A stretch of 44,789 nt of DNA from Haloferax denitrificans ATCC 35960 (lineage in GTDB: Archaea; Halobacteriota; Halobacteria; Halobacteriales; Haloferacaceae): contig NZ_AOLP01000007.1 in NCBI RefSeq assembly GCF_000337795.1, positions 1-44,789 of the forward strand, given 5' to 3'. Below the pieces are notes generated by a model that was not told the DNA's origin, ran no database searches, and saw nothing but the letters and a program-made list of their open reading frames with translations. The position numbers and the translations under genes are program-made. Shown one piece after another: positions 1-44,789 of this stretch (within the stretch, counting starts at the first letter, position 1; the number at the start of each line of letters is the position of its first letter).

Positions 1-1002
1 GACCTCGTCGCCGACCACTTCGGCATCCGCCTCGCCGACTTCCCGGTCGACGGCGGCGTCGGCGCGAGGGGTGCGGACGATGCGGGCGGCGCAGTCGTCG
101 CTCCGCTCTCTCGCTCGCTCTCGTCGCTTCCGGTCGCGCCGCTTGTCTTCGTCGCCCTTCTCGTCGCGGCGGTCGTCGTGACCGCCGGCCCGGCCGGCGT
201 GCCGTTCGGGCCGGCGCTCGGCGGACAACAGTCACCGGTTCCGACGCCGGCCGCGACGACGACCGCAGAGCCGACGCCGACGCCCGAACCGCGGGCGGTC
301 GCCCCCGGCGTGACCACCGCGGGCGTCGAGAACGCGACGCGCCTCGCGGCGGCCCACCGCCGGGCCGCGTCGACTCGGTCGTACCGCTGGACGCTCGGCT
401 ACCGCGAGTCAATCGCCGGCGACGAGACGGGCCGCGAGGTCGAGGTCGTCCTCGTCGAGGCCCCGAACGTCTACGTCTCCGAGGTGGATCGAACCGGCCG
501 ACTCCGGGCGTTCCCGCGCCCGACCGCCTCCGAGGACGCCTACGCCGACGGGACCACGCGCTACGCCCGCCGCCCCGCCGAGCCGGACGGCGTCGCCGCC
601 CGCGTCCTCGACTCCGACGTGCGCGACGGGCCGGGGCGGCAGGCCTCGCGCGCCGCCCGCTACGTCGACTGGTATCTCTCGACCGACGAGACGAGCGTGA
701 CGCGCGTGGGGAACGCGACGAACGCGAGCGTCGAAAACGAGATGGCGCTGTATCGAATCGAGGGCCGCGGCACCGACTTCCCGCGGTCGCGCGACTATCG
801 GGTCGAAGCAATCGTCGAAGAAGACGGGTTCGTCCGCTCGATGCGCGTCACCTACGAGACCCGCGACGGCCTCGGCGTCGAGGTCTGGTTCGCGTACGAC
901 GCGGTCGGCGAGACGACGGTCACGCGACCGGCGTGGCTCGACCGCGCCGGCGGGTCGAACGGCGGCCGGACTGTCGCCCCCGCGGCGAGCCCGAGCGGGT
1001 AG
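1..1002 (+). CDS. membrane-anchored protein with extracytoplasmic domain (5' end missing)
   Basis: The reading frame is open from base 1 to the TAG at 1000-1002, so the start lies outside the window. About 40 residues, apparently cytoplasmic, precede a hydrophobic segment at fragment residues 43-61. A Thr/Pro/Ala-rich linker follows, then an extracellular-looking domain of about 230 residues. The domain opens with NATRLAAAHRRA and carries several N-x-T/S sites, a layout that recalls the many haloarchaeal surface proteins of the DUF7537 type; that resemblance is from memory. No lipobox is visible, so anchoring would be by the membrane helix. Function unknown. The coding assignment is firm; the family is tentative. 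Confidence 0.75.
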   Translation, partial: DLVADHFGIRLADFPVDGGVGARGADDAGGAVVAPLSRSLSSLPVAPLVFVALLVAAVVVTAGPAGVPFGPALGGQQSPVPTPAATTTAEPTPTPEPRAVAPGVTTAGVENATRLAAAHRRAASTRSYRWTLGYRESIAGDETGREVEVVLVEAPNVYVSEVDRTGRLRAFPRPTASEDAYADGTTRYARRPAEPDGVAARVLDSDVRDGPGRQASRAARYVDWYLSTDETSVTRVGNATNASVENEMALYRIEGRGTDFPRSRDYRVEAIVEEDGFVRSMRVTYETRDGLGVEVWFAYDAVGETTVTRPAWLDRAGGSNGGRTVAPAASPSG

Positions 1003-1041
1003 CGTCCGGCGCGCTCGGTCGCGTCTCGGTGTTCGCGGCGC

Positions 1042-1560
1042 TTACTGCTCGACGTCGACCGATTCGAGGACCACGTCGGACACCGGCTTGTCCTCGCGGT
1101 CGGTCGGGACCGAGCCGATGTCCTCGACGACGTCCATGCCGTCCGTGACCTTCCCGAAGACGGCGTGTTTGCCGTCGAGGTGGGGCTGGGCGTCGAGGGT
1201 GATGAAGAACTGCGAGCCGTTCGTGTTGGGGCCGCGGTTCGCCATCGAGAGCACGCCGGGACCGTCGTGGCTGAGGTCCGAGTGGAACTCGTCGTCGAAG
1301 GTGTAGCCGGGGCCGCCGCGGCCGGTTCCCGTCGGGTCGCCGCCCTGAATCATGAACTCCGAGATGATGCGGTGAAAGAGGATGTCCTCGTAGAGGGGTT
1401 CGCCCTCCATCGTCTCGTCCGTCTCGGGGTGGACCCACGTCTTCTCGCCCGTCGCGAGGCCGATGAAGTTCTCGACCGTGTTCGGGACCTTGTCCTCGAA
1501 GAGTTCGACCGTGATGTCGCCCTTGTTCGTGTGGAGCGTGGCCGTTGGGTTGTCGCTCAT
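1042..1560 (-). CDS. cyclophilin-type peptidyl-prolyl cis-trans isomerase
   Basis: This 172-residue protein has the complete cyclophilin fold signature. The motifs in order are [28 protein letters not shown], the [16 protein letters not shown] core and the HAVFGKV segment. The active-site Arg (FHR), Gln (QGGD) and Phe/Phe of SQFFI are present. No signal peptide is seen, so it should act on proline bonds in cytoplasmic proteins. Length equals the usual single-domain cyclophilin. The ATG start is directly followed by the [14 protein letters not shown] beta strand, leaving no spare N-terminus. It converges with the gene ending at 1002. Confidence 0.95.
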
Positions 1561-1738
1561 ACTCGACCCGTCGGGCGGGCGAGTGAAAACCGTGCCGCCT
1601 CGGGGCCGGTCGCGGGGCTGACACGACCCGCTGGTTCACCGTCGGTGACATGACCGCGCTCGGCTCGGGTGTCCCGTTCGGCTCTCCTGACTGTCACACC
1701 GACAGACGTTTCTCTCCCCCGCGACCGAGTGGTGTGAG

Positions 1739-1774
1739 ATGACATCACAATTCGACGGAGGGCGGTCGGAATGA
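1739..1774 (+). other. possible 11-codon leader ORF overlapping the BASS start
   Basis: An ATG at 1739 opens a short frame (MTSQFDGGRSE) whose TGA at 1772-1774 overlaps the ATG of the transporter at 1771 as ATGA. This geometry is typical of translational coupling. It may equally be chance, since no Shine-Dalgarno sequence precedes either start. Confidence 0.2.
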
Positions 1775-2748
1775 ACGTCCGCTCGACTCTCGAACGCCTG
1801 TCGGAACTCGCCAACACCTACTTCGTCGGCCTCGTGCTCCTCGCGTCGGCCGCCGCGTTGGCGCAACCGGACCTGTTCACGTGGATTGCACCGTACATCT
1901 CGCCGCTCCTCGGGCTCATCATGCTCGGGATGGGACTGACGCTCCAGCCCGTGGACTTCCGCCGACTCGCGGAGCGCCCGCGAGACGTGGCCATCGGCGC
2001 GCTCGCCCAGTGGCTCATCATGCCGACCGCCGCCTACGCGCTCACGGTCGTCCTGTCTCTCCCGCCGGAACTCGCCGTCGGCGTCATCCTCGTCGGCGCG
2101 GCCCCCGGCGGCACCGCCTCGAACGTCATGGCCTACCTCGGGAAAGGCGACGTGGCGCTGTCGGTCGCCATCACGACCGTCACCACGCTGGCCGCGCCGC
2201 TCGTCATGCCCGCGTGGGTCGTCGCGCTCGCCGGCGAACAGCTTCAGGTCGGCTTCATGGACCTGTTCGTCAACATCCTGCAAATCGTCTTCATCCCGGT
2301 CGTGCTCGGCTTCGCGCTCCGCCTCCTGCTCGACCGCAACGCCCCCGAGGTCGCCGAGGTCGGCCTCGACGTGTTCCCGCTCGTCTCGGTCCTGAGCATC
2401 GTCGCCATCGTCGCGGCCGTCGTCGGCCTCAACGTCGACACCATCCTCGGCGCGGGCGCGGCCGCCATCGGAGCCGTCGTCCTCCACAACGCCATCGGCC
2501 TCGGCACCGGCTACGGCACCGGCCGCCTCGCCGGGATGTCCGAAGACCGCGTCCGGACGACGACGTTCGAGGTGGGCCTCCAGAACAGCGGGCTCGCGGC
2601 GGCCCTCGCGCTGTCGTTCTTCTCGCCCGCCGCCGCCCTGCCGCCCGCGCTGTTCAGCGTCTGGCACAACATCACCGGCCCGCTCCTCGCCAGTTACTTC
2701 TCCCGGACCGCGAGCGACTCGTCGGGTGGCGCGCCCGCAGACGACTGA
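1771..2748 (+). CDS. bile acid:sodium symporter (BASS) family transporter
   Basis: This is a 325-residue membrane protein with about nine to ten hydrophobic helices. It carries BASS/SBF motifs: the GLIMLGMGLTL segment near residues 48-58, the VGAAPGGTASNVMAYL loop near 109-124 and TTFEVGLQNSGLAAALA near 263-279. These correspond to the two crossover regions that form the sodium and substrate sites in this family. BASS proteins import organic anions such as bile acids, pantoate or keto acids with sodium; the substrate here cannot be read from sequence. The start at 1771 sits just before the first helix. Confidence 0.92.
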   Translation: MNVRSTLERLSELANTYFVGLVLLASAAALAQPDLFTWIAPYISPLLGLIMLGMGLTLQPVDFRRLAERPRDVAIGALAQWLIMPTAAYALTVVLSLPPELAVGVILVGAAPGGTASNVMAYLGKGDVALSVAITTVTTLAAPLVMPAWVVALAGEQLQVGFMDLFVNILQIVFIPVVLGFALRLLLDRNAPEVAEVGLDVFPLVSVLSIVAIVAAVVGLNVDTILGAGAAAIGAVVLHNAIGLGTGYGTGRLAGMSEDRVRTTTFEVGLQNSGLAAALALSFFSPAAALPPALFSVWHNITGPLLASYFSRTASDSSGGAPADD

Positions 2749-2838
2749 GTCGGCCGAAAGACACGCGACGCGATTTTTCGACTCGCCGGCTGGGAACCGA
2801 CGCCACGTTAATGTATTGCGAGAGATAAGCACTACTGC

Positions 2839-3078
2839 ATGGTACGAAACGTCGGCACGCTCGACCGGACTGTTCGCCTCGCGCTCGGTGCGCTGTTCGT
2901 CATCGGCGGGGTCGGAAGCTACGCGGGGCTGTTCTCGCTCGGACTCGGGCCGGTTCCCGCGGCGCTCGGAGCCGCGTTCGTCGCCGCCGTCGGCGTCGTC
3001 CTGCTCGCGACCGGGTTCCGCCGGACGTGTCCGCTGTATCTGCCGTTCGGCATCGACACGTCGGACGACCGGAACTGA
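2839..3078 (+). CDS. small two-helix membrane protein, DUF2892 (YgaP-like) family
   Basis: This 79-residue protein opens with MVRNVGTLDRTVRLALGALF, the classic start of DUF2892 proteins. It has two hydrophobic helices (about residues 13-32 and 36-57) and then a CPLY motif. The same membrane unit is attached to the rhodanese YgaP in bacteria, but here it stands alone. Role unknown, probably membrane-associated sulfur or redox chemistry by analogy. A TATA-like TTAATGTATT lies about 25-32 nt before the ATG, consistent with a leaderless transcript. Confidence 0.85.
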   Translation: MVRNVGTLDRTVRLALGALFVIGGVGSYAGLFSLGLGPVPAALGAAFVAAVGVVLLATGFRRTCPLYLPFGIDTSDDRN

Positions 3079-3169
3079 CGGTCGCACCCCGCCGCACCCC
3101 GCCGCGCCCCGCGCCGTCTGCTTTTCTCGCTCCCCTAACTACAAGACACCCCACCGCGATGCGTCGGAT

Positions 3170-4195
3170 ATGCACACCGCGGAGACCGTGACGCTCACCC
3201 GCCTCCCCTCCGGCGTCCCGGTACAGACGACCGTTCACACCTACGAACCAAAAGACGGGACCGACGGCCCGACGCTCTACGTGCAGGCCGCCCAGCACGG
3301 CCGGGAAATCAACGGCACCGAAGTGCTCCGCCGACTGCACGGCCGCCTCGAACGCGCGGAGCTCTCGGGGCGGGTCGTCGCCGTCCCCGTCGCCGACCCG
3401 CTGACGTTCGACCGCGTCTCCTACGTCACGCCCGAGGCGCTCGACTCCGTCAACTCCAACATGAACCGCGTCTGGCCGGGCGACGCCGGCGGCTCGCTCC
3501 ACCAGCGCATGGCCGCGAAGCTCTGGGAGTACATCAGCGACGCCGACGCCATCGTCGACCTCCACACCGGGAGCCCGGACATGCTCACTCACACCGTCTA
3601 CCTCCGGGGCGACGAGTCGTCCCGCGACCTCGCGCGGGCGTTCGGCGTCGACATCCTCCTCGCGGAGGCCGCCGGGGAGGACGCCGACGACGAGTGGACC
3701 GAACGGAGCTTCGACGGCAAGCTCCGCGTCGCGGCCACGAACGCGGGCATCCCCTCTATCACGCCCGAACTCGCCCACAACAAACAGCTCGTCGAGCCGG
3801 CCATCGTCGCCGGCGTCGAGGGCCTCCTCAACGTCTGCCGCGACATGGGCATCCTCTCGGGCGCGGTCGAGCCGTGGGACGGCCGCACCTACCGCAACCA
3901 CCTCGGCCGCGTGCAGGCCGCCGCCTCGGGCCTGTTCGTCGCCCGCGAGGACGTCGAACTCGCCCGCGAGGTCCGCCCCGGCGACCACCTCGGCTGGGTG
4001 TACGACCCGACCACCTACGAGGTGCTCCAGGAGGTCGAAGCCGAGCGCGCGGGCATCGTCTACTCCATCGCCCGCGAGGCGACCGTCACGGGCGGCGAGA
4101 CGCTCGTCGGCATCGCGCTCCCGCTGGACGACGGCGAGGGCGACACCGAAGGCGGCGACCCCTTCGACGAGGCCGACGGCGACCTCGACATCTAG
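3170..4195 (+). CDS. succinylglutamate desuccinylase/aspartoacylase family zinc hydrolase
   Basis: This is a 341-residue enzyme of the M14-like AstE/AspA family. Zinc ligands are visible in QAAQHGREINGTE (H and E, near residues 43-52) and VDLHTGSPD (H). The SITPELA segment near residue 200 fits the catalytic Glu region. The C-terminal third forms a beta-rich domain with a lipoyl-like GDHLGWVYD segment, as in many archaeal members. Such enzymes split N-acyl amino acids; the true substrate is unknown. The start at 3170 was chosen because upstream sequence in this frame lacks protein-like character. The C-terminus ends in an acidic tail. Confidence 0.88.
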   Translation: MHTAETVTLTRLPSGVPVQTTVHTYEPKDGTDGPTLYVQAAQHGREINGTEVLRRLHGRLERAELSGRVVAVPVADPLTFDRVSYVTPEALDSVNSNMNRVWPGDAGGSLHQRMAAKLWEYISDADAIVDLHTGSPDMLTHTVYLRGDESSRDLARAFGVDILLAEAAGEDADDEWTERSFDGKLRVAATNAGIPSITPELAHNKQLVEPAIVAGVEGLLNVCRDMGILSGAVEPWDGRTYRNHLGRVQAAASGLFVAREDVELAREVRPGDHLGWVYDPTTYEVLQEVEAERAGIVYSIAREATVTGGETLVGIALPLDDGEGDTEGGDPFDEADGDLDI

Positions 4196-4264
4196 AGAAA
4201 AGCGGGTCGGTCGAACTAGCGAGACCGACGCGTCGAAGCGAGCGCGTTCGAGTCGGCCGCGAGT

Positions 4265-5347
4265 TCAGAAGTCGCGCAGGTCTTCGAGCACGGCTTCCGC
4301 GTCGCCGGAGGCGATGGTCTCGCGGGCCATGTCGAGCCCCTCGTCGATGGTTTCCGCGTCTTCGCGGGCGTAGATGCGGAGCGCCGCGTTGAGGGCGACG
4401 GCGTCGGCGAAGCGGTCCTCGCGGTCGCCGGCGAGCACAGCCTCCGTGATTTCGGCGGAGTCGCCGGCCACGTCGTCCTCGTCGACGCCGAGGTCGTCGT
4501 ACTCGAAGTCCATGCCGTACTCGGCGGTCTCGATGTCGAAGTCGTCGAAGGTGGCCTCGCCGTCGTCGCCGGCGGTCCACTCGGCGACCTTCGTGTAGCC
4601 GGGGCGGATGTCGTCGTAGCCCTCCATCCCCTGGAACATGAGCACGCGGTCGAGGTCGTGGTGCTCGCTCTCTTCGAAGGTGTTGACCATCTTCTTGGCG
4701 AACGCGAGGTGGTAGAACGACCCGAGGTGGACCGAGGCGTTCGCGGGGTTGGCGATGGTCTCGATGGTGTTGACGAACGTTCGGACGCCCATGTTGTCGC
4801 GGCGCTCCCAGAGGGCGTGGATGGCGGGGTTAAACCGCGGCTGGTAGTAGAAGCCGAAGCCGGTGTCGTCGACCATGTCGGCGGACTCCTCGGGGTCGAG
4901 TTCCGTGCGGACGCCGAGTTCGTCGAGGACGTGCTTGTAGGCGTCCTGTTTCTGCGTCGGGACGCGGTCGCCGGAGTGGACGACGACGGGCGTGCCGGCC
5001 GCGGCGGCGACGACGCCGGCGGCGACGCCGAGGATGGCGGTCTTGCCCTTGCCGTCGTAGTTCGCGCCGCAGTCGACGGGGTCGGCGTCGGGTTCGGCGT
5101 ACTCGACGTGTTCGGCCATCACGTCGGCGTAGGCGGCGAGTTCCTCCGCGTTGTTGTGCTTCCAGCGGTTGGCGAGCCAGAACGCGCCGAGCGTCGTGTG
5201 GTCCGGTTCGCCGGCGAGGATGCGGCGCATCGCCTCGGACGCTTGCTCGCGGCTCATGTCCTCGGCGGACTTCGTGCCCGTGCCGACGACTTCCGTCATC
5301 AGACGCTTCAGCGGCCATTCCCCGAACTCGCTTTCGACTACTGACAT
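4265..5347 (-). CDS. TrpD2-like (anthranilate phosphoribosyltransferase superfamily) protein
   Basis: This is a 360-residue protein with the helical N-domain and the alpha/beta domain of the anthranilate phosphoribosyltransferase superfamily. MSREQASEAMRRILAGE and LGAFWLANRWK match the N-domain. The PRPP loop that reads GTGGD in true TrpD is here CGANYDGKGKT, and the KHGNR..SS block is VHSGDRVPTQKQD. That pattern is closer to TrpD2/YbiB proteins than to tryptophan biosynthesis enzymes. No trp genes are nearby. The ATG at 5347 begins MSVVESEFGEWPLKRLM; a T-rich TATA-like element lies about 30 nt upstream. Reaction unknown; family confident. Confidence 0.85.
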   Translation of the reverse strand: MSVVESEFGEWPLKRLMTEVVGTGTKSAEDMSREQASEAMRRILAGEPDHTTLGAFWLANRWKHNNAEELAAYADVMAEHVEYAEPDADPVDCGANYDGKGKTAILGVAAGVVAAAAGTPVVVHSGDRVPTQKQDAYKHVLDELGVRTELDPEESADMVDDTGFGFYYQPRFNPAIHALWERRDNMGVRTFVNTIETIANPANASVHLGSFYHLAFAKKMVNTFEESEHHDLDRVLMFQGMEGYDDIRPGYTKVAEWTAGDDGEATFDDFDIETAEYGMDFEYDDLGVDEDDVAGDSAEITEAVLAGDREDRFADAVALNAALRIYAREDAETIDEGLDMARETIASGDAEAVLEDLRDF

Positions 5348-5455
5348 GCCTCTGTGTTCGCGCGAGCGGTCAAAAAACGTCCCGTTCGGTCCCGTCGCCC
5401 GGGATCGACGCCGCCGTCCGAAAGCGATAGGCTTCCCGACTCCTAACGCCGGGTA

Positions 5456-6499
5456 ATGAGCGCGTTGTCGGATGATTGGCGGGACGGCATCGACGAGGTC
5501 GATGCGGCGCTTATCGACGGCTACCAGAGTGGCTTCCCGGTCGAGCAACGGCCGTTCCGCGTCGTCGCCGAGGCGTTAGGCATCGACGAGGACGACGCCC
5601 TCGACCGCGTCCGTCGGCTCCGCGAAGACGGCATCTTCCGGCGGTTCGGCCCGGTTCTCAACCCGCCCGTCATCGGGAGTTCGACCCTCGCGGCCGTCGC
5701 CGCGCCCGAGGAGCGCTTCGACGAGGTCGCCGAACTCATCAACGGCTACCGGCAGGTGAACCACAACTACCGCCGCGCCCACGAGTGGAACATGTGGTTC
5801 GTCGTCACCGCCGGCTCCCGCGAGACGCGCGACCGCATCCTCGCCGAAATCGAGGAGCGCACCGGCTGTGAGGTGCTGAACCTCCCGATGCTCACCGACT
5901 ACTACATCGACCTCGAGTTCCCCATCGTCAACGACGACCGCTTCGCCCGCGAGAGCCTCGGCGCGACCGACGTGAGCGCCACCCGCATCTCCGAGGACGC
6001 GACCGGCGACCTCTCGGCGCTCGAAGCCCGCTTGCTCGTGGAGATTCAGGGCGGCTTCCCGCTGTCGAAGACGCCCTACCGGGACGTGGCCGACGCCATC
6101 GACGCCGAGGTCGACGACGTGCTCGTCGCCGTCGAGCGCCTGCTCGCCGACGGCTGTATCAAGCGCATCGGCTGTGTCGTCAACCACATCGTCACGGGCT
6201 TTCGGAACAACTGCATGGTCGTCTGGAACGTCCCCGACGACGAACTCGACGCCCGCGGCGAGGCCGTCGGGAGCCTCCCGTACGTCACGCTCTGTTACCA
6301 CCGGCCGCGCCGCCCCGAGCAGGGCTGGGAGTACAACCTCTTTACCATGATTCACGGCCGGGACGCCGACGCCGTCGACGAGAAGATAGACGAACTCGCC
6401 GCCGACCACCTGCCCTTTGACCACGAGCGACTCTACTCGACGGCGAAACTCAAGCAGACCGGCGCGCAGTACGAGGAACTCGTGGGGTCGGACGACTGA
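5456..6499 (+). CDS. ahbA/ahbB: siroheme decarboxylase, AhbA-AhbB fusion
   Basis: The 347-residue protein holds two Lrp/AsnC-like halves in one chain. Each half has a winged-helix start (GFPVEQRPFRVVAEALG near residue 27; GFPLSKTPYRDVADAI near 200) and a RAM-like domain. The first half contains NHNYRRAHEWNMWFV and the second TLCYHRPRRPEQGWEYNLF, both typical of AhbA/AhbB. These enzymes convert siroheme to 12,18-didecarboxysiroheme, the branch to archaeal heme and heme d1. In many organisms the two subunits are separate genes, so this is a natural fusion. It is divergent from the TrpD2-like gene, with 108 bp between them. Confidence 0.92.
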   Translation: MSALSDDWRDGIDEVDAALIDGYQSGFPVEQRPFRVVAEALGIDEDDALDRVRRLREDGIFRRFGPVLNPPVIGSSTLAAVAAPEERFDEVAELINGYRQVNHNYRRAHEWNMWFVVTAGSRETRDRILAEIEERTGCEVLNLPMLTDYYIDLEFPIVNDDRFARESLGATDVSATRISEDATGDLSALEARLLVEIQGGFPLSKTPYRDVADAIDAEVDDVLVAVERLLADGCIKRIGCVVNHIVTGFRNNCMVVWNVPDDELDARGEAVGSLPYVTLCYHRPRRPEQGWEYNLFTMIHGRDADAVDEKIDELAADHLPFDHERLYSTAKLKQTGAQYEELVGSDD

Positions 6500-6586
6500 G
6501 AGGGAACGGACCAAACCCGACCGAACAGAACAGCACTCGTTTTCGACGCCTGCGCCGCCGTCCGCGTCACAGCTCACACCGAGTCG

Positions 6587-7456
6587 CTACCGCGAGAGCG
6601 GCGACATCCGGTAGAGCATCCGCGCGGCCTGCGCGACGCCGGTCTTCGCCAGCGACCCGCTTTTGAGCGCGCCGAGTTTCGCGTAGTAGCCGGACTTGAA
6701 CGCGCCCTTCTTGGCGAGGAGCGCGCTCCCGAGCGCCCCGCGCTTGGCGTAGTACGCGGACTTCCGGCCGGCCGCGCCGGCGTAGTGTTTCGTGCTCGTC
6801 GGAATCGGCGTCCGGCGACCCTGCACCTCGGTCGAACCGTTGCGGACGGCGTCCAAGATGTCGTCGGCGGTGAGGGAGGCGCGGGACACGTCGGGGATGT
6901 CGATTTCCGTGTAGGCGCGGCCGACGTACCCGACCTTGTGGGCGTCGCTCCCGGCGACGCCGGGGTACTGGCGCTTCGCCGCGAACCGGCGGGCGCGGCG
7001 GTTCTTGTAGCCCGTAAAGAGCCACGAGTTGTACGTCTCGATGGCGTCGAAGGCGTCGCCGCCCGCGGCGTCGTGATACCGGCCGAGCCGACGGCGACCG
7101 ATGCCGTGTCGGCTCCGCTGGAACGGGTGCGGGACGATGGCGACGCCGCCGCGCTCGCGCACCCAGCGGGCCGTCTCGTCCAGCGGGCGACGCCGCGGGG
7201 GAAGCTCCTCCACGCCGAGCGCGAGAAGGTGGCCGTCCGCCGTCGAGACTTCCACGCCGGGGATGCCGACGAGGCCGTACATCGGTGCGAGTTGCGCCGC
7301 TCGGAGCGACTCGTCGATGACGTCGTGGTCGGTGATGACGACGGCGTCCAACCCGATTTCGGCGGCCTGCTCCAAGATGAGCTCCACCGGGTCGTGCGCG
7401 TCGTACGAGCCTTCCGAGTGCACGTGGGGGTCGATACGGACGGTCAGCGCGGACAC
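6587..7456 (-). CDS. PHP-domain phosphoesterase with C-terminal 11-residue repeats
   Basis: This is a 289-residue protein starting at a GTG. The PHP metal motifs are clear: DPHVHSEGSYD (near 9-19), ITDHD (near 41-45), GVEVST (near 67), VPHPF (near 108) and GSDAHKV (near 168). It should be a trinuclear metal phosphoesterase acting on a small phosphorylated molecule or on nucleic acid ends. Residues 233-276 form four consecutive 11-residue units of the type SxYYAKxGALx, rich in Lys, Ala and Gly with no acidic residue. That is odd in a protein otherwise typical of an acidic halophile. It converges with the siroheme decarboxylase gene. Confidence 0.88.
   Translation of the reverse strand: MSALTVRIDPHVHSEGSYDAHDPVELILEQAAEIGLDAVVITDHDVIDESLRAAQLAPMYGLVGIPGVEVSTADGHLLALGVEELPPRRRPLDETARWVRERGGVAIVPHPFQRSRHGIGRRRLGRYHDAAGGDAFDAIETYNSWLFTGYKNRRARRFAAKRQYPGVAGSDAHKVGYVGRAYTEIDIPDVSRASLTADDILDAVRNGSTEVQGRRTPIPTSTKHYAGAAGRKSAYYAKRGALGSALLAKKGAFKSGYYAKLGALKSGSLAKTGVAQAARMLYRMSPLSR
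6629..6760 (-). repeat. four 33-nt coding repeats (11-residue units) at PHP protein C-terminus
   Basis: The encoded units are SAYYAKRGALG, SALLAKKGAFK, SGYYAKLGALK and SGSLAKTGVAQ. The AK-x-G core keeps exact 11-residue spacing. Hendecad repeats form amphipathic or membrane-lying helices in other proteins; that role here is an inference. Confidence 0.8.
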
Positions 7457-7632
7457 GACTCTTCGTTAGGCTTCGGTGAGGAAAAAGACACGCCCGAATC
7501 GTGCTAGCTCGAAGCACAGCGGTCGGGGGAGTCGGTGGCGTCCCGAATTCCACCGGAACCGGCCTCGATAGGCCTCAGCTACGGAAGATATGGGAATACA
7601 TCACGTCGCGGACGTAAATTCGTTTCAGCGAA

Positions 7633-7642
7633 TCTTTAGGAA
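7633..7642 (+). promoter_or_regulatory. TATA-like box for the Rieske protein gene
   Basis: TCTTTAGGAA lies 23-32 nt before the ATG at 7665. Position and AT content in a GC-rich context fit an archaeal TATA box for a leaderless message, and this supports 7665 over the upstream in-frame ATG at 7590. Confidence 0.45.
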
Positions 7643-7664
7643 TTATCGTGTCGAACGTGTGCAC

Positions 7665-9410
7665 ATGGCATCCGAAGACCGCTTTCGCCCCGCCGTCGAC
7701 CTCGCGGACCTCCGCGAGTCGGGCCGCGAACTGGTCGCGCTGGACGGGCGCTCTATCGCCCTCTTCGACCACGAGGGCTCCGTCAGGGCCGTCGACAACG
7801 CTTGCCCGCACATGGGTTTCCCGCTCGTCCGCGGCTCCGTGGACGAGGGCGTGCTGACTTGCCACTGGCACCACGCCCGGTTCGAACTCTCCTGCGGCGA
7901 CACGTTCGACCCGTGGGCCGACGACGTGCGGACCTACCCCGTGGAGGTGCGCGACGGGACGGTCTACGTCGACCCGAACCCCGACTCGGACGAACCACCG
8001 GCGGTCCGCTGGTCGAACCGGCTGGAAGACGGCCTCGAACAGAACCTCCGGCTGGTCGTCGCGAAGTCCGTCATCGGCCTCCTCGACGCCGGCGTCGAGC
8101 CGACGGAGCCGCTTTCGACCGGCGTCCGGTTCGGCTGTCGCTACCGGCGCGACGGCTGGGGGTCGGGGCTCACCATCCTGACCGCGATGGCGAACGTCCT
8201 CCCCGACCTCGACCCCGACGACCGAAAGCGGGCGCTCTATCAGGGGCTCGTCCACGTCGCGGGCGACGCCTCCGGCGAACCGCCGCAGTTCGAACAGGAC
8301 GCCCTCGGCGCGACCGACACCGACTTCGACCGCCTGCGGTCGTGGTTCCGCGAGAACGTCGAGGTTCGCGACCCCGACGGCGCGGAGCGCGTCCTCCGGA
8401 CCGCAATCGCGGCCGGCCACGACGACGCCGAACTCGCCGGCATGGTCGCCGCCGCGGCCACCGACCACCGCTACCTCGACACGGGGCACGTCCTCGACTT
8501 CGTCAACAAGGCCTGCGAGGCGCTCGACCACGTGGGCTGGGACCGCGCCGACGAGGTCCTCCCGAGCCTCGTCCGCGGACTCGCCCGCGCCGACCGGGCC
8601 GAGGAGTCAGCCGAGTGGCGGCGACCAATCGACCTCGCGGACACGCTCGACGACGTGTTCGCTGACCTCGACGACCACGTCGCCGCCGGCGCGGGCGAGA
8701 CGTGGTCCTCCCCGGACGACCTGCTCGACACCCTCCTCGGCGACGACCCGCACGTCATCGTCGACGCGCTGACCGAGGCGATTCGAAGCGGCGCGACGCC
8801 CGCCCAACTCGCCGATGTCGTCGCCTTCGCCGCCGGCACGCGGGTCGCGAGGTTCTCGACGACCAACGAGTTCAGCGACTGGAACACGGTCCACCACACG
8901 TTCACCTACGCCAACGCGGTCCATCGACTCGCCGAGCGGACGGGCGCGAGAGAACTCTACCGCGGCGCGTTCGACGCCGCCGTCAACGTCTACCTCGACC
9001 GGTTCCTGAACACGCCGCCGGCACCGCTTCCCGACCCGGACCCCGACGCCGACCCGTCGGAGGCACTCGAAACGCTGTCCGCGGCGTTCGACGCCGAGGG
9101 GCGGGTGAACGACGCCGGCCGGGCGGCCGCGGGGTTCCTCGACGGCGGGGGCGACCCGGCGAGGCTCCGGCGCGAACTCGGGGGCGCTCTCCTCCGCGAG
9201 GACGCCGGTTTCCACACCTATCAGGCGCTCGAAGCGGGGTTCGAACAGGCGGCGACGCGGCCGCCCGAGGAGGCGCGGACGCTTCTCGTCGGCGTCGCGC
9301 GCTACCTCGCGGCGCACTCGCCGACGCGCCGGGAGCGAGAACAGACGTTCGGCATCGCCGCGCGACTCCAGCGCGGCGAGTCGGTGTACGGCGAAGACGC
9401 CGACATCTGA
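7665..9410 (+). CDS. Rieske [2Fe-2S] protein with large uncharacterised helical C-terminal region
   Basis: This is a 581-residue protein. Residues about 10-105 are a Rieske domain of the ferredoxin type, with ligands C47-P-H49 and C66-H-W-H69, so a 2Fe-2S cluster is expected. No signal peptide or membrane helix is seen. The remaining 470 residues are predicted helical and include conserved-looking His/Glu patches: CEALDHVGW near 284 and SDWNTVHHTFTYANAVH near 403-419. No oxygenase catalytic domain is recognised. It could be an electron-transfer module fused to a metal-binding or heme-oxygenase-like helical domain; that is inference. An in-frame ATG at 7590 exists but would place the start upstream of the TATA-like box. 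Confidence 0.85.
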   Translation: MASEDRFRPAVDLADLRESGRELVALDGRSIALFDHEGSVRAVDNACPHMGFPLVRGSVDEGVLTCHWHHARFELSCGDTFDPWADDVRTYPVEVRDGTVYVDPNPDSDEPPAVRWSNRLEDGLEQNLRLVVAKSVIGLLDAGVEPTEPLSTGVRFGCRYRRDGWGSGLTILTAMANVLPDLDPDDRKRALYQGLVHVAGDASGEPPQFEQDALGATDTDFDRLRSWFRENVEVRDPDGAERVLRTAIAAGHDDAELAGMVAAAATDHRYLDTGHVLDFVNKACEALDHVGWDRADEVLPSLVRGLARADRAEESAEWRRPIDLADTLDDVFADLDDHVAAGAGETWSSPDDLLDTLLGDDPHVIVDALTEAIRSGATPAQLADVVAFAAGTRVARFSTTNEFSDWNTVHHTFTYANAVHRLAERTGARELYRGAFDAAVNVYLDRFLNTPPAPLPDPDPDADPSEALETLSAAFDAEGRVNDAGRAAAGFLDGGGDPARLRRELGGALLREDAGFHTYQALEAGFEQAATRPPEEARTLLVGVARYLAAHSPTRREREQTFGIAARLQRGESVYGEDADI

Positions 9411-9473
9411 GGCCGCGTCGAGGTCGTCGCATCGACCCTTGAGGCTATTGTCGTCGCCATCGGCTCTTTTCGC

Positions 9474-10508
9474 CTACTGCTCGGCGATTCGCTCGCCGGC
9501 GTCGACGCCGCTCCAGAGCGCGGCGTGGACTCGCCCCTCGCCGACCGTCCAGTCGCCCGCGAAGTAGAGGCCGTGAGACTCGCCGCGACGGAGTATCTCG
9601 CGGTCGGCGACGCCGTCGGGGAGCGCGTATCGCCAGCCCTGGTCGTCCACCCAGTCGGGGTCGCGCAGGCGCTCGTCGTCGAGGAGTTCGGCGACCATGC
9701 CGGCGACCTCGTCGGCCGCGTCGTCGAGGGGGTCGTCGTAGTGCGCCTCGGACCACTCCGGGCTCGGCTGGACGACGAGCAGGCTCTCGCCGTCGGGGAC
9801 GTGGCCCTCCTTGCACTCCTCGCGGGCGACCCAACCGACCGGGTGGGTCTTGTCCGGGTTGACGAGGGCGTACCACGGCTCCTCTCGCTCGAAGGGGTAG
9901 TGGAGGACGACGGTCCGAATCGTCCGGTACTCGACGCTCCCGATGGCCTCGCGGAGCGCGACCATGCACTGGTCGCCCCAGCCCATCTCGGTGAGAATCC
10001 CGGCCGTCTGCGGGGCCGGCGGCGTCAGAAGCACCGAGTCGAACGGGCCGTGGCGCGTCCCCGCCTCGTCGACGACGGACCAGTAGCCGCTGTCGGGGTT
10101 GTGGTCGATTGCGGCGACGCGCGTCTCCCGCTCGACGGTCGCCTCGGTCTCCGCGAGCAGGCGCTTGGCCAGTTGGGTGATGCCCTCGGTCCACGTCCAC
10201 TTGTGTTGGTCGCGGGCGTCGCCCTCGGAGATGACGCCGTCGCCGTCGAACGTCCAGACCGGCTCGTCCACGTCGACCAGCCCGTCCGCGCCCAGTCCGC
10301 GGACGAGCCGCTCGGTGCGGCGGTCGTAGTCTTTCACGTAGTTCGCGCCGTGGTCGTACCGACAGCCGTGTCGGCGGCGCGTCGCGGCGCGCCCGCACAC
10401 GCCGCGGCTCTTCTCGAGAATCGTGACGTCCGCGTTCGCCTCGCGGAGCGCGTAGGCCGCGCCAGCCCCAGCGGCCCCGGCTCCGACGATGCACACGTCG
10501 CGAGTCAT
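9474..10508 (-). CDS. renalase-like FAD-dependent oxidoreductase
   Basis: This is a 344-residue flavoprotein. The N-terminal Rossmann motif GAGAAGAGAAYALRE (residues 9-23), the LEKSRGVCGRAATRR segment and the DHGANY motif match the renalase / NAD(P)/FAD amine-oxidase-like family. The C-terminal GLYFAGDWTVGEGRVHAA block is the second FAD contact. Proteins of this family oxidise unusual NAD(P)H isomers or amines; the substrate is not evident. The single ATG start fits the beta strand that must precede the dinucleotide motif. It is divergent from the HAD hydrolase gene, with about 156 bp between them. Confidence 0.9.
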   Translation of the reverse strand: MTRDVCIVGAGAAGAGAAYALREANADVTILEKSRGVCGRAATRRRHGCRYDHGANYVKDYDRRTERLVRGLGADGLVDVDEPVWTFDGDGVISEGDARDQHKWTWTEGITQLAKRLLAETEATVERETRVAAIDHNPDSGYWSVVDEAGTRHGPFDSVLLTPPAPQTAGILTEMGWGDQCMVALREAIGSVEYRTIRTVVLHYPFEREEPWYALVNPDKTHPVGWVAREECKEGHVPDGESLLVVQPSPEWSEAHYDDPLDDAADEVAGMVAELLDDERLRDPDWVDDQGWRYALPDGVADREILRRGESHGLYFAGDWTVGEGRVHAALWSGVDAGERIAEQ

Positions 10509-10664
10509 CTCGCCACCCCGCGTGTGAGTCCAGCCAGCATCGGCTACAACTGCGGCTTCGAGGCGCTAAAAGACTCGCAACGCGGCGGGATTGGGGACCG
10601 TGTTCGCGCCCGCGGCCGCGACCGGAGGCGAAAACGATTCACGTCGCGCCGCCGGAGTCGGGGT

Positions 10665-11396
10665 ATGTACGACTCGGTCATCTTCGACCACGACGGCGTG
10701 TTGACGACGCTCGTCGAGCTTTCGCCCCTCCGCGACGCGACGTGGGACGCCTTCGCCGAACTCGGCGTTTCGGACCCCGACCCGGAACACGTCGAGCAGG
10801 TGGTCATCCACGTGTCGCCCGAGGACGTGCGCGCCGCCGCCGACCCCTACGACATCGACCCCGAGACGCTGTTCCGCGTCCGCGACGAACGCCAGTCGGC
10901 CGCCCAAAAGCGGGCCATCGCCGACGGGCAGAAGGTCCCCTACGACGACTTCGACGCGCTCCGCCGCATCGACGCCCCGATGGGCATCGTCTCCAGCAAC
11001 CAGCAGGCGACCATCGACTTCGTCGTCGACCACCTCGACGCCGGCGACCTGTTCGGCACCGCCTACGGCCGCGAGCCCTCGATGACGAGCCTCCACCGCA
11101 AGAAGCCCGAACCCTACTACCTCGAACGCGCCATGGCCGACCTCGGCGTCGAGTCGCCGCTTTTCGTCGGCGACAGCGACAGCGACATCGCCGCCGCCGA
11201 GGCCGCGGGCGTCGACTCCGCGTTCATCCGCCGGGGGCACCGCGCCGACCACACGCCGACGCCCGACCCGACCCACGAAATCGCCGGTCTCGACGACCTG
11301 CTCGAACTCGACGGCGTCCCCGTCGTCGGCGACGCGTCCGCCGCGTCGGGTCCGGCGGCCGACGGCGGCCGCGAGGGCGAAGGACGGACGCGGTGA
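10665..11396 (+). CDS. HAD-superfamily hydrolase (phosphoglycolate phosphatase-like)
   Basis: This is a 243-residue protein with all four HAD motifs: FDHDGVL with nucleophile D8 and acid D10, SSNQQ (motif II), the Lys of HRKKPEPYY (motif III) and VGDSDSDIAAAEAAG (motif IV). A helical cap lies between motifs I and II. It is probably a small-molecule phosphatase. The ATG at 10665 is chosen because the nucleophile strand begins three residues later. The Gly/Ser/Asp-rich tail of about 25 residues runs into the next gene, with stop and start overlapping as GTGA. This suggests translational coupling to the aldo/keto reductase. Confidence 0.9.
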   Translation: MYDSVIFDHDGVLTTLVELSPLRDATWDAFAELGVSDPDPEHVEQVVIHVSPEDVRAAADPYDIDPETLFRVRDERQSAAQKRAIADGQKVPYDDFDALRRIDAPMGIVSSNQQATIDFVVDHLDAGDLFGTAYGREPSMTSLHRKKPEPYYLERAMADLGVESPLFVGDSDSDIAAAEAAGVDSAFIRRGHRADHTPTPDPTHEIAGLDDLLELDGVPVVGDASAASGPAADGGREGEGRTR

Positions 11397-12169
11397 GCCT
11401 TTCGCTCCCCCGTATCGGGCTCGGGACGATGGGCCTCGACACGGCCGACGAGGCCGCCGCCGTGACGACGGCGCTGGAACTGGGCTACCGCCACGTCGAC
11501 ACCGCACAGATTTACGGGAACGAGGCGGTCGTCGGCGACGCGCTCGCGGCGGCGGACGTGCCCCGCGAGGACGTGACGCTCGCCACCAAGGTCTGGGCGG
11601 ACAGCCTCGCGCCCGCCGACGTGCGCCGGACGACCCACGAGAGCCTCGACCGACTGGGGACCGACTACGTCGACCTCCTGTACGTCCACCGCCCCATCGA
11701 CACGTACGACCCCGAGGCGACGCTTTCCGCCTTCGACGAGCTCGTCGACGACGGCCTCGTCCGCGGCGTCGGCGTCAGCAACTTCACGGTCGCCGAGTTG
11801 GACGTGGCGCTCGACCTGCTCGACGCGCCGCTCGTCGCCCACCAGACGGAGTTCCACCCGCTGTTCCAGCGCCCAGAACTCCTCGACCACGCCGAGGAAC
11901 GCGGCTACGACGTGGTCGCGTACTCGCCGCTTTCGGGGGGCCGCGTCCGCGAGGTGGACGAGGTCGCCGCGGTCGCGGAGAAACACGGTGTGACGCCCGA
12001 GGCGGTGAGCCTCGCGTGGCTGGCCGCGAAGGGGTTGTGTCCGATTCCGAAGGCGTCGAGCGAGCGTCACCTCCGGGCGAACCTCGACGCCGTCTCGCTG
12101 GAACTCGACGCGGCCGACGTGGCGACCATCGACAGTATCGAATCTGAAGTCGAACTGTTCCCTGAGTAA
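11393..12169 (+). CDS. aldo/keto reductase
   Basis: The 258-residue protein starts at a GTG overlapping the previous stop. The AKR catalytic tetrad is present: D36 and Y41 in HVDTAQIYGNE, K66 in ATKVW and H99 in YVHRP. The C-terminal NADPH-binding block IPKASSERHLRAN is also intact. It lacks long C-terminal loops, like short prokaryotic AKR5-type reductases such as 2,5-diketo-gluconate reductase. It should reduce an aldehyde or ketone with NADPH in the cytoplasm. An ATG 12 codons downstream (11429) would cut off the first beta strand with the GLGTMG motif, so GTG is preferred. Confidence 0.92.
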   Translation: MSLSLPRIGLGTMGLDTADEAAAVTTALELGYRHVDTAQIYGNEAVVGDALAAADVPREDVTLATKVWADSLAPADVRRTTHESLDRLGTDYVDLLYVHRPIDTYDPEATLSAFDELVDDGLVRGVGVSNFTVAELDVALDLLDAPLVAHQTEFHPLFQRPELLDHAEERGYDVVAYSPLSGGRVREVDEVAAVAEKHGVTPEAVSLAWLAAKGLCPIPKASSERHLRANLDAVSLELDAADVATIDSIESEVELFPE

Positions 12170-12226
12170 CGGGTCGAGCGCCCGACGACGCCGAGAAAAT
12201 CTCAATTTCGATACCAGTCCCGGAAC

Positions 12227-12236
12227 GATTATAATA
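12227..12236 (+). promoter_or_regulatory. TATA box for the KaiC-like gene
   Basis: GATTATAATAC lies 21-30 nt before the ATG at 12257, in a small AT-rich stretch between two GC-rich genes. It fits an archaeal core promoter giving a leaderless transcript. Confidence 0.6.
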
Positions 12237-12256
12237 CGGCGGGCGAGTGTCCGACC

Positions 12257-12961
12257 ATGCGGATTCCGAGTGGGGTAAGCGGGTTCGACGAGCTCATCCA
12301 GGGTGGTTTCCTCCCGCGCCGACTGTACGTGCTGAGCGGACCGCCGGGGAGTGGGAAGACGACGTTCACGGCGCAGTTCATGGCCGAGGGACTTCGCAAC
12401 GGCGAGAAGTGCATGTACATCACCATGCACGAGACCGAGGACGAACTCATAAACGACATGTCGGGGTTCGACTTCGGGTTCGAGACGCTCGCCAGCTCCG
12501 AGGGCTTTCACTTCGTCAACCTCGTGAGCCCGAAGGGGAAACACATCCTCAACCAGTTCTCCCAGAGCGGGGGCTCGTCGAGCGTCCAGAGCCTCACCGA
12601 CAAAATCGTCGCGTTCGTCAACTCCCGGCAGGTCGACCGGCTTGTCATCGACTCGACGATGTTGCTCCGGCTGTTTTTCGCCAACGGCTCCGAGGAGATG
12701 ACGCGGTTTCTGACGGCGCTCAAGCAGGGCGACGCCACGACGCTTCTCATCTCCGAGATGACCGACCCCTCGTCGTACTCCGACGAGCACTTCCTCGCCC
12801 ACGGCGTGGTGTTCTTCCACAACTATCTGGAGGCGACGGGAATGACACGCGGCATTCAGGTCATCAAGATGCGCGGGTCGAACATCGACTGCAACATCCG
12901 CTCGATCGAGTTCACCGACAACGGGCTGGTCGTCGACCCCCGTTCGAAGGTCGACCTCTGA
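12257..12961 (+). CDS. KaiC-like RecA-superfamily ATPase
   Basis: This is a 234-residue single-domain KaiC-like protein. It starts with IPSGVSGFDELIQGGF, the hallmark of the family, followed by Walker A GPPGSGKTT (K34), the HETE segment with catalytic Glu near 59-61 and Walker B RLVIDS (D near 132). Archaeal one-domain KaiC-like ATPases work in signalling or regulate partner proteins rather than keeping a circadian clock; which applies here is unknown. The next gene starts 13 bp downstream on the same strand and is probably cotranscribed. Confidence 0.9.
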   Translation: MRIPSGVSGFDELIQGGFLPRRLYVLSGPPGSGKTTFTAQFMAEGLRNGEKCMYITMHETEDELINDMSGFDFGFETLASSEGFHFVNLVSPKGKHILNQFSQSGGSSSVQSLTDKIVAFVNSRQVDRLVIDSTMLLRLFFANGSEEMTRFLTALKQGDATTLLISEMTDPSSYSDEHFLAHGVVFFHNYLEATGMTRGIQVIKMRGSNIDCNIRSIEFTDNGLVVDPRSKVDL

Positions 12962-12974
12962 GGAATCCATAACC

Positions 12975-13394
12975 ATGTACGAACGGGTCTACGGGACGGA
13001 CTGGCAGACGATATCGGACGAGGAGGCCATCCGCCGGATGTACGCCCTCGGCGTCTCCAGCGCGCTCGGCCACCCGAACCGGGGGGAGTTCGAGCGCATC
13101 CGCCGGCAGGCCGGCACCGCCTACGGCCGGAGCGTCCTCCAGCTCGCCTTCGAGGAGGGCAAACAGCGCGTCGCCCGCAACGAGTCGGAGTACGACTCGA
13201 AACAGGACGTCTGGGAGGCGCTCGTCGACGAGGAGACGACGCCCGCCACGACGGGCCGCGCCGACGTGACGATGCAGAAGCCGACGGACAAACAGGGCAT
13301 CCCCGACGCCGTCGGCCGAGCGTCCGTCCTCGATGGCGGCGGCGGCGACGACTTCGCTCGGATTCGACTCCCGGAGTTCCTCCGGCGCGGGTAG
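12975..13394 (+). CDS. hypothetical protein downstream of KaiC-like ATPase
   Basis: The 139-residue protein belongs to no family I recognise. The first 80 residues look like a compact helical domain (EEAIRRMYALGVSSALG, then EFERIRRQAGTAYGRSVLQLAFEEGKQ). The last 60 are charged and probably flexible. No signal peptide or membrane segment is present. Only 13 bp separate it from the KaiC-like gene, so it is a good candidate for its dedicated partner. The helical N-half with an alternating hydrophobic pattern would suit a protein-binding role; this is inference. Confidence 0.75.
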   Translation: MYERVYGTDWQTISDEEAIRRMYALGVSSALGHPNRGEFERIRRQAGTAYGRSVLQLAFEEGKQRVARNESEYDSKQDVWEALVDEETTPATTGRADVTMQKPTDKQGIPDAVGRASVLDGGGGDDFARIRLPEFLRRG

Positions 13395-13457
13395 CCGGCC
13401 ACACCGCCGACGCGGGTAGCCGACGGGCCTTTGGGCGTCCGAGCCCTCTTTCGACCC

Positions 13458-13859
13458 ATGAGCGACAGCGAATTCAGTCTCTCTGAGTCCGAGTGGCGCG
13501 AGCGACTTTCGGAAGACGCCTACCGCGTCCTCCGCGAGCAGGGGACGGAACCGCGGTTCTCCGGCGAGCACGTCGACCGGAGCGACGACGGCGTCTACCG
13601 GTGTGCCGGCTGTGGGACCGAACTGTTCGACTCGGAGACGAAGTACGACTCCAACTGCGGGTGGCCGAGCTTCTACGCCGCCGAGGACTCGAACATCGAG
13701 CTTCGGCGCGACCTGAGCCACGGCATGGACCGCACCGAAGTGGTCTGTTCGGCCTGCGGCGGCCACCTCGGCCACGTCTTCGACGACGGCCCGGAGCCGA
13801 CCGGCAAGCGCTTCTGTATCAACTCGGTCGCGCTCGACTTCGAGGCGGACGAGGAATAG
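13458..13859 (+). CDS. msrB: peptide-methionine (R)-S-oxide reductase
   Basis: This is a 133-residue MsrB. The zinc site is C49-x-x-C52 and C97-x-x-C100; CGWPSF (C67) and the catalytic RFCINS (C120) are both present. It reduces R-methionine sulfoxide in oxidised proteins, with C120 attacking and C67 probably resolving. The start at 13458 gives MSDSEFSLSESEW, the normal haloarchaeal N-terminus. The preceding in-frame ATG at 13431 would add an arginine-rich stretch without family support. No msrA is visible in the window. Confidence 0.95.
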   Translation: MSDSEFSLSESEWRERLSEDAYRVLREQGTEPRFSGEHVDRSDDGVYRCAGCGTELFDSETKYDSNCGWPSFYAAEDSNIELRRDLSHGMDRTEVVCSACGGHLGHVFDDGPEPTGKRFCINSVALDFEADEE

Positions 13860-13913
13860 CAATCGCGGGCGACGGCGCCCCGACGAGCGCCGACCCGACG
13901 AGTCACACGTTCC

Positions 13914-14366
13914 TCACGCCGAACTCTGATACGTGAGGAACGTCACGGCGACGGCCGCAAAGAGGTCGGGCAGGAACGTGAACGGACCCAGCCCGCTCCC
14001 CCTGAACCCGAGGAAGAGCGACGCCAGCGGGTTCGACGTGAGGGCGTACAGGAGCAGTGCCGCCGTAAAGAGGAGCAGGCTCAGGGTAAAGCGGTTCGGA
14101 AGCTCCCGGTAGAGCATCGCGTAGGTGGCCGCGAGGAACCCGAGCACGACGAGGTTGTACGTCGAGACGAACAGTTTCAACTGGACGAACAGGTCCGGGA
14201 TGGGCGGGCCGCCGGGGCCGCCCGGCTTGTGCGGGCCGAACAGGTCGGGGGCGAACCACGCGACGAGCTCGGGGGTGAACCACGTCGCGAGCGCCGCGAC
14301 GGCGAGCGAGACGCCCACGACGACGGCGGTTCGTCGCAGGGGGTCTCGGTTGGCCGCGTCGCTCAC
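13914..14366 (-). CDS. four-helix membrane protein, paired with wHTH regulator
   Basis: The 150-residue protein has four predicted membrane helices (about 13-31, 63-85, 93-112 and 126-146). A Gly/Pro-rich loop (HKPGGPGGPPIP) lies between the first two. It starts at a GTG that overlaps the stop of the upstream winged-helix gene by 4 bp, so the two should be co-translated. Pairs of a small wHTH protein and a four-helix membrane protein are frequent in haloarchaea; their function is unknown, possibly membrane-stress sensing. No catalytic motif is seen. Confidence 0.8.
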   Translation of the reverse strand: MSDAANRDPLRRTAVVVGVSLAVAALATWFTPELVAWFAPDLFGPHKPGGPGGPPIPDLFVQLKLFVSTYNLVVLGFLAATYAMLYRELPNRFTLSLLLFTAALLLYALTSNPLASLFLGFRGSGLGPFTFLPDLFAAVAVTFLTYQSSA

Positions 14367-14671
14367 GCGCCGTCACCCCCCGCGGAGACGTCGGTCAAGT
14401 TGGCCTTTCGAGCCACCTCGTCGAGCACGTCGAGGTTGGCTTCCATCCGGTCGGTCAGAAAATACGTCTTTCCGTAGTTGTCGCCCATTGTCATCAACAC
14501 GTTGTTCTCGACGAGGAGTTCCAGGTGGTGCTGTGTCGTCTTGTAGTCGAGGTCGAGTTCGTTCGAGAGTTGGTTGGCGTTCATCGGCATGTCGTCGAGC
14601 GCGCGGATGATTCGCAGGCGGTTCCGACCCCCGCGCGATCCGCCGATTAGCCACCACAGCACACGTCGCAT
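14363..14671 (-). CDS. winged-helix (ArsR-like) transcriptional regulator
   Basis: This 102-residue protein is almost entirely a winged helix: RLRIIRALDDMPMNANQLS (helices 1-2), then ELDLDYKTTQHHLELLVEN, with the recognition helix around YKTTQHHL, then the wing VLMTMGDNYGKTYFLTD. No metal-binding Cys pair is present, so arsenic or metal sensing by ArsR-type ligands is not supported. It is cotranscribed with the membrane protein at 13914-14366, with overlapping stop and start. A TATA-like box lies about 25-33 nt upstream of its ATG. Confidence 0.88.
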   Translation of the reverse strand: MRRVLWWLIGGSRGGRNRLRIIRALDDMPMNANQLSNELDLDYKTTQHHLELLVENNVLMTMGDNYGKTYFLTDRMEANLDVLDEVARKANLTDVSAGGDGA

Positions 14672-14695
14672 CCGGGTAAACCGACAAATCCGGAC

Positions 14696-14704
14696 GTATT
14701 AAAA
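14696..14704 (-). promoter_or_regulatory. TATA box for the wHTH/membrane protein operon
   Basis: Read on the minus strand, TTTTAATAC lies 25-33 nt before the ATG at 14671 and stands out from the GC-rich context. Confidence 0.55.
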
Positions 14705-14754
14705 CGGCGGGCCTCCCGTCCGCGCCGGCGGAGGCCCGCGGTGATTCGCACGTG

Positions 14755-14830
14755 GCGGGGTGAGGGGGCGTTCAGTGGGTGAGGGGTGTTTAGCAGGGGG
14801 CGTTTCGTGAGGGGTTCGGGGGAGTGAGCC
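14755..14830 (+). other. G-run-rich intergenic tract
   Basis: The plus strand carries at least seven runs of three to five G separated by short spacers. The tract lies between the stop of the secreted repeat protein (14940) and the regulator operon promoter. It meets the loose pattern for a G-quadruplex. No ORF or RNA gene is recognised in 14705-14939. Confidence 0.4.
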
Positions 14831-14939
14831 GATTCACGGCGGGTGGTTCGACGATGGCGGTCTCGGTGGGTCGTCGCGGGTGAATCGACGTGGGGAGTGG
14901 TGTGCGTGGGGGGAGTCGTCAGCGGGGGGAACGCGGGCG

Positions 14940-15566
14940 TCAGTTACCGCGCGGCCCGAAGCCGCCGCGGCCGCCCGCGCGGACTTGGACACCGTCGCGG
15001 TCTCGGTCGCGGTCGCCGACGCCATCGCCGTCACAGGCGAGCGCCGGCGTGTCGACGCCGAACTCGTCGAGCGTCTCGTGGACGGCGGTTCGAATCTCGT
15101 CGGTCGTCGCGCCGTCGGCGCGCATCTCGGCGACGAGCGTTTCGAGTTCGGCGGCCTGTTCATCGGTCAGGTCGAGTCGCTCCGTGGCGTAGAGCGCCGG
15201 GTCGGGAAGCAGGCCGGCTTCGTCGACGCCGAACTCGGTGAGTTTCTCGTGGACGGCGGTCCGAACCTCGTCGGTCGTCGCGCCGTCGGCGCGCATCTCG
15301 GCGACGAGCGTCCGAATCTCGTCGGTCTGTTCGTCGGTCAGGTTGTAGCGGTCTTGCAGGCGGTCGCCCGGCGCGTACCGGGTTTCGTTGGCGGCCCCAG
15401 CGAAGGGGCCGTGCCAGCCGCCGTCAGCTCTGACGGCGGTCCCGTCGGTCGCTTGGACGGCGTCCGACGCGTGCGTCTGGACTGCGAGGCCGGCGGCGGC
15501 CGCCGTCCCCGCGAAGACGAGCGAGGCGACGACGAGCGCAACCCCGAGCGTTGTGAGTCTGGTCAT
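14940..15566 (-). CDS. secreted protein with duplicated LTDEQ (Spy/CpxP-like) repeats
   Basis: This is a 208-residue protein with a Sec-type signal sequence (residues 1-25, hydrophobic VALVVASLVFAGTAAAA). Two copies of a 47-residue unit follow, at residues 74-120 and 131-177, each starting LTDEQ and continuing with EMRADGATTDE. The LTxxQ opening resembles the Spy/CpxP fold of periplasmic stress proteins. The C-terminus has DGDGVGDRDRDRDG, similar to thrombospondin-3-like calcium sites, then a Gly/Arg-rich end. GGAGGA lies close before the ATG. The neighbouring wHTH/membrane pair may be related, but separate promoters are likely. Function is inferred only. Confidence 0.85.
   Translation of the reverse strand: MTRLTTLGVALVVASLVFAGTAAAAGLAVQTHASDAVQATDGTAVRADGGWHGPFAGAANETRYAPGDRLQDRYNLTDEQTDEIRTLVAEMRADGATTDEVRTAVHEKLTEFGVDEAGLLPDPALYATERLDLTDEQAAELETLVAEMRADGATTDEIRTAVHETLDEFGVDTPALACDGDGVGDRDRDRDGVQVRAGGRGGFGPRGN
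15036..15347 (-). repeat. internal duplication encoding the two LTDEQ units
   Basis: The two 141-nt units (15207-15347 and 15036-15176) are offset by 171 nt and nearly identical over the stretch encoding AEMRADGATTDE. The high nucleotide identity suggests a recent or homogenised duplication. Confidence 0.8.
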
Positions 15567-15816
15567 AATCTGTTCCTCCGTCTTATCCGACGCTCAGCGG
15601 CTAAAAGAGGATTTTCCGAACTCGAACACGAGTCCACCGTGAATCCGCCCAGAGTTAGGCCCAAATTACGCCGGAAACCCCCCGCCAGACGCGGCAGACC
15701 GCGGGGCGCGCGCGGCGCTCCGAGAACACCGGTATCGGGGTGGTAGGACGTGTCTAACGGAGGTCTGTGGTGAGTAGCCGACACGTACCAAACTAGGGTG
15801 ACGGCGTAAGGAGAGT

Positions 15817-16095
15817 ATGTCTCGTAGTTACCCCGTCCACCGTCACTCGGCCCGAACACGGCGGCGACCCGCGCTCACGCCGTACGCGCTCGTCGTCGCC
15901 GGTCTCCTGACGTTCTGCATCGCCGTCGTCGCTCCCGTCGCCGACCTCTCGGCGAGCATATCGGTGATAGACATCGCCGGCGGCGGGTCAGCCCCGGCGT
16001 TCGACGGGGGAACGCTCGTCCTCAGCGGCGGCCTGCTCCTCATCAGCGCCGCCTCGACGTTCTTCGGCGTCCTCCTGTTGCTCCTCCGACTCTGA
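15817..16095 (+). CDS. small two-helix membrane protein
   Basis: This 92-residue protein has a basic N-terminus (HRHSARTRRRP) and two hydrophobic helices (about 23-45 and 66-90). The segment between them is Gly/Ser-rich. AAGGAGAG directly precedes the ATG and would serve as a ribosome binding site. Positive-inside charge places the N-terminus in the cytoplasm. It is not similar to a family I can name. It converges with the UspA gene. Confidence 0.7.
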   Translation: MSRSYPVHRHSARTRRRPALTPYALVVAGLLTFCIAVVAPVADLSASISVIDIAGGGSAPAFDGGTLVLSGGLLLISAASTFFGVLLLLLRL

Positions 16096-16133
16096 ATCGG
16101 GCACAACGGCGGGCGACCCCGGACGACCGAGAC

Positions 16134-16562
16134 CTACCGACGCTCGATAGGGGTGGCGAGCACGGGGACCTTCGACTGGACGACGACCGACCGCGAGACG
16201 CTTCCGAGGATGTTGTCCTCGAACCGGGCGTGGGTCCCCATCGAGATGAGCGCGGCGTCTATCTCCTCGGCGACGGCGAGAATCTCCTCTGCCGGGTCGC
16301 CGCGGCGGAGTTCGGTGGCGGCGTCGACGCCGTACTCGGCCATCGTCTCTGCGGCCTCGCCGAGCGCCGCCTCGCCCTGCGACCTGAGTTCCTCGTACAC
16401 CTCGTCGACGCGCTCGTCGGCGAGCGTCAGGAAGGCCCGTTCGTCGACGACGTAGACTAGGGAGACGGCGGCGTCGCGTTCGGCCGCGAACGCCGCGGCG
16501 TCTTCGATGACCGGTTGCATCGAGTCACTGCCGTCGATTGGCACGAGGATTGTGTCGTACAT
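16134..16562 (-). CDS. universal stress protein (UspA) family
   Basis: This is a 142-residue single-domain protein. It begins MYDTILVPIDGSDSM, the standard UspA strand and ATP-site Asp. The nucleotide loop is GTHARFEDNILGSVSRS, where the usual G-x2-G is G-x2-A, so ATP binding may be altered. Archaea carry many such proteins for stress or energy sensing. The start at 16562 is chosen over 11 upstream codons (starting 16592) because the family begins at this strand. Confidence 0.93.
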   Translation of the reverse strand: MYDTILVPIDGSDSMQPVIEDAAAFAAERDAAVSLVYVVDERAFLTLADERVDEVYEELRSQGEAALGEAAETMAEYGVDAATELRRGDPAEEILAVAEEIDAALISMGTHARFEDNILGSVSRSVVVQSKVPVLATPIERR

Positions 16563-16691
16563 CAACTGGGAGTTGGGTGGGGAAACTATCACTCTCTTCG
16601 CCGGTTCCCGGACGGTGGGAACTACGCGGGGCGTGGGACGCGGGCCGAGGCTCTCGGGGGACCAACCCGCACAACAGAAGCGACGGGCGGC

Positions 16692-17669
16692 TCATTCGAC
16701 GCCGGTCGCGTCGTCGGCCGCGTCATCGGCGTCGCTGTCGGCCGCGTCATCGGCGTCGGCGTCGCGTTCGGTGTCGGTCGCGTCGGTCCCGGGTTCGCTA
16801 TCGCCATCGCGGTCCGACGCCGGGCGCTCCGCGTACCGCTCGGCGCGTCGCTTCCAGTCTGCGACCCGCCGCGCCGACACGTCAGCGGCCGCCGCGAGTT
16901 CCTCGTCCGACGCCTCGCGGAGCGCCGACACGGTGTCGATGCCCGCCGCCCGGAGCCGGGTCGCGTACGCCTCGCCGATGCCGCGGATGTTCCGCGGGTC
17001 CTCGGGGTCGCGGTCCGCTTCGACGACCGCCGCGAGCTGTTCTGTCATCGCGTCCACCCGCCCGTCGAGGCCGTCCACTCGGCTTTCGACTGTGCCGATT
17101 CGCTCGACGAGGTCGGCGTGGGTGTGTTCGGTCTCCCCGTCGGCGGCGCCGGTCACGCCGGTGACTCCCGGGTCGACCCCGGCTTCGGCGGTGGTCTGGA
17201 CGGAGCCGTCGCCGTCGGAGTCGGCGACTCCGCCGTCTCCGGCCTCGTCTCCGCTTTCGTCGGCGTCGGCTTCGGTTTCGCTCTCGTCGGCGTCGACTTC
17301 GGTTTCGCTCTCGTCGGCGTCGACTTCGGTTTCGCTCTCGTCGGCGTCGTTCGCGTCTCCGTTCCCGTCGGCGTCGTTCTCGCCGTTCGCGTCGTCGGGT
17401 CCGCGGGCCTCGTCGTCTGACTCGTCGGGCGCGTCGCCCGTATCGTCGTTTCCGTCTCCGTCTTCGTTTCCGTTTCCGTCGCCCTCGCCGGCAAGCGAGT
17501 CCCCCGGTTCCACGTCGTCGGGGAGGACGTAGACCAGCGCGTCGGCCGGCACGTAGCCGACGACGCGCTTGCGCTTCTTGTCGGCGGTGAGGACGACCCC
17601 GCCGGAGTCGAGCGCCTTGTAGCCGCCGCACTCGAAGCTCGTCCCGTCCGTGAGATATACCTTCACCAT
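16692..17669 (-). CDS. helix-hairpin-helix protein with acidic repeat linker
   Basis: This is a 325-residue protein with three parts. Residues 1-50 form a small domain (VKVYLTDGTSFECGGY..VPADALVYVLPDD) seen alone in other haloarchaeal proteins. Residues 55-165 are a low-complexity Asp/Glu/Ala/Asn linker with three exact 9-residue repeats. Residues about 225-290 hold a helix-hairpin-helix unit (NIRGIGEAYATRLRAAGI) followed by ARRVADWKRRAERY, suggesting DNA binding. A short coiled segment (ERIGTVESRVDGLDGRVDAM) precedes it. An acidic, Asp-rich tail ends the protein. ATG at 17669 is taken; a TTG one codon upstream is possible. Confidence 0.75.
   Translation of the reverse strand: MVKVYLTDGTSFECGGYKALDSGGVVLTADKKRKRVVGYVPADALVYVLPDDVEPGDSLAGEGDGNGNEDGDGNDDTGDAPDESDDEARGPDDANGENDADGNGDANDADESETEVDADESETEVDADESETEADADESGDEAGDGGVADSDGDGSVQTTAEAGVDPGVTGVTGAADGETEHTHADLVERIGTVESRVDGLDGRVDAMTEQLAAVVEADRDPEDPRNIRGIGEAYATRLRAAGIDTVSALREASDEELAAAADVSARRVADWKRRAERYAERPASDRDGDSEPGTDATDTERDADADDAADSDADDAADDATGVE
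17260..17340 (-). repeat. three tandem 27-nt coding repeats
   Basis: Units at 17260-17286, 17287-17313 and 17314-17340 encode DADESETEV-type 9-mers; the first differs from the other two at one base. They lie inside the acidic linker of the helix-hairpin-helix protein and probably vary in number between strains. Confidence 0.85.
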
Positions 17670-17749
17670 CAATCATTGTCTTTGGAGTGGGATGAGTGTT
17701 GTCGCTCCGCGGTCCGGGGTTTATCACCGCTCGCCGCGGCGAACCACGC

Positions 17750-18769
17750 ATGGACGTGTTCGTCATCGGCGGCACCGGACTGCTCGGCACGGGAATCGTT
17801 CGACTGCTCGTCGCCGCCGGCCACGACGTGACAAGCCTCCAGCGGGGCGAGACGGACGACGACCTCCCCTCGGCGGTCGAGCGAGTCGCCGGCGACCGAG
17901 GCGACCCGTCGGTGCTTCGCGGGGCGATTCGGGACGCGACGCCCGACGTCGTCGTCGATATGGCGTGTTTCGACGCCGACGCCGCCCGCGACGCGGTCGA
18001 AATCTGCCGGGGCGTCGCCGACCGCTACGTCTTCTGTAGCACCATCGACGTGTACCACCGGCCGCCGCCGCGGAACCCCGTCGCCGAATCGAGCCCGCGG
18101 AACCCGCCGGTCAGCGACTACGCGGCCGGGAAAATCGCCGCCGAAGACGCGTTCTTCGACGCGCACGACCCCGGCGAGTTCGAGGTGGTCGTCCTCCGCC
18201 CGTGGAACACCTACGGTGAGGGCGGGACGCTCGTCCACACCCTCGGCACGGGCTCGTCGTACATCGACCGAATCCGCGAGGGCGAACCAGTCGTCGTCCA
18301 CGGCGACGGCACCTCGCTGTGGGGGCCGTGCCACCGCGACGACGTGGCGCGGGCGTTCGTCGGCGCGGTCGAGCGCCCGGGCGTCGGCGGCCGCGCCTAC
18401 AACGTCACGAGCGAGGAGACGATGACGTGGAACCAGTACCACGAGCGCGTCGCGGCCGCGCTCGACGCGCCCGAACCCGACCTCGTCCACGTGCCGACCG
18501 AGGTGCTTCGGGCGGTCGCGCCCGACCGGACGCGGATGCTCCGAGACCACTTCCGGTACAGCACCGTCTTCGACAACAGCCGGGCGAAGGCCGACCTCGG
18601 ATTCCGCTACACGGTCGGGTTCGAAGAAGGCGTCCACAGAGTTGTTTCGTGGCTGGACGACCGCGACGCGGTCGAGCCGTGGGACGCCGACCCGCTCTCG
18701 GACGACCTCGCGGCCGCGTGGCGGGAGTCGACCGACGCGTTCGTCGCGGGGTTCGAGTCTGGCGGGTGA
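17750..18769 (+). CDS. NAD-dependent epimerase/dehydratase family protein
   Basis: This is a 339-residue extended short-chain dehydrogenase. The Rossmann motif GGTGLLG lies at residues 7-13. The catalytic YAAGK (YxxxK) near 124 and an upstream Ser/Thr in CSTIDVY complete the active site. RPWNTYG and the later HRDDVARAFVGAVE are typical of NDP-sugar epimerases. The substrate is unknown; the gene has no sugar-pathway neighbours. The ATG at 17750 begins MDVFVIGGTG, leaving no room for an upstream start. Confidence 0.9.
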   Translation: MDVFVIGGTGLLGTGIVRLLVAAGHDVTSLQRGETDDDLPSAVERVAGDRGDPSVLRGAIRDATPDVVVDMACFDADAARDAVEICRGVADRYVFCSTIDVYHRPPPRNPVAESSPRNPPVSDYAAGKIAAEDAFFDAHDPGEFEVVVLRPWNTYGEGGTLVHTLGTGSSYIDRIREGEPVVVHGDGTSLWGPCHRDDVARAFVGAVERPGVGGRAYNVTSEETMTWNQYHERVAAALDAPEPDLVHVPTEVLRAVAPDRTRMLRDHFRYSTVFDNSRAKADLGFRYTVGFEEGVHRVVSWLDDRDAVEPWDADPLSDDLAAAWRESTDAFVAGFESGG

Positions 18770-18874
18770 CCCCGTCGGTCGTCGCGGCGACGATGCGAGT
18801 GTGAGGCGGCCGCTCGCTCCCGTGATGTGGGAACCGTCGGCGGTTTTTCGTCGGTCCCGCCCCGACATTCGGGC

Positions 18875-19096
18875 ATGCTCCGAGCCCTGCTGGCGGCGTT
18901 CGGCCTCGTGGAACTGCTCTTTCCGGACAAACTGGTCGCCGCGATGACGCGACTCGCCTACGAGGACGGCGGCGAGATGACGGCGAAGCCGTGGGTGACG
19001 ACCGCGGCGCGCGTCGAGGGAGCGACGCTCCTCCTCATCGCGCTCGTGGGACTCCGCGGTCGGTGCGGCGGTGCCGACGACGACGGCGACGAGTGA
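18875..19096 (+). CDS. small membrane protein
   Basis: The 73-residue protein has two hydrophobic segments (about 2-20 and 45-62) and a short acidic tail (GADDDGDE). ELLFPDKLVAAMTRLAYE between them is a helix that may lie on the membrane. Similar short proteins occur widely in haloarchaea without known function. ATG at 18875 chosen because the hydrophobic segment starts immediately. Confidence 0.65.
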   Translation: MLRALLAAFGLVELLFPDKLVAAMTRLAYEDGGEMTAKPWVTTAARVEGATLLLIALVGLRGRCGGADDDGDE

Positions 19097-19214
19097 CCGT
19101 TCGGTCGCCGGAAGACGACCCGCGGTGGGAGAAGAGAACGCCCGCGGCGAGAGAATATGAGACTGTGCGCGGAAGTCGGTCGCCGAGCGACTCGTGTTCC
19201 GCCGTGGGACCGAT

Positions 19215-19823
19215 TCAGGCGAGTCGCGCGAACGCGAGCGACCCGCTCGTGTTCTTGATGTAGACGCGGACGGTCTGTCCCTCCTGTGCGCCGGGCACGA
19301 AGATGGTGTACTTCCCGCGCTGGGCGACGCCGTCGCCCTTGCGGCCGGTCCCGGTGATTTCGACCTCGTAGGTGCGACCCTCTTCGACGGCCTCGCGCTG
19401 GCGCTTGTTGCTCACGCTGGAGCGCTTCTGGACCGGGCGGAACGCACCACAGGCCTCACAGCGAAGCATGTCGACGCCGTCTTCGGTGACGAGGCGGGTG
19501 TCCGGCAGGCCGCACTCCGAGCAGATGACGTACTCCTCGACGTAGCCGTCGATGGCCTCCTCGAAGTCGTTGATGGAGAACGACCCGCTGTAGCGGGCGC
19601 GGTCGCCTTCCAGCTGACCGCTCGTCCCGAGGGTGCGCTGGATAGCGCTGTGGAGGTGCGCGGGCGTCCGCGAGAGCGCGTCCGCGATTTCCCCGAGGTT
19701 GGTGAGGCGGGTGAACGCGCCGTCGGTCTCGCCGGACGGGTCCGGCACCGTGAGGCGTTCCTGTTCGACGTTTCGTTCCGGTAGGACGTTGAGCGCTCGG
19801 TCGAGCGCAGTCTGATACTCCAT
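19215..19823 (-). CDS. aIF2-beta-like translation initiation factor with TRAM domain
   Basis: This is a 202-residue protein. The N-terminal part matches archaeal IF2-beta (SGSFSINDFEEAIDGYVEEYVICSECG), with a zinc ribbon formed by CSECG near 100 and CEACGAF near 121. A TRAM domain (EVEITGTGRKGDGVAQ..IFVPGA..V) occupies residues about 145-202 and should bind RNA. Haloarchaea typically encode this longer form beside the shorter canonical aIF2-beta. A TATA-like TATACG lies about 25-30 nt upstream on the minus strand. Confidence 0.93.
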   Translation of the reverse strand: MEYQTALDRALNVLPERNVEQERLTVPDPSGETDGAFTRLTNLGEIADALSRTPAHLHSAIQRTLGTSGQLEGDRARYSGSFSINDFEEAIDGYVEEYVICSECGLPDTRLVTEDGVDMLRCEACGAFRPVQKRSSVSNKRQREAVEEGRTYEVEITGTGRKGDGVAQRGKYTIFVPGAQEGQTVRVYIKNTSGSLAFARLA

Positions 19824-19844
19824 AGGGGTTCGAGTGTCTGGCGA

Positions 19845-19853
19845 CGTATAGCC
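19845..19853 (-). promoter_or_regulatory. TATA-like box for the aIF2-beta/TRAM gene
   Basis: GGCTATACG on the minus strand sits 22-30 nt before the ATG at 19823, a spacing that fits a leaderless archaeal promoter. Confidence 0.5.
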
Positions 19854-19961
19854 GTTCCGTGACCGTCTTTGCCGCGGCACCGACGCGCCGACTTCGTTTC
19901 AGCATCCCCGCCGACGCAACCGAGCGCCACGCCTTCGGCGCTGGCCCTCTAACGACGACCC

Positions 19962-20180
19962 ATGGGCTACACGTGGCAGTACTACGACCTCGTGCTCCTC
20001 GGCATCCTCGGGAGCCTCATCGCCGGCGTCGTCGTCGGCCGAGTCACCTCGATGGAGCCGCAGACGACGCTCGTCGCCTTCAGCGCCCTCGCCGCGGTCG
20101 TGATGGCGCACGGCCTGTTCGTCAACGGCCCCGTGGACGAGCCGACCGACCTCACGGACGAGGTCGACGCGCTGAACTGA
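19962..20180 (+). CDS. small conserved membrane protein
   Basis: This is a 72-residue protein with two hydrophobic helices (about residues 9-27 and 35-54) and an acidic tail (EPTDLTDEVDALN). The start MGYTWQYYDLVLLGILG and the GVVVGRVT turn look conserved in haloarchaea from memory. Function unknown. Confidence 0.7.
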   Translation: MGYTWQYYDLVLLGILGSLIAGVVVGRVTSMEPQTTLVAFSALAAVVMAHGLFVNGPVDEPTDLTDEVDALN

Positions 20181-20243
20181 GCCGGGCGACTCGGCGACCG
20201 TCGGCCGTCCGCCCACTTCTCGTCGCCTTGTTCTCGCGCCTTC

Positions 20244-20963
20244 TTATTCGCCGTCGACGACGCGGTTCGTGAGCGTGCCGACGCCCTCGTACCAGATTTC
20301 CACGTCGTCGCCGGGCTCGACCAGTCCGGGGTTCGCGGGACTGCCGAACGAAACCACGTCGCCCGGCTGGAAGGTGTAGCGCTCCGAGAGGAACGAGACC
20401 ACTTCGGCGGGCGAAAACAGCATCCGCTCGGTGTTCGCTTCCTGCCGGAGTTCGCCGCCGACGTGGGTCGTCATGTCGATGTTCGACGGCTCCACGTCGG
20501 TCTCTATCCACGGGCCGAGCGGCCCGGAGCCGTCGAACGCTTTTCGAGCCGTTCGGCCGGGCTGGTCGAGCGCGTCGAGGTCGTTGAGAATCGTGTAGCC
20601 GCGGACCACGTCGTCCACGTCGGCCTCGGCCACGTCCGAGCACTCGCGGTCGATGACGGCCGCGAGTTCGCCGGCGTACGTCAACTCGTCGGTCCAGTCG
20701 GGGTACTCGATGTCCGCGCCGGGGTCGAGCACCGACACCGGCGGCTTGATGAACCAGTCGGGCTGGTCGGGGATGTCGTAGTCCATCTGGTCGACCGTCG
20801 CCGCGTAGTTCCGGCCCACGCAGTAGAGCGCGGTCGGTTCGCAGGGCGCGAGCAGTTCGGCGTCGACGCCGACTTCGTACTCCTCGCCGTCGGCCGTCAC
20901 GACGCCGCCGTCGTACCGGCCCGAGACCACTCCGTCGTCGGTTCGAATCCGTGCCAGTCGCAT
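20244..20963 (-). CDS. fumarylacetoacetate hydrolase (FAH) family protein
   Basis: The 239-residue protein has the FAH catalytic core: CVGRNYAATVDQMD near 49-62, EYPDWTDELTYAGELAAVI (metal Glu/Asp) and GYTILNDLDALDQ near 127-139. The later GPWIETD and GDVVSFGSPANPG complete the fold. Members hydrolyse or decarboxylate acylpyruvates or related diketo acids in the cytoplasm with Mg. Substrate unknown. Confidence 0.92.
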   Translation of the reverse strand: MRLARIRTDDGVVSGRYDGGVVTADGEEYEVGVDAELLAPCEPTALYCVGRNYAATVDQMDYDIPDQPDWFIKPPVSVLDPGADIEYPDWTDELTYAGELAAVIDRECSDVAEADVDDVVRGYTILNDLDALDQPGRTARKAFDGSGPLGPWIETDVEPSNIDMTTHVGGELRQEANTERMLFSPAEVVSFLSERYTFQPGDVVSFGSPANPGLVEPGDDVEIWYEGVGTLTNRVVDGE

Positions 20964-21054
20964 TACTCGCCCCTGCGTCGGCCACTCACTTCAAGCGACG
21001 TGTCTCCACAAACGGGTGAAATGAAAACGTCAACGCGCGGGCCGCCGACGCGAC

Positions 21055-21285
21055 TCAGTCGGACGCTGACTCCCGGTTCATCCGGGGCATCGACCGGTTC
21101 TCGCGGTCGACGAGGTTGTGGATTCGCTCGGTGCGCGTCGATTCGAACTGGCGCTGACACCGGGCGACGCCCGACGCGGAGTCGGCGGAATCGGCGTGGT
21201 CGGGGGTGGTGGTCTCGCTGTCGGCGGACTGTTCACGGGCTGTTCGCAGGGTCGGTTCGTAGGTCGGGGTGGCGTTTGTGCTCAC
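21055..21285 (-). CDS. possible small protein of unknown function
   Basis: A 76-codon frame starting at GTG encodes a Ser/Thr/Asp/Glu-rich N-half and a C-half with CQRQFESTRTERIHNLVD and MPRMNRES. Composition is typical of a halophile protein, and no gene occupies the other strand. A strong TATA-like stretch lies about 110 nt upstream, giving a long leader. It could be a small regulatory protein or not be translated at all. Confidence 0.45.
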   Translation of the reverse strand: MSTNATPTYEPTLRTAREQSADSETTTPDHADSADSASGVARCQRQFESTRTERIHNLVDRENRSMPRMNRESASD

Positions 21286-21344
21286 GATTTCGGGATGAGT
21301 TCGGGTCGGTCGGACGGCTGTGCGGCGACGAGAAGAGTTAGCGA

Positions 21345-21404
21345 CGTACGCGTACGACCGACATTGTTGTACCCGGCAGTACAGGCCAATCTATAATAAA
21401 TATT
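21345..21404 (-). promoter_or_regulatory. TATA-like promoter with palindromic operator candidates
   Basis: Read on the minus strand, an ATTTATTATAG stretch (about 21391-21404) is followed by an interrupted palindrome TGTAC-N6-GTACA (21368-21383) and a 12-bp perfect palindrome CGTACGCGTACG (21345-21356). The first palindrome would overlap the expected transcription start, the normal position for an archaeal repressor site. A short uORF (MSVVRVRR, 21338-21364) begins nearby. Confidence 0.4.
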
Positions 21405-21468
21405 CATGTTCGAACGGCGGGCGCGTTCTCACCACTGCGACCCGTCCGACGCGTCCGGAGACGCGCGT

Positions 21469-22311
21469 TCACTCCCGCGAGTCGTACTCCTGATAGATGA
21501 CGTGGCCGCAGGACTTGCAGTGGGAGGCGTCGGCGTCGTGGTAGGCCAGTCCGCAGTTCTGGCAGGTGACGTTGACCTTGTCGCGGTGGCCCCACTCCTT
21601 GACGATTTTGCTCGCCTGCCACGGGATGAGGATGACGCCCGCGAGGATGGCGGCGACCGTCACCCACCGCCCCGCCTCGGTCACCGGGACGATGTCGCCG
21701 AAGCCGACCGTCGAGAGCGCGACGACGACGAAGTAGAAGGCGTCGCCGAACGTCCCCACGTCGGGGTTCACCCGGTGTTCGAACGAGTAGAACATCCCCG
21801 CGGCGACGAAGAAGATGGTGAGCACCGTCAACAGCAGTTTCATGACGCGGAGCGTGCCGACCGAGACGGTGCCGAAGAAGAACTCCTCGTCGCGCGTGAA
21901 GCGGTAGAACCGGAGGACGCGGACCACGCGAATCACCCGCAGGAAGCCGATGTTGGCGGCGACCGACGAGACGGGAAGCACGAGCACCGCCAGCGTCGGC
22001 AGGATAGCCAGCAGGTCGACGAACGAGTAGACGTTGAGCAGTTCGGCAGTCCTGTCCCGCGCGCCGTAGAGGCGGAGGAGGTACTCCGCGAGGAACACGA
22101 GAGAGACGGCGGCCTCGACGGACCAGAGCGTCGACTGCACCGACGCCGAAAGCGGGTAGGTCTCGACGACGAACACCCCGACGAAAAGCAGGTTGAGTGC
22201 GAGAAGCGCGATGTCGATTGCCTTGCCGGTCGGGGTCCGGTGGTCGAGCAGATAGAACCTGACCACGTCCCGCGGCGTCTCGCGGCGCGGCCCGCGTGCG
22301 TGACCGTCCAT
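21469..22311 (-). CDS. voltage-gated-type potassium channel with C-terminal zinc ribbon
   Basis: This 280-residue protein has six transmembrane helices. S4 carries regularly spaced Arg (FLRVIRVVRVLRFYRF, near residues 123-138), the voltage-sensor signature. The pore helix and filter read ALSTVGFGD near 199-207, giving potassium selectivity. After S6 comes a zinc ribbon with CQNCG and CKSCG (residues about 250-273). Such a ribbon is unusual on a Kv-type channel and could sense metal or redox state or bind a partner. The start is supported by a TATA box 24-31 nt upstream. Confidence 0.92.
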   Translation of the reverse strand: MDGHARGPRRETPRDVVRFYLLDHRTPTGKAIDIALLALNLLFVGVFVVETYPLSASVQSTLWSVEAAVSLVFLAEYLLRLYGARDRTAELLNVYSFVDLLAILPTLAVLVLPVSSVAANIGFLRVIRVVRVLRFYRFTRDEEFFFGTVSVGTLRVMKLLLTVLTIFFVAAGMFYSFEHRVNPDVGTFGDAFYFVVVALSTVGFGDIVPVTEAGRWVTVAAILAGVILIPWQASKIVKEWGHRDKVNVTCQNCGLAYHDADASHCKSCGHVIYQEYDSRE

Positions 22312-22334
22312 ACCTTCGCCTTCGGCGGTGGGAT

Positions 22335-22342
22335 ACTTATAC
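22335..22342 (-). promoter_or_regulatory. TATA box for the potassium channel gene
   Basis: GTATAAGT on the minus strand lies 24-31 nt before the ATG at 22311, in an AT-rich break. It fits a leaderless transcript. Confidence 0.6.
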
Positions 22343-22583
22343 GGTCGTGCGCGCGGAATGCGTCTCGTTTTCGATTCTGAAACTATATACTCTCGAAGGA
22401 CACTGCCGTCGACACCACGTCAGACGCGCCTCACCGGTCACTCGAACTGGTTCCGAGCCACCTCGACTATAATCGGGAATCGGGGGTAAATGGGCGCTAA
22501 TCTGTGTGTTTCTCTCGTGATTACCTCGACGGTACCCCGGTCATTTTGGGTGTTCTATCCATGAGGATATTCGCTCAATTAGA
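22343..22583. other. divergent intergenic region, partly AT-rich
   Basis: No reading frame in this stretch has protein-like content. It separates the potassium channel (minus) and the transducer (plus) and holds their upstream regulatory DNA. No tRNA or hairpin of note was seen. Confidence 0.5.
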
Positions 22584-22593
22584 ACTATATAGT
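22584..22593 (+). promoter_or_regulatory. TATA box for the transducer gene
   Basis: ACTATATAGT, itself a palindrome, lies 39-48 nt before the ATG at 22632. The expected transcript would have a leader of about 15-20 nt. Confidence 0.5.
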
Positions 22594-22631
22594 AGACGAA
22601 TTTATCACAGATGAAATGAAATCTTCGTTCG

Positions 22632-24983
22632 ATGGGAGAACGCTGGTCACGCCTTCGGGACGCGCTCCCCGACGGCCTGTCGGACAGACTCGGCGACCGA
22701 TTCTCGCGGCCGTCCGTCTCGGCGGCGGTCCCGCGGGCGATTCGCCGCACCTACGCCCGGAAGTTCTTCGCGGCGGTCCTCGTCGCCATGGTTGTGATGG
22801 CGGGCGCCGGCGCGGTCACCTACGCGCAGGTCCGCGACACGCTCGACGCGCAGGTCGAACAACAGCTCACGGCGACCGCGGACCTGCAAGCTGACGGGCT
22901 CGAATCGTGGCTCGCCAGCAAGCGCCTCCAGACCCGCACGACCTCCTCGGCGTGGCAGTTCCAGCTCGGCAACTCGCAGGCGGCCAGTAGCTACCTCTTT
23001 CAGCGGAGCGGCGAGCTCGGCCAGTCCGACGTGACGGCCATCCACTACGTCGACTACGCGACCGGCGAAATCAAAGAGAGCACCGCGAGTTCGCTGGAGG
23101 GCGAGTCGGCCGCCGCGGTCGGCCTCCCGTGGGCCGACCTCGAACGGAACGTCAACCCCGAACCTCAGCGGGTGTACGTCTCTTCGTCGACGTTCCGGTC
23201 GCCGGTCGACGACGAGGTGTCCTTTGTCCTCGCGAGCAAGCCGCCGGAGAACGCCGAGTCGGTCGTCCTCGTCACCGTCAGCCTCCCGGCCCGGCTCGCG
23301 GCGACCGAACAGACGATGGCCGGAAGCGCGACCACGCTGTACGCCGCTGACGGCTCGACCATCGTCTCGACGGCCGAAAACGGGAGCGTCGCGCCCCCCG
23401 GCGACCCGCTTGCGAACGGGAGCGCGGCCGCCCTCGGCAGGTCCGGCGGCAACGTCGTCGCGTACACCGAACTCGACGGCGTGGACTGGACGCTCTCGAC
23501 CGCGGTCCCCGCGGCGAGCGCCTACGGCGTCCGCGACCGCGTCGGCGGCGGCCTCCTCGCGACGATACTCGTCGCGCTCGGCTCTTTGGGTGCCGTTTCG
23601 GTCGTCGTCGGCCGGCGGACCACGCGGACGCTCGGCGAACTGACCGCGCGCGCCGAGGAGATGTCCGACGGCGACCTCGACGTGGAGCTCGACACCGACC
23701 GCATCGACGAGTTCGGCACGCTGTACGACTCCTTCGACGAGATGCGCGCGTCGCTCCGAACGAGTCTGAACGAGGCCGAGGCCCTCAACGACCACCTCGA
23801 ATCGAAGGCGGAGGAGTACCGCGCCGTCATGGAGCGCTGTGCCGACGGCGACGTCGCCTGCCGGATGGACCCCGGCTCCGAGAGCGCCGCGATGGGCGAC
23901 ATCGCGCGGGCGTACAACCGGACGATGGACGAACTCGGGGCGGTCATCGCCGACGCGCAGACGTTCAGCCGGGCGGTGGCGGAGTCGAGCGCGGCGACGA
24001 GCACGGGCGTCGCCGAGGTGAACGACGCCGGCGAGGCGGTCGCCGAGTCGATGACCGGCATCCTCGACGACGCGGTCCGACAGGACGAACATCTCGACGA
24101 CGTGACGGAGCGCGTCAACGACTTCTCGGCGACGATTCAGCAGGTGAGCGCCTCGGCCGCGTCGGTCGCCGACAACGCCGAGGCCGCCGTCACCCGCGGC
24201 GAGCGCGGCCGCGACGCGGCCGGCGAGGCGATTTCGGAGCTACGGGCCATCGAGACGGCGACCGACCGCACGGTCCAACAGGTCGAGGAGTTGGCGGCCG
24301 CCGTCGCCGACATCGAGGACGTGGTCGAGTTCATCGACGGCCTCGCCTCGCAGACGAACATCCTCGCGCTCAACGCCTCCATCGAGGCGGCGCACGCGGG
24401 CGAGGCGGGCGACGGCTTCGCCGTCGTCGCCGACGAGGTGAAGGGCCTCGCCGAGGAGACCCAGGAGGCGACCGGGCGAATCGGCGCCTCCATCGACCGC
24501 GTGCGCGAGCAGGCCGACGCGACCGCCGCGGACATCAGAGAGACGCGGACGCGCGTCGTCGAGGGCTCCGAGACCATCGAGGAGGCCGTCGAGGCCATCG
24601 ACACCATCGTCGACGACGCGGCCGACACCTCCGAGGGGATTCGGGAGATTCGCCGCGCGACCGACCGGCAGGCCGAGGCGACGACCGAGGTCGCCGCCAT
24701 GGTCGAAGACGTGTCCGCCATCAGCGACCGGACCAGCGCCGGCGCGCGCGAGGCCGCGGCGGCGACCGAAGAACAGACCGCGGCGCTCGCGTCGGTCGCA
24801 GAACGGGTTGACAGACTCGCCGAGCGCGCCGGCGACCTCCGAGTCGCGCTCGACCGGTTCGAGGTCGCGAACGAGGGGGAGGCACCAGCCACCGACGCGC
24901 TCCCGAGCGCGTCGGAAGCGCGGGTCGACGGCGGCGATACGGCGACGACCGCCTCAGAGAACGATAGCGCCCTTGGGGAGTAG
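22632..24983 (+). CDS. methyl-accepting chemotaxis/transducer protein
   Basis: This is a 783-residue transducer. TM1 is near 44-62, followed by a Cache-like extracellular sensor (63-300), TM2 (about 304-327) and a HAMP region starting [22 protein letters not shown] coiled-coil signalling domain then follows, with the conserved hairpin tip [22 protein letters not shown] and [19 protein letters not shown] near 567-612. The tip binds CheA and CheW. No che genes are in the window, so it signals in trans. The ligand is unknown. The last 30 bp overlap the end of the opposite-strand gene. Confidence 0.95.
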
Positions 24984-25769
24984 CTCCCGCTCGGTTCGCC
25001 GCGCCTCCTCGCCCTCCTCGACGAGCGTCGGCTCGTCGACCGGCTCCGAAAACCGGTTGGGGTCCGGTTCGACCCGCTTGAGCATCGACGAGAACACCGG
25101 CCCCTTCCGGCCGCCGGCGGAGGTGATGCCGCCGTACTGCCGCTCTTCGAACGTCGATTCGTCGGGGCTGGGGAACTCCTCGCGGATTATCTCCGCGGTG
25201 TCTCTGATGTACTCGGCGGCCTCCTTCTGCGAGTAGAGGCTCTCGTTGTAGTAGCGCTCGGCGTACTCGTCGTCGAGTTCCTCGGTGGAGTGTTCCGGCG
25301 ACTCGTAGAGGACCGACTCCGTGGTCGTGTAGCCGCTGGCGAAGCGGATGTTGACGGTAAAGCAGTCGGGGTACCGCAGGATGATGGGGAAAAACAGCAT
25401 GTCGGTGACGGTGATTCGCTGTTGCATCCGCCAGAGCCCCTCGAAGTAGTAGGCCGTGAGCGCGCCGAGACGGTCGTCGCGCTCCCCGCGGTTGTACGCC
25501 ATCGCAATCTCCTCGAAGTCGTCGCCGGCGATGTGGCGGCATCGCCGCTTGTAGCTCTCGGCGATGCCTTCGAGTTGCGTCTCGTAGGCTTCGAGCAGGG
25601 GGATGTCGGGGTCGGCGAGCATGTCCGCCTTCCGCTCTTGGGCGTCCGCGATGTTCATCATGTTCTCGTGGAACAGCCGCTCGGCGTCCTCGTCCGGCAG
25701 GGGCGTTCGAACCGCCTGTCGGTACAGCACCCGCGTATCCCCGTTGAACGTGACCCGCTGCTCGCTCAT
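24954..25769 (-). CDS. conserved hypothetical protein
   Basis: This 271-residue soluble protein has no signal or membrane helices. It is mostly helical in its first half ([45 protein letters not shown]). It continues with [18 protein letters not shown] and an acidic, Tyr-rich region ([25 protein letters not shown], given here in short parts). I do not recognise the family. Its stop lies inside the transducer's last codons, a tail-to-tail overlap of 30 bp. A TATA-like element lies about 80 nt upstream, so a leader of around 50 nt is possible. Confidence 0.8.
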
Positions 25770-25846
25770 CTCGTGAAGATGTAATGCGGCGAGAAGAAAT
25801 GAATTCGTTGGTAATCCGGACGGTTTCCCGACAGTCGTGAGACACG

Positions 25847-25856
25847 AAATATAAAC
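25847..25856 (-). promoter_or_regulatory. TATA-like box upstream of the conserved hypothetical gene
   Basis: GTTTATATTT on the minus strand lies 78-87 nt before the ATG at 25769 and is the only strong AT element in this intergenic gap. Confidence 0.4.
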
Positions 25857-25899
25857 CGCATATTGAAACCGGAACCAGTTACTCCCTGTTCGATGCGTG

Positions 25900-27288
25900 T
25901 CAGTCGTCGGTTGACGCGCGGTCGTCCGCGCCGTCGGCGGCGTCCGCGGCGACCGACCCGTCGGCCGCGTCGAAAAGCGGGCTCTGGTCTCCCGGCGCGA
26001 GCGTGTTGAGCACGAGCGCCGTCAGCGCGGTCACGATGACGGGCTGGCCGAAGAACGTCGCGGCGGCCTGCGGGAGCCCCGAGAGCGCGTCGGGGCGCGT
26101 GGCGACGCCGAGGCCGAGACCGAGCGAGGCGGCGACGACGACCATGTTGCGCCGGTCGAGGTTCGTGTGCAGGAAGACGAGGCGGAGGCCGCTGGCGGCG
26201 ACCATCCCGGCCATGAGCAGGACCGCGCCGCCGAAGACGGCGCTCGGGATGGTCGCAACCGCCGCGCCGACCTTCGGGCTGAGACCGAGGACGGCGAGGA
26301 CGACGCCCGCGACGCCGACGACGTACCGGCTCATCACGCCGGTGAAGTTGACGATGCCCACGTTCTGCGAGAACGAGGTGACCGGGAACGCGCCGAACAC
26401 CGAGGCGACGGAGCTCATGAGGCCGTCGGTAAAGAGGCCGCCGCGGAACTCCTCGTCGGTCGGGTTGCGCCCCTCGGCGGCGGTGATGCCGGACATGTCG
26501 CCGACGGTCTCCATCGCGGAGACGAGAAAGAGGAACGCGAAGGTGACGATGGGGACGGGTTCGAACGTGACGCCGAACGCGCCGGGCCGGGGAACCGCGA
26601 CCCACGCCGCGTCGGCGATGGGCGAGAAGTCGACCACGCCGAGCGGGACGGCGACCGCGTAGCCGACGGCGATGCCGACGAGCGTGCTCAGGAGCCGCGT
26701 GATGCCGTCGGTAAAGAGGTTGAGCGCGATGGCGACGCCGAGGACGAGCGCCGCGAGGCCGATGTTGTGGGCCGCGCCGTAGTCGGCGGCACCGACCCCG
26801 CCGGCGGCGTAGTCCATCCCGACCGGGACGAGATAGAGGCCGATAATGACGACGACGAGTCCGGTCACGAGCGGCGGGAAGAAGGGCTTGATGCGGTCGA
26901 ACTGCCAGCCGATGAGTCCCTCGACGACGAAGCCGGTGACGAGAATCGCGCCGAACACCGCGCTCAGGCCGTAGTCGACGCCGATGGTCGTCGCCGCGCC
27001 GACGAAGGTGAAGCTCGTCCCCATCACGATGGGGAGCCGCGAGCCGACCGGCCCGACGGCGTACGCCTGTACCACGGTCGCGAGCCCCGAAAACAGGAGC
27101 ACCATCTGCACGACGTAGGCCGTGTCGGCGACGCCGAGGCCGACCGCGCCCGCGACGATGAACGCCACGGCGGTCGCCGGGACGATCATCACCGAGACGT
27201 GCTGTATCCCGAGGAGAACCGACTCCAGCAACGGCGGCCGGTCGTCGATTTCGTATTCGAGGCCGAGTTCACCGCTGTCGTCTGCCAT
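25900..27288 (-). CDS. NCS2 family nucleobase (xanthine/uric acid-type) permease
   Basis: This is a 462-residue membrane protein with the UraA-like 12-14 helix layout. It has the NCS2 hallmark SQNVGIVNFTGVMSRYV near residues 306-322 and the SAMETVGDMSGIT segment near 255-267, where substrate-binding Glu residues lie. The SQNVG..TGVMSRYV form is nearer xanthine/urate than uracil transporters, so purine import is likely. The start at 27288 fits a TATA-like box 28-36 nt upstream. The HGPRTase gene lies just upstream on the same strand, so import and salvage of purines are probably linked. Confidence 0.9.
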   Translation of the reverse strand: MADDSGELGLEYEIDDRPPLLESVLLGIQHVSVMIVPATAVAFIVAGAVGLGVADTAYVVQMVLLFSGLATVVQAYAVGPVGSRLPIVMGTSFTFVGAATTIGVDYGLSAVFGAILVTGFVVEGLIGWQFDRIKPFFPPLVTGLVVVIIGLYLVPVGMDYAAGGVGAADYGAAHNIGLAALVLGVAIALNLFTDGITRLLSTLVGIAVGYAVAVPLGVVDFSPIADAAWVAVPRPGAFGVTFEPVPIVTFAFLFLVSAMETVGDMSGITAAEGRNPTDEEFRGGLFTDGLMSSVASVFGAFPVTSFSQNVGIVNFTGVMSRYVVGVAGVVLAVLGLSPKVGAAVATIPSAVFGGAVLLMAGMVAASGLRLVFLHTNLDRRNMVVVAASLGLGLGVATRPDALSGLPQAAATFFGQPVIVTALTALVLNTLAPGDQSPLFDAADGSVAADAADGADDRASTDD

Positions 27289-27315
27289 CTGTACTCGCCA
27301 CGAGCGACCCCCGTT

Positions 27316-27324
27316 CAATAATAG
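27316..27324 (-). promoter_or_regulatory. TATA-like box for the purine permease gene
   Basis: CTATTATTG on the minus strand sits 28-36 nt before the ATG at 27288 and argues against the TTG at 27318 as a start. Confidence 0.5.
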
Positions 27325-27432
27325 TTTCGCGTTCGAGCGTATTTCACGCCGCTTGATGCGTCGTTATGGGCACGTTCGTGGACACTCGGTGCGGAAATAC
27401 GAATCGCGGTGCGCCGGTCGGCGGCGGTCCGC

Positions 27433-27978
27433 TCAGTGAATCTCGACGCCCTCTTCGTCGACGCTGATGTCGACGAGGCTCGTCGCCTCGTAGTCGGTGT
27501 CGTCGAGGGCGGTCTCGCCGACCTTCCGGATGGCGACGACGATGTCGGAGATGTCCGCGCCGATGTCGTCGAGCGCGCCGCAGATGGCCGCGAGCGTCCC
27601 GCCGGTCGAAAGCAGGTCGTCCACGACGAGCACGCGGTCGCCGTCCTCGATGTCGTTGATGAACATCTCCGACTCGGAGTAGCCGGTCGTCTGGTGGAGC
27701 GCGACCTCGCCGTCGAGGCCGTACTCGCGCTTGCGGATGACGACGAGCGGCACGTCCGTCTGGAGGGAAAGCGCGGTGGCGATGTGGATTCCCATCGCTT
27801 CGGGCGCGACGATTTTGTCCACGTCGAGGTCGGCGGCGCGGGTGATGCCGACGACGACCTCGCGCAGGAGTTGCGGGTCGAGCATCGGCACGCCGTTGCT
27901 GATGGGGTGGACGAGATAGGAGTAGCCGTCCTTGTCGATGATGGGCGCTTCGTGTAGGGACTCCTCGAGTCGATGCAT
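27433..27978 (-). CDS. hpt: hypoxanthine/guanine phosphoribosyltransferase-like protein
   Basis: This is a 181-residue type I phosphoribosyltransferase. The PRPP motif [14 protein letters not shown] lies near residues 116-129. [14 protein letters not shown] and the [16 protein letters not shown] flexible loop match the archaeal HGPRTase group. It salvages purine bases to nucleotides using PRPP. No N-terminal helix-turn-helix is present, which separates it from the related GfcR regulator. It starts [18 protein letters not shown], as in Haloferax homologues. The neighbouring NCS2 permease would supply substrates. Confidence 0.93.
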
Positions 27979-28058
27979 GGGGTCCGTTTCACGAATCGCC
28001 CCAAAAGTGGTTCGCTCTCTCGGGAACCGGGGTCGCCCGACCGCCGCCTGACCGCCGC

Positions 28059-29753
28059 CTAGAACACGCCGGGGGCGACGACGTAGACCAGAAGCGACCC
28101 GACGACGCCGGCGAACAGCGCGAAGACGACCGTCGGAACGACCACCTTCCGGAGGATGTCGCCCTCGCGGCCCGCGATGCCGATGACGCCGGAGATGGCG
28201 GCGATGTTGAGCACCGACACCATGTTGCCGACGCCGCCGCCGACGTTCTGGATGGCGACGACGAGCGCGCGGGAGATGCCGACGTCGGCGGCCGCGTTGT
28301 ACTGCAGGGCGTTGAACAGGATGTCCGAGGTGGTGTTGCTCCCGGTGACGAACGTCCCGAGCGCGCCGATCCACGGCGCGACGAGAGGGAGCGCCGACCC
28401 GGCACCCTCGGCCAGCACCAACGAGAGGACGCTCATCATCCCGACGGTCTCCGCGGGGTTGATGTTCGACTGAATCATGACCTGCGTGAGCGAGACGGCG
28501 ACGACGAGCGTCACCGCCGCCGCCGCGACCTGTCGCCCGGACTCGGTCCAAGCACCGACCATCTCGCCGGCGTCCATCCGGTAGAACAGGCCGGTCAGCA
28601 CGGCGACGGGGAGAAACGGCATCGTCCCCGGCAGGTAGAGGTACGCCAGCGACCACGACATCGTCTCGTACCCGAATATCTCGTAGGGACCGACGGTGAA
28701 CCCCTGTAAGACGGACACGAGGTCGAGGGTCGGCCAGCGCGTGACCAACAGGACGACCGCGACGGCGACGTACGGCACCCACGCCTTCCAGACCGGCATC
28801 CGCTTTCGGGGCTCGTCGGTGTCGAGCGACGACGGGTCGAGGCCGCCTAACCACTCGTCGAGCCAGCCCCGGCGGTCGGGGAACGTCCACCGCTCGGCCG
28901 GGACGAGCACGTCCCGGTCGGCCATCACGACCCCGACGGCGAGGACGGCGAAGCCGGCGGCGATATCGGGGAGCGCCGGCCCGATGAACCACGCGACCGC
29001 GAGCTGGACTCCCCCGGTCAGCCCGCCGAGGACGAGCGCGAACGGCGCGATGGGCGCGGCGGCTCGCGCGGCCCCCCGAACCGACCGCTCGTCGTCGTCG
29101 CCGAACCAGTAGACCAGCAGGAACACGCCGAGCAGTCCCCAGAAGGCGAACGTCAGCCCGGTCATGACGCCGGTCCACGCCGAAACCAACTGCCGGAACG
29201 GCCCGCCCGCCATCGCCGCCGGGAGAATCGACTCGATTTGACTGACGCCGCCGAGAATCGGCGTCCCCGCGGCCCCGAACTGCGGGTTCGGCGCGTTGAA
29301 GAACAGCCCGAACACCGCCGCCGCCAGCGGCGGGAAGCCGAGGCCGATAAACAGCGGCGCGGCCAGCGCCCCCGGCGTCCCGAACCCCGCGACGCCCTCG
29401 ATAATCGTCTCGAAGCCGAGGCCGATGAGGAGCAACTGGATGCGCCGGTCGCGCTCCAGCCGGCGGAAGTACCACCGAATCGTCTCGATGGCACCGCTGA
29501 TTTCCAAGTAGTTCATGAGCAGAATCGCCCCGAAGACGATGAGGACGATGTTGAGCCCCTCAAGCGCGCCGTACACCGCGGCTCCCGCCCACGCGGTCGG
29601 CTCCATGTTCCAGAGCGTGAGCGCCAGTGCGGTCGCCAGTACCCACCCGACGCCCATCGACCGCGCCGCCGACCACCGAAGCCCGGCGAGGAGGACGAAC
29701 GCGACGACGATTGGGACGCTCGCCGCGAGCGCTAAGATTACGACTGAAGTCAT
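28059..29753 (-). CDS. lctP: L-lactate permease (LctP family)
   Basis: This is a 564-residue membrane protein with 12 or more helices. LctP motifs include [18 protein letters not shown] near residues 119-136, the [15 protein letters not shown] block near 151-165, [18 protein letters not shown] near 467-484 and [18 protein letters not shown] near 505-522. It takes up lactate, and probably glycolate, driven by an ion gradient. No lactate dehydrogenase genes are adjacent. A TATA-like CTTAAG lies about 75-80 nt upstream, so a leader of about 50 nt is likely. The promoter region lies just before the left edge of the AT-rich island. Confidence 0.93.
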
Positions 29754-29918
29754 TGTGTCTTTCTGCGTGTTCTTGACCGAGTTTGTTGTAGTATGCGTAC
29801 CGTTCTCCGTCCCGTCGAACCGAAAGCAGGCTTAAGAGATTCGGGCAATAACGTCACCGGGTCGCGTGCCTCCGGCCGGAGGTTGTGGATTTCGAGTGAG
29901 AGAGTGGCCTCGGCACTC
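29754..29918. other. lctP upstream region up to the island border
   Basis: Mixed composition and no coding frame. It holds the lctP promoter (TATA-like CTTAAG near 29830) and, at its right end, an 8-bp inverted repeat (29891-29898 with 29914-29921) surrounding the left copy of the 13-bp direct repeat. Confidence 0.5.
29906..29918 (+). repeat. left copy of 13-bp direct repeat bounding the AT-rich island
   Basis: GGCCTCGGCACTC is identical to 32374-32386. GC-rich chromosome lies to the left and AT-rich DNA starts directly to the right. It is a candidate attachment core or target-site duplication. Confidence 0.65.
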
Positions 29919-30090
29919 GAATCAGCAAATGTCACTGGATTGTAGGGCTATTTATATTGGTGTCCTCGACTCAGACTCAAACCGATAGACTGAGAAGAGA
30001 TATCTAACCAGATGCGCCCTATGTATTGGAACTCCCCTCGATTGAAGGAAACCATCTGCGCTACCCAAACGAAGTAATGGCTCCAGAAAT

Positions 30091-30109
30091 CGGATAGACT
30101 GATTATCCG
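30091..30109. terminator. hairpin at the end of a gene fragment in the island
   Basis: CGGATA and TATCCG form a perfect 6-bp stem around a 7-nt loop. It overlaps the stop of the small minus-strand frame ending at 30103. No long T-run follows, so a terminator role is only possible. Confidence 0.3.
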
Positions 30110-30222
30110 ATGTGTCCTTCTTCGGTTTGGAGGTTTGCTGTTTCGAGTATTTGTTGTATGTCGTTGACTCGGTTGTGTGCGTCTTCCGGCCTTTTCCATA
30201 TTTTCTGTGAATCTTTCTTCAA
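30103..30222 (-). pseudogene. short frame, probable remnant of a gene
   Basis: A minus-strand frame of 39 codons from a TTG reads as credible protein (SQKIWKRPEDAHNRV, NDIQQILETANLQTEEG). It is open further upstream to an in-frame TAA near 30260 without any ATG. The content is helical, polar and acidic, unlike random translation of AT-rich DNA. It could be the 3' end of a truncated gene brought in with the island, or a true micro-ORF. Confidence 0.3.
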
Positions 30223-30366
30223 AACCAGAAATGATATGTTACTGACAAATAACGAATTTTATATGATTAACTGGGTTGAGGGCTTCAGATCGATATCCAG
30301 GCCTCTACGAACTTTTGTTGATTGACCTGAAACACAGATGCAGAAGGTTAGAGTATGCTAGAGAAT
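30223..30366. other. AT-rich spacer inside the island
   Basis: No convincing frame on either strand; in the frame of the fragment at 30103-30222 there are stops near 30260 and 30360. The stretch lies downstream of the lipoprotein gene and may carry its terminator, but no clear hairpin was seen. Confidence 0.4.
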
Positions 30367-32052
30367 TTAGGCTCCGGCCAGTACTTGCTGGCTGAAGTCA
30401 TCCATTTCTTCTCCTTCTAGGCTCGCATTGATATCTTCTGTGCTCATGCTGTACTCTGGGTTGTCTCGGAGGAACTGGTTGAAGTCGTCGTATTCTCCGC
30501 TACTATCCTCCCAAATATCTTCAATCAGAGAGTCATCCTCTACAACTGCATACTGTGGATTCTCTGTAGTTCCGTATACTACATGGTTTTTATCTTCTGT
30601 ACGTACCAGTTTTTCAAGTACTTTGGCCTGATTGTATAATTTCTGAAATTTAACATCATTTTGATTGAAGTTCCTAAGCTTTTCAGTGAAATCTACCACG
30701 TACTCCGTTGTTGGAGCAACAGTTTCTCCATGACCAGGGTGAGGATCATCTTGATGATAGAGGGAGTTTGCCATTTCTCCAATTGTGCGGACAGCCTTAC
30801 CTTTTTTGCTCTCAAATCCAAGTGAAGATGTATTCTCATCATTCTCCCATCCAAATCTCAATGGGTGCCAGTGCTCCTGGTAGCCAAGATTTTCGGGATC
30901 TAGATATCCAGAATCCTCAATTAATGGATGAAGCTGAATACCTCCTCCTCTTGAAGTCACTGGAGATGCTACAGTCTCCATGAATCTGAGTTCTTCTGAG
31001 CCATCTGCGTTCTTACCGTAAATAAGGCCTGTACCGTGACCTAATGTTTCAACGTCCCATGCATGGACTTCGAGGCCCTGATTAGTATTTTGCTCTATTG
31101 CTCTTTCCAAAGCAGGAGCATACAGTGCATCTTCGGTAGATACTGGTCCATCATTTGTTATTTTTGCCTGCCAGTTGAATAGGTAGGGGTGGACCCAATC
31201 TAGTGCTTCGCCTACTGTTTCGGCGTTGGAGAATTGTTCGAAGTCGAAGTTTCCTCCTCTTCTTTCTGCCATGCTTCCGTTTGGGTAGATTGCTGCGGGT
31301 ACTTCTTCACCGCTCTTGATTGCTTCAATATCTGGGTTTCCTGTATCTGTTCCGATGCTGTCTACGAAGTTCTTTACTTCTGTGGGTTGGGCTTCTGCCA
31401 ATCCGGTGTAGTCGTTGTCGTGTCTCCATTCGTATGCTGCTAGGTCGATTCCGAATTTGTCGAATCCTAGTTGTTCGTGGCTGCTGTAAGTATCTAGTAC
31501 GGGGTCTGATGTAACGAATCCGCCACGATCCTCTAGGTAGTTGTCTTCTAGAGAGTTCTGACCTATCTGATTCCTTAATTCTTCATTCCTCTGGGGAACT
31601 ACATCGACTTTGTAGTTTCCTGGTGTGGCCTTAACTGCAGGTGCCGTATCTTGGGCCTGGTTATTGCCTGAAGATGCTGTTGCGGTAAATTCCTGTTCAC
31701 CCTTCTTCATCTGACCTGGCTGAACAGTAACCGTATTACCGTTCCATTGTTCTGAAGTGTTGTTTATCTCTACTCTTTCATTTGAGACTGTTACTGAGTC
31801 TGGCTGTCCCGTGGCTTGGACTGTGAACCGGGCCTGGAAATCCTCGATATTCTGGTCTTCCCAGATTGAAGGCAGTTGCTGTGGATCGGTCTCAGTAGAG
31901 ATACTGACCGTAATCTCCGTTCGCTTGGTAGGGCTTGTTTCTGTGGCGTTGTTGGGGTTCGCTGTGTCTTCGTTGTTTTCGGTGATGGTGTTACAGCCTG
32001 CGAGTGCGGTGAGGAGTCCGGTGGCTCCAAGGAGGAGTTTTCGTCGTTTCAA
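30367..32052 (-). CDS. Tat-type lipoprotein of unknown function (island gene)
   Basis: This is a 561-residue protein starting at TTG. The N-terminus has twin arginines (KRRK), a hydrophobic stretch and a lipobox LAGC with C20, so it should be a Tat-exported, lipid-anchored surface protein. A Thr/Asn/Glu-rich tether follows (residues 21-45), then a likely beta domain to about 150, then a large domain with conserved-looking ALDWVHPYLFNWQAKI, EVHAWDVETLGHGTG and QEHWHPLRFGW. HAW recalls transglutaminase-like folds, but no Cys other than the lipobox one is present. An in-frame TGA nine bases before the TTG excludes an earlier start; GGTGA lies upstream as a weak RBS. Function unknown. Confidence 0.8.
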   Translation of the reverse strand: MKRRKLLLGATGLLTALAGCNTITENNEDTANPNNATETSPTKRTEITVSISTETDPQQLPSIWEDQNIEDFQARFTVQATGQPDSVTVSNERVEINNTSEQWNGNTVTVQPGQMKKGEQEFTATASSGNNQAQDTAPAVKATPGNYKVDVVPQRNEELRNQIGQNSLEDNYLEDRGGFVTSDPVLDTYSSHEQLGFDKFGIDLAAYEWRHDNDYTGLAEAQPTEVKNFVDSIGTDTGNPDIEAIKSGEEVPAAIYPNGSMAERRGGNFDFEQFSNAETVGEALDWVHPYLFNWQAKITNDGPVSTEDALYAPALERAIEQNTNQGLEVHAWDVETLGHGTGLIYGKNADGSEELRFMETVASPVTSRGGGIQLHPLIEDSGYLDPENLGYQEHWHPLRFGWENDENTSSLGFESKKGKAVRTIGEMANSLYHQDDPHPGHGETVAPTTEYVVDFTEKLRNFNQNDVKFQKLYNQAKVLEKLVRTEDKNHVVYGTTENPQYAVVEDDSLIEDIWEDSSGEYDDFNQFLRDNPEYSMSTEDINASLEGEEMDDFSQQVLAGA

Positions 32053-32148
32053 TGGGAGATGTCACCTGGATGTTGTGTCTACTTCGTAGTGTCACTGTGT
32101 TATAGGTTGAGGGAGATCTTCTCACCTGAAATTTTGAGTGAACCTGTT
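32053..32148. other. AT-rich upstream region of the island lipoprotein
   Basis: This stretch should hold the lipoprotein promoter; CTATAAC on the minus strand near 32098-32104 is the best TATA candidate, about 46-52 nt before the TTG. No coding frame is credible. Confidence 0.4.
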
Positions 32149-32331
32149 CTAAATCCGCCGCAGATTCTCTTCCGTCGGCTCCATAGCGAGGAACTGCTTT
32201 GCTTTGACAATGAGTTCCTCAGAGTTTGGTTGGCCGCTCCCCATCATCTCAGATACGCCAGACACCCCGAACACTAAATTTCCATCCACAAGCTCAACCA
32301 GCTTCAGAGACAGGTCCGTCTCTAGATCCAA
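32149..32331 (-). pseudogene. small island ORF, possibly a gene fragment
   Basis: A 60-codon frame from TTG encodes a plausible soluble peptide (ETDLSLKLVELVDGNLVFG, then SEELIVKAKQFLAMEPTEEN). In-frame coding character continues a further eight codons upstream to a TGA, with no ATG. This suggests a truncated gene or one with a rare start. Family unknown. Its right end lies about 40 bp inside the island border. Confidence 0.4.
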
Positions 32332-32373
32332 AACCAGGACAAGATGTCCAGAATTTCATTTCTAAAATTATGA

Positions 32374-32386
32374 GGCCTCGGCACTC
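32374..32386 (+). repeat. right copy of 13-bp direct repeat bounding the AT-rich island
   Basis: Identical to 29906-29918. GC-rich chromosome resumes just after it. GGCACTC within the repeat also pairs with GAGTGCC at 32405-32411, forming a 7-bp stem with an 18-nt loop, so the insertion site may be a hairpin or terminator-like structure. Confidence 0.65.
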
Positions 32387-32505
32387 ATAGGGCTCCGCAT
32401 CACCGAGTGCCTAGTTCGGTTCGGAACGGTGCCGTCGTCATCGGCCACTTCGCTCTCGCCCCGCGACCGAGTAATCACCATCGGTCTCGCCCGCCACCGA
32501 CTCGC

Positions 32506-33597
32506 TCACGGCTTCTCCAACACGGACACGTCGATGCGGGGGTACCGAACGCCGCCCGAAATCGAGCCCTCGCCGGCGACGACGCCCCAAAACCGGACGC
32601 GCTCGTCGGCGAGCAGTCGAAAGCCGATGTCGTCGTCGAAGAACCGACCAGTGGGCCAGCGGGCGACCACGTCGCCGCCGAGTCGCCCCCGGTCGTCCTC
32701 GACGGCGACGAGCGCCAGTCGGACCTCGTCGCGCTCTATCGTCTCCTCGACGCGGCCGGTGTAGGTGACGGCCGTCCCCGTAAGCGACTCGGGGTTCGTC
32801 CGGAGGTCGGCGTAGGGAATCGTCGTCGCGTTCGCCGGCGTCGCGACCGCGGTCGTTCGGTTCGGCAGGGTCGACTCCTCCGACAGCGGTTGCGGCGTCG
32901 GGACCGACCACTCGACGGTCGGGAGGCGCACGTCCGGGAGGCGGGCGTCGAGCCACGCCGCGCGGCGGGCGACCGCGGCGCGGAGTTCCGGCGACCGCTG
33001 GACGAAATCGGAGACCTGCTCGACGGCGAGGTAGGTGACGAGGCCGCCGGCGACGTAGGTGCCGGCCTTCTTGAGCGCCTCGCGGCGGGTGAGTCGGTCG
33101 GCTTCGTCGGCCTCGTCGTCTTCCGCGTCTTCCGACTCGTCGCCTTCGCTCTCGGAGTCGAGGGCCTCGCTGTCGCCGTCGCCGCCCGCCCCGCTCGCCC
33201 CGGCGGCGAGGTCGCGGACGAACGACTCGACGCCGGCCTCGCGGATTTCGACGGCGATGGCCGGCGCGTCGAGGACGACGAGGCCGGGCCGGTGGGCGTC
33301 GGAGGCGACTCGCCCGCCGCCGACCGCCGCCACGTAGGGTTCGATGCCGGCGCGCTCGCACCGCCGGACGAACGCGCTCGCCTTGTCCGCGGTGACGGTG
33401 CCCGTCGTCGTAATCCAGATTCGGAGGTCGCGCTTTGCGCCCTCGGGCGTCTTCCCGGTGGCCTCCACGTGCACGTCGGGGCCGCGGAAGCGGACGCGCG
33501 TCTCGTAGCCTCGCGCCCCCCAGACCCGCTCGAAGACGGCGGCGAGCTCGACGTCGGAGCGGTCCGAAACGACCGACGTGAGGTGGGGCGCAGTCAT
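32506..33597 (-). CDS. membrane protein with nuclease-like N domain and internal twin-arginine segment
   Basis: This is a 363-residue protein. Residues 1-130 resemble a restriction-endonuclase-like fold (AAVFERVWGARGYETRVRFRGPDVHVEATGK), with D41, E45 and K49 as possible but not standard PD-(D/E)xK residues. An acidic linker (140-168) leads to RREALKKAG (171-179) and a moderately hydrophobic helix (179-196). The C-terminal domain (220-363) has a beta-rich segment, GTAVTYTGRVEETIERDEVRLAL, resembling an OB-like fold. The linker plus twin-arginine layout recalls a Tat signal placed inside the protein, so the C-domain may be outside. Function unknown. Confidence 0.8.
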   Translation of the reverse strand: MTAPHLTSVVSDRSDVELAAVFERVWGARGYETRVRFRGPDVHVEATGKTPEGAKRDLRIWITTTGTVTADKASAFVRRCERAGIEPYVAAVGGGRVASDAHRPGLVVLDAPAIAVEIREAGVESFVRDLAAGASGAGGDGDSEALDSESEGDESEDAEDDEADEADRLTRREALKKAGTYVAGGLVTYLAVEQVSDFVQRSPELRAAVARRAAWLDARLPDVRLPTVEWSVPTPQPLSEESTLPNRTTAVATPANATTIPYADLRTNPESLTGTAVTYTGRVEETIERDEVRLALVAVEDDRGRLGGDVVARWPTGRFFDDDIGFRLLADERVRFWGVVAGEGSISGGVRYPRIDVSVLEKP

Positions 33598-33715
33598 TGC
33601 TTCCGAGGTGCCGGGCGAGGCTGTTAGCTGTTTGCGCCCGGTTCTCGGCGTTGAGAACGCGCGCGGCGAAGCGGGGCCGAAGTCGATACGGGGGACCCGA
33701 ACGCCGACCGCCGCC

Positions 33716-34987
33716 TCAGCCGAGGAATCGGACGGCGGCGTCGGCGACGATGTCGGCCACGTCGACCACGTCGTCGGTGAAGACGAACTCGCCGGCGGCG
33801 TGGATGTTCTCGCCGTCGGGGCCGACGATGACCGTCGGGAGGCCGGCGCGGTCGCCGAGGTAGTTGAAGTCGCCGACGCTGGAGAAGTAGCCGTAGGCGG
33901 GGTCGACGCCGGCGACCGCGCGAGTCGAGTCCGAGAGGGCCGAAACGAGCGGGTGGTCTTCGTCCGTCACGTAGGGGCCGTAGCGGATGCCCTCGTCGGG
34001 CGATTCGCGGAACCCCACGTCGACCTCGCTCTCCAAGCCGAGTTCCTCGACGACGCGTTCGGCGTCGGCGCGGGCGTCTTCGAGCGTCTCGCCGACGACG
34101 ACGTGGCGGTCGACCATGAGGCGTGCGCGCTCGGGGACCGACAGCGTCTGGCTTCCCCCCTCGATTTTCAGCGGGCAGGTCGACCCCGACCCGAGTTTCG
34201 GGTGGTCGCCCACGTCGAGGTCGTCGAGCGCGGCCGCGAGTCTGCCGGCCTCGACGACCGCGTTGACGCCGGTTTCGGGTTTCGACCCGTGCGCCGCCTG
34301 TCCGCGGACGTCGATGTCGTAGAAGTAGCGACCGCGCGCGCCGAGGAGGAGCGCCGGGTTCTCGATGTCCTCCTGTGCGAGAATCGGGCCGGGTTCGGTG
34401 ACGATGGCGGCGTCGCAGTCGTCGACGACGCCGTCGCGGATGAGGCGGTCGGTGCCGAGTCCGTAGGGGCCCTCCTCGTCCACGACGGCCGTGAGGAGCA
34501 CGTCGCCGGCGAGGTCGCAGTCGGCGAGGGCGTCGAACGCGACCATGACGGCCGCGAGGCCGCCTTTCATGTCGCACGCGCCCTGTCCGTACAGTTTCCC
34601 GTCCTCGATGCGGCCCGAACACGGGTCTTCGTCCCAGTCTTCGACCAGTTTCACGGTGTCCATGTGGGCGTTCAACAGGAGCGTCGGCGCGTCCGGGTCC
34701 GACCCCTCCAGCCGGGCGACGACGTTGTCGCCCTCGTACTCCGTGATATCCGGTTCGCTCACGTGGTGGTACTCCGGGTCGTGCCCGCGGGCGTCCAACC
34801 AGTCGTAGACGAACTCGCTTATCTCGGCCTCCTCGAAGTACGGGCTCGGAATCCGCACGAGGTCCTGCAGGAGGTCGATGGTCTCGTCGGGGTCGACGCG
34901 GGGGGCGGCGTCGAGGTCGAGGCTGGTGTCCGGGTCGGAGTCGAAGTCGCCCGAGCGGTCACCGCGCGGTGTCGCGTCGTCAGTCAT
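33716..34987 (-). CDS. M20-family metallopeptidase / amino-acid deacylase
   Basis: This is a 423-residue protein of the ArgE/DapE/ACY1 group. Metal-site motifs are LLNAHMDTV near 107-115, GQGACDMKGG near 133-142 and VVDEEGPYG near 167-175. The dimerisation domain carries AAHGSKPETGVNAV. The last motif GENIHAAGEF gives the C-terminal metal His. Such enzymes remove acyl groups from N-acyl amino acids or cleave dipeptides. An Asp-rich N-terminal extension of about 30 residues precedes the catalytic domain. Its ATG overlaps the stop of the upstream permease gene by 8 bp, so uptake and hydrolysis are likely coupled. Confidence 0.92.
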   Translation of the reverse strand: MTDDATPRGDRSGDFDSDPDTSLDLDAAPRVDPDETIDLLQDLVRIPSPYFEEAEISEFVYDWLDARGHDPEYHHVSEPDITEYEGDNVVARLEGSDPDAPTLLLNAHMDTVKLVEDWDEDPCSGRIEDGKLYGQGACDMKGGLAAVMVAFDALADCDLAGDVLLTAVVDEEGPYGLGTDRLIRDGVVDDCDAAIVTEPGPILAQEDIENPALLLGARGRYFYDIDVRGQAAHGSKPETGVNAVVEAGRLAAALDDLDVGDHPKLGSGSTCPLKIEGGSQTLSVPERARLMVDRHVVVGETLEDARADAERVVEELGLESEVDVGFRESPDEGIRYGPYVTDEDHPLVSALSDSTRAVAGVDPAYGYFSSVGDFNYLGDRAGLPTVIVGPDGENIHAAGEFVFTDDVVDVADIVADAAVRFLG

Positions 34988-36380
34988 CGCTCACCCCGCG
35001 GACCGACGGGTTGTACTCGTCGGAGGGGACGCCGGGGAGCGTCCCGAGGATGGCCTCCACGTCGTGGTCCTTCCGTTGGCCGCGGTACCAGTAGACGCCG
35101 AAGACGACGAGGCCGACGGCGACCCACGGGACGTAAATCGACAGCGAGCCCTTGTACGCCTCGGTCAGGAGGCCGACCGCGCCGAGCGAGCCGACGAGCC
35201 CCGTCAGCGTGAGGAGCGCCGGGCGCGAAAAGCCCGCCTCAGCGCGGAGGTCGGTGCGGCTGTAGAGCACGTACAGCACCGTTATCGACACCGCGGCGTA
35301 GGCGATGAGGTAGCTGAACGTCGCGATGGCGATGGCCTGACTGAGGCCGGTGCTCCAGAAGGTGAGGCCGGAGGCGACGACGTACAGCGTCAGAAGCGAC
35401 CAATGGGGCGTCCCGAAGCGGTCGGAGACCGCCGAGAACTTCTTGGGGAACACCTCGTCCCACGCCCACGAGTAGGGCATCTTGATGCCCGCGGCCATGA
35501 CCGCGTGGACCGACGACGCGGTGGCGAGCAGGCCGCCGATACCGACGATGGCCGTGCCGATGTCGCCGAGGAACACTTCCGCGGCGGTCGAGAGCGGCCG
35601 CGCCGAGTCCGCGAGGACCGTGTAGTCGCCGACGACGCCGTAGATGACGGCGGCGGTCAGCACGTACAGGAAGATGAGGATGGCCGTGCCGCCGGCCATC
35701 GCCAGGGGGAGGTTCCGCGAGGGGTTCTTCACCTCAGCGCCCATCTGCCCGGCGACGGCGATGCCGATGTAGGCGTAGAACAGCGGGACCGCGGCGGCGA
35801 CGAAGCCGTCGAAGCCGCCGGTGAAGAACGGCTGGTAGTTCGCGGCGTCGATGTTCAACAGCCCGGGGCCGACGAGCACGAGTATCGACAGGATGAGAAA
35901 GCCGAAGATGGCGTTCTGCGAGCGGCTGTAACTCTTCGCGCCCACGAGGTTGACCAGAAAGAGGACCGTCAGTAGGCCGAAGCCGGCGAGCGTCGGGTCC
36001 ACCGAGGGATAGAACACCTGTAAGTAGCTCCCGAAGCCGATGGCGAGAACCGCGTCGGCGGCCATGTAGCCGAGCCACTTCGACCACGTCACCACGAACC
36101 CGGGGAGGCGGCTGTCGAACGCCCGCGAGACGTAGGCGTACGACCCCGCCGCGCCGGGGAAGATAGTCGCCATCCAGCCGTAGTTGAGCGCGATGCTCAT
36201 CGCGAGCAGTCCCGAGAGGATGACGACGAGGATGACGCTCGGTCCCGTCGTCGAACTCGCCGTGCCGAGGGTGACGAACAGCCCGGCTCCGAGCGTGCCC
36301 GCTACCACGGTGCTCACCGCGCCGAACAGTCCGATGTCCCGCGAGAGACTCCGTCCGTCGTTCACGTCTACCGATGACAT
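34980..36380 (-). CDS. APC-family amino-acid permease
   Basis: This 466-residue permease has about 12 membrane helices. The N-terminal helix-1 break GTLGAGLFVTLG near 28-39, the PGAAGSYAYVSRAF block near 75-88 and AGQMGAEVKNPSRNLP near 213-228 are standard APC features. It probably imports an amino acid or an N-acyl derivative. It is translated with the downstream M20 enzyme (8-bp overlap) and preceded 114 bp upstream by a Bat-type regulator, so the three may form one catabolic unit. Confidence 0.92.
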   Translation of the reverse strand: MSSVDVNDGRSLSRDIGLFGAVSTVVAGTLGAGLFVTLGTASSTTGPSVILVVILSGLLAMSIALNYGWMATIFPGAAGSYAYVSRAFDSRLPGFVVTWSKWLGYMAADAVLAIGFGSYLQVFYPSVDPTLAGFGLLTVLFLVNLVGAKSYSRSQNAIFGFLILSILVLVGPGLLNIDAANYQPFFTGGFDGFVAAAVPLFYAYIGIAVAGQMGAEVKNPSRNLPLAMAGGTAILIFLYVLTAAVIYGVVGDYTVLADSARPLSTAAEVFLGDIGTAIVGIGGLLATASSVHAVMAAGIKMPYSWAWDEVFPKKFSAVSDRFGTPHWSLLTLYVVASGLTFWSTGLSQAIAIATFSYLIAYAAVSITVLYVLYSRTDLRAEAGFSRPALLTLTGLVGSLGAVGLLTEAYKGSLSIYVPWVAVGLVVFGVYWYRGQRKDHDVEAILGTLPGVPSDEYNPSVRGVSDD

Positions 36381-36494
36381 GTTATCACATGGGTCGGTTG
36401 TCGGGCAAAGTACCCCTCCCTCTCATGAGTGGGGCGGCGGGAGAGCGAGCGACGAACCCGCCGAAATCCCGCCCAACAACCCGAAAAAGCCGTT

Positions 36495-37184
36495 TCAGTA
36501 GTCGCCGAGCAGTTTCGACTCCGCCTTCCGGAGGTGTTCGAGGAGCGTCGCCTTCGAGATGTCCAGTTCCGCCGCCAGCGACGCCGCGCTCACTTCGCGG
36601 GGCCACGTGTAGTAGTCGCGGCGGCGGGCCAGTTCGTACACCTCGCGCTGGCGCTCGGAGAGCGCGTCGGTGCGGAACATACCGCCGCCGTTCTCGGGAG
36701 CCGTGATGAGCTCCACGTCGATGTCGGCGTTCCGCTCCTCGCGAATCTCCTCTAACCGCTCGTGGACGGTCTGCCGCGTCTCGTGGACGAGCACGGTCCA
36801 GCGCTCGCGGCCGCCCTGCATGCGAACCGGCTCGTCGGGGATGAACCCCCGCGAGACGAGGGCGTCGTTGATGGAGTTCCCGAGGTCGTAGCGGACGACG
36901 ATACCGCGGGCCGCGCTCCCCGGCACCCCGGCGTCGCCGGCGTGGTCGTCGGTCTCCCACACCGACTCGGTCAGGTCGGACGCGCGGACGGCCGCGACGA
37001 GTTCGTCCACCTCCTCGGTCGTGTCGGCGTAGGCGGTGAAACGGCCGTTGGCGAGGCCGTCTATCTCGTGGACGCCGTGACCGAGGAGCCCCCCGCTCGT
37101 CTCCGCGGTCACCTGTAGCGTCCAGCAGTCCGGGTGCCAGATGTCGAGACAGACCCGAGCGCCCCGTCCTCCCTCTCGTGCCAT
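36495..37184 (-). CDS. Bat-like HTH-10 transcriptional regulator
   Basis: The 229-residue protein has the C-terminal HTH-10 domain of bacterioopsin-activator-like regulators: LSERQREVYELARRRDYYTWPREVS near 170-195, followed by the recognition helix ISKATLLEHLRKAESKLL (about 208-225). Its N-terminal domain (CLDIWHPDCWTLQVTAE) is the usual sensing part and contains two Cys and a His that could bind metal. It lies upstream of the amino-acid permease and the M20 enzyme, so control of those genes is likely but inferred. A T-rich TATA-like box lies about 30 nt upstream. Confidence 0.93.
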   Translation of the reverse strand: MAREGGRGARVCLDIWHPDCWTLQVTAETSGGLLGHGVHEIDGLANGRFTAYADTTEEVDELVAAVRASDLTESVWETDDHAGDAGVPGSAARGIVVRYDLGNSINDALVSRGFIPDEPVRMQGGRERWTVLVHETRQTVHERLEEIREERNADIDVELITAPENGGGMFRTDALSERQREVYELARRRDYYTWPREVSAASLAAELDISKATLLEHLRKAESKLLGDY

Positions 37185-37212
37185 TCGATAGCATGGAAGG
37201 GCGCTCGCCGGG

Positions 37213-37222
37213 TAAAAAGGTA
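37213..37222 (-). promoter_or_regulatory. TATA-like box for the Bat-like regulator
   Basis: CTTTTTACCC on the minus strand lies 29-38 nt before the ATG at 37184, in an otherwise GC-rich gap. Confidence 0.4.
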
Positions 37223-37314
37223 TCCAACCTGACTCGATGCGACGCGACGACCGGTCGGCGCGGGCCGTCTCGGCGGTCTCGGCAATCGCGGTCGGTCGGA
37301 GACCCTCGCGGCGC

Positions 37315-38340
37315 TTACTCGATTCGCTCGCGCGCCGCGGCGACGAGAAGCGGGAGCATGATGGTCGCGTCGCCGAGGACCGTCGTGTTGCGGGCGTCCT
37401 TCTCCAGTTTGCCCCACGAGCGCGCCTCGTCGAGCGTCGCGCCCGAGAGGCCGCCGGTCGCGGCGGGGTCCATCGTTATCTGGACGCCGTAGTCGTACGC
37501 GCCGGGCGTGACGAGCATCGTCTGGAGCGTGAAGTTCTTCGGGACGCCGCCGCCGACGAGGAGACAGCCGGCCGTGTCGGCGTCGTACGCGAGGTCGGTC
37601 AACGGCGTCATGTCGGCCAGCGCGTCCAGCGAGAACGACGAGGTCTGCGAGTACATCCACGCCTGTAGGCCGAGGACGGAGTCCTGAACCGCCGGGCAGT
37701 AGATGGGCACGTCGGACTCGTAGGCCGCGGCCGCGACGCCGGCGTCCTCCTCTACTCCCTCGCGGTCGTTGACCTCGCTGTTGGCCCGGCCGAGTTCGCG
37801 GCAGAGGTCGGCGATGCTGACGGTTCCCTCTGCTTCCAGCGCCGGGAACACCTCGTCGCGCAGGTGCGACTCGAACAGCGCGAAATGCTCCTGCGGGAGG
37901 TAGACGTTGTAGATGCGGTCGACCTCCTCGTCGCGGAGCGTCTCGTCGTGCTCGCGTTCGGTCTTCTCGCCGTGGTGCTCGGCTCCATGATGGTGCTTGC
38001 CGCCGATGGCCTCGATGGCGTCGTGTGTGAGGTTCGCGCCCGTCGTCACCAGCGCGTCCACGTAGCCGTCGCGGATGAGGTCGGAGACGACCTTGCGCAT
38101 CCCGGTCGGGACCATCGCGCCGGCCAGCGACATGAACACCGTGCAGTCGTCGTCGGCCAGCATCTCGGCGTAGATGTCGGCGGCCTCGTGGACGTCGGCC
38201 GCGCCGATGCCCGCGTGGCCGTACTGCTCGACTAACTCGCCGACGGTCATGCCGCCGCGGACCTCGGCGTGGCCCAGCGGGTCGTGTTGGAACTCCTCGC
38301 GGTCCGGCATCTCGTAGCCGTCATCGTCGTGGTCGCTCAT
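37315..38340 (-). CDS. dys: deoxyhypusine synthase
   Basis: This is a 341-residue enzyme. The catalytic Lys lies in DEARSWGKLEKDA (K near 311). NAD-site segments VTTGANLTHDAIEAIGG and GGGVPKNF and the metabolite site near DSVLGLQ are all present. It installs the aminobutyl group on aIF5A. A His-rich stretch (KHHHGAEHHGEKTEREH) follows the NAD loop and looks like an insertion specific to haloarchaea. In haloarchaea agmatine rather than spermidine is the donor; this is known from work in Haloferax volcanii. The gene lies close to the agmatinase-like and aIF5A genes. Confidence 0.95.
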   Translation of the reverse strand: MSDHDDDGYEMPDREEFQHDPLGHAEVRGGMTVGELVEQYGHAGIGAADVHEAADIYAEMLADDDCTVFMSLAGAMVPTGMRKVVSDLIRDGYVDALVTTGANLTHDAIEAIGGKHHHGAEHHGEKTEREHDETLRDEEVDRIYNVYLPQEHFALFESHLRDEVFPALEAEGTVSIADLCRELGRANSEVNDREGVEEDAGVAAAAYESDVPIYCPAVQDSVLGLQAWMYSQTSSFSLDALADMTPLTDLAYDADTAGCLLVGGGVPKNFTLQTMLVTPGAYDYGVQITMDPAATGGLSGATLDEARSWGKLEKDARNTTVLGDATIMLPLLVAAARERIE

Positions 38341-38421
38341 GCGAGGGAGTGCGTCGGCCGAGCGTTTGAACGCCCCGGTCCGGCGATGCCGTGCGGCGGG
38401 TTGGCAGACGTTCGGTCGCCC

Positions 38422-39183
38422 TTACAGCCCGGTCGGGTGGCTGACGTACTCTGTCTCCAGTCCCCACTCGTCGGCGAGGCCCCGCAGGCTCCGCACCCCG
38501 AACGTCTCGGTCGCGTAGTGCCCCGCGAGGAACACCGAGACGCCGGCCTCGCGCGCCTCGTGGTACGCCTTCTGTTTGCCCTCGCCGGTGACGAGCGCGT
38601 CGACGCCGCGGTCGATGGCCTCGTCCAGCCAGTCGACGCCGGAGCCGGTGACCACCCCGACCGAGGAAATCTCGTCGGGACCGAAGTCGAGGACGGTCGT
38701 GCCCGCGCTCCCGTCGAGGTCGTCGAGCGCCGCCCGAATCTCGTCGGCCGCCTTCGGCGACTCGAAGGTTCCCGTCTGCCCGATGTGAATCGGCCCGAGC
38801 GACCCGAACGGCTCGGTGTCCACGAGGCCGAGGTGGTCGGCGACGCCGGCGGCGTTGCCGAGTTCCTGATGGCCGTCCAGCGGGAGGTGCGAGACGTAGA
38901 GCGCGAGGTCGCCGCGAATCAGCGGCTCGACGCGGTCGAAGTCGCGGCCGGTCACTCGGTCGAGGCCGCCCCAGACGAGGCCGTGATGGACGACGAGCAG
39001 GTCGGCGTCGGCGTCGAGCGCGGCGTCGATGGTCGCCTCCGCGGCGTCGACGGCGAAGGCGACTTTCTCGACCGATTTCTCGTCGGGACCGACCTGCAGG
39101 CCGTTGGCGCTGGCGTCCACGTCGGCGAAGTCGTCGGTCGCGAGCGTCTCGTCGAGGCGGGCGACGATGTCGGAGAGTTGCAT
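38422..39183 (-). CDS. Nif3-like (DUF34) dinuclear metal protein
   Basis: The 253-residue protein matches Nif3: LVVHHGLVWGG near 63-73 with metal His residues, LYVSHLPLDGH near 95-105 and the late DALVTGEGKQKAYHEAREAG and GHYATETFGV segments. Two metals are expected. GTP cyclohydrolase activity is claimed in some databases but not established; its role remains unclear. No start upstream of the ATG is supported, since MQLSDIVARLDE is the family start. It sits between the deoxyhypusine synthase and agmatinase genes on the same strand. Confidence 0.93.
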   Translation of the reverse strand: MQLSDIVARLDETLATDDFADVDASANGLQVGPDEKSVEKVAFAVDAAEATIDAALDADADLLVVHHGLVWGGLDRVTGRDFDRVEPLIRGDLALYVSHLPLDGHQELGNAAGVADHLGLVDTEPFGSLGPIHIGQTGTFESPKAADEIRAALDDLDGSAGTTVLDFGPDEISSVGVVTGSGVDWLDEAIDRGVDALVTGEGKQKAYHEAREAGVSVFLAGHYATETFGVRSLRGLADEWGLETEYVSHPTGL

Positions 39184-39316
39184 ATCGGGGAGTGGTGACT
39201 CGGGGACTTGTAAGGAACGGGACGGCGCGCGGTGATACCGGTGGTGCGCGGCTCGGCGGTGCGTGGGCGACCGTCCAGCGGTCGGCGCTTCGCCCACCCG
39301 CCCGACCGCCAGTCGC

Positions 39317-40132
39317 TTACGACCGCCCGGCGGCGTGCGAGAAGACGAACTCCCGGAGGAGTTTCGCCGCCAGCGACGCGGCCTGTCCGTCGTCGCGGTC
39401 GTTGACCTCAACCACGTCGAAGCCGTCGGCGTGGGGCGCGACCGCTCGGACAACGTCTCGCATCTCCCGAGACGTGAGGCCAAACGGCTCTTTCGTGCCC
39501 GTGCCGGGCGCGAACGCCGGGTCCGCGGCGTCGATATCGACGCTCAGATAGACGGACTGGTCGTCGTCGAAGTCGGGGCCCCAGTCGGCGACGGCCTCGG
39601 GCTCGACCACGGTCACGTCGTCGGCGTCGGCGCGCTCCCACTCATCGGGCGAGCCGGTTCGCGCGCCGAGAATCACGACTTCGTCGACGCCGAGTTTGTC
39701 GAGGACGCGGCGGGTGACGGTGGCGTGGCTCCACTCGTTGCCGTCGTACTCCGTTCGCAGGTCGAGGTGGGCGTCGAGACAGACGAACACGTCGGGTTCG
39801 ACGCCGGTGACGCCGGCGGCGGTGACGGTGTGTTCGCCGCCGAGGACGACGGGGACGGCGTCGTCCCAGACGGCGTCGCGGACGCTTCCGGCGAGCCATT
39901 CGACGTACTCAGGTGCGTCGTCCCACGCGCGGACGTCGCCCGCGTCGTGGACGCGCAAGTCGGTGAAAAACTGGTCGGTGCGCCGGTCGTAGTCGTCGAA
40001 CGACTCGGCGAACCGACGGATTCGGTTCGGTCCGAACCGGGTTCCGGGTTGGAAGGACGTCGAGATGTCGAGCGGAGCGCCGAGAAGGACGTAGTCGGCG
40101 ACCTCGCGGTCTGCGGTTGCTCCGGGGAACAT
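39317..40132 (-). CDS. speB: agmatinase / ureohydrolase family
   Basis: This is a 271-residue ureohydrolase. The metal ligands are H101 (GGEHT), D120, H122 and D124 (DAHLD) and D199 and D201 (SVDIDAADP). The two-Mn site is therefore complete. It starts 14 bp after the aIF5A stop and is almost surely cotranscribed with it. In Haloferax an enzyme of this family acts on the agmatine-derived group already placed on aIF5A, releasing urea to give deoxyhypusine; this link is established knowledge for the genus and is inferred here from family and location. The start at 40132 excludes an Arg-rich frame extension that runs into the aIF5A gene. Confidence 0.93.
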   Translation of the reverse strand: MFPGATADREVADYVLLGAPLDISTSFQPGTRFGPNRIRRFAESFDDYDRRTDQFFTDLRVHDAGDVRAWDDAPEYVEWLAGSVRDAVWDDAVPVVLGGEHTVTAAGVTGVEPDVFVCLDAHLDLRTEYDGNEWSHATVTRRVLDKLGVDEVVILGARTGSPDEWERADADDVTVVEPEAVADWGPDFDDDQSVYLSVDIDAADPAFAPGTGTKEPFGLTSREMRDVVRAVAPHADGFDVVEVNDRDDGQAASLAAKLLREFVFSHAAGRS

Positions 40133-40146
40133 CTCTCTCCCCCCGT

Positions 40147-40521
40147 TTAGACGATCTTTCGCTGGCCTTCGTACTCGAGGTACTCGATCTCGTCTTCGGG
40201 GTTGAGGTCTTCCTCCTCGGGGATGCGCATCGTGAACGTCTGGTACGTTTCGAGGTCCATAATCTGGGCGTCCTCGCCGGTGACGGAGACGACCTGGCCC
40301 TGCTTCCGCTCGATGATGGGCACCCACACCTTCGCGTCGACAGGCTGGGAGAGCGAGCGCTTCTTGCTGTCGAAGACGCCGCGGGCTTCGACGCGCGCCT
40401 TCGCGCTACCGTGCTTACCGGGCTTGGCGGTACTGTAGGCGTTGATCTTGCACGGCTTTTCTTCCATCATGACGTAGCTTCCTTCTTGGAGCTCGCGCAC
40501 CTGCTTCTGCTCTTTCGCCAT
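40147..40521 (-). CDS. eif5A: translation initiation factor 5A (aIF5A)
   Basis: This 124-residue protein has the hypusination loop [16 protein letters not shown], with K36 the modified lysine. The C-terminal OB domain ([20 protein letters not shown]) follows. aIF5A helps ribosomes pass difficult sequences such as polyproline. It is the first gene of a probable operon with the agmatinase-like gene, 14 bp downstream. A TATA box lies 23-31 nt upstream of its ATG. Length and domain layout are normal for archaea. Confidence 0.97.
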
Positions 40522-40543
40522 GTCTCTCCGTTATCGGATGGAG

Positions 40544-40552
40544 GGTATAAAC
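40544..40552 (-). promoter_or_regulatory. TATA box for the aIF5A/agmatinase operon
   Basis: GTTTATACC on the minus strand lies 23-31 nt before the ATG at 40521; a leaderless transcript is expected. Confidence 0.6.
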
Positions 40553-40615
40553 GGTTTGGAACCGTCTTCGCACGCGAATCCTTGCCGTGAAAATCGCGGC
40601 CGTCGGGCGGTTCGG

Positions 40616-41044
40616 TCAGGCGTCTTCGACCGCGTCGACCTCGGCCATCTCCGGGTCGAACCACGTCCCCGTCGCGTCGCGTCTGGCGAGGCTCCCGAGC
40701 GCGCCGGACGCGACGTTCGGCAGTGCGAGCGCGAGCATGATGGCGGTCGTCAGCTCGCCGGGCGTCTCGACCAGCGGGATGACGTACTGGAACGGAAACA
40801 GAATCGGCGTCCGTTCGAGAAAGGTCAAAAGCACCGAAAGCGGCATGAGCAGACAGCCCCAGGCGACGCCGGCCATGAGGCCGTGCCACCCGCCGTCGGC
40901 GGGGTCCGTGCCGACGACGTAGCCGGCGAGCGCGCTCCCCGTGACGCCGCCGACGAGGGTGAACTGCCCCGTCATCGCGTAGACGAGCGATTCGGTGCAC
41001 GCGGCGAGACACACCCCCACGAGCACCGGTCGCCACTCCGTCAT
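40616..41044 (-). CDS. four-helix membrane protein, DUF5518-like
   Basis: The 142-residue protein has about four hydrophobic helices. The glycine-rich GGVTGSALAGYVVG followed by DGGWHGLMAGVAWG fits the DUF5518 family common in haloarchaea, recalled from memory. No catalytic motif is visible. Function unknown. The C-terminal tail is acidic and probably cytoplasmic. Confidence 0.75.
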   Translation of the reverse strand: MTEWRPVLVGVCLAACTESLVYAMTGQFTLVGGVTGSALAGYVVGTDPADGGWHGLMAGVAWGCLLMPLSVLLTFLERTPILFPFQYVIPLVETPGELTTAIMLALALPNVASGALGSLARRDATGTWFDPEMAEVDAVEDA

Positions 41045-41070
41045 GGCAGAGACCGTGTCCCCGCGAGCCG

Positions 41071-41080
41071 ATAAAATTAC
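41071..41080 (-). promoter_or_regulatory. TATA-like box for the DUF5518-like gene
   Basis: GTAATTTTAT on the minus strand lies 27-36 nt before the ATG at 41044, in the only AT-rich stretch of this gap. Confidence 0.5.
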
Positions 41081-41101
41081 GCGCCCGATTCTCAGCTTTG
41101 A

Positions 41102-42778
41102 TTACTCTCTGCGGCGCTCTTTGAGGTTCTGTCGGGTGAACTGCGGCGTCGTCCGGATGCCCTTCCGCGAGCGGAACGACCGCCACAGGAGCAGGGCGAC
41201 GACGCCCGTCGGAGCGCCAGCCGCGCCGACCGCGACGAGGTTCTCCGGGTTCAGCGCGTAGATGATGACCGTCGAGACGAAGCCGAACGACAGGAAGATG
41301 CCGTAGATGAGCCGCTTTGCCAGTTTGTCGAGGACGCCGCGGTTGTCCTCCAGCCGGACGTTGAGCGTCAGGTTGTCGCGGTCCGCCCGGTCGAGGACGC
41401 GTTCGAGTTTGGGCGGCACCCGGAACAGCGACTGGGCGGTCTTTTGGCCCTGCTGGCCGACGCCCTCGATGATTTTCTGGACGCTCTCCTCGCGGTAGCC
41501 CTCCTCGGTCAGGTAGTCGGTCGCCACCGAGATGAAGTCGAACTCGGGGTCGAGCGTGACACAAACCCCCTCGACGACGCCGGCGACCCGGAGCACGAGC
41601 GCGAGGTTCCGGGGGAGCCGAAGCGGGAACTCGTAAATCGTGGACTCGACCTGTTCGAGGATTTGATTGACGCGGTACTGCTCGATGTCGTCGCCGCGGG
41701 CGTCGGCGATGGCGAGTTCCATCACGTCGCCCATCACCTGCCGGTCGACGTTCGGACTGAGCGTCCCCATCTCGATGAGCGTGTCGAGGATGCCGTCGAC
41801 GTCCTGGTTGGCGACGGCGATGTAGAACTCCACGATTTTCTCCTGGATGAACGGGTCGACCTCGCCGTGCATCCCGAAGTCGTAGAAGATGATGCGCCCG
41901 TCGTCGGTCACGGAGAGGTTCCCCGGGTGGGGGTCGGCGTGGAACACGCCGTCGTCGACGATCATCTGGAGGTAGATTCGCTGGAGGTTCGTCGCCAGCT
42001 CCGTGCGGTCGATTCCGCGGTCGTCCAGCGCCTCGATGTTGTTTATCTTGGTTCCGGGGAGGTACTCCATCGTGAGCACCCGGTCGTCGGAGCGCTCGGG
42101 AATCGGCTCGGGGATGACGAGCGTGTCGTCGTCCGCGAAGTTCTCCTGAATCTCGACGAGCGTCTCGGCCTCCTCGGCGTAGTCCATCTCCTCGCGGATG
42201 GTCTTGGCGAACTCGTCGGCGAGGTTCTCAAGCGAGAACGCCCGCCCCTCGCCGATAAAGCGCATGAGAAGCGGCATGGACCAGCGGATGACCCGGAGGT
42301 CGGCCTCGACGAGGTCCTCGATGCCGGGTCGGCGGACCTTGACGGCGACCTTCTCGCCTTCGTACTCGGCGACGTACACCTGCCCGAGGCTCGCGCCGCT
42401 TATCGGGTCGCTGTCGAACGAGTCGAACGCTTCCTCGACGGGGCCGAGCTCCGCTTCGAGGACGGCCTTCGACTCGTCCCACGGCGCGGGTGGCACGTCG
42501 TCTTGGAGGCTCCCGAGCACCTCGATGTACTCCGGGGGGAGGATGTCGGGGCGCGTCGACAGGAGCTGTCCGAGCTTGATGAACGTCGGCCCGAGCGTCA
42601 GTAGCGACTCTAAGAGGATGTCGGCGCGCTCGACGCGCATCTCGGTCGTGACGCGTCGGCCGCCGCCGAACAGGAGGTACTTCCGCTTGTCACGGGTGTA
42701 CGCGACGATGAGCGGGGAGAACTGATACAGGACGACGAGGAACCGCCAGTAGGCGCGGAGGTTGACCAGCGTGACCAC
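41102..42778 (-). CDS. ABC1/AarF/UbiB family atypical kinase
   Basis: This is a 558-residue protein starting at GTG. UbiB-type motifs: FIKLGQLLSTRPDILPPEY near 66-84 (the KxGQ motif), the AxxGQVY-like ISGASLGQVY near 123-132, VKVRRPGIEDLVEADLR near 145-161, HADPHPGNL near 280-288 and FYDFGMHG near 298-305 (DFG). Two membrane helices lie near the C-terminus (about 493-540). Members help quinone biosynthesis or lipid homeostasis, binding ATP without ordinary protein-kinase activity. The Hsp20 gene lies 8 bp upstream on the same strand and may be cotranscribed. Confidence 0.93.
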   Translation of the reverse strand: MVTLVNLRAYWRFLVVLYQFSPLIVAYTRDKRKYLLFGGGRRVTTEMRVERADILLESLLTLGPTFIKLGQLLSTRPDILPPEYIEVLGSLQDDVPPAPWDESKAVLEAELGPVEEAFDSFDSDPISGASLGQVYVAEYEGEKVAVKVRRPGIEDLVEADLRVIRWSMPLLMRFIGEGRAFSLENLADEFAKTIREEMDYAEEAETLVEIQENFADDDTLVIPEPIPERSDDRVLTMEYLPGTKINNIEALDDRGIDRTELATNLQRIYLQMIVDDGVFHADPHPGNLSVTDDGRIIFYDFGMHGEVDPFIQEKIVEFYIAVANQDVDGILDTLIEMGTLSPNVDRQVMGDVMELAIADARGDDIEQYRVNQILEQVESTIYEFPLRLPRNLALVLRVAGVVEGVCVTLDPEFDFISVATDYLTEEGYREESVQKIIEGVGQQGQKTAQSLFRVPPKLERVLDRADRDNLTLNVRLEDNRGVLDKLAKRLIYGIFLSFGFVSTVIIYALNPENLVAVGAAGAPTGVVALLLWRSFRSRKGIRTTPQFTRQNLKERRRE

Positions 42779-42786
42779 CCGCCTCG

Positions 42787-43239
42787 TCAGGCGTCGTCAC
42801 CGGAGGTCTTCCGGTGGGCCGACGAGGTGCCCTCGTCACCGTCGCCGACTGCGCTCTGGGAGGCGGACGAGGCGTCCTCGTCGTCGCCGGTGGTGATGGG
42901 GATGGTCCGCTCGGAGGCGGCCTCGCGCTTGGGCAGGCGGATTTCCAGCGTCCCGCGCTCCATCGACGCCTCGGCCTCGTCGGCCACGGCGTCCGGGGGG
43001 AGCGGCACCTCGGCGTCGAGGAACAGCGGGCGCTCCTCGCGGACGTAGTCGAACTCGGCGGGGAGCCGCTTGTCGCGTCGCGCTTCGACGACCAATCGGC
43101 CCTTCTCGACTCGGAGCTCCGCCGTCTCGGCGGTCACGCCCGGGAGGTCGAGGACCAAGAGGTAGGACGTCTCGGACTCCAACAGGTCGGCGAACACCGC
43201 GTCCGGGAGGTCGGACAGCGCGTCGCGCAGTGCTGACAT
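42787..43239 (-). CDS. Hsp20/alpha-crystallin family small heat shock protein
   Basis: This is a 150-residue protein with the alpha-crystallin core at residues about 23-108. LVLDLPGVTAETAELRVEKGRLVVEA and the conserved MERGTLEIRLPK (the family's A-x-x-x-G-L/V-L strand) are present in short form. A Ser/Asp/Glu-rich tail of about 40 residues follows, without a clear I-x-I anchor except TIPI near 115-118. It should be a holdase chaperone. The AarF-like gene begins 8 bp downstream. Confidence 0.9.
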   Translation of the reverse strand: MSALRDALSDLPDAVFADLLESETSYLLVLDLPGVTAETAELRVEKGRLVVEARRDKRLPAEFDYVREERPLFLDAEVPLPPDAVADEAEASMERGTLEIRLPKREAASERTIPITTGDDEDASSASQSAVGDGDEGTSSAHRKTSGDDA

Positions 43240-43381
43240 GAACGCTCATAGGGAGTCGGGGTCGAAAAACCCGGCGGTCTCGCGCGAGCGCGCGAGCGCG
43301 AGACGCGACCGCCCGGCTCGGGAATCGCCAGCCGTCGCGTCCGAGGCCGACGCTTTTTGCCCCCCGTACCGAAGGGTCGGT

Positions 43382-44602
43382 ATGAACCACGACGACCGAC
43401 GCACGGCCGGGTTCAAGCAACGAACGCGGCTGTCGGACGCCCGCGAGACGCTCCTCGCGGCGGCGACGCCGCACGACCGAACCGTGCGCCGACCGCTCGC
43501 CGAGGCCGACGGCCGGGCGCTCGCGGACGACGCGGTCGCGCCCGCCGACGTGCCCGGCTACGACCGCGCCGCCATGGACGGCTACGCCGTCCGCGCGTCG
43601 GACACCTTCGGCGCGAGCGGCCGCTCGCCGAACGTCCTCCGCATCGTCGACGGCCCGGTCGAACCGGGGACCGCGGCCCGCGTCCACACCGGTAGCGACG
43701 TGCCCGACGGGGCCGACGCCGTCGTGATGGTCGAACACACAGAGCGCCTCGGCGACGAACTCGAAGTGTTCGACGCGCTCGCCGAGGGAGAGAACGTCGG
43801 CGAACGCGGCGAGGACGTGCGCGAGGGAACGCCGCTGTTCGAGGCCGGCCACGAGCTTCGCCCGTCCGATATCGGCCTGCTTCGCTCCGTCGGCGTCGAG
43901 GAGGTGACGGTGTTCGAACGCCCCCGCGTCGCGGTCATCCCGACCGGCGAGGAGCTCGTCGAGTCCGACCCCGGCCCCGGCGAGGTCATCGAGACCAACG
44001 GCCTGACCGTCTCCCGGCTGGTCGAGCGCTGGGGCGGCGAAGCGAGCTACCGCGACATCGTCGTCGACGACGCCGACCTGCTCCGCGAGGCCGTCGAGGC
44101 CGACCTCGACCACGACGTGGTCGTCACCACCGGCGGGTCGTCGGTCGGCGAGCGCGACCTCATCCCCGAGGTCATCGACGACATCGGCGAGGTGCTGGTC
44201 CACGGCGTGGCCCTCAAACCGGGTCACCCCGTCGCGGTCGGCGTCGTCGAGGACACGCCGGTCGTGATGCTCCCCGGCTACCCGGTCGCCTGCGTCGTCA
44301 ACGCCTTCCAGTTCCTCCGCCCGGTGCTGAAGCGCGTCGGCTCGCTCCCCGAGCGCCCCCTGCCGACGCAGGAGGCGACGCTCACGAAGAAGCTCCCGAG
44401 TTCGCCCGGCACGCGGACGTTCGCCCGCGTCAAACTCGACGCGTCGGGCGACGAGCCGACCGCCGAGCCGACCCGGACGAGCGGGTCGGGTATCCTCTCC
44501 AGCGTCGCGCTCGCGGACGGCTGGGTCGTCGTCCCCGAGGAGATAGAGGGCTACGACGAGGGCGACACGGTCGCCGTCGAGGGCTGGGAGTGGTCCGCAT
44601 GA
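43382..44602 (+). CDS. moeA: molybdopterin molybdenumtransferase MoeA
   Basis: This is a 406-residue MoeA. PGYDRAAMDGYAV near 59-71, the GSDVPDGADAVV block, VIPTGEELVE near 185-194, VTTGGSSVGERD near 248-259 and the LKPGHPVAVG / LPGYPVACV segments (near 279-306) are all family motifs. It inserts molybdate into adenylated molybdopterin to form molybdenum cofactor. The stop overlaps the next gene's ATG by 4 bp (ATGA). The start at 43382 gives MNHDDRRTAGF; upstream codons in frame are arginine-rich and non-conserved. Confidence 0.95.
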   Translation: MNHDDRRTAGFKQRTRLSDARETLLAAATPHDRTVRRPLAEADGRALADDAVAPADVPGYDRAAMDGYAVRASDTFGASGRSPNVLRIVDGPVEPGTAARVHTGSDVPDGADAVVMVEHTERLGDELEVFDALAEGENVGERGEDVREGTPLFEAGHELRPSDIGLLRSVGVEEVTVFERPRVAVIPTGEELVESDPGPGEVIETNGLTVSRLVERWGGEASYRDIVVDDADLLREAVEADLDHDVVVTTGGSSVGERDLIPEVIDDIGEVLVHGVALKPGHPVAVGVVEDTPVVMLPGYPVACVVNAFQFLRPVLKRVGSLPERPLPTQEATLTKKLPSSPGTRTFARVKLDASGDEPTAEPTRTSGSGILSSVALADGWVVVPEEIEGYDEGDTVAVEGWEWSA

Positions 44603-44789
44603 GAAAGCAGTTCCGCGACCTCGCCTCCCCCGAGGACGCCCGCGAGGCCATCGCGTCGCTCGACCTGACGCCCGCCGCCGAGACCGTCGCGCTCGACGCC
44701 GCCCGGGGCCGCGTCCTCGCCGAGCGCATCGACGCCGAACTCGACGTGCCCGGCTTCGACCGCGCGAGCATGGACGGCTACGCGGTCCG
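44599..44789 (+). CDS. second MoeA-family protein (3' end missing)
   Basis: The frame starts ATG at 44599, overlapping the previous stop, and runs off the window after 63 residues. The visible part (DLASPEDAREAIASLD, ELDVPGFDRASMDGYAV) is the MoeA N-terminal domain. Haloarchaea often encode two adjacent moeA genes, the second fused to a periplasmic-binding-like domain; whether that holds here cannot be seen. Confidence 0.9.
   Translation, partial: MRKQFRDLASPEDAREAIASLDLTPAAETVALDAARGRVLAERIDAELDVPGFDRASMDGYAV

Follow-up and report, generated by a model that had tools for sequence, protein, structure and literature searches.

An integrase-less AT-rich island at the 3′ end of the sR-tMet guide RNA gene of Haloferax denitrificans, probably a site-specifically integrated cassette

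An AT-rich island in Haloferax denitrificans ATCC 35960 raises the question of how DNA that is bounded by a short direct repeat, and encodes no integrase, came to occupy its position. The island was analyzed within a stretch of 44,789 nucleotides (contig NZ_AOLP01000007.1, positions 1 to 44,789; hereafter, the window) and compared with other haloarchaeal genomes and loci, denoted below by G and L numbers. The reading that we favor, with a probability of roughly 85%, is that the island is an integrase-less cassette placed at the 3′ end of the sR-tMet gene through conservative site-specific recombination, most likely by a XerA-like integrase. The features that define the locus are the following:

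28059 to 29753, minus strand: host gene for a permease-like membrane protein, which is also the left flank in G001, G008, G009 and G011.
29906 to 29918, plus strand: left 13-mer copy (attL-type junction), read as the displaced original sRNA 3′ end; the empty site of G008 joins here.
29919 to 32373, strand not applicable: integrated AT-rich island, missing from G008 and with unrelated inserts in its place in G001, G009 and G011.
32369 to 32389, strand not applicable: possible recombinase core site, proposed from sequence only.
32374 to 32386, plus strand: right 13-mer copy (attR-type junction), the last 13 nt of an intact sRNA gene.
32374 to 32446, minus strand: sR-tMet box C/D guide RNA gene (Rfam RF02163, located with cmscan), 3′ end at 32374; the integration target.
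32506 to 33597, minus strand: right-flank host gene, kept beside sR-tMet across the genomes of the genus.

The 13-mer, GGCCTCGGCACTC, is present as two exact copies in the window (29906-29918 and 32374-32386), confirming the perfect direct repeat described in an earlier note on this DNA. Its claim that the AT-rich DNA is bounded exactly by these copies agrees both with the alignment to G008 and with the GC profile, which drops from about 0.70 outside to 0.41-0.53 inside the island (overall GC about 46%), and none of the genes in 29919-32373 encodes an integrase, as that note had also observed. The genome (3.83 Mb) contains three exact copies of the 13-mer and no exact match to a reversed control pattern. 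The suggested search for further copies next to AT-rich DNA did not bear fruit: the lone third copy (G000:C8:329282) has GC-rich surroundings and no AT-rich neighbor, and was rejected as another occupied site in favor of coincidence in GC-rich DNA.

The history of the junction can be followed in relatives. G008, from the same genus, aligns to positions 28001-29918 of the window and then from 32374 onward, the overlap being the 13-mer only, and so provides an exact empty site with a single 13-mer, as is characteristic of an integrative element at the 3′ end of an RNA gene; the empty site foreseen from the window, in which one 13-mer links 29905 to 32387, is therefore present. Inserts unrelated to the window island occupy the same junction in G001, of the same species (3.45 kb, with 12/13 matches in the left copy), in G009 (3.58 kb, the left copy retaining only GTGGCCTCG) and in G011 (9.1 kb, with both 13-mers exact). 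The empty site and these other inserts corroborate the proposal of site-specific integration with a 13-bp direct repeat.

What the repeat belongs to emerges on its right side. The sR-tMet gene scores 67.8 bits (gathering score 50), with a full-length match (1-72/72), and is present in 161 of the 170 family genomes. In our reading, the 13-mer comprises five D-guide bases, the box D CCGA and the GGCC of the terminal or closing stem. The guide is complementary to CACTCATAGGG, in the anticodon loop of elongator tRNA-Met, a sequence with just one occurrence in this genome outside sR-tMet, in what, judged by eye, is the elongator tRNA-Met gene with its intron (ARAGORN, in a setting without introns, does not report it). 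In a review, sR-tMet is listed as the haloarchaeal Cm34 guide (PMC4033218). The wobble C of elongator tRNA-Met is the base whose modification it directs. A tRNA gene was considered as target and rejected; ARAGORN gives only a tRNA-Pro, at 174-260.

The sRNA owes its complete 3′ end to the right copy; the left one is the former end, now displaced. The terminus of the RNA gene is thereby repeated in direct orientation, its restored copy on the gene side, as in RNA-gene islands. Because the element supplies a replacement 3′ end and displaces the old one, the geometry is that of tRNA-targeting elements; and since sR-tMet guides modification of elongator tRNA-Met, every insertion rewrites the outer stem of a translation-related RNA, which presumably stays functional after integration. 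The earlier note missed the location of the right copy within an RNA gene, the hotspot with its integrase family and a broken gene that the island shares with only two other sR-tMet islands. In L087 (G042), a second sR-tMet copy lies 8.16 kb from the first with a core that differs by one base, which may reflect duplication of the entire sRNA gene.

To assess the extent of the hotspot, we retrieved up to 20 kb beyond the sRNA 3′ end from each of 80 genomes and examined 85 loci in all. Exact repeats of the sRNA end of at least 12 bp were found at 13 of the 85 loci, compared to 1 and 2 in controls, and cores with element-like flanks define junctions in 19 of the examined loci. The left end of these elements, GGCCTCGGCACTC-ACGACTCACAATCTATCCATAGTGAATGT, is conserved between genera and also between elements whose cargoes are unrelated. 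Exact matches to the 34-mer that combines core and left end come from 20 genomes of a wider collection, all of them haloarchaea (genera including Halorubrum, Haloarcula, Natrinema, Halovivax, Halostella, Halarchaeum and Haloferax), and in many of these sR-tMet lies 0.8-2.9 kb to its right. A second end type, TCTAA..TATGWGGCC, is represented by the right end of the window island (TCTAA..TATGAG-core) and recurs in G009, G003, G034, G093, G169 and G007. The best-conserved cassette ends belong to class A/B and those of the window island to class C, so a different recombinase could have moved the latter. The class-A right end yielded no match when scanned against viral_contigs.

Larger elements at the same site point to the enzyme. 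The 9.1-kb element of G011 encodes a tyrosine recombinase of 309 aa, with a gene for 175 aa directly upstream, that matches PF00589 with 88 bits and, among NCBIfam models, fits XerA_Arch best (206.7 bits, short of the 220 cut-off); the integron integrase model TIGR02249 gives only 60.5 bits against 265. This integrase family comprises 15 genes in 14 of the 170 genomes of the archaeal family, with a partner gene for 164-186 aa directly upstream of int. For eleven of the 15, a perfect 13-mer stands on either side, one of the pair at sR-tMet; the islands so delimited measure 7.7, 8.8, 9.1, 20.3 (two genes), 21.5, 22.1, 22.9, 31.9, 97 and 103.6 kb. Two others (G071, G067) have the sRNA within 3 kb, and those of G117 and G148 are on contigs with the 13-mer and without the sRNA. 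In 7 of the 15 (L159, L160, L162, L167, L168, L169 and L170) a core precedes int at a distance of 572-672 bp; in G067 the core 598 bp upstream, in opposite orientation, is the sRNA itself. No core was seen near the seven other PF00589 genes scored in the window genome. In a tree with several unresolved inner branches, the sR-tMet-linked integrases group together with one Natrinema plasmid integrase, and the other integrases of the window genome are long-branched; phage relatives are only about 27% identical. The window genome itself yields no integrase of the sR-tMet-linked family in a search at E up to 1e-60, so the enzyme came from a visiting element or was lost.

Alongside these elements, the sR-tMet site of haloarchaea harbors cassettes of 0.8-5 kb with shared ends, and no integrase was seen in these small units. 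One unit of 919-921 bp, encoding a PIN-like protein and a small partner, recurs in several genera. At L200 (Halobacteriales QS_6_64_34) three units of 921, 836 and 805 bp stand in tandem directly before sR-tMet, with shared ends and cores at -1757, -836, 0 and +805 relative to the matched 34-mer; their cargo, all of toxin-antitoxin type, consists of the PIN-like protein with its partner, a PIN protein (PF01850) and a DUF5615 + DUF433 pair. Further cassettes encode halorhodopsin-like rhodopsins (PF01036; L093, with 158 bits, L102 and L198), a KwaB-like Kiwa protein (PF16162; L086), a Pycsar cyclase with its effector (PycC, PycTM; G009) and GmrSD-like and PDC-M57B proteins (G001), and the 21.5-kb integrase-bearing element of G130 has, from a reading of its ORFs, a type I restriction-modification-like operon. 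From family matches only, the cargo probably serves in defense. Similar PDC-M57B-like proteins are encoded in the islands of G001, G004 and G130, in two of them with adjoining GmrSD/DUF262-like proteins.

Genome comparison thus documents the target, the junctions, the turnover of inserts, the association of integrase, core and site, the shared ends and the tandem units on which our favored reading builds. The mechanism that we propose would start with a site-specific XerA-like tyrosine recombinase, encoded beside a small partner gene on other elements. Acting in trans, this sR-tMet-linked integrase would probably catalyze recombination of a circularized cassette with a core, GGCCTCGGCACTC, that corresponds to the 3′ terminus of the sRNA; the 13-mer copy brought by the element would restore the sRNA end, and the old end would be pushed to the far side. 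The possible core site at the right junction has inverted arms TATGAG (32369-32374) and CTCATA (32384-32389) with a 9-bp spacer.

The island carries a lipoprotein gene and a gene remnant:

30367 to 32052, minus strand: cargo lipoprotein of 561 aa, with lipobox LTALAGC.
32152 to 32298, minus strand: remnant of a broken gene, with homology to the N-terminal portion of a DUF4145-like ORF (343 aa) in G113.

The lipoprotein has no match in Pfam, PADLOC, PHROG or NCBIfam, and its AlphaFold model is unusable (mean pLDDT 35.5). Homologues with 70-81% identity occur elsewhere in 5 of 15 genomes of the genus, including a second one in this genome, and their sites hold no sR-tMet, tRNA or core. These homologues (L041-L044 and, in this genome, L045, G000:C17:183429-185018) sit in other low-GC stretches, so the gene travels by other routes too. 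Short pieces of window 30103-30229 are 84-91% identical to DNA beside the homologue of G003 (L041), and the cargo module may accordingly extend beyond the lipoprotein gene. The broken gene, in turn, is tied to the site: it occurs in only 3 of 170 family genomes (window, G034 and G113), all beside sR-tMet, where G113 holds the DUF4145-like ORF and G034 a split copy on an island that also bears a truncated integrase of the sR-tMet-linked family. The remnant suggests some decay after insertion.

Such decay lends weight to the one competing account that we take seriously, while judging it clearly less likely than our own: the island could be what is left of a larger, once autonomous element with an integrase that inserted at sR-tMet and was later stripped of this integrase and most other genes through internal deletion. 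This account invokes the same site and chemistry, requires no action in trans for this copy and fits the broken gene at 32152-32298, the splitting of the same gene in G034 on an island with a truncated family integrase, and the want of a family integrase in the window genome. It has more difficulty with intact-ended integrase-less units that recur across genera at a constant 919-921 bp and also in tandem, a pattern indicating that small cassettes do move as such, and with G001, of the same species, which has another small insert without integrase. We think that the island arrived via the sR-tMet integrase system without an integrase of its own, or that its integrase was lost later; for the window copy, to which either course may apply, our tentative reading is movement in trans. 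As larger elements at the same site have an integrase and the window island has none inside it, the latter was filed as non-autonomous.

The remaining alternatives fare far worse. The earlier note regarded a hairpin-type target as plausible, given dyads at both sites. Both dyads are indeed present, the left one (TTCGAGTG/CACTCGAA) with one half in the host flank and the other in the element. It is missing, however, at the sibling junctions of G001, G008 and G011, and the right dyad is internal to the sRNA gene and varies from genus to genus. With dyads varying among occupied sites, a sR-tMet 3′ end as the real target and a XerA-like tyrosine integrase family that tracks the site, hairpin- or single-strand-targeted insertion (integron attC-like or IS200/IS605-like) is very improbable. 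Insertion by a transposase with duplication of a 13-bp target, for which the direct repeats at both ends and the missing integrase might speak, is a shade less credible again, given that the 13-mer is fixed, part of an RNA gene and common to unrelated inserts, that the island has no transposase and that no further occupied targets were seen in the genome. A chance repeat around an ancestral AT-rich region is the least credible of all: a 13-mer may well repeat in 3.8 Mb, as the extra copy in GC-rich DNA attests, but the empty site of G008 already refutes this reading, and both it and the replacement inserts have their limits precisely at the 13-mer.

Haloferax is already known to host elements that occupy tRNA genes and encode XerC/D integrases, including the IGEs of Haloferax gibbonsii (PMC7921747). 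In a 2021 review of archaeal recombinases, the targets named are intergenic regions and the genes of proteins and tRNAs; its main text contains none of the terms sRNA, snoRNA and non-coding (PMC8371274). In the open-access literature we found no account of integration at snoRNA or C/D sRNA genes, archaeal guide-RNA genes included, and no paper on sR-tMet as an integration site. Archaeal elements at tRNA 3′ ends (H. gibbonsii IGEs; SNJ2, pNOB8 and PYG1 integrases) share with those at sR-tMet a XerC/D- or XerA-type integrase, a repeat that restores the 3′ end of the RNA gene and a displaced remnant on the far side (PMC7921747, PMC8371274); they differ in that here a box C/D guide RNA gene is targeted, the core spans only 13-16 bp, many elements lack an integrase and cassettes occur in tandem. 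SNJ2 likewise combines a haloarchaeal tyrosine integrase with small adjoining genes (helpers Orf2 and Orf3; PMC8371274), but by its description it uses a tRNA gene, whereas here one partner gene lies just upstream of int. Bacterial RNA-gene islands in the Islander database are also delimited by a restored RNA gene and a displaced fragment (PMC4383910), their targets being tRNA or tmRNA genes instead of a guide-RNA gene. Box C/D guide-RNA genes join the known targets of archaeal integrases.

The likeness to integrons is one of operation. Archaeal integrons, reported from MAGs that span nine phyla and equipped with IntI and folded attC sites (PMC9668308), also feature small tandem cassettes with a common recombination site, one fixed attachment site and, often, toxin-antitoxin or defense genes. 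Tandem cassettes at one fixed site are found in L200 (three), a resemblance in the way of working only, since the integrase here fits XerA best and integron models poorly, not qualifying as IntI, and the platform is a host RNA gene instead of an attI beside intI. The cassette ends are a conserved linear sequence with the inverted pair TATGGATAGA/TCTATCCATA. On balance we lean slightly toward a haloarchaeal integron-like system, in which XerA-like integrases would shuffle integrase-less cassettes in trans into sR-tMet-anchored arrays that store defense and toxin-antitoxin genes lineage-wide. The data point to sR-tMet as a defined place for the exchange of defense genes among haloarchaea and, as the sRNA is present in nearly every family genome, sequencing beside it should uncover new defense cassettes; the short core and the integrase could also serve as a chromosomal integration tool for Haloferax.

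Two observations concern plasmids. The Natrinema salinisoli plasmid NZ_CP084471.1 encodes an integrase (L186, 75103-76032) that is 62.7% identical to that of G011, with no close core within 12 kb, and the plasmid is a possible vehicle for the sR-tMet system. In G070 (C7:2523373-2626968) and G101 (C1:688688-785637), two 13-mers enclose an island of about 100 kb whose integrase is located at the far end; these islands are possibly integrated plasmids.
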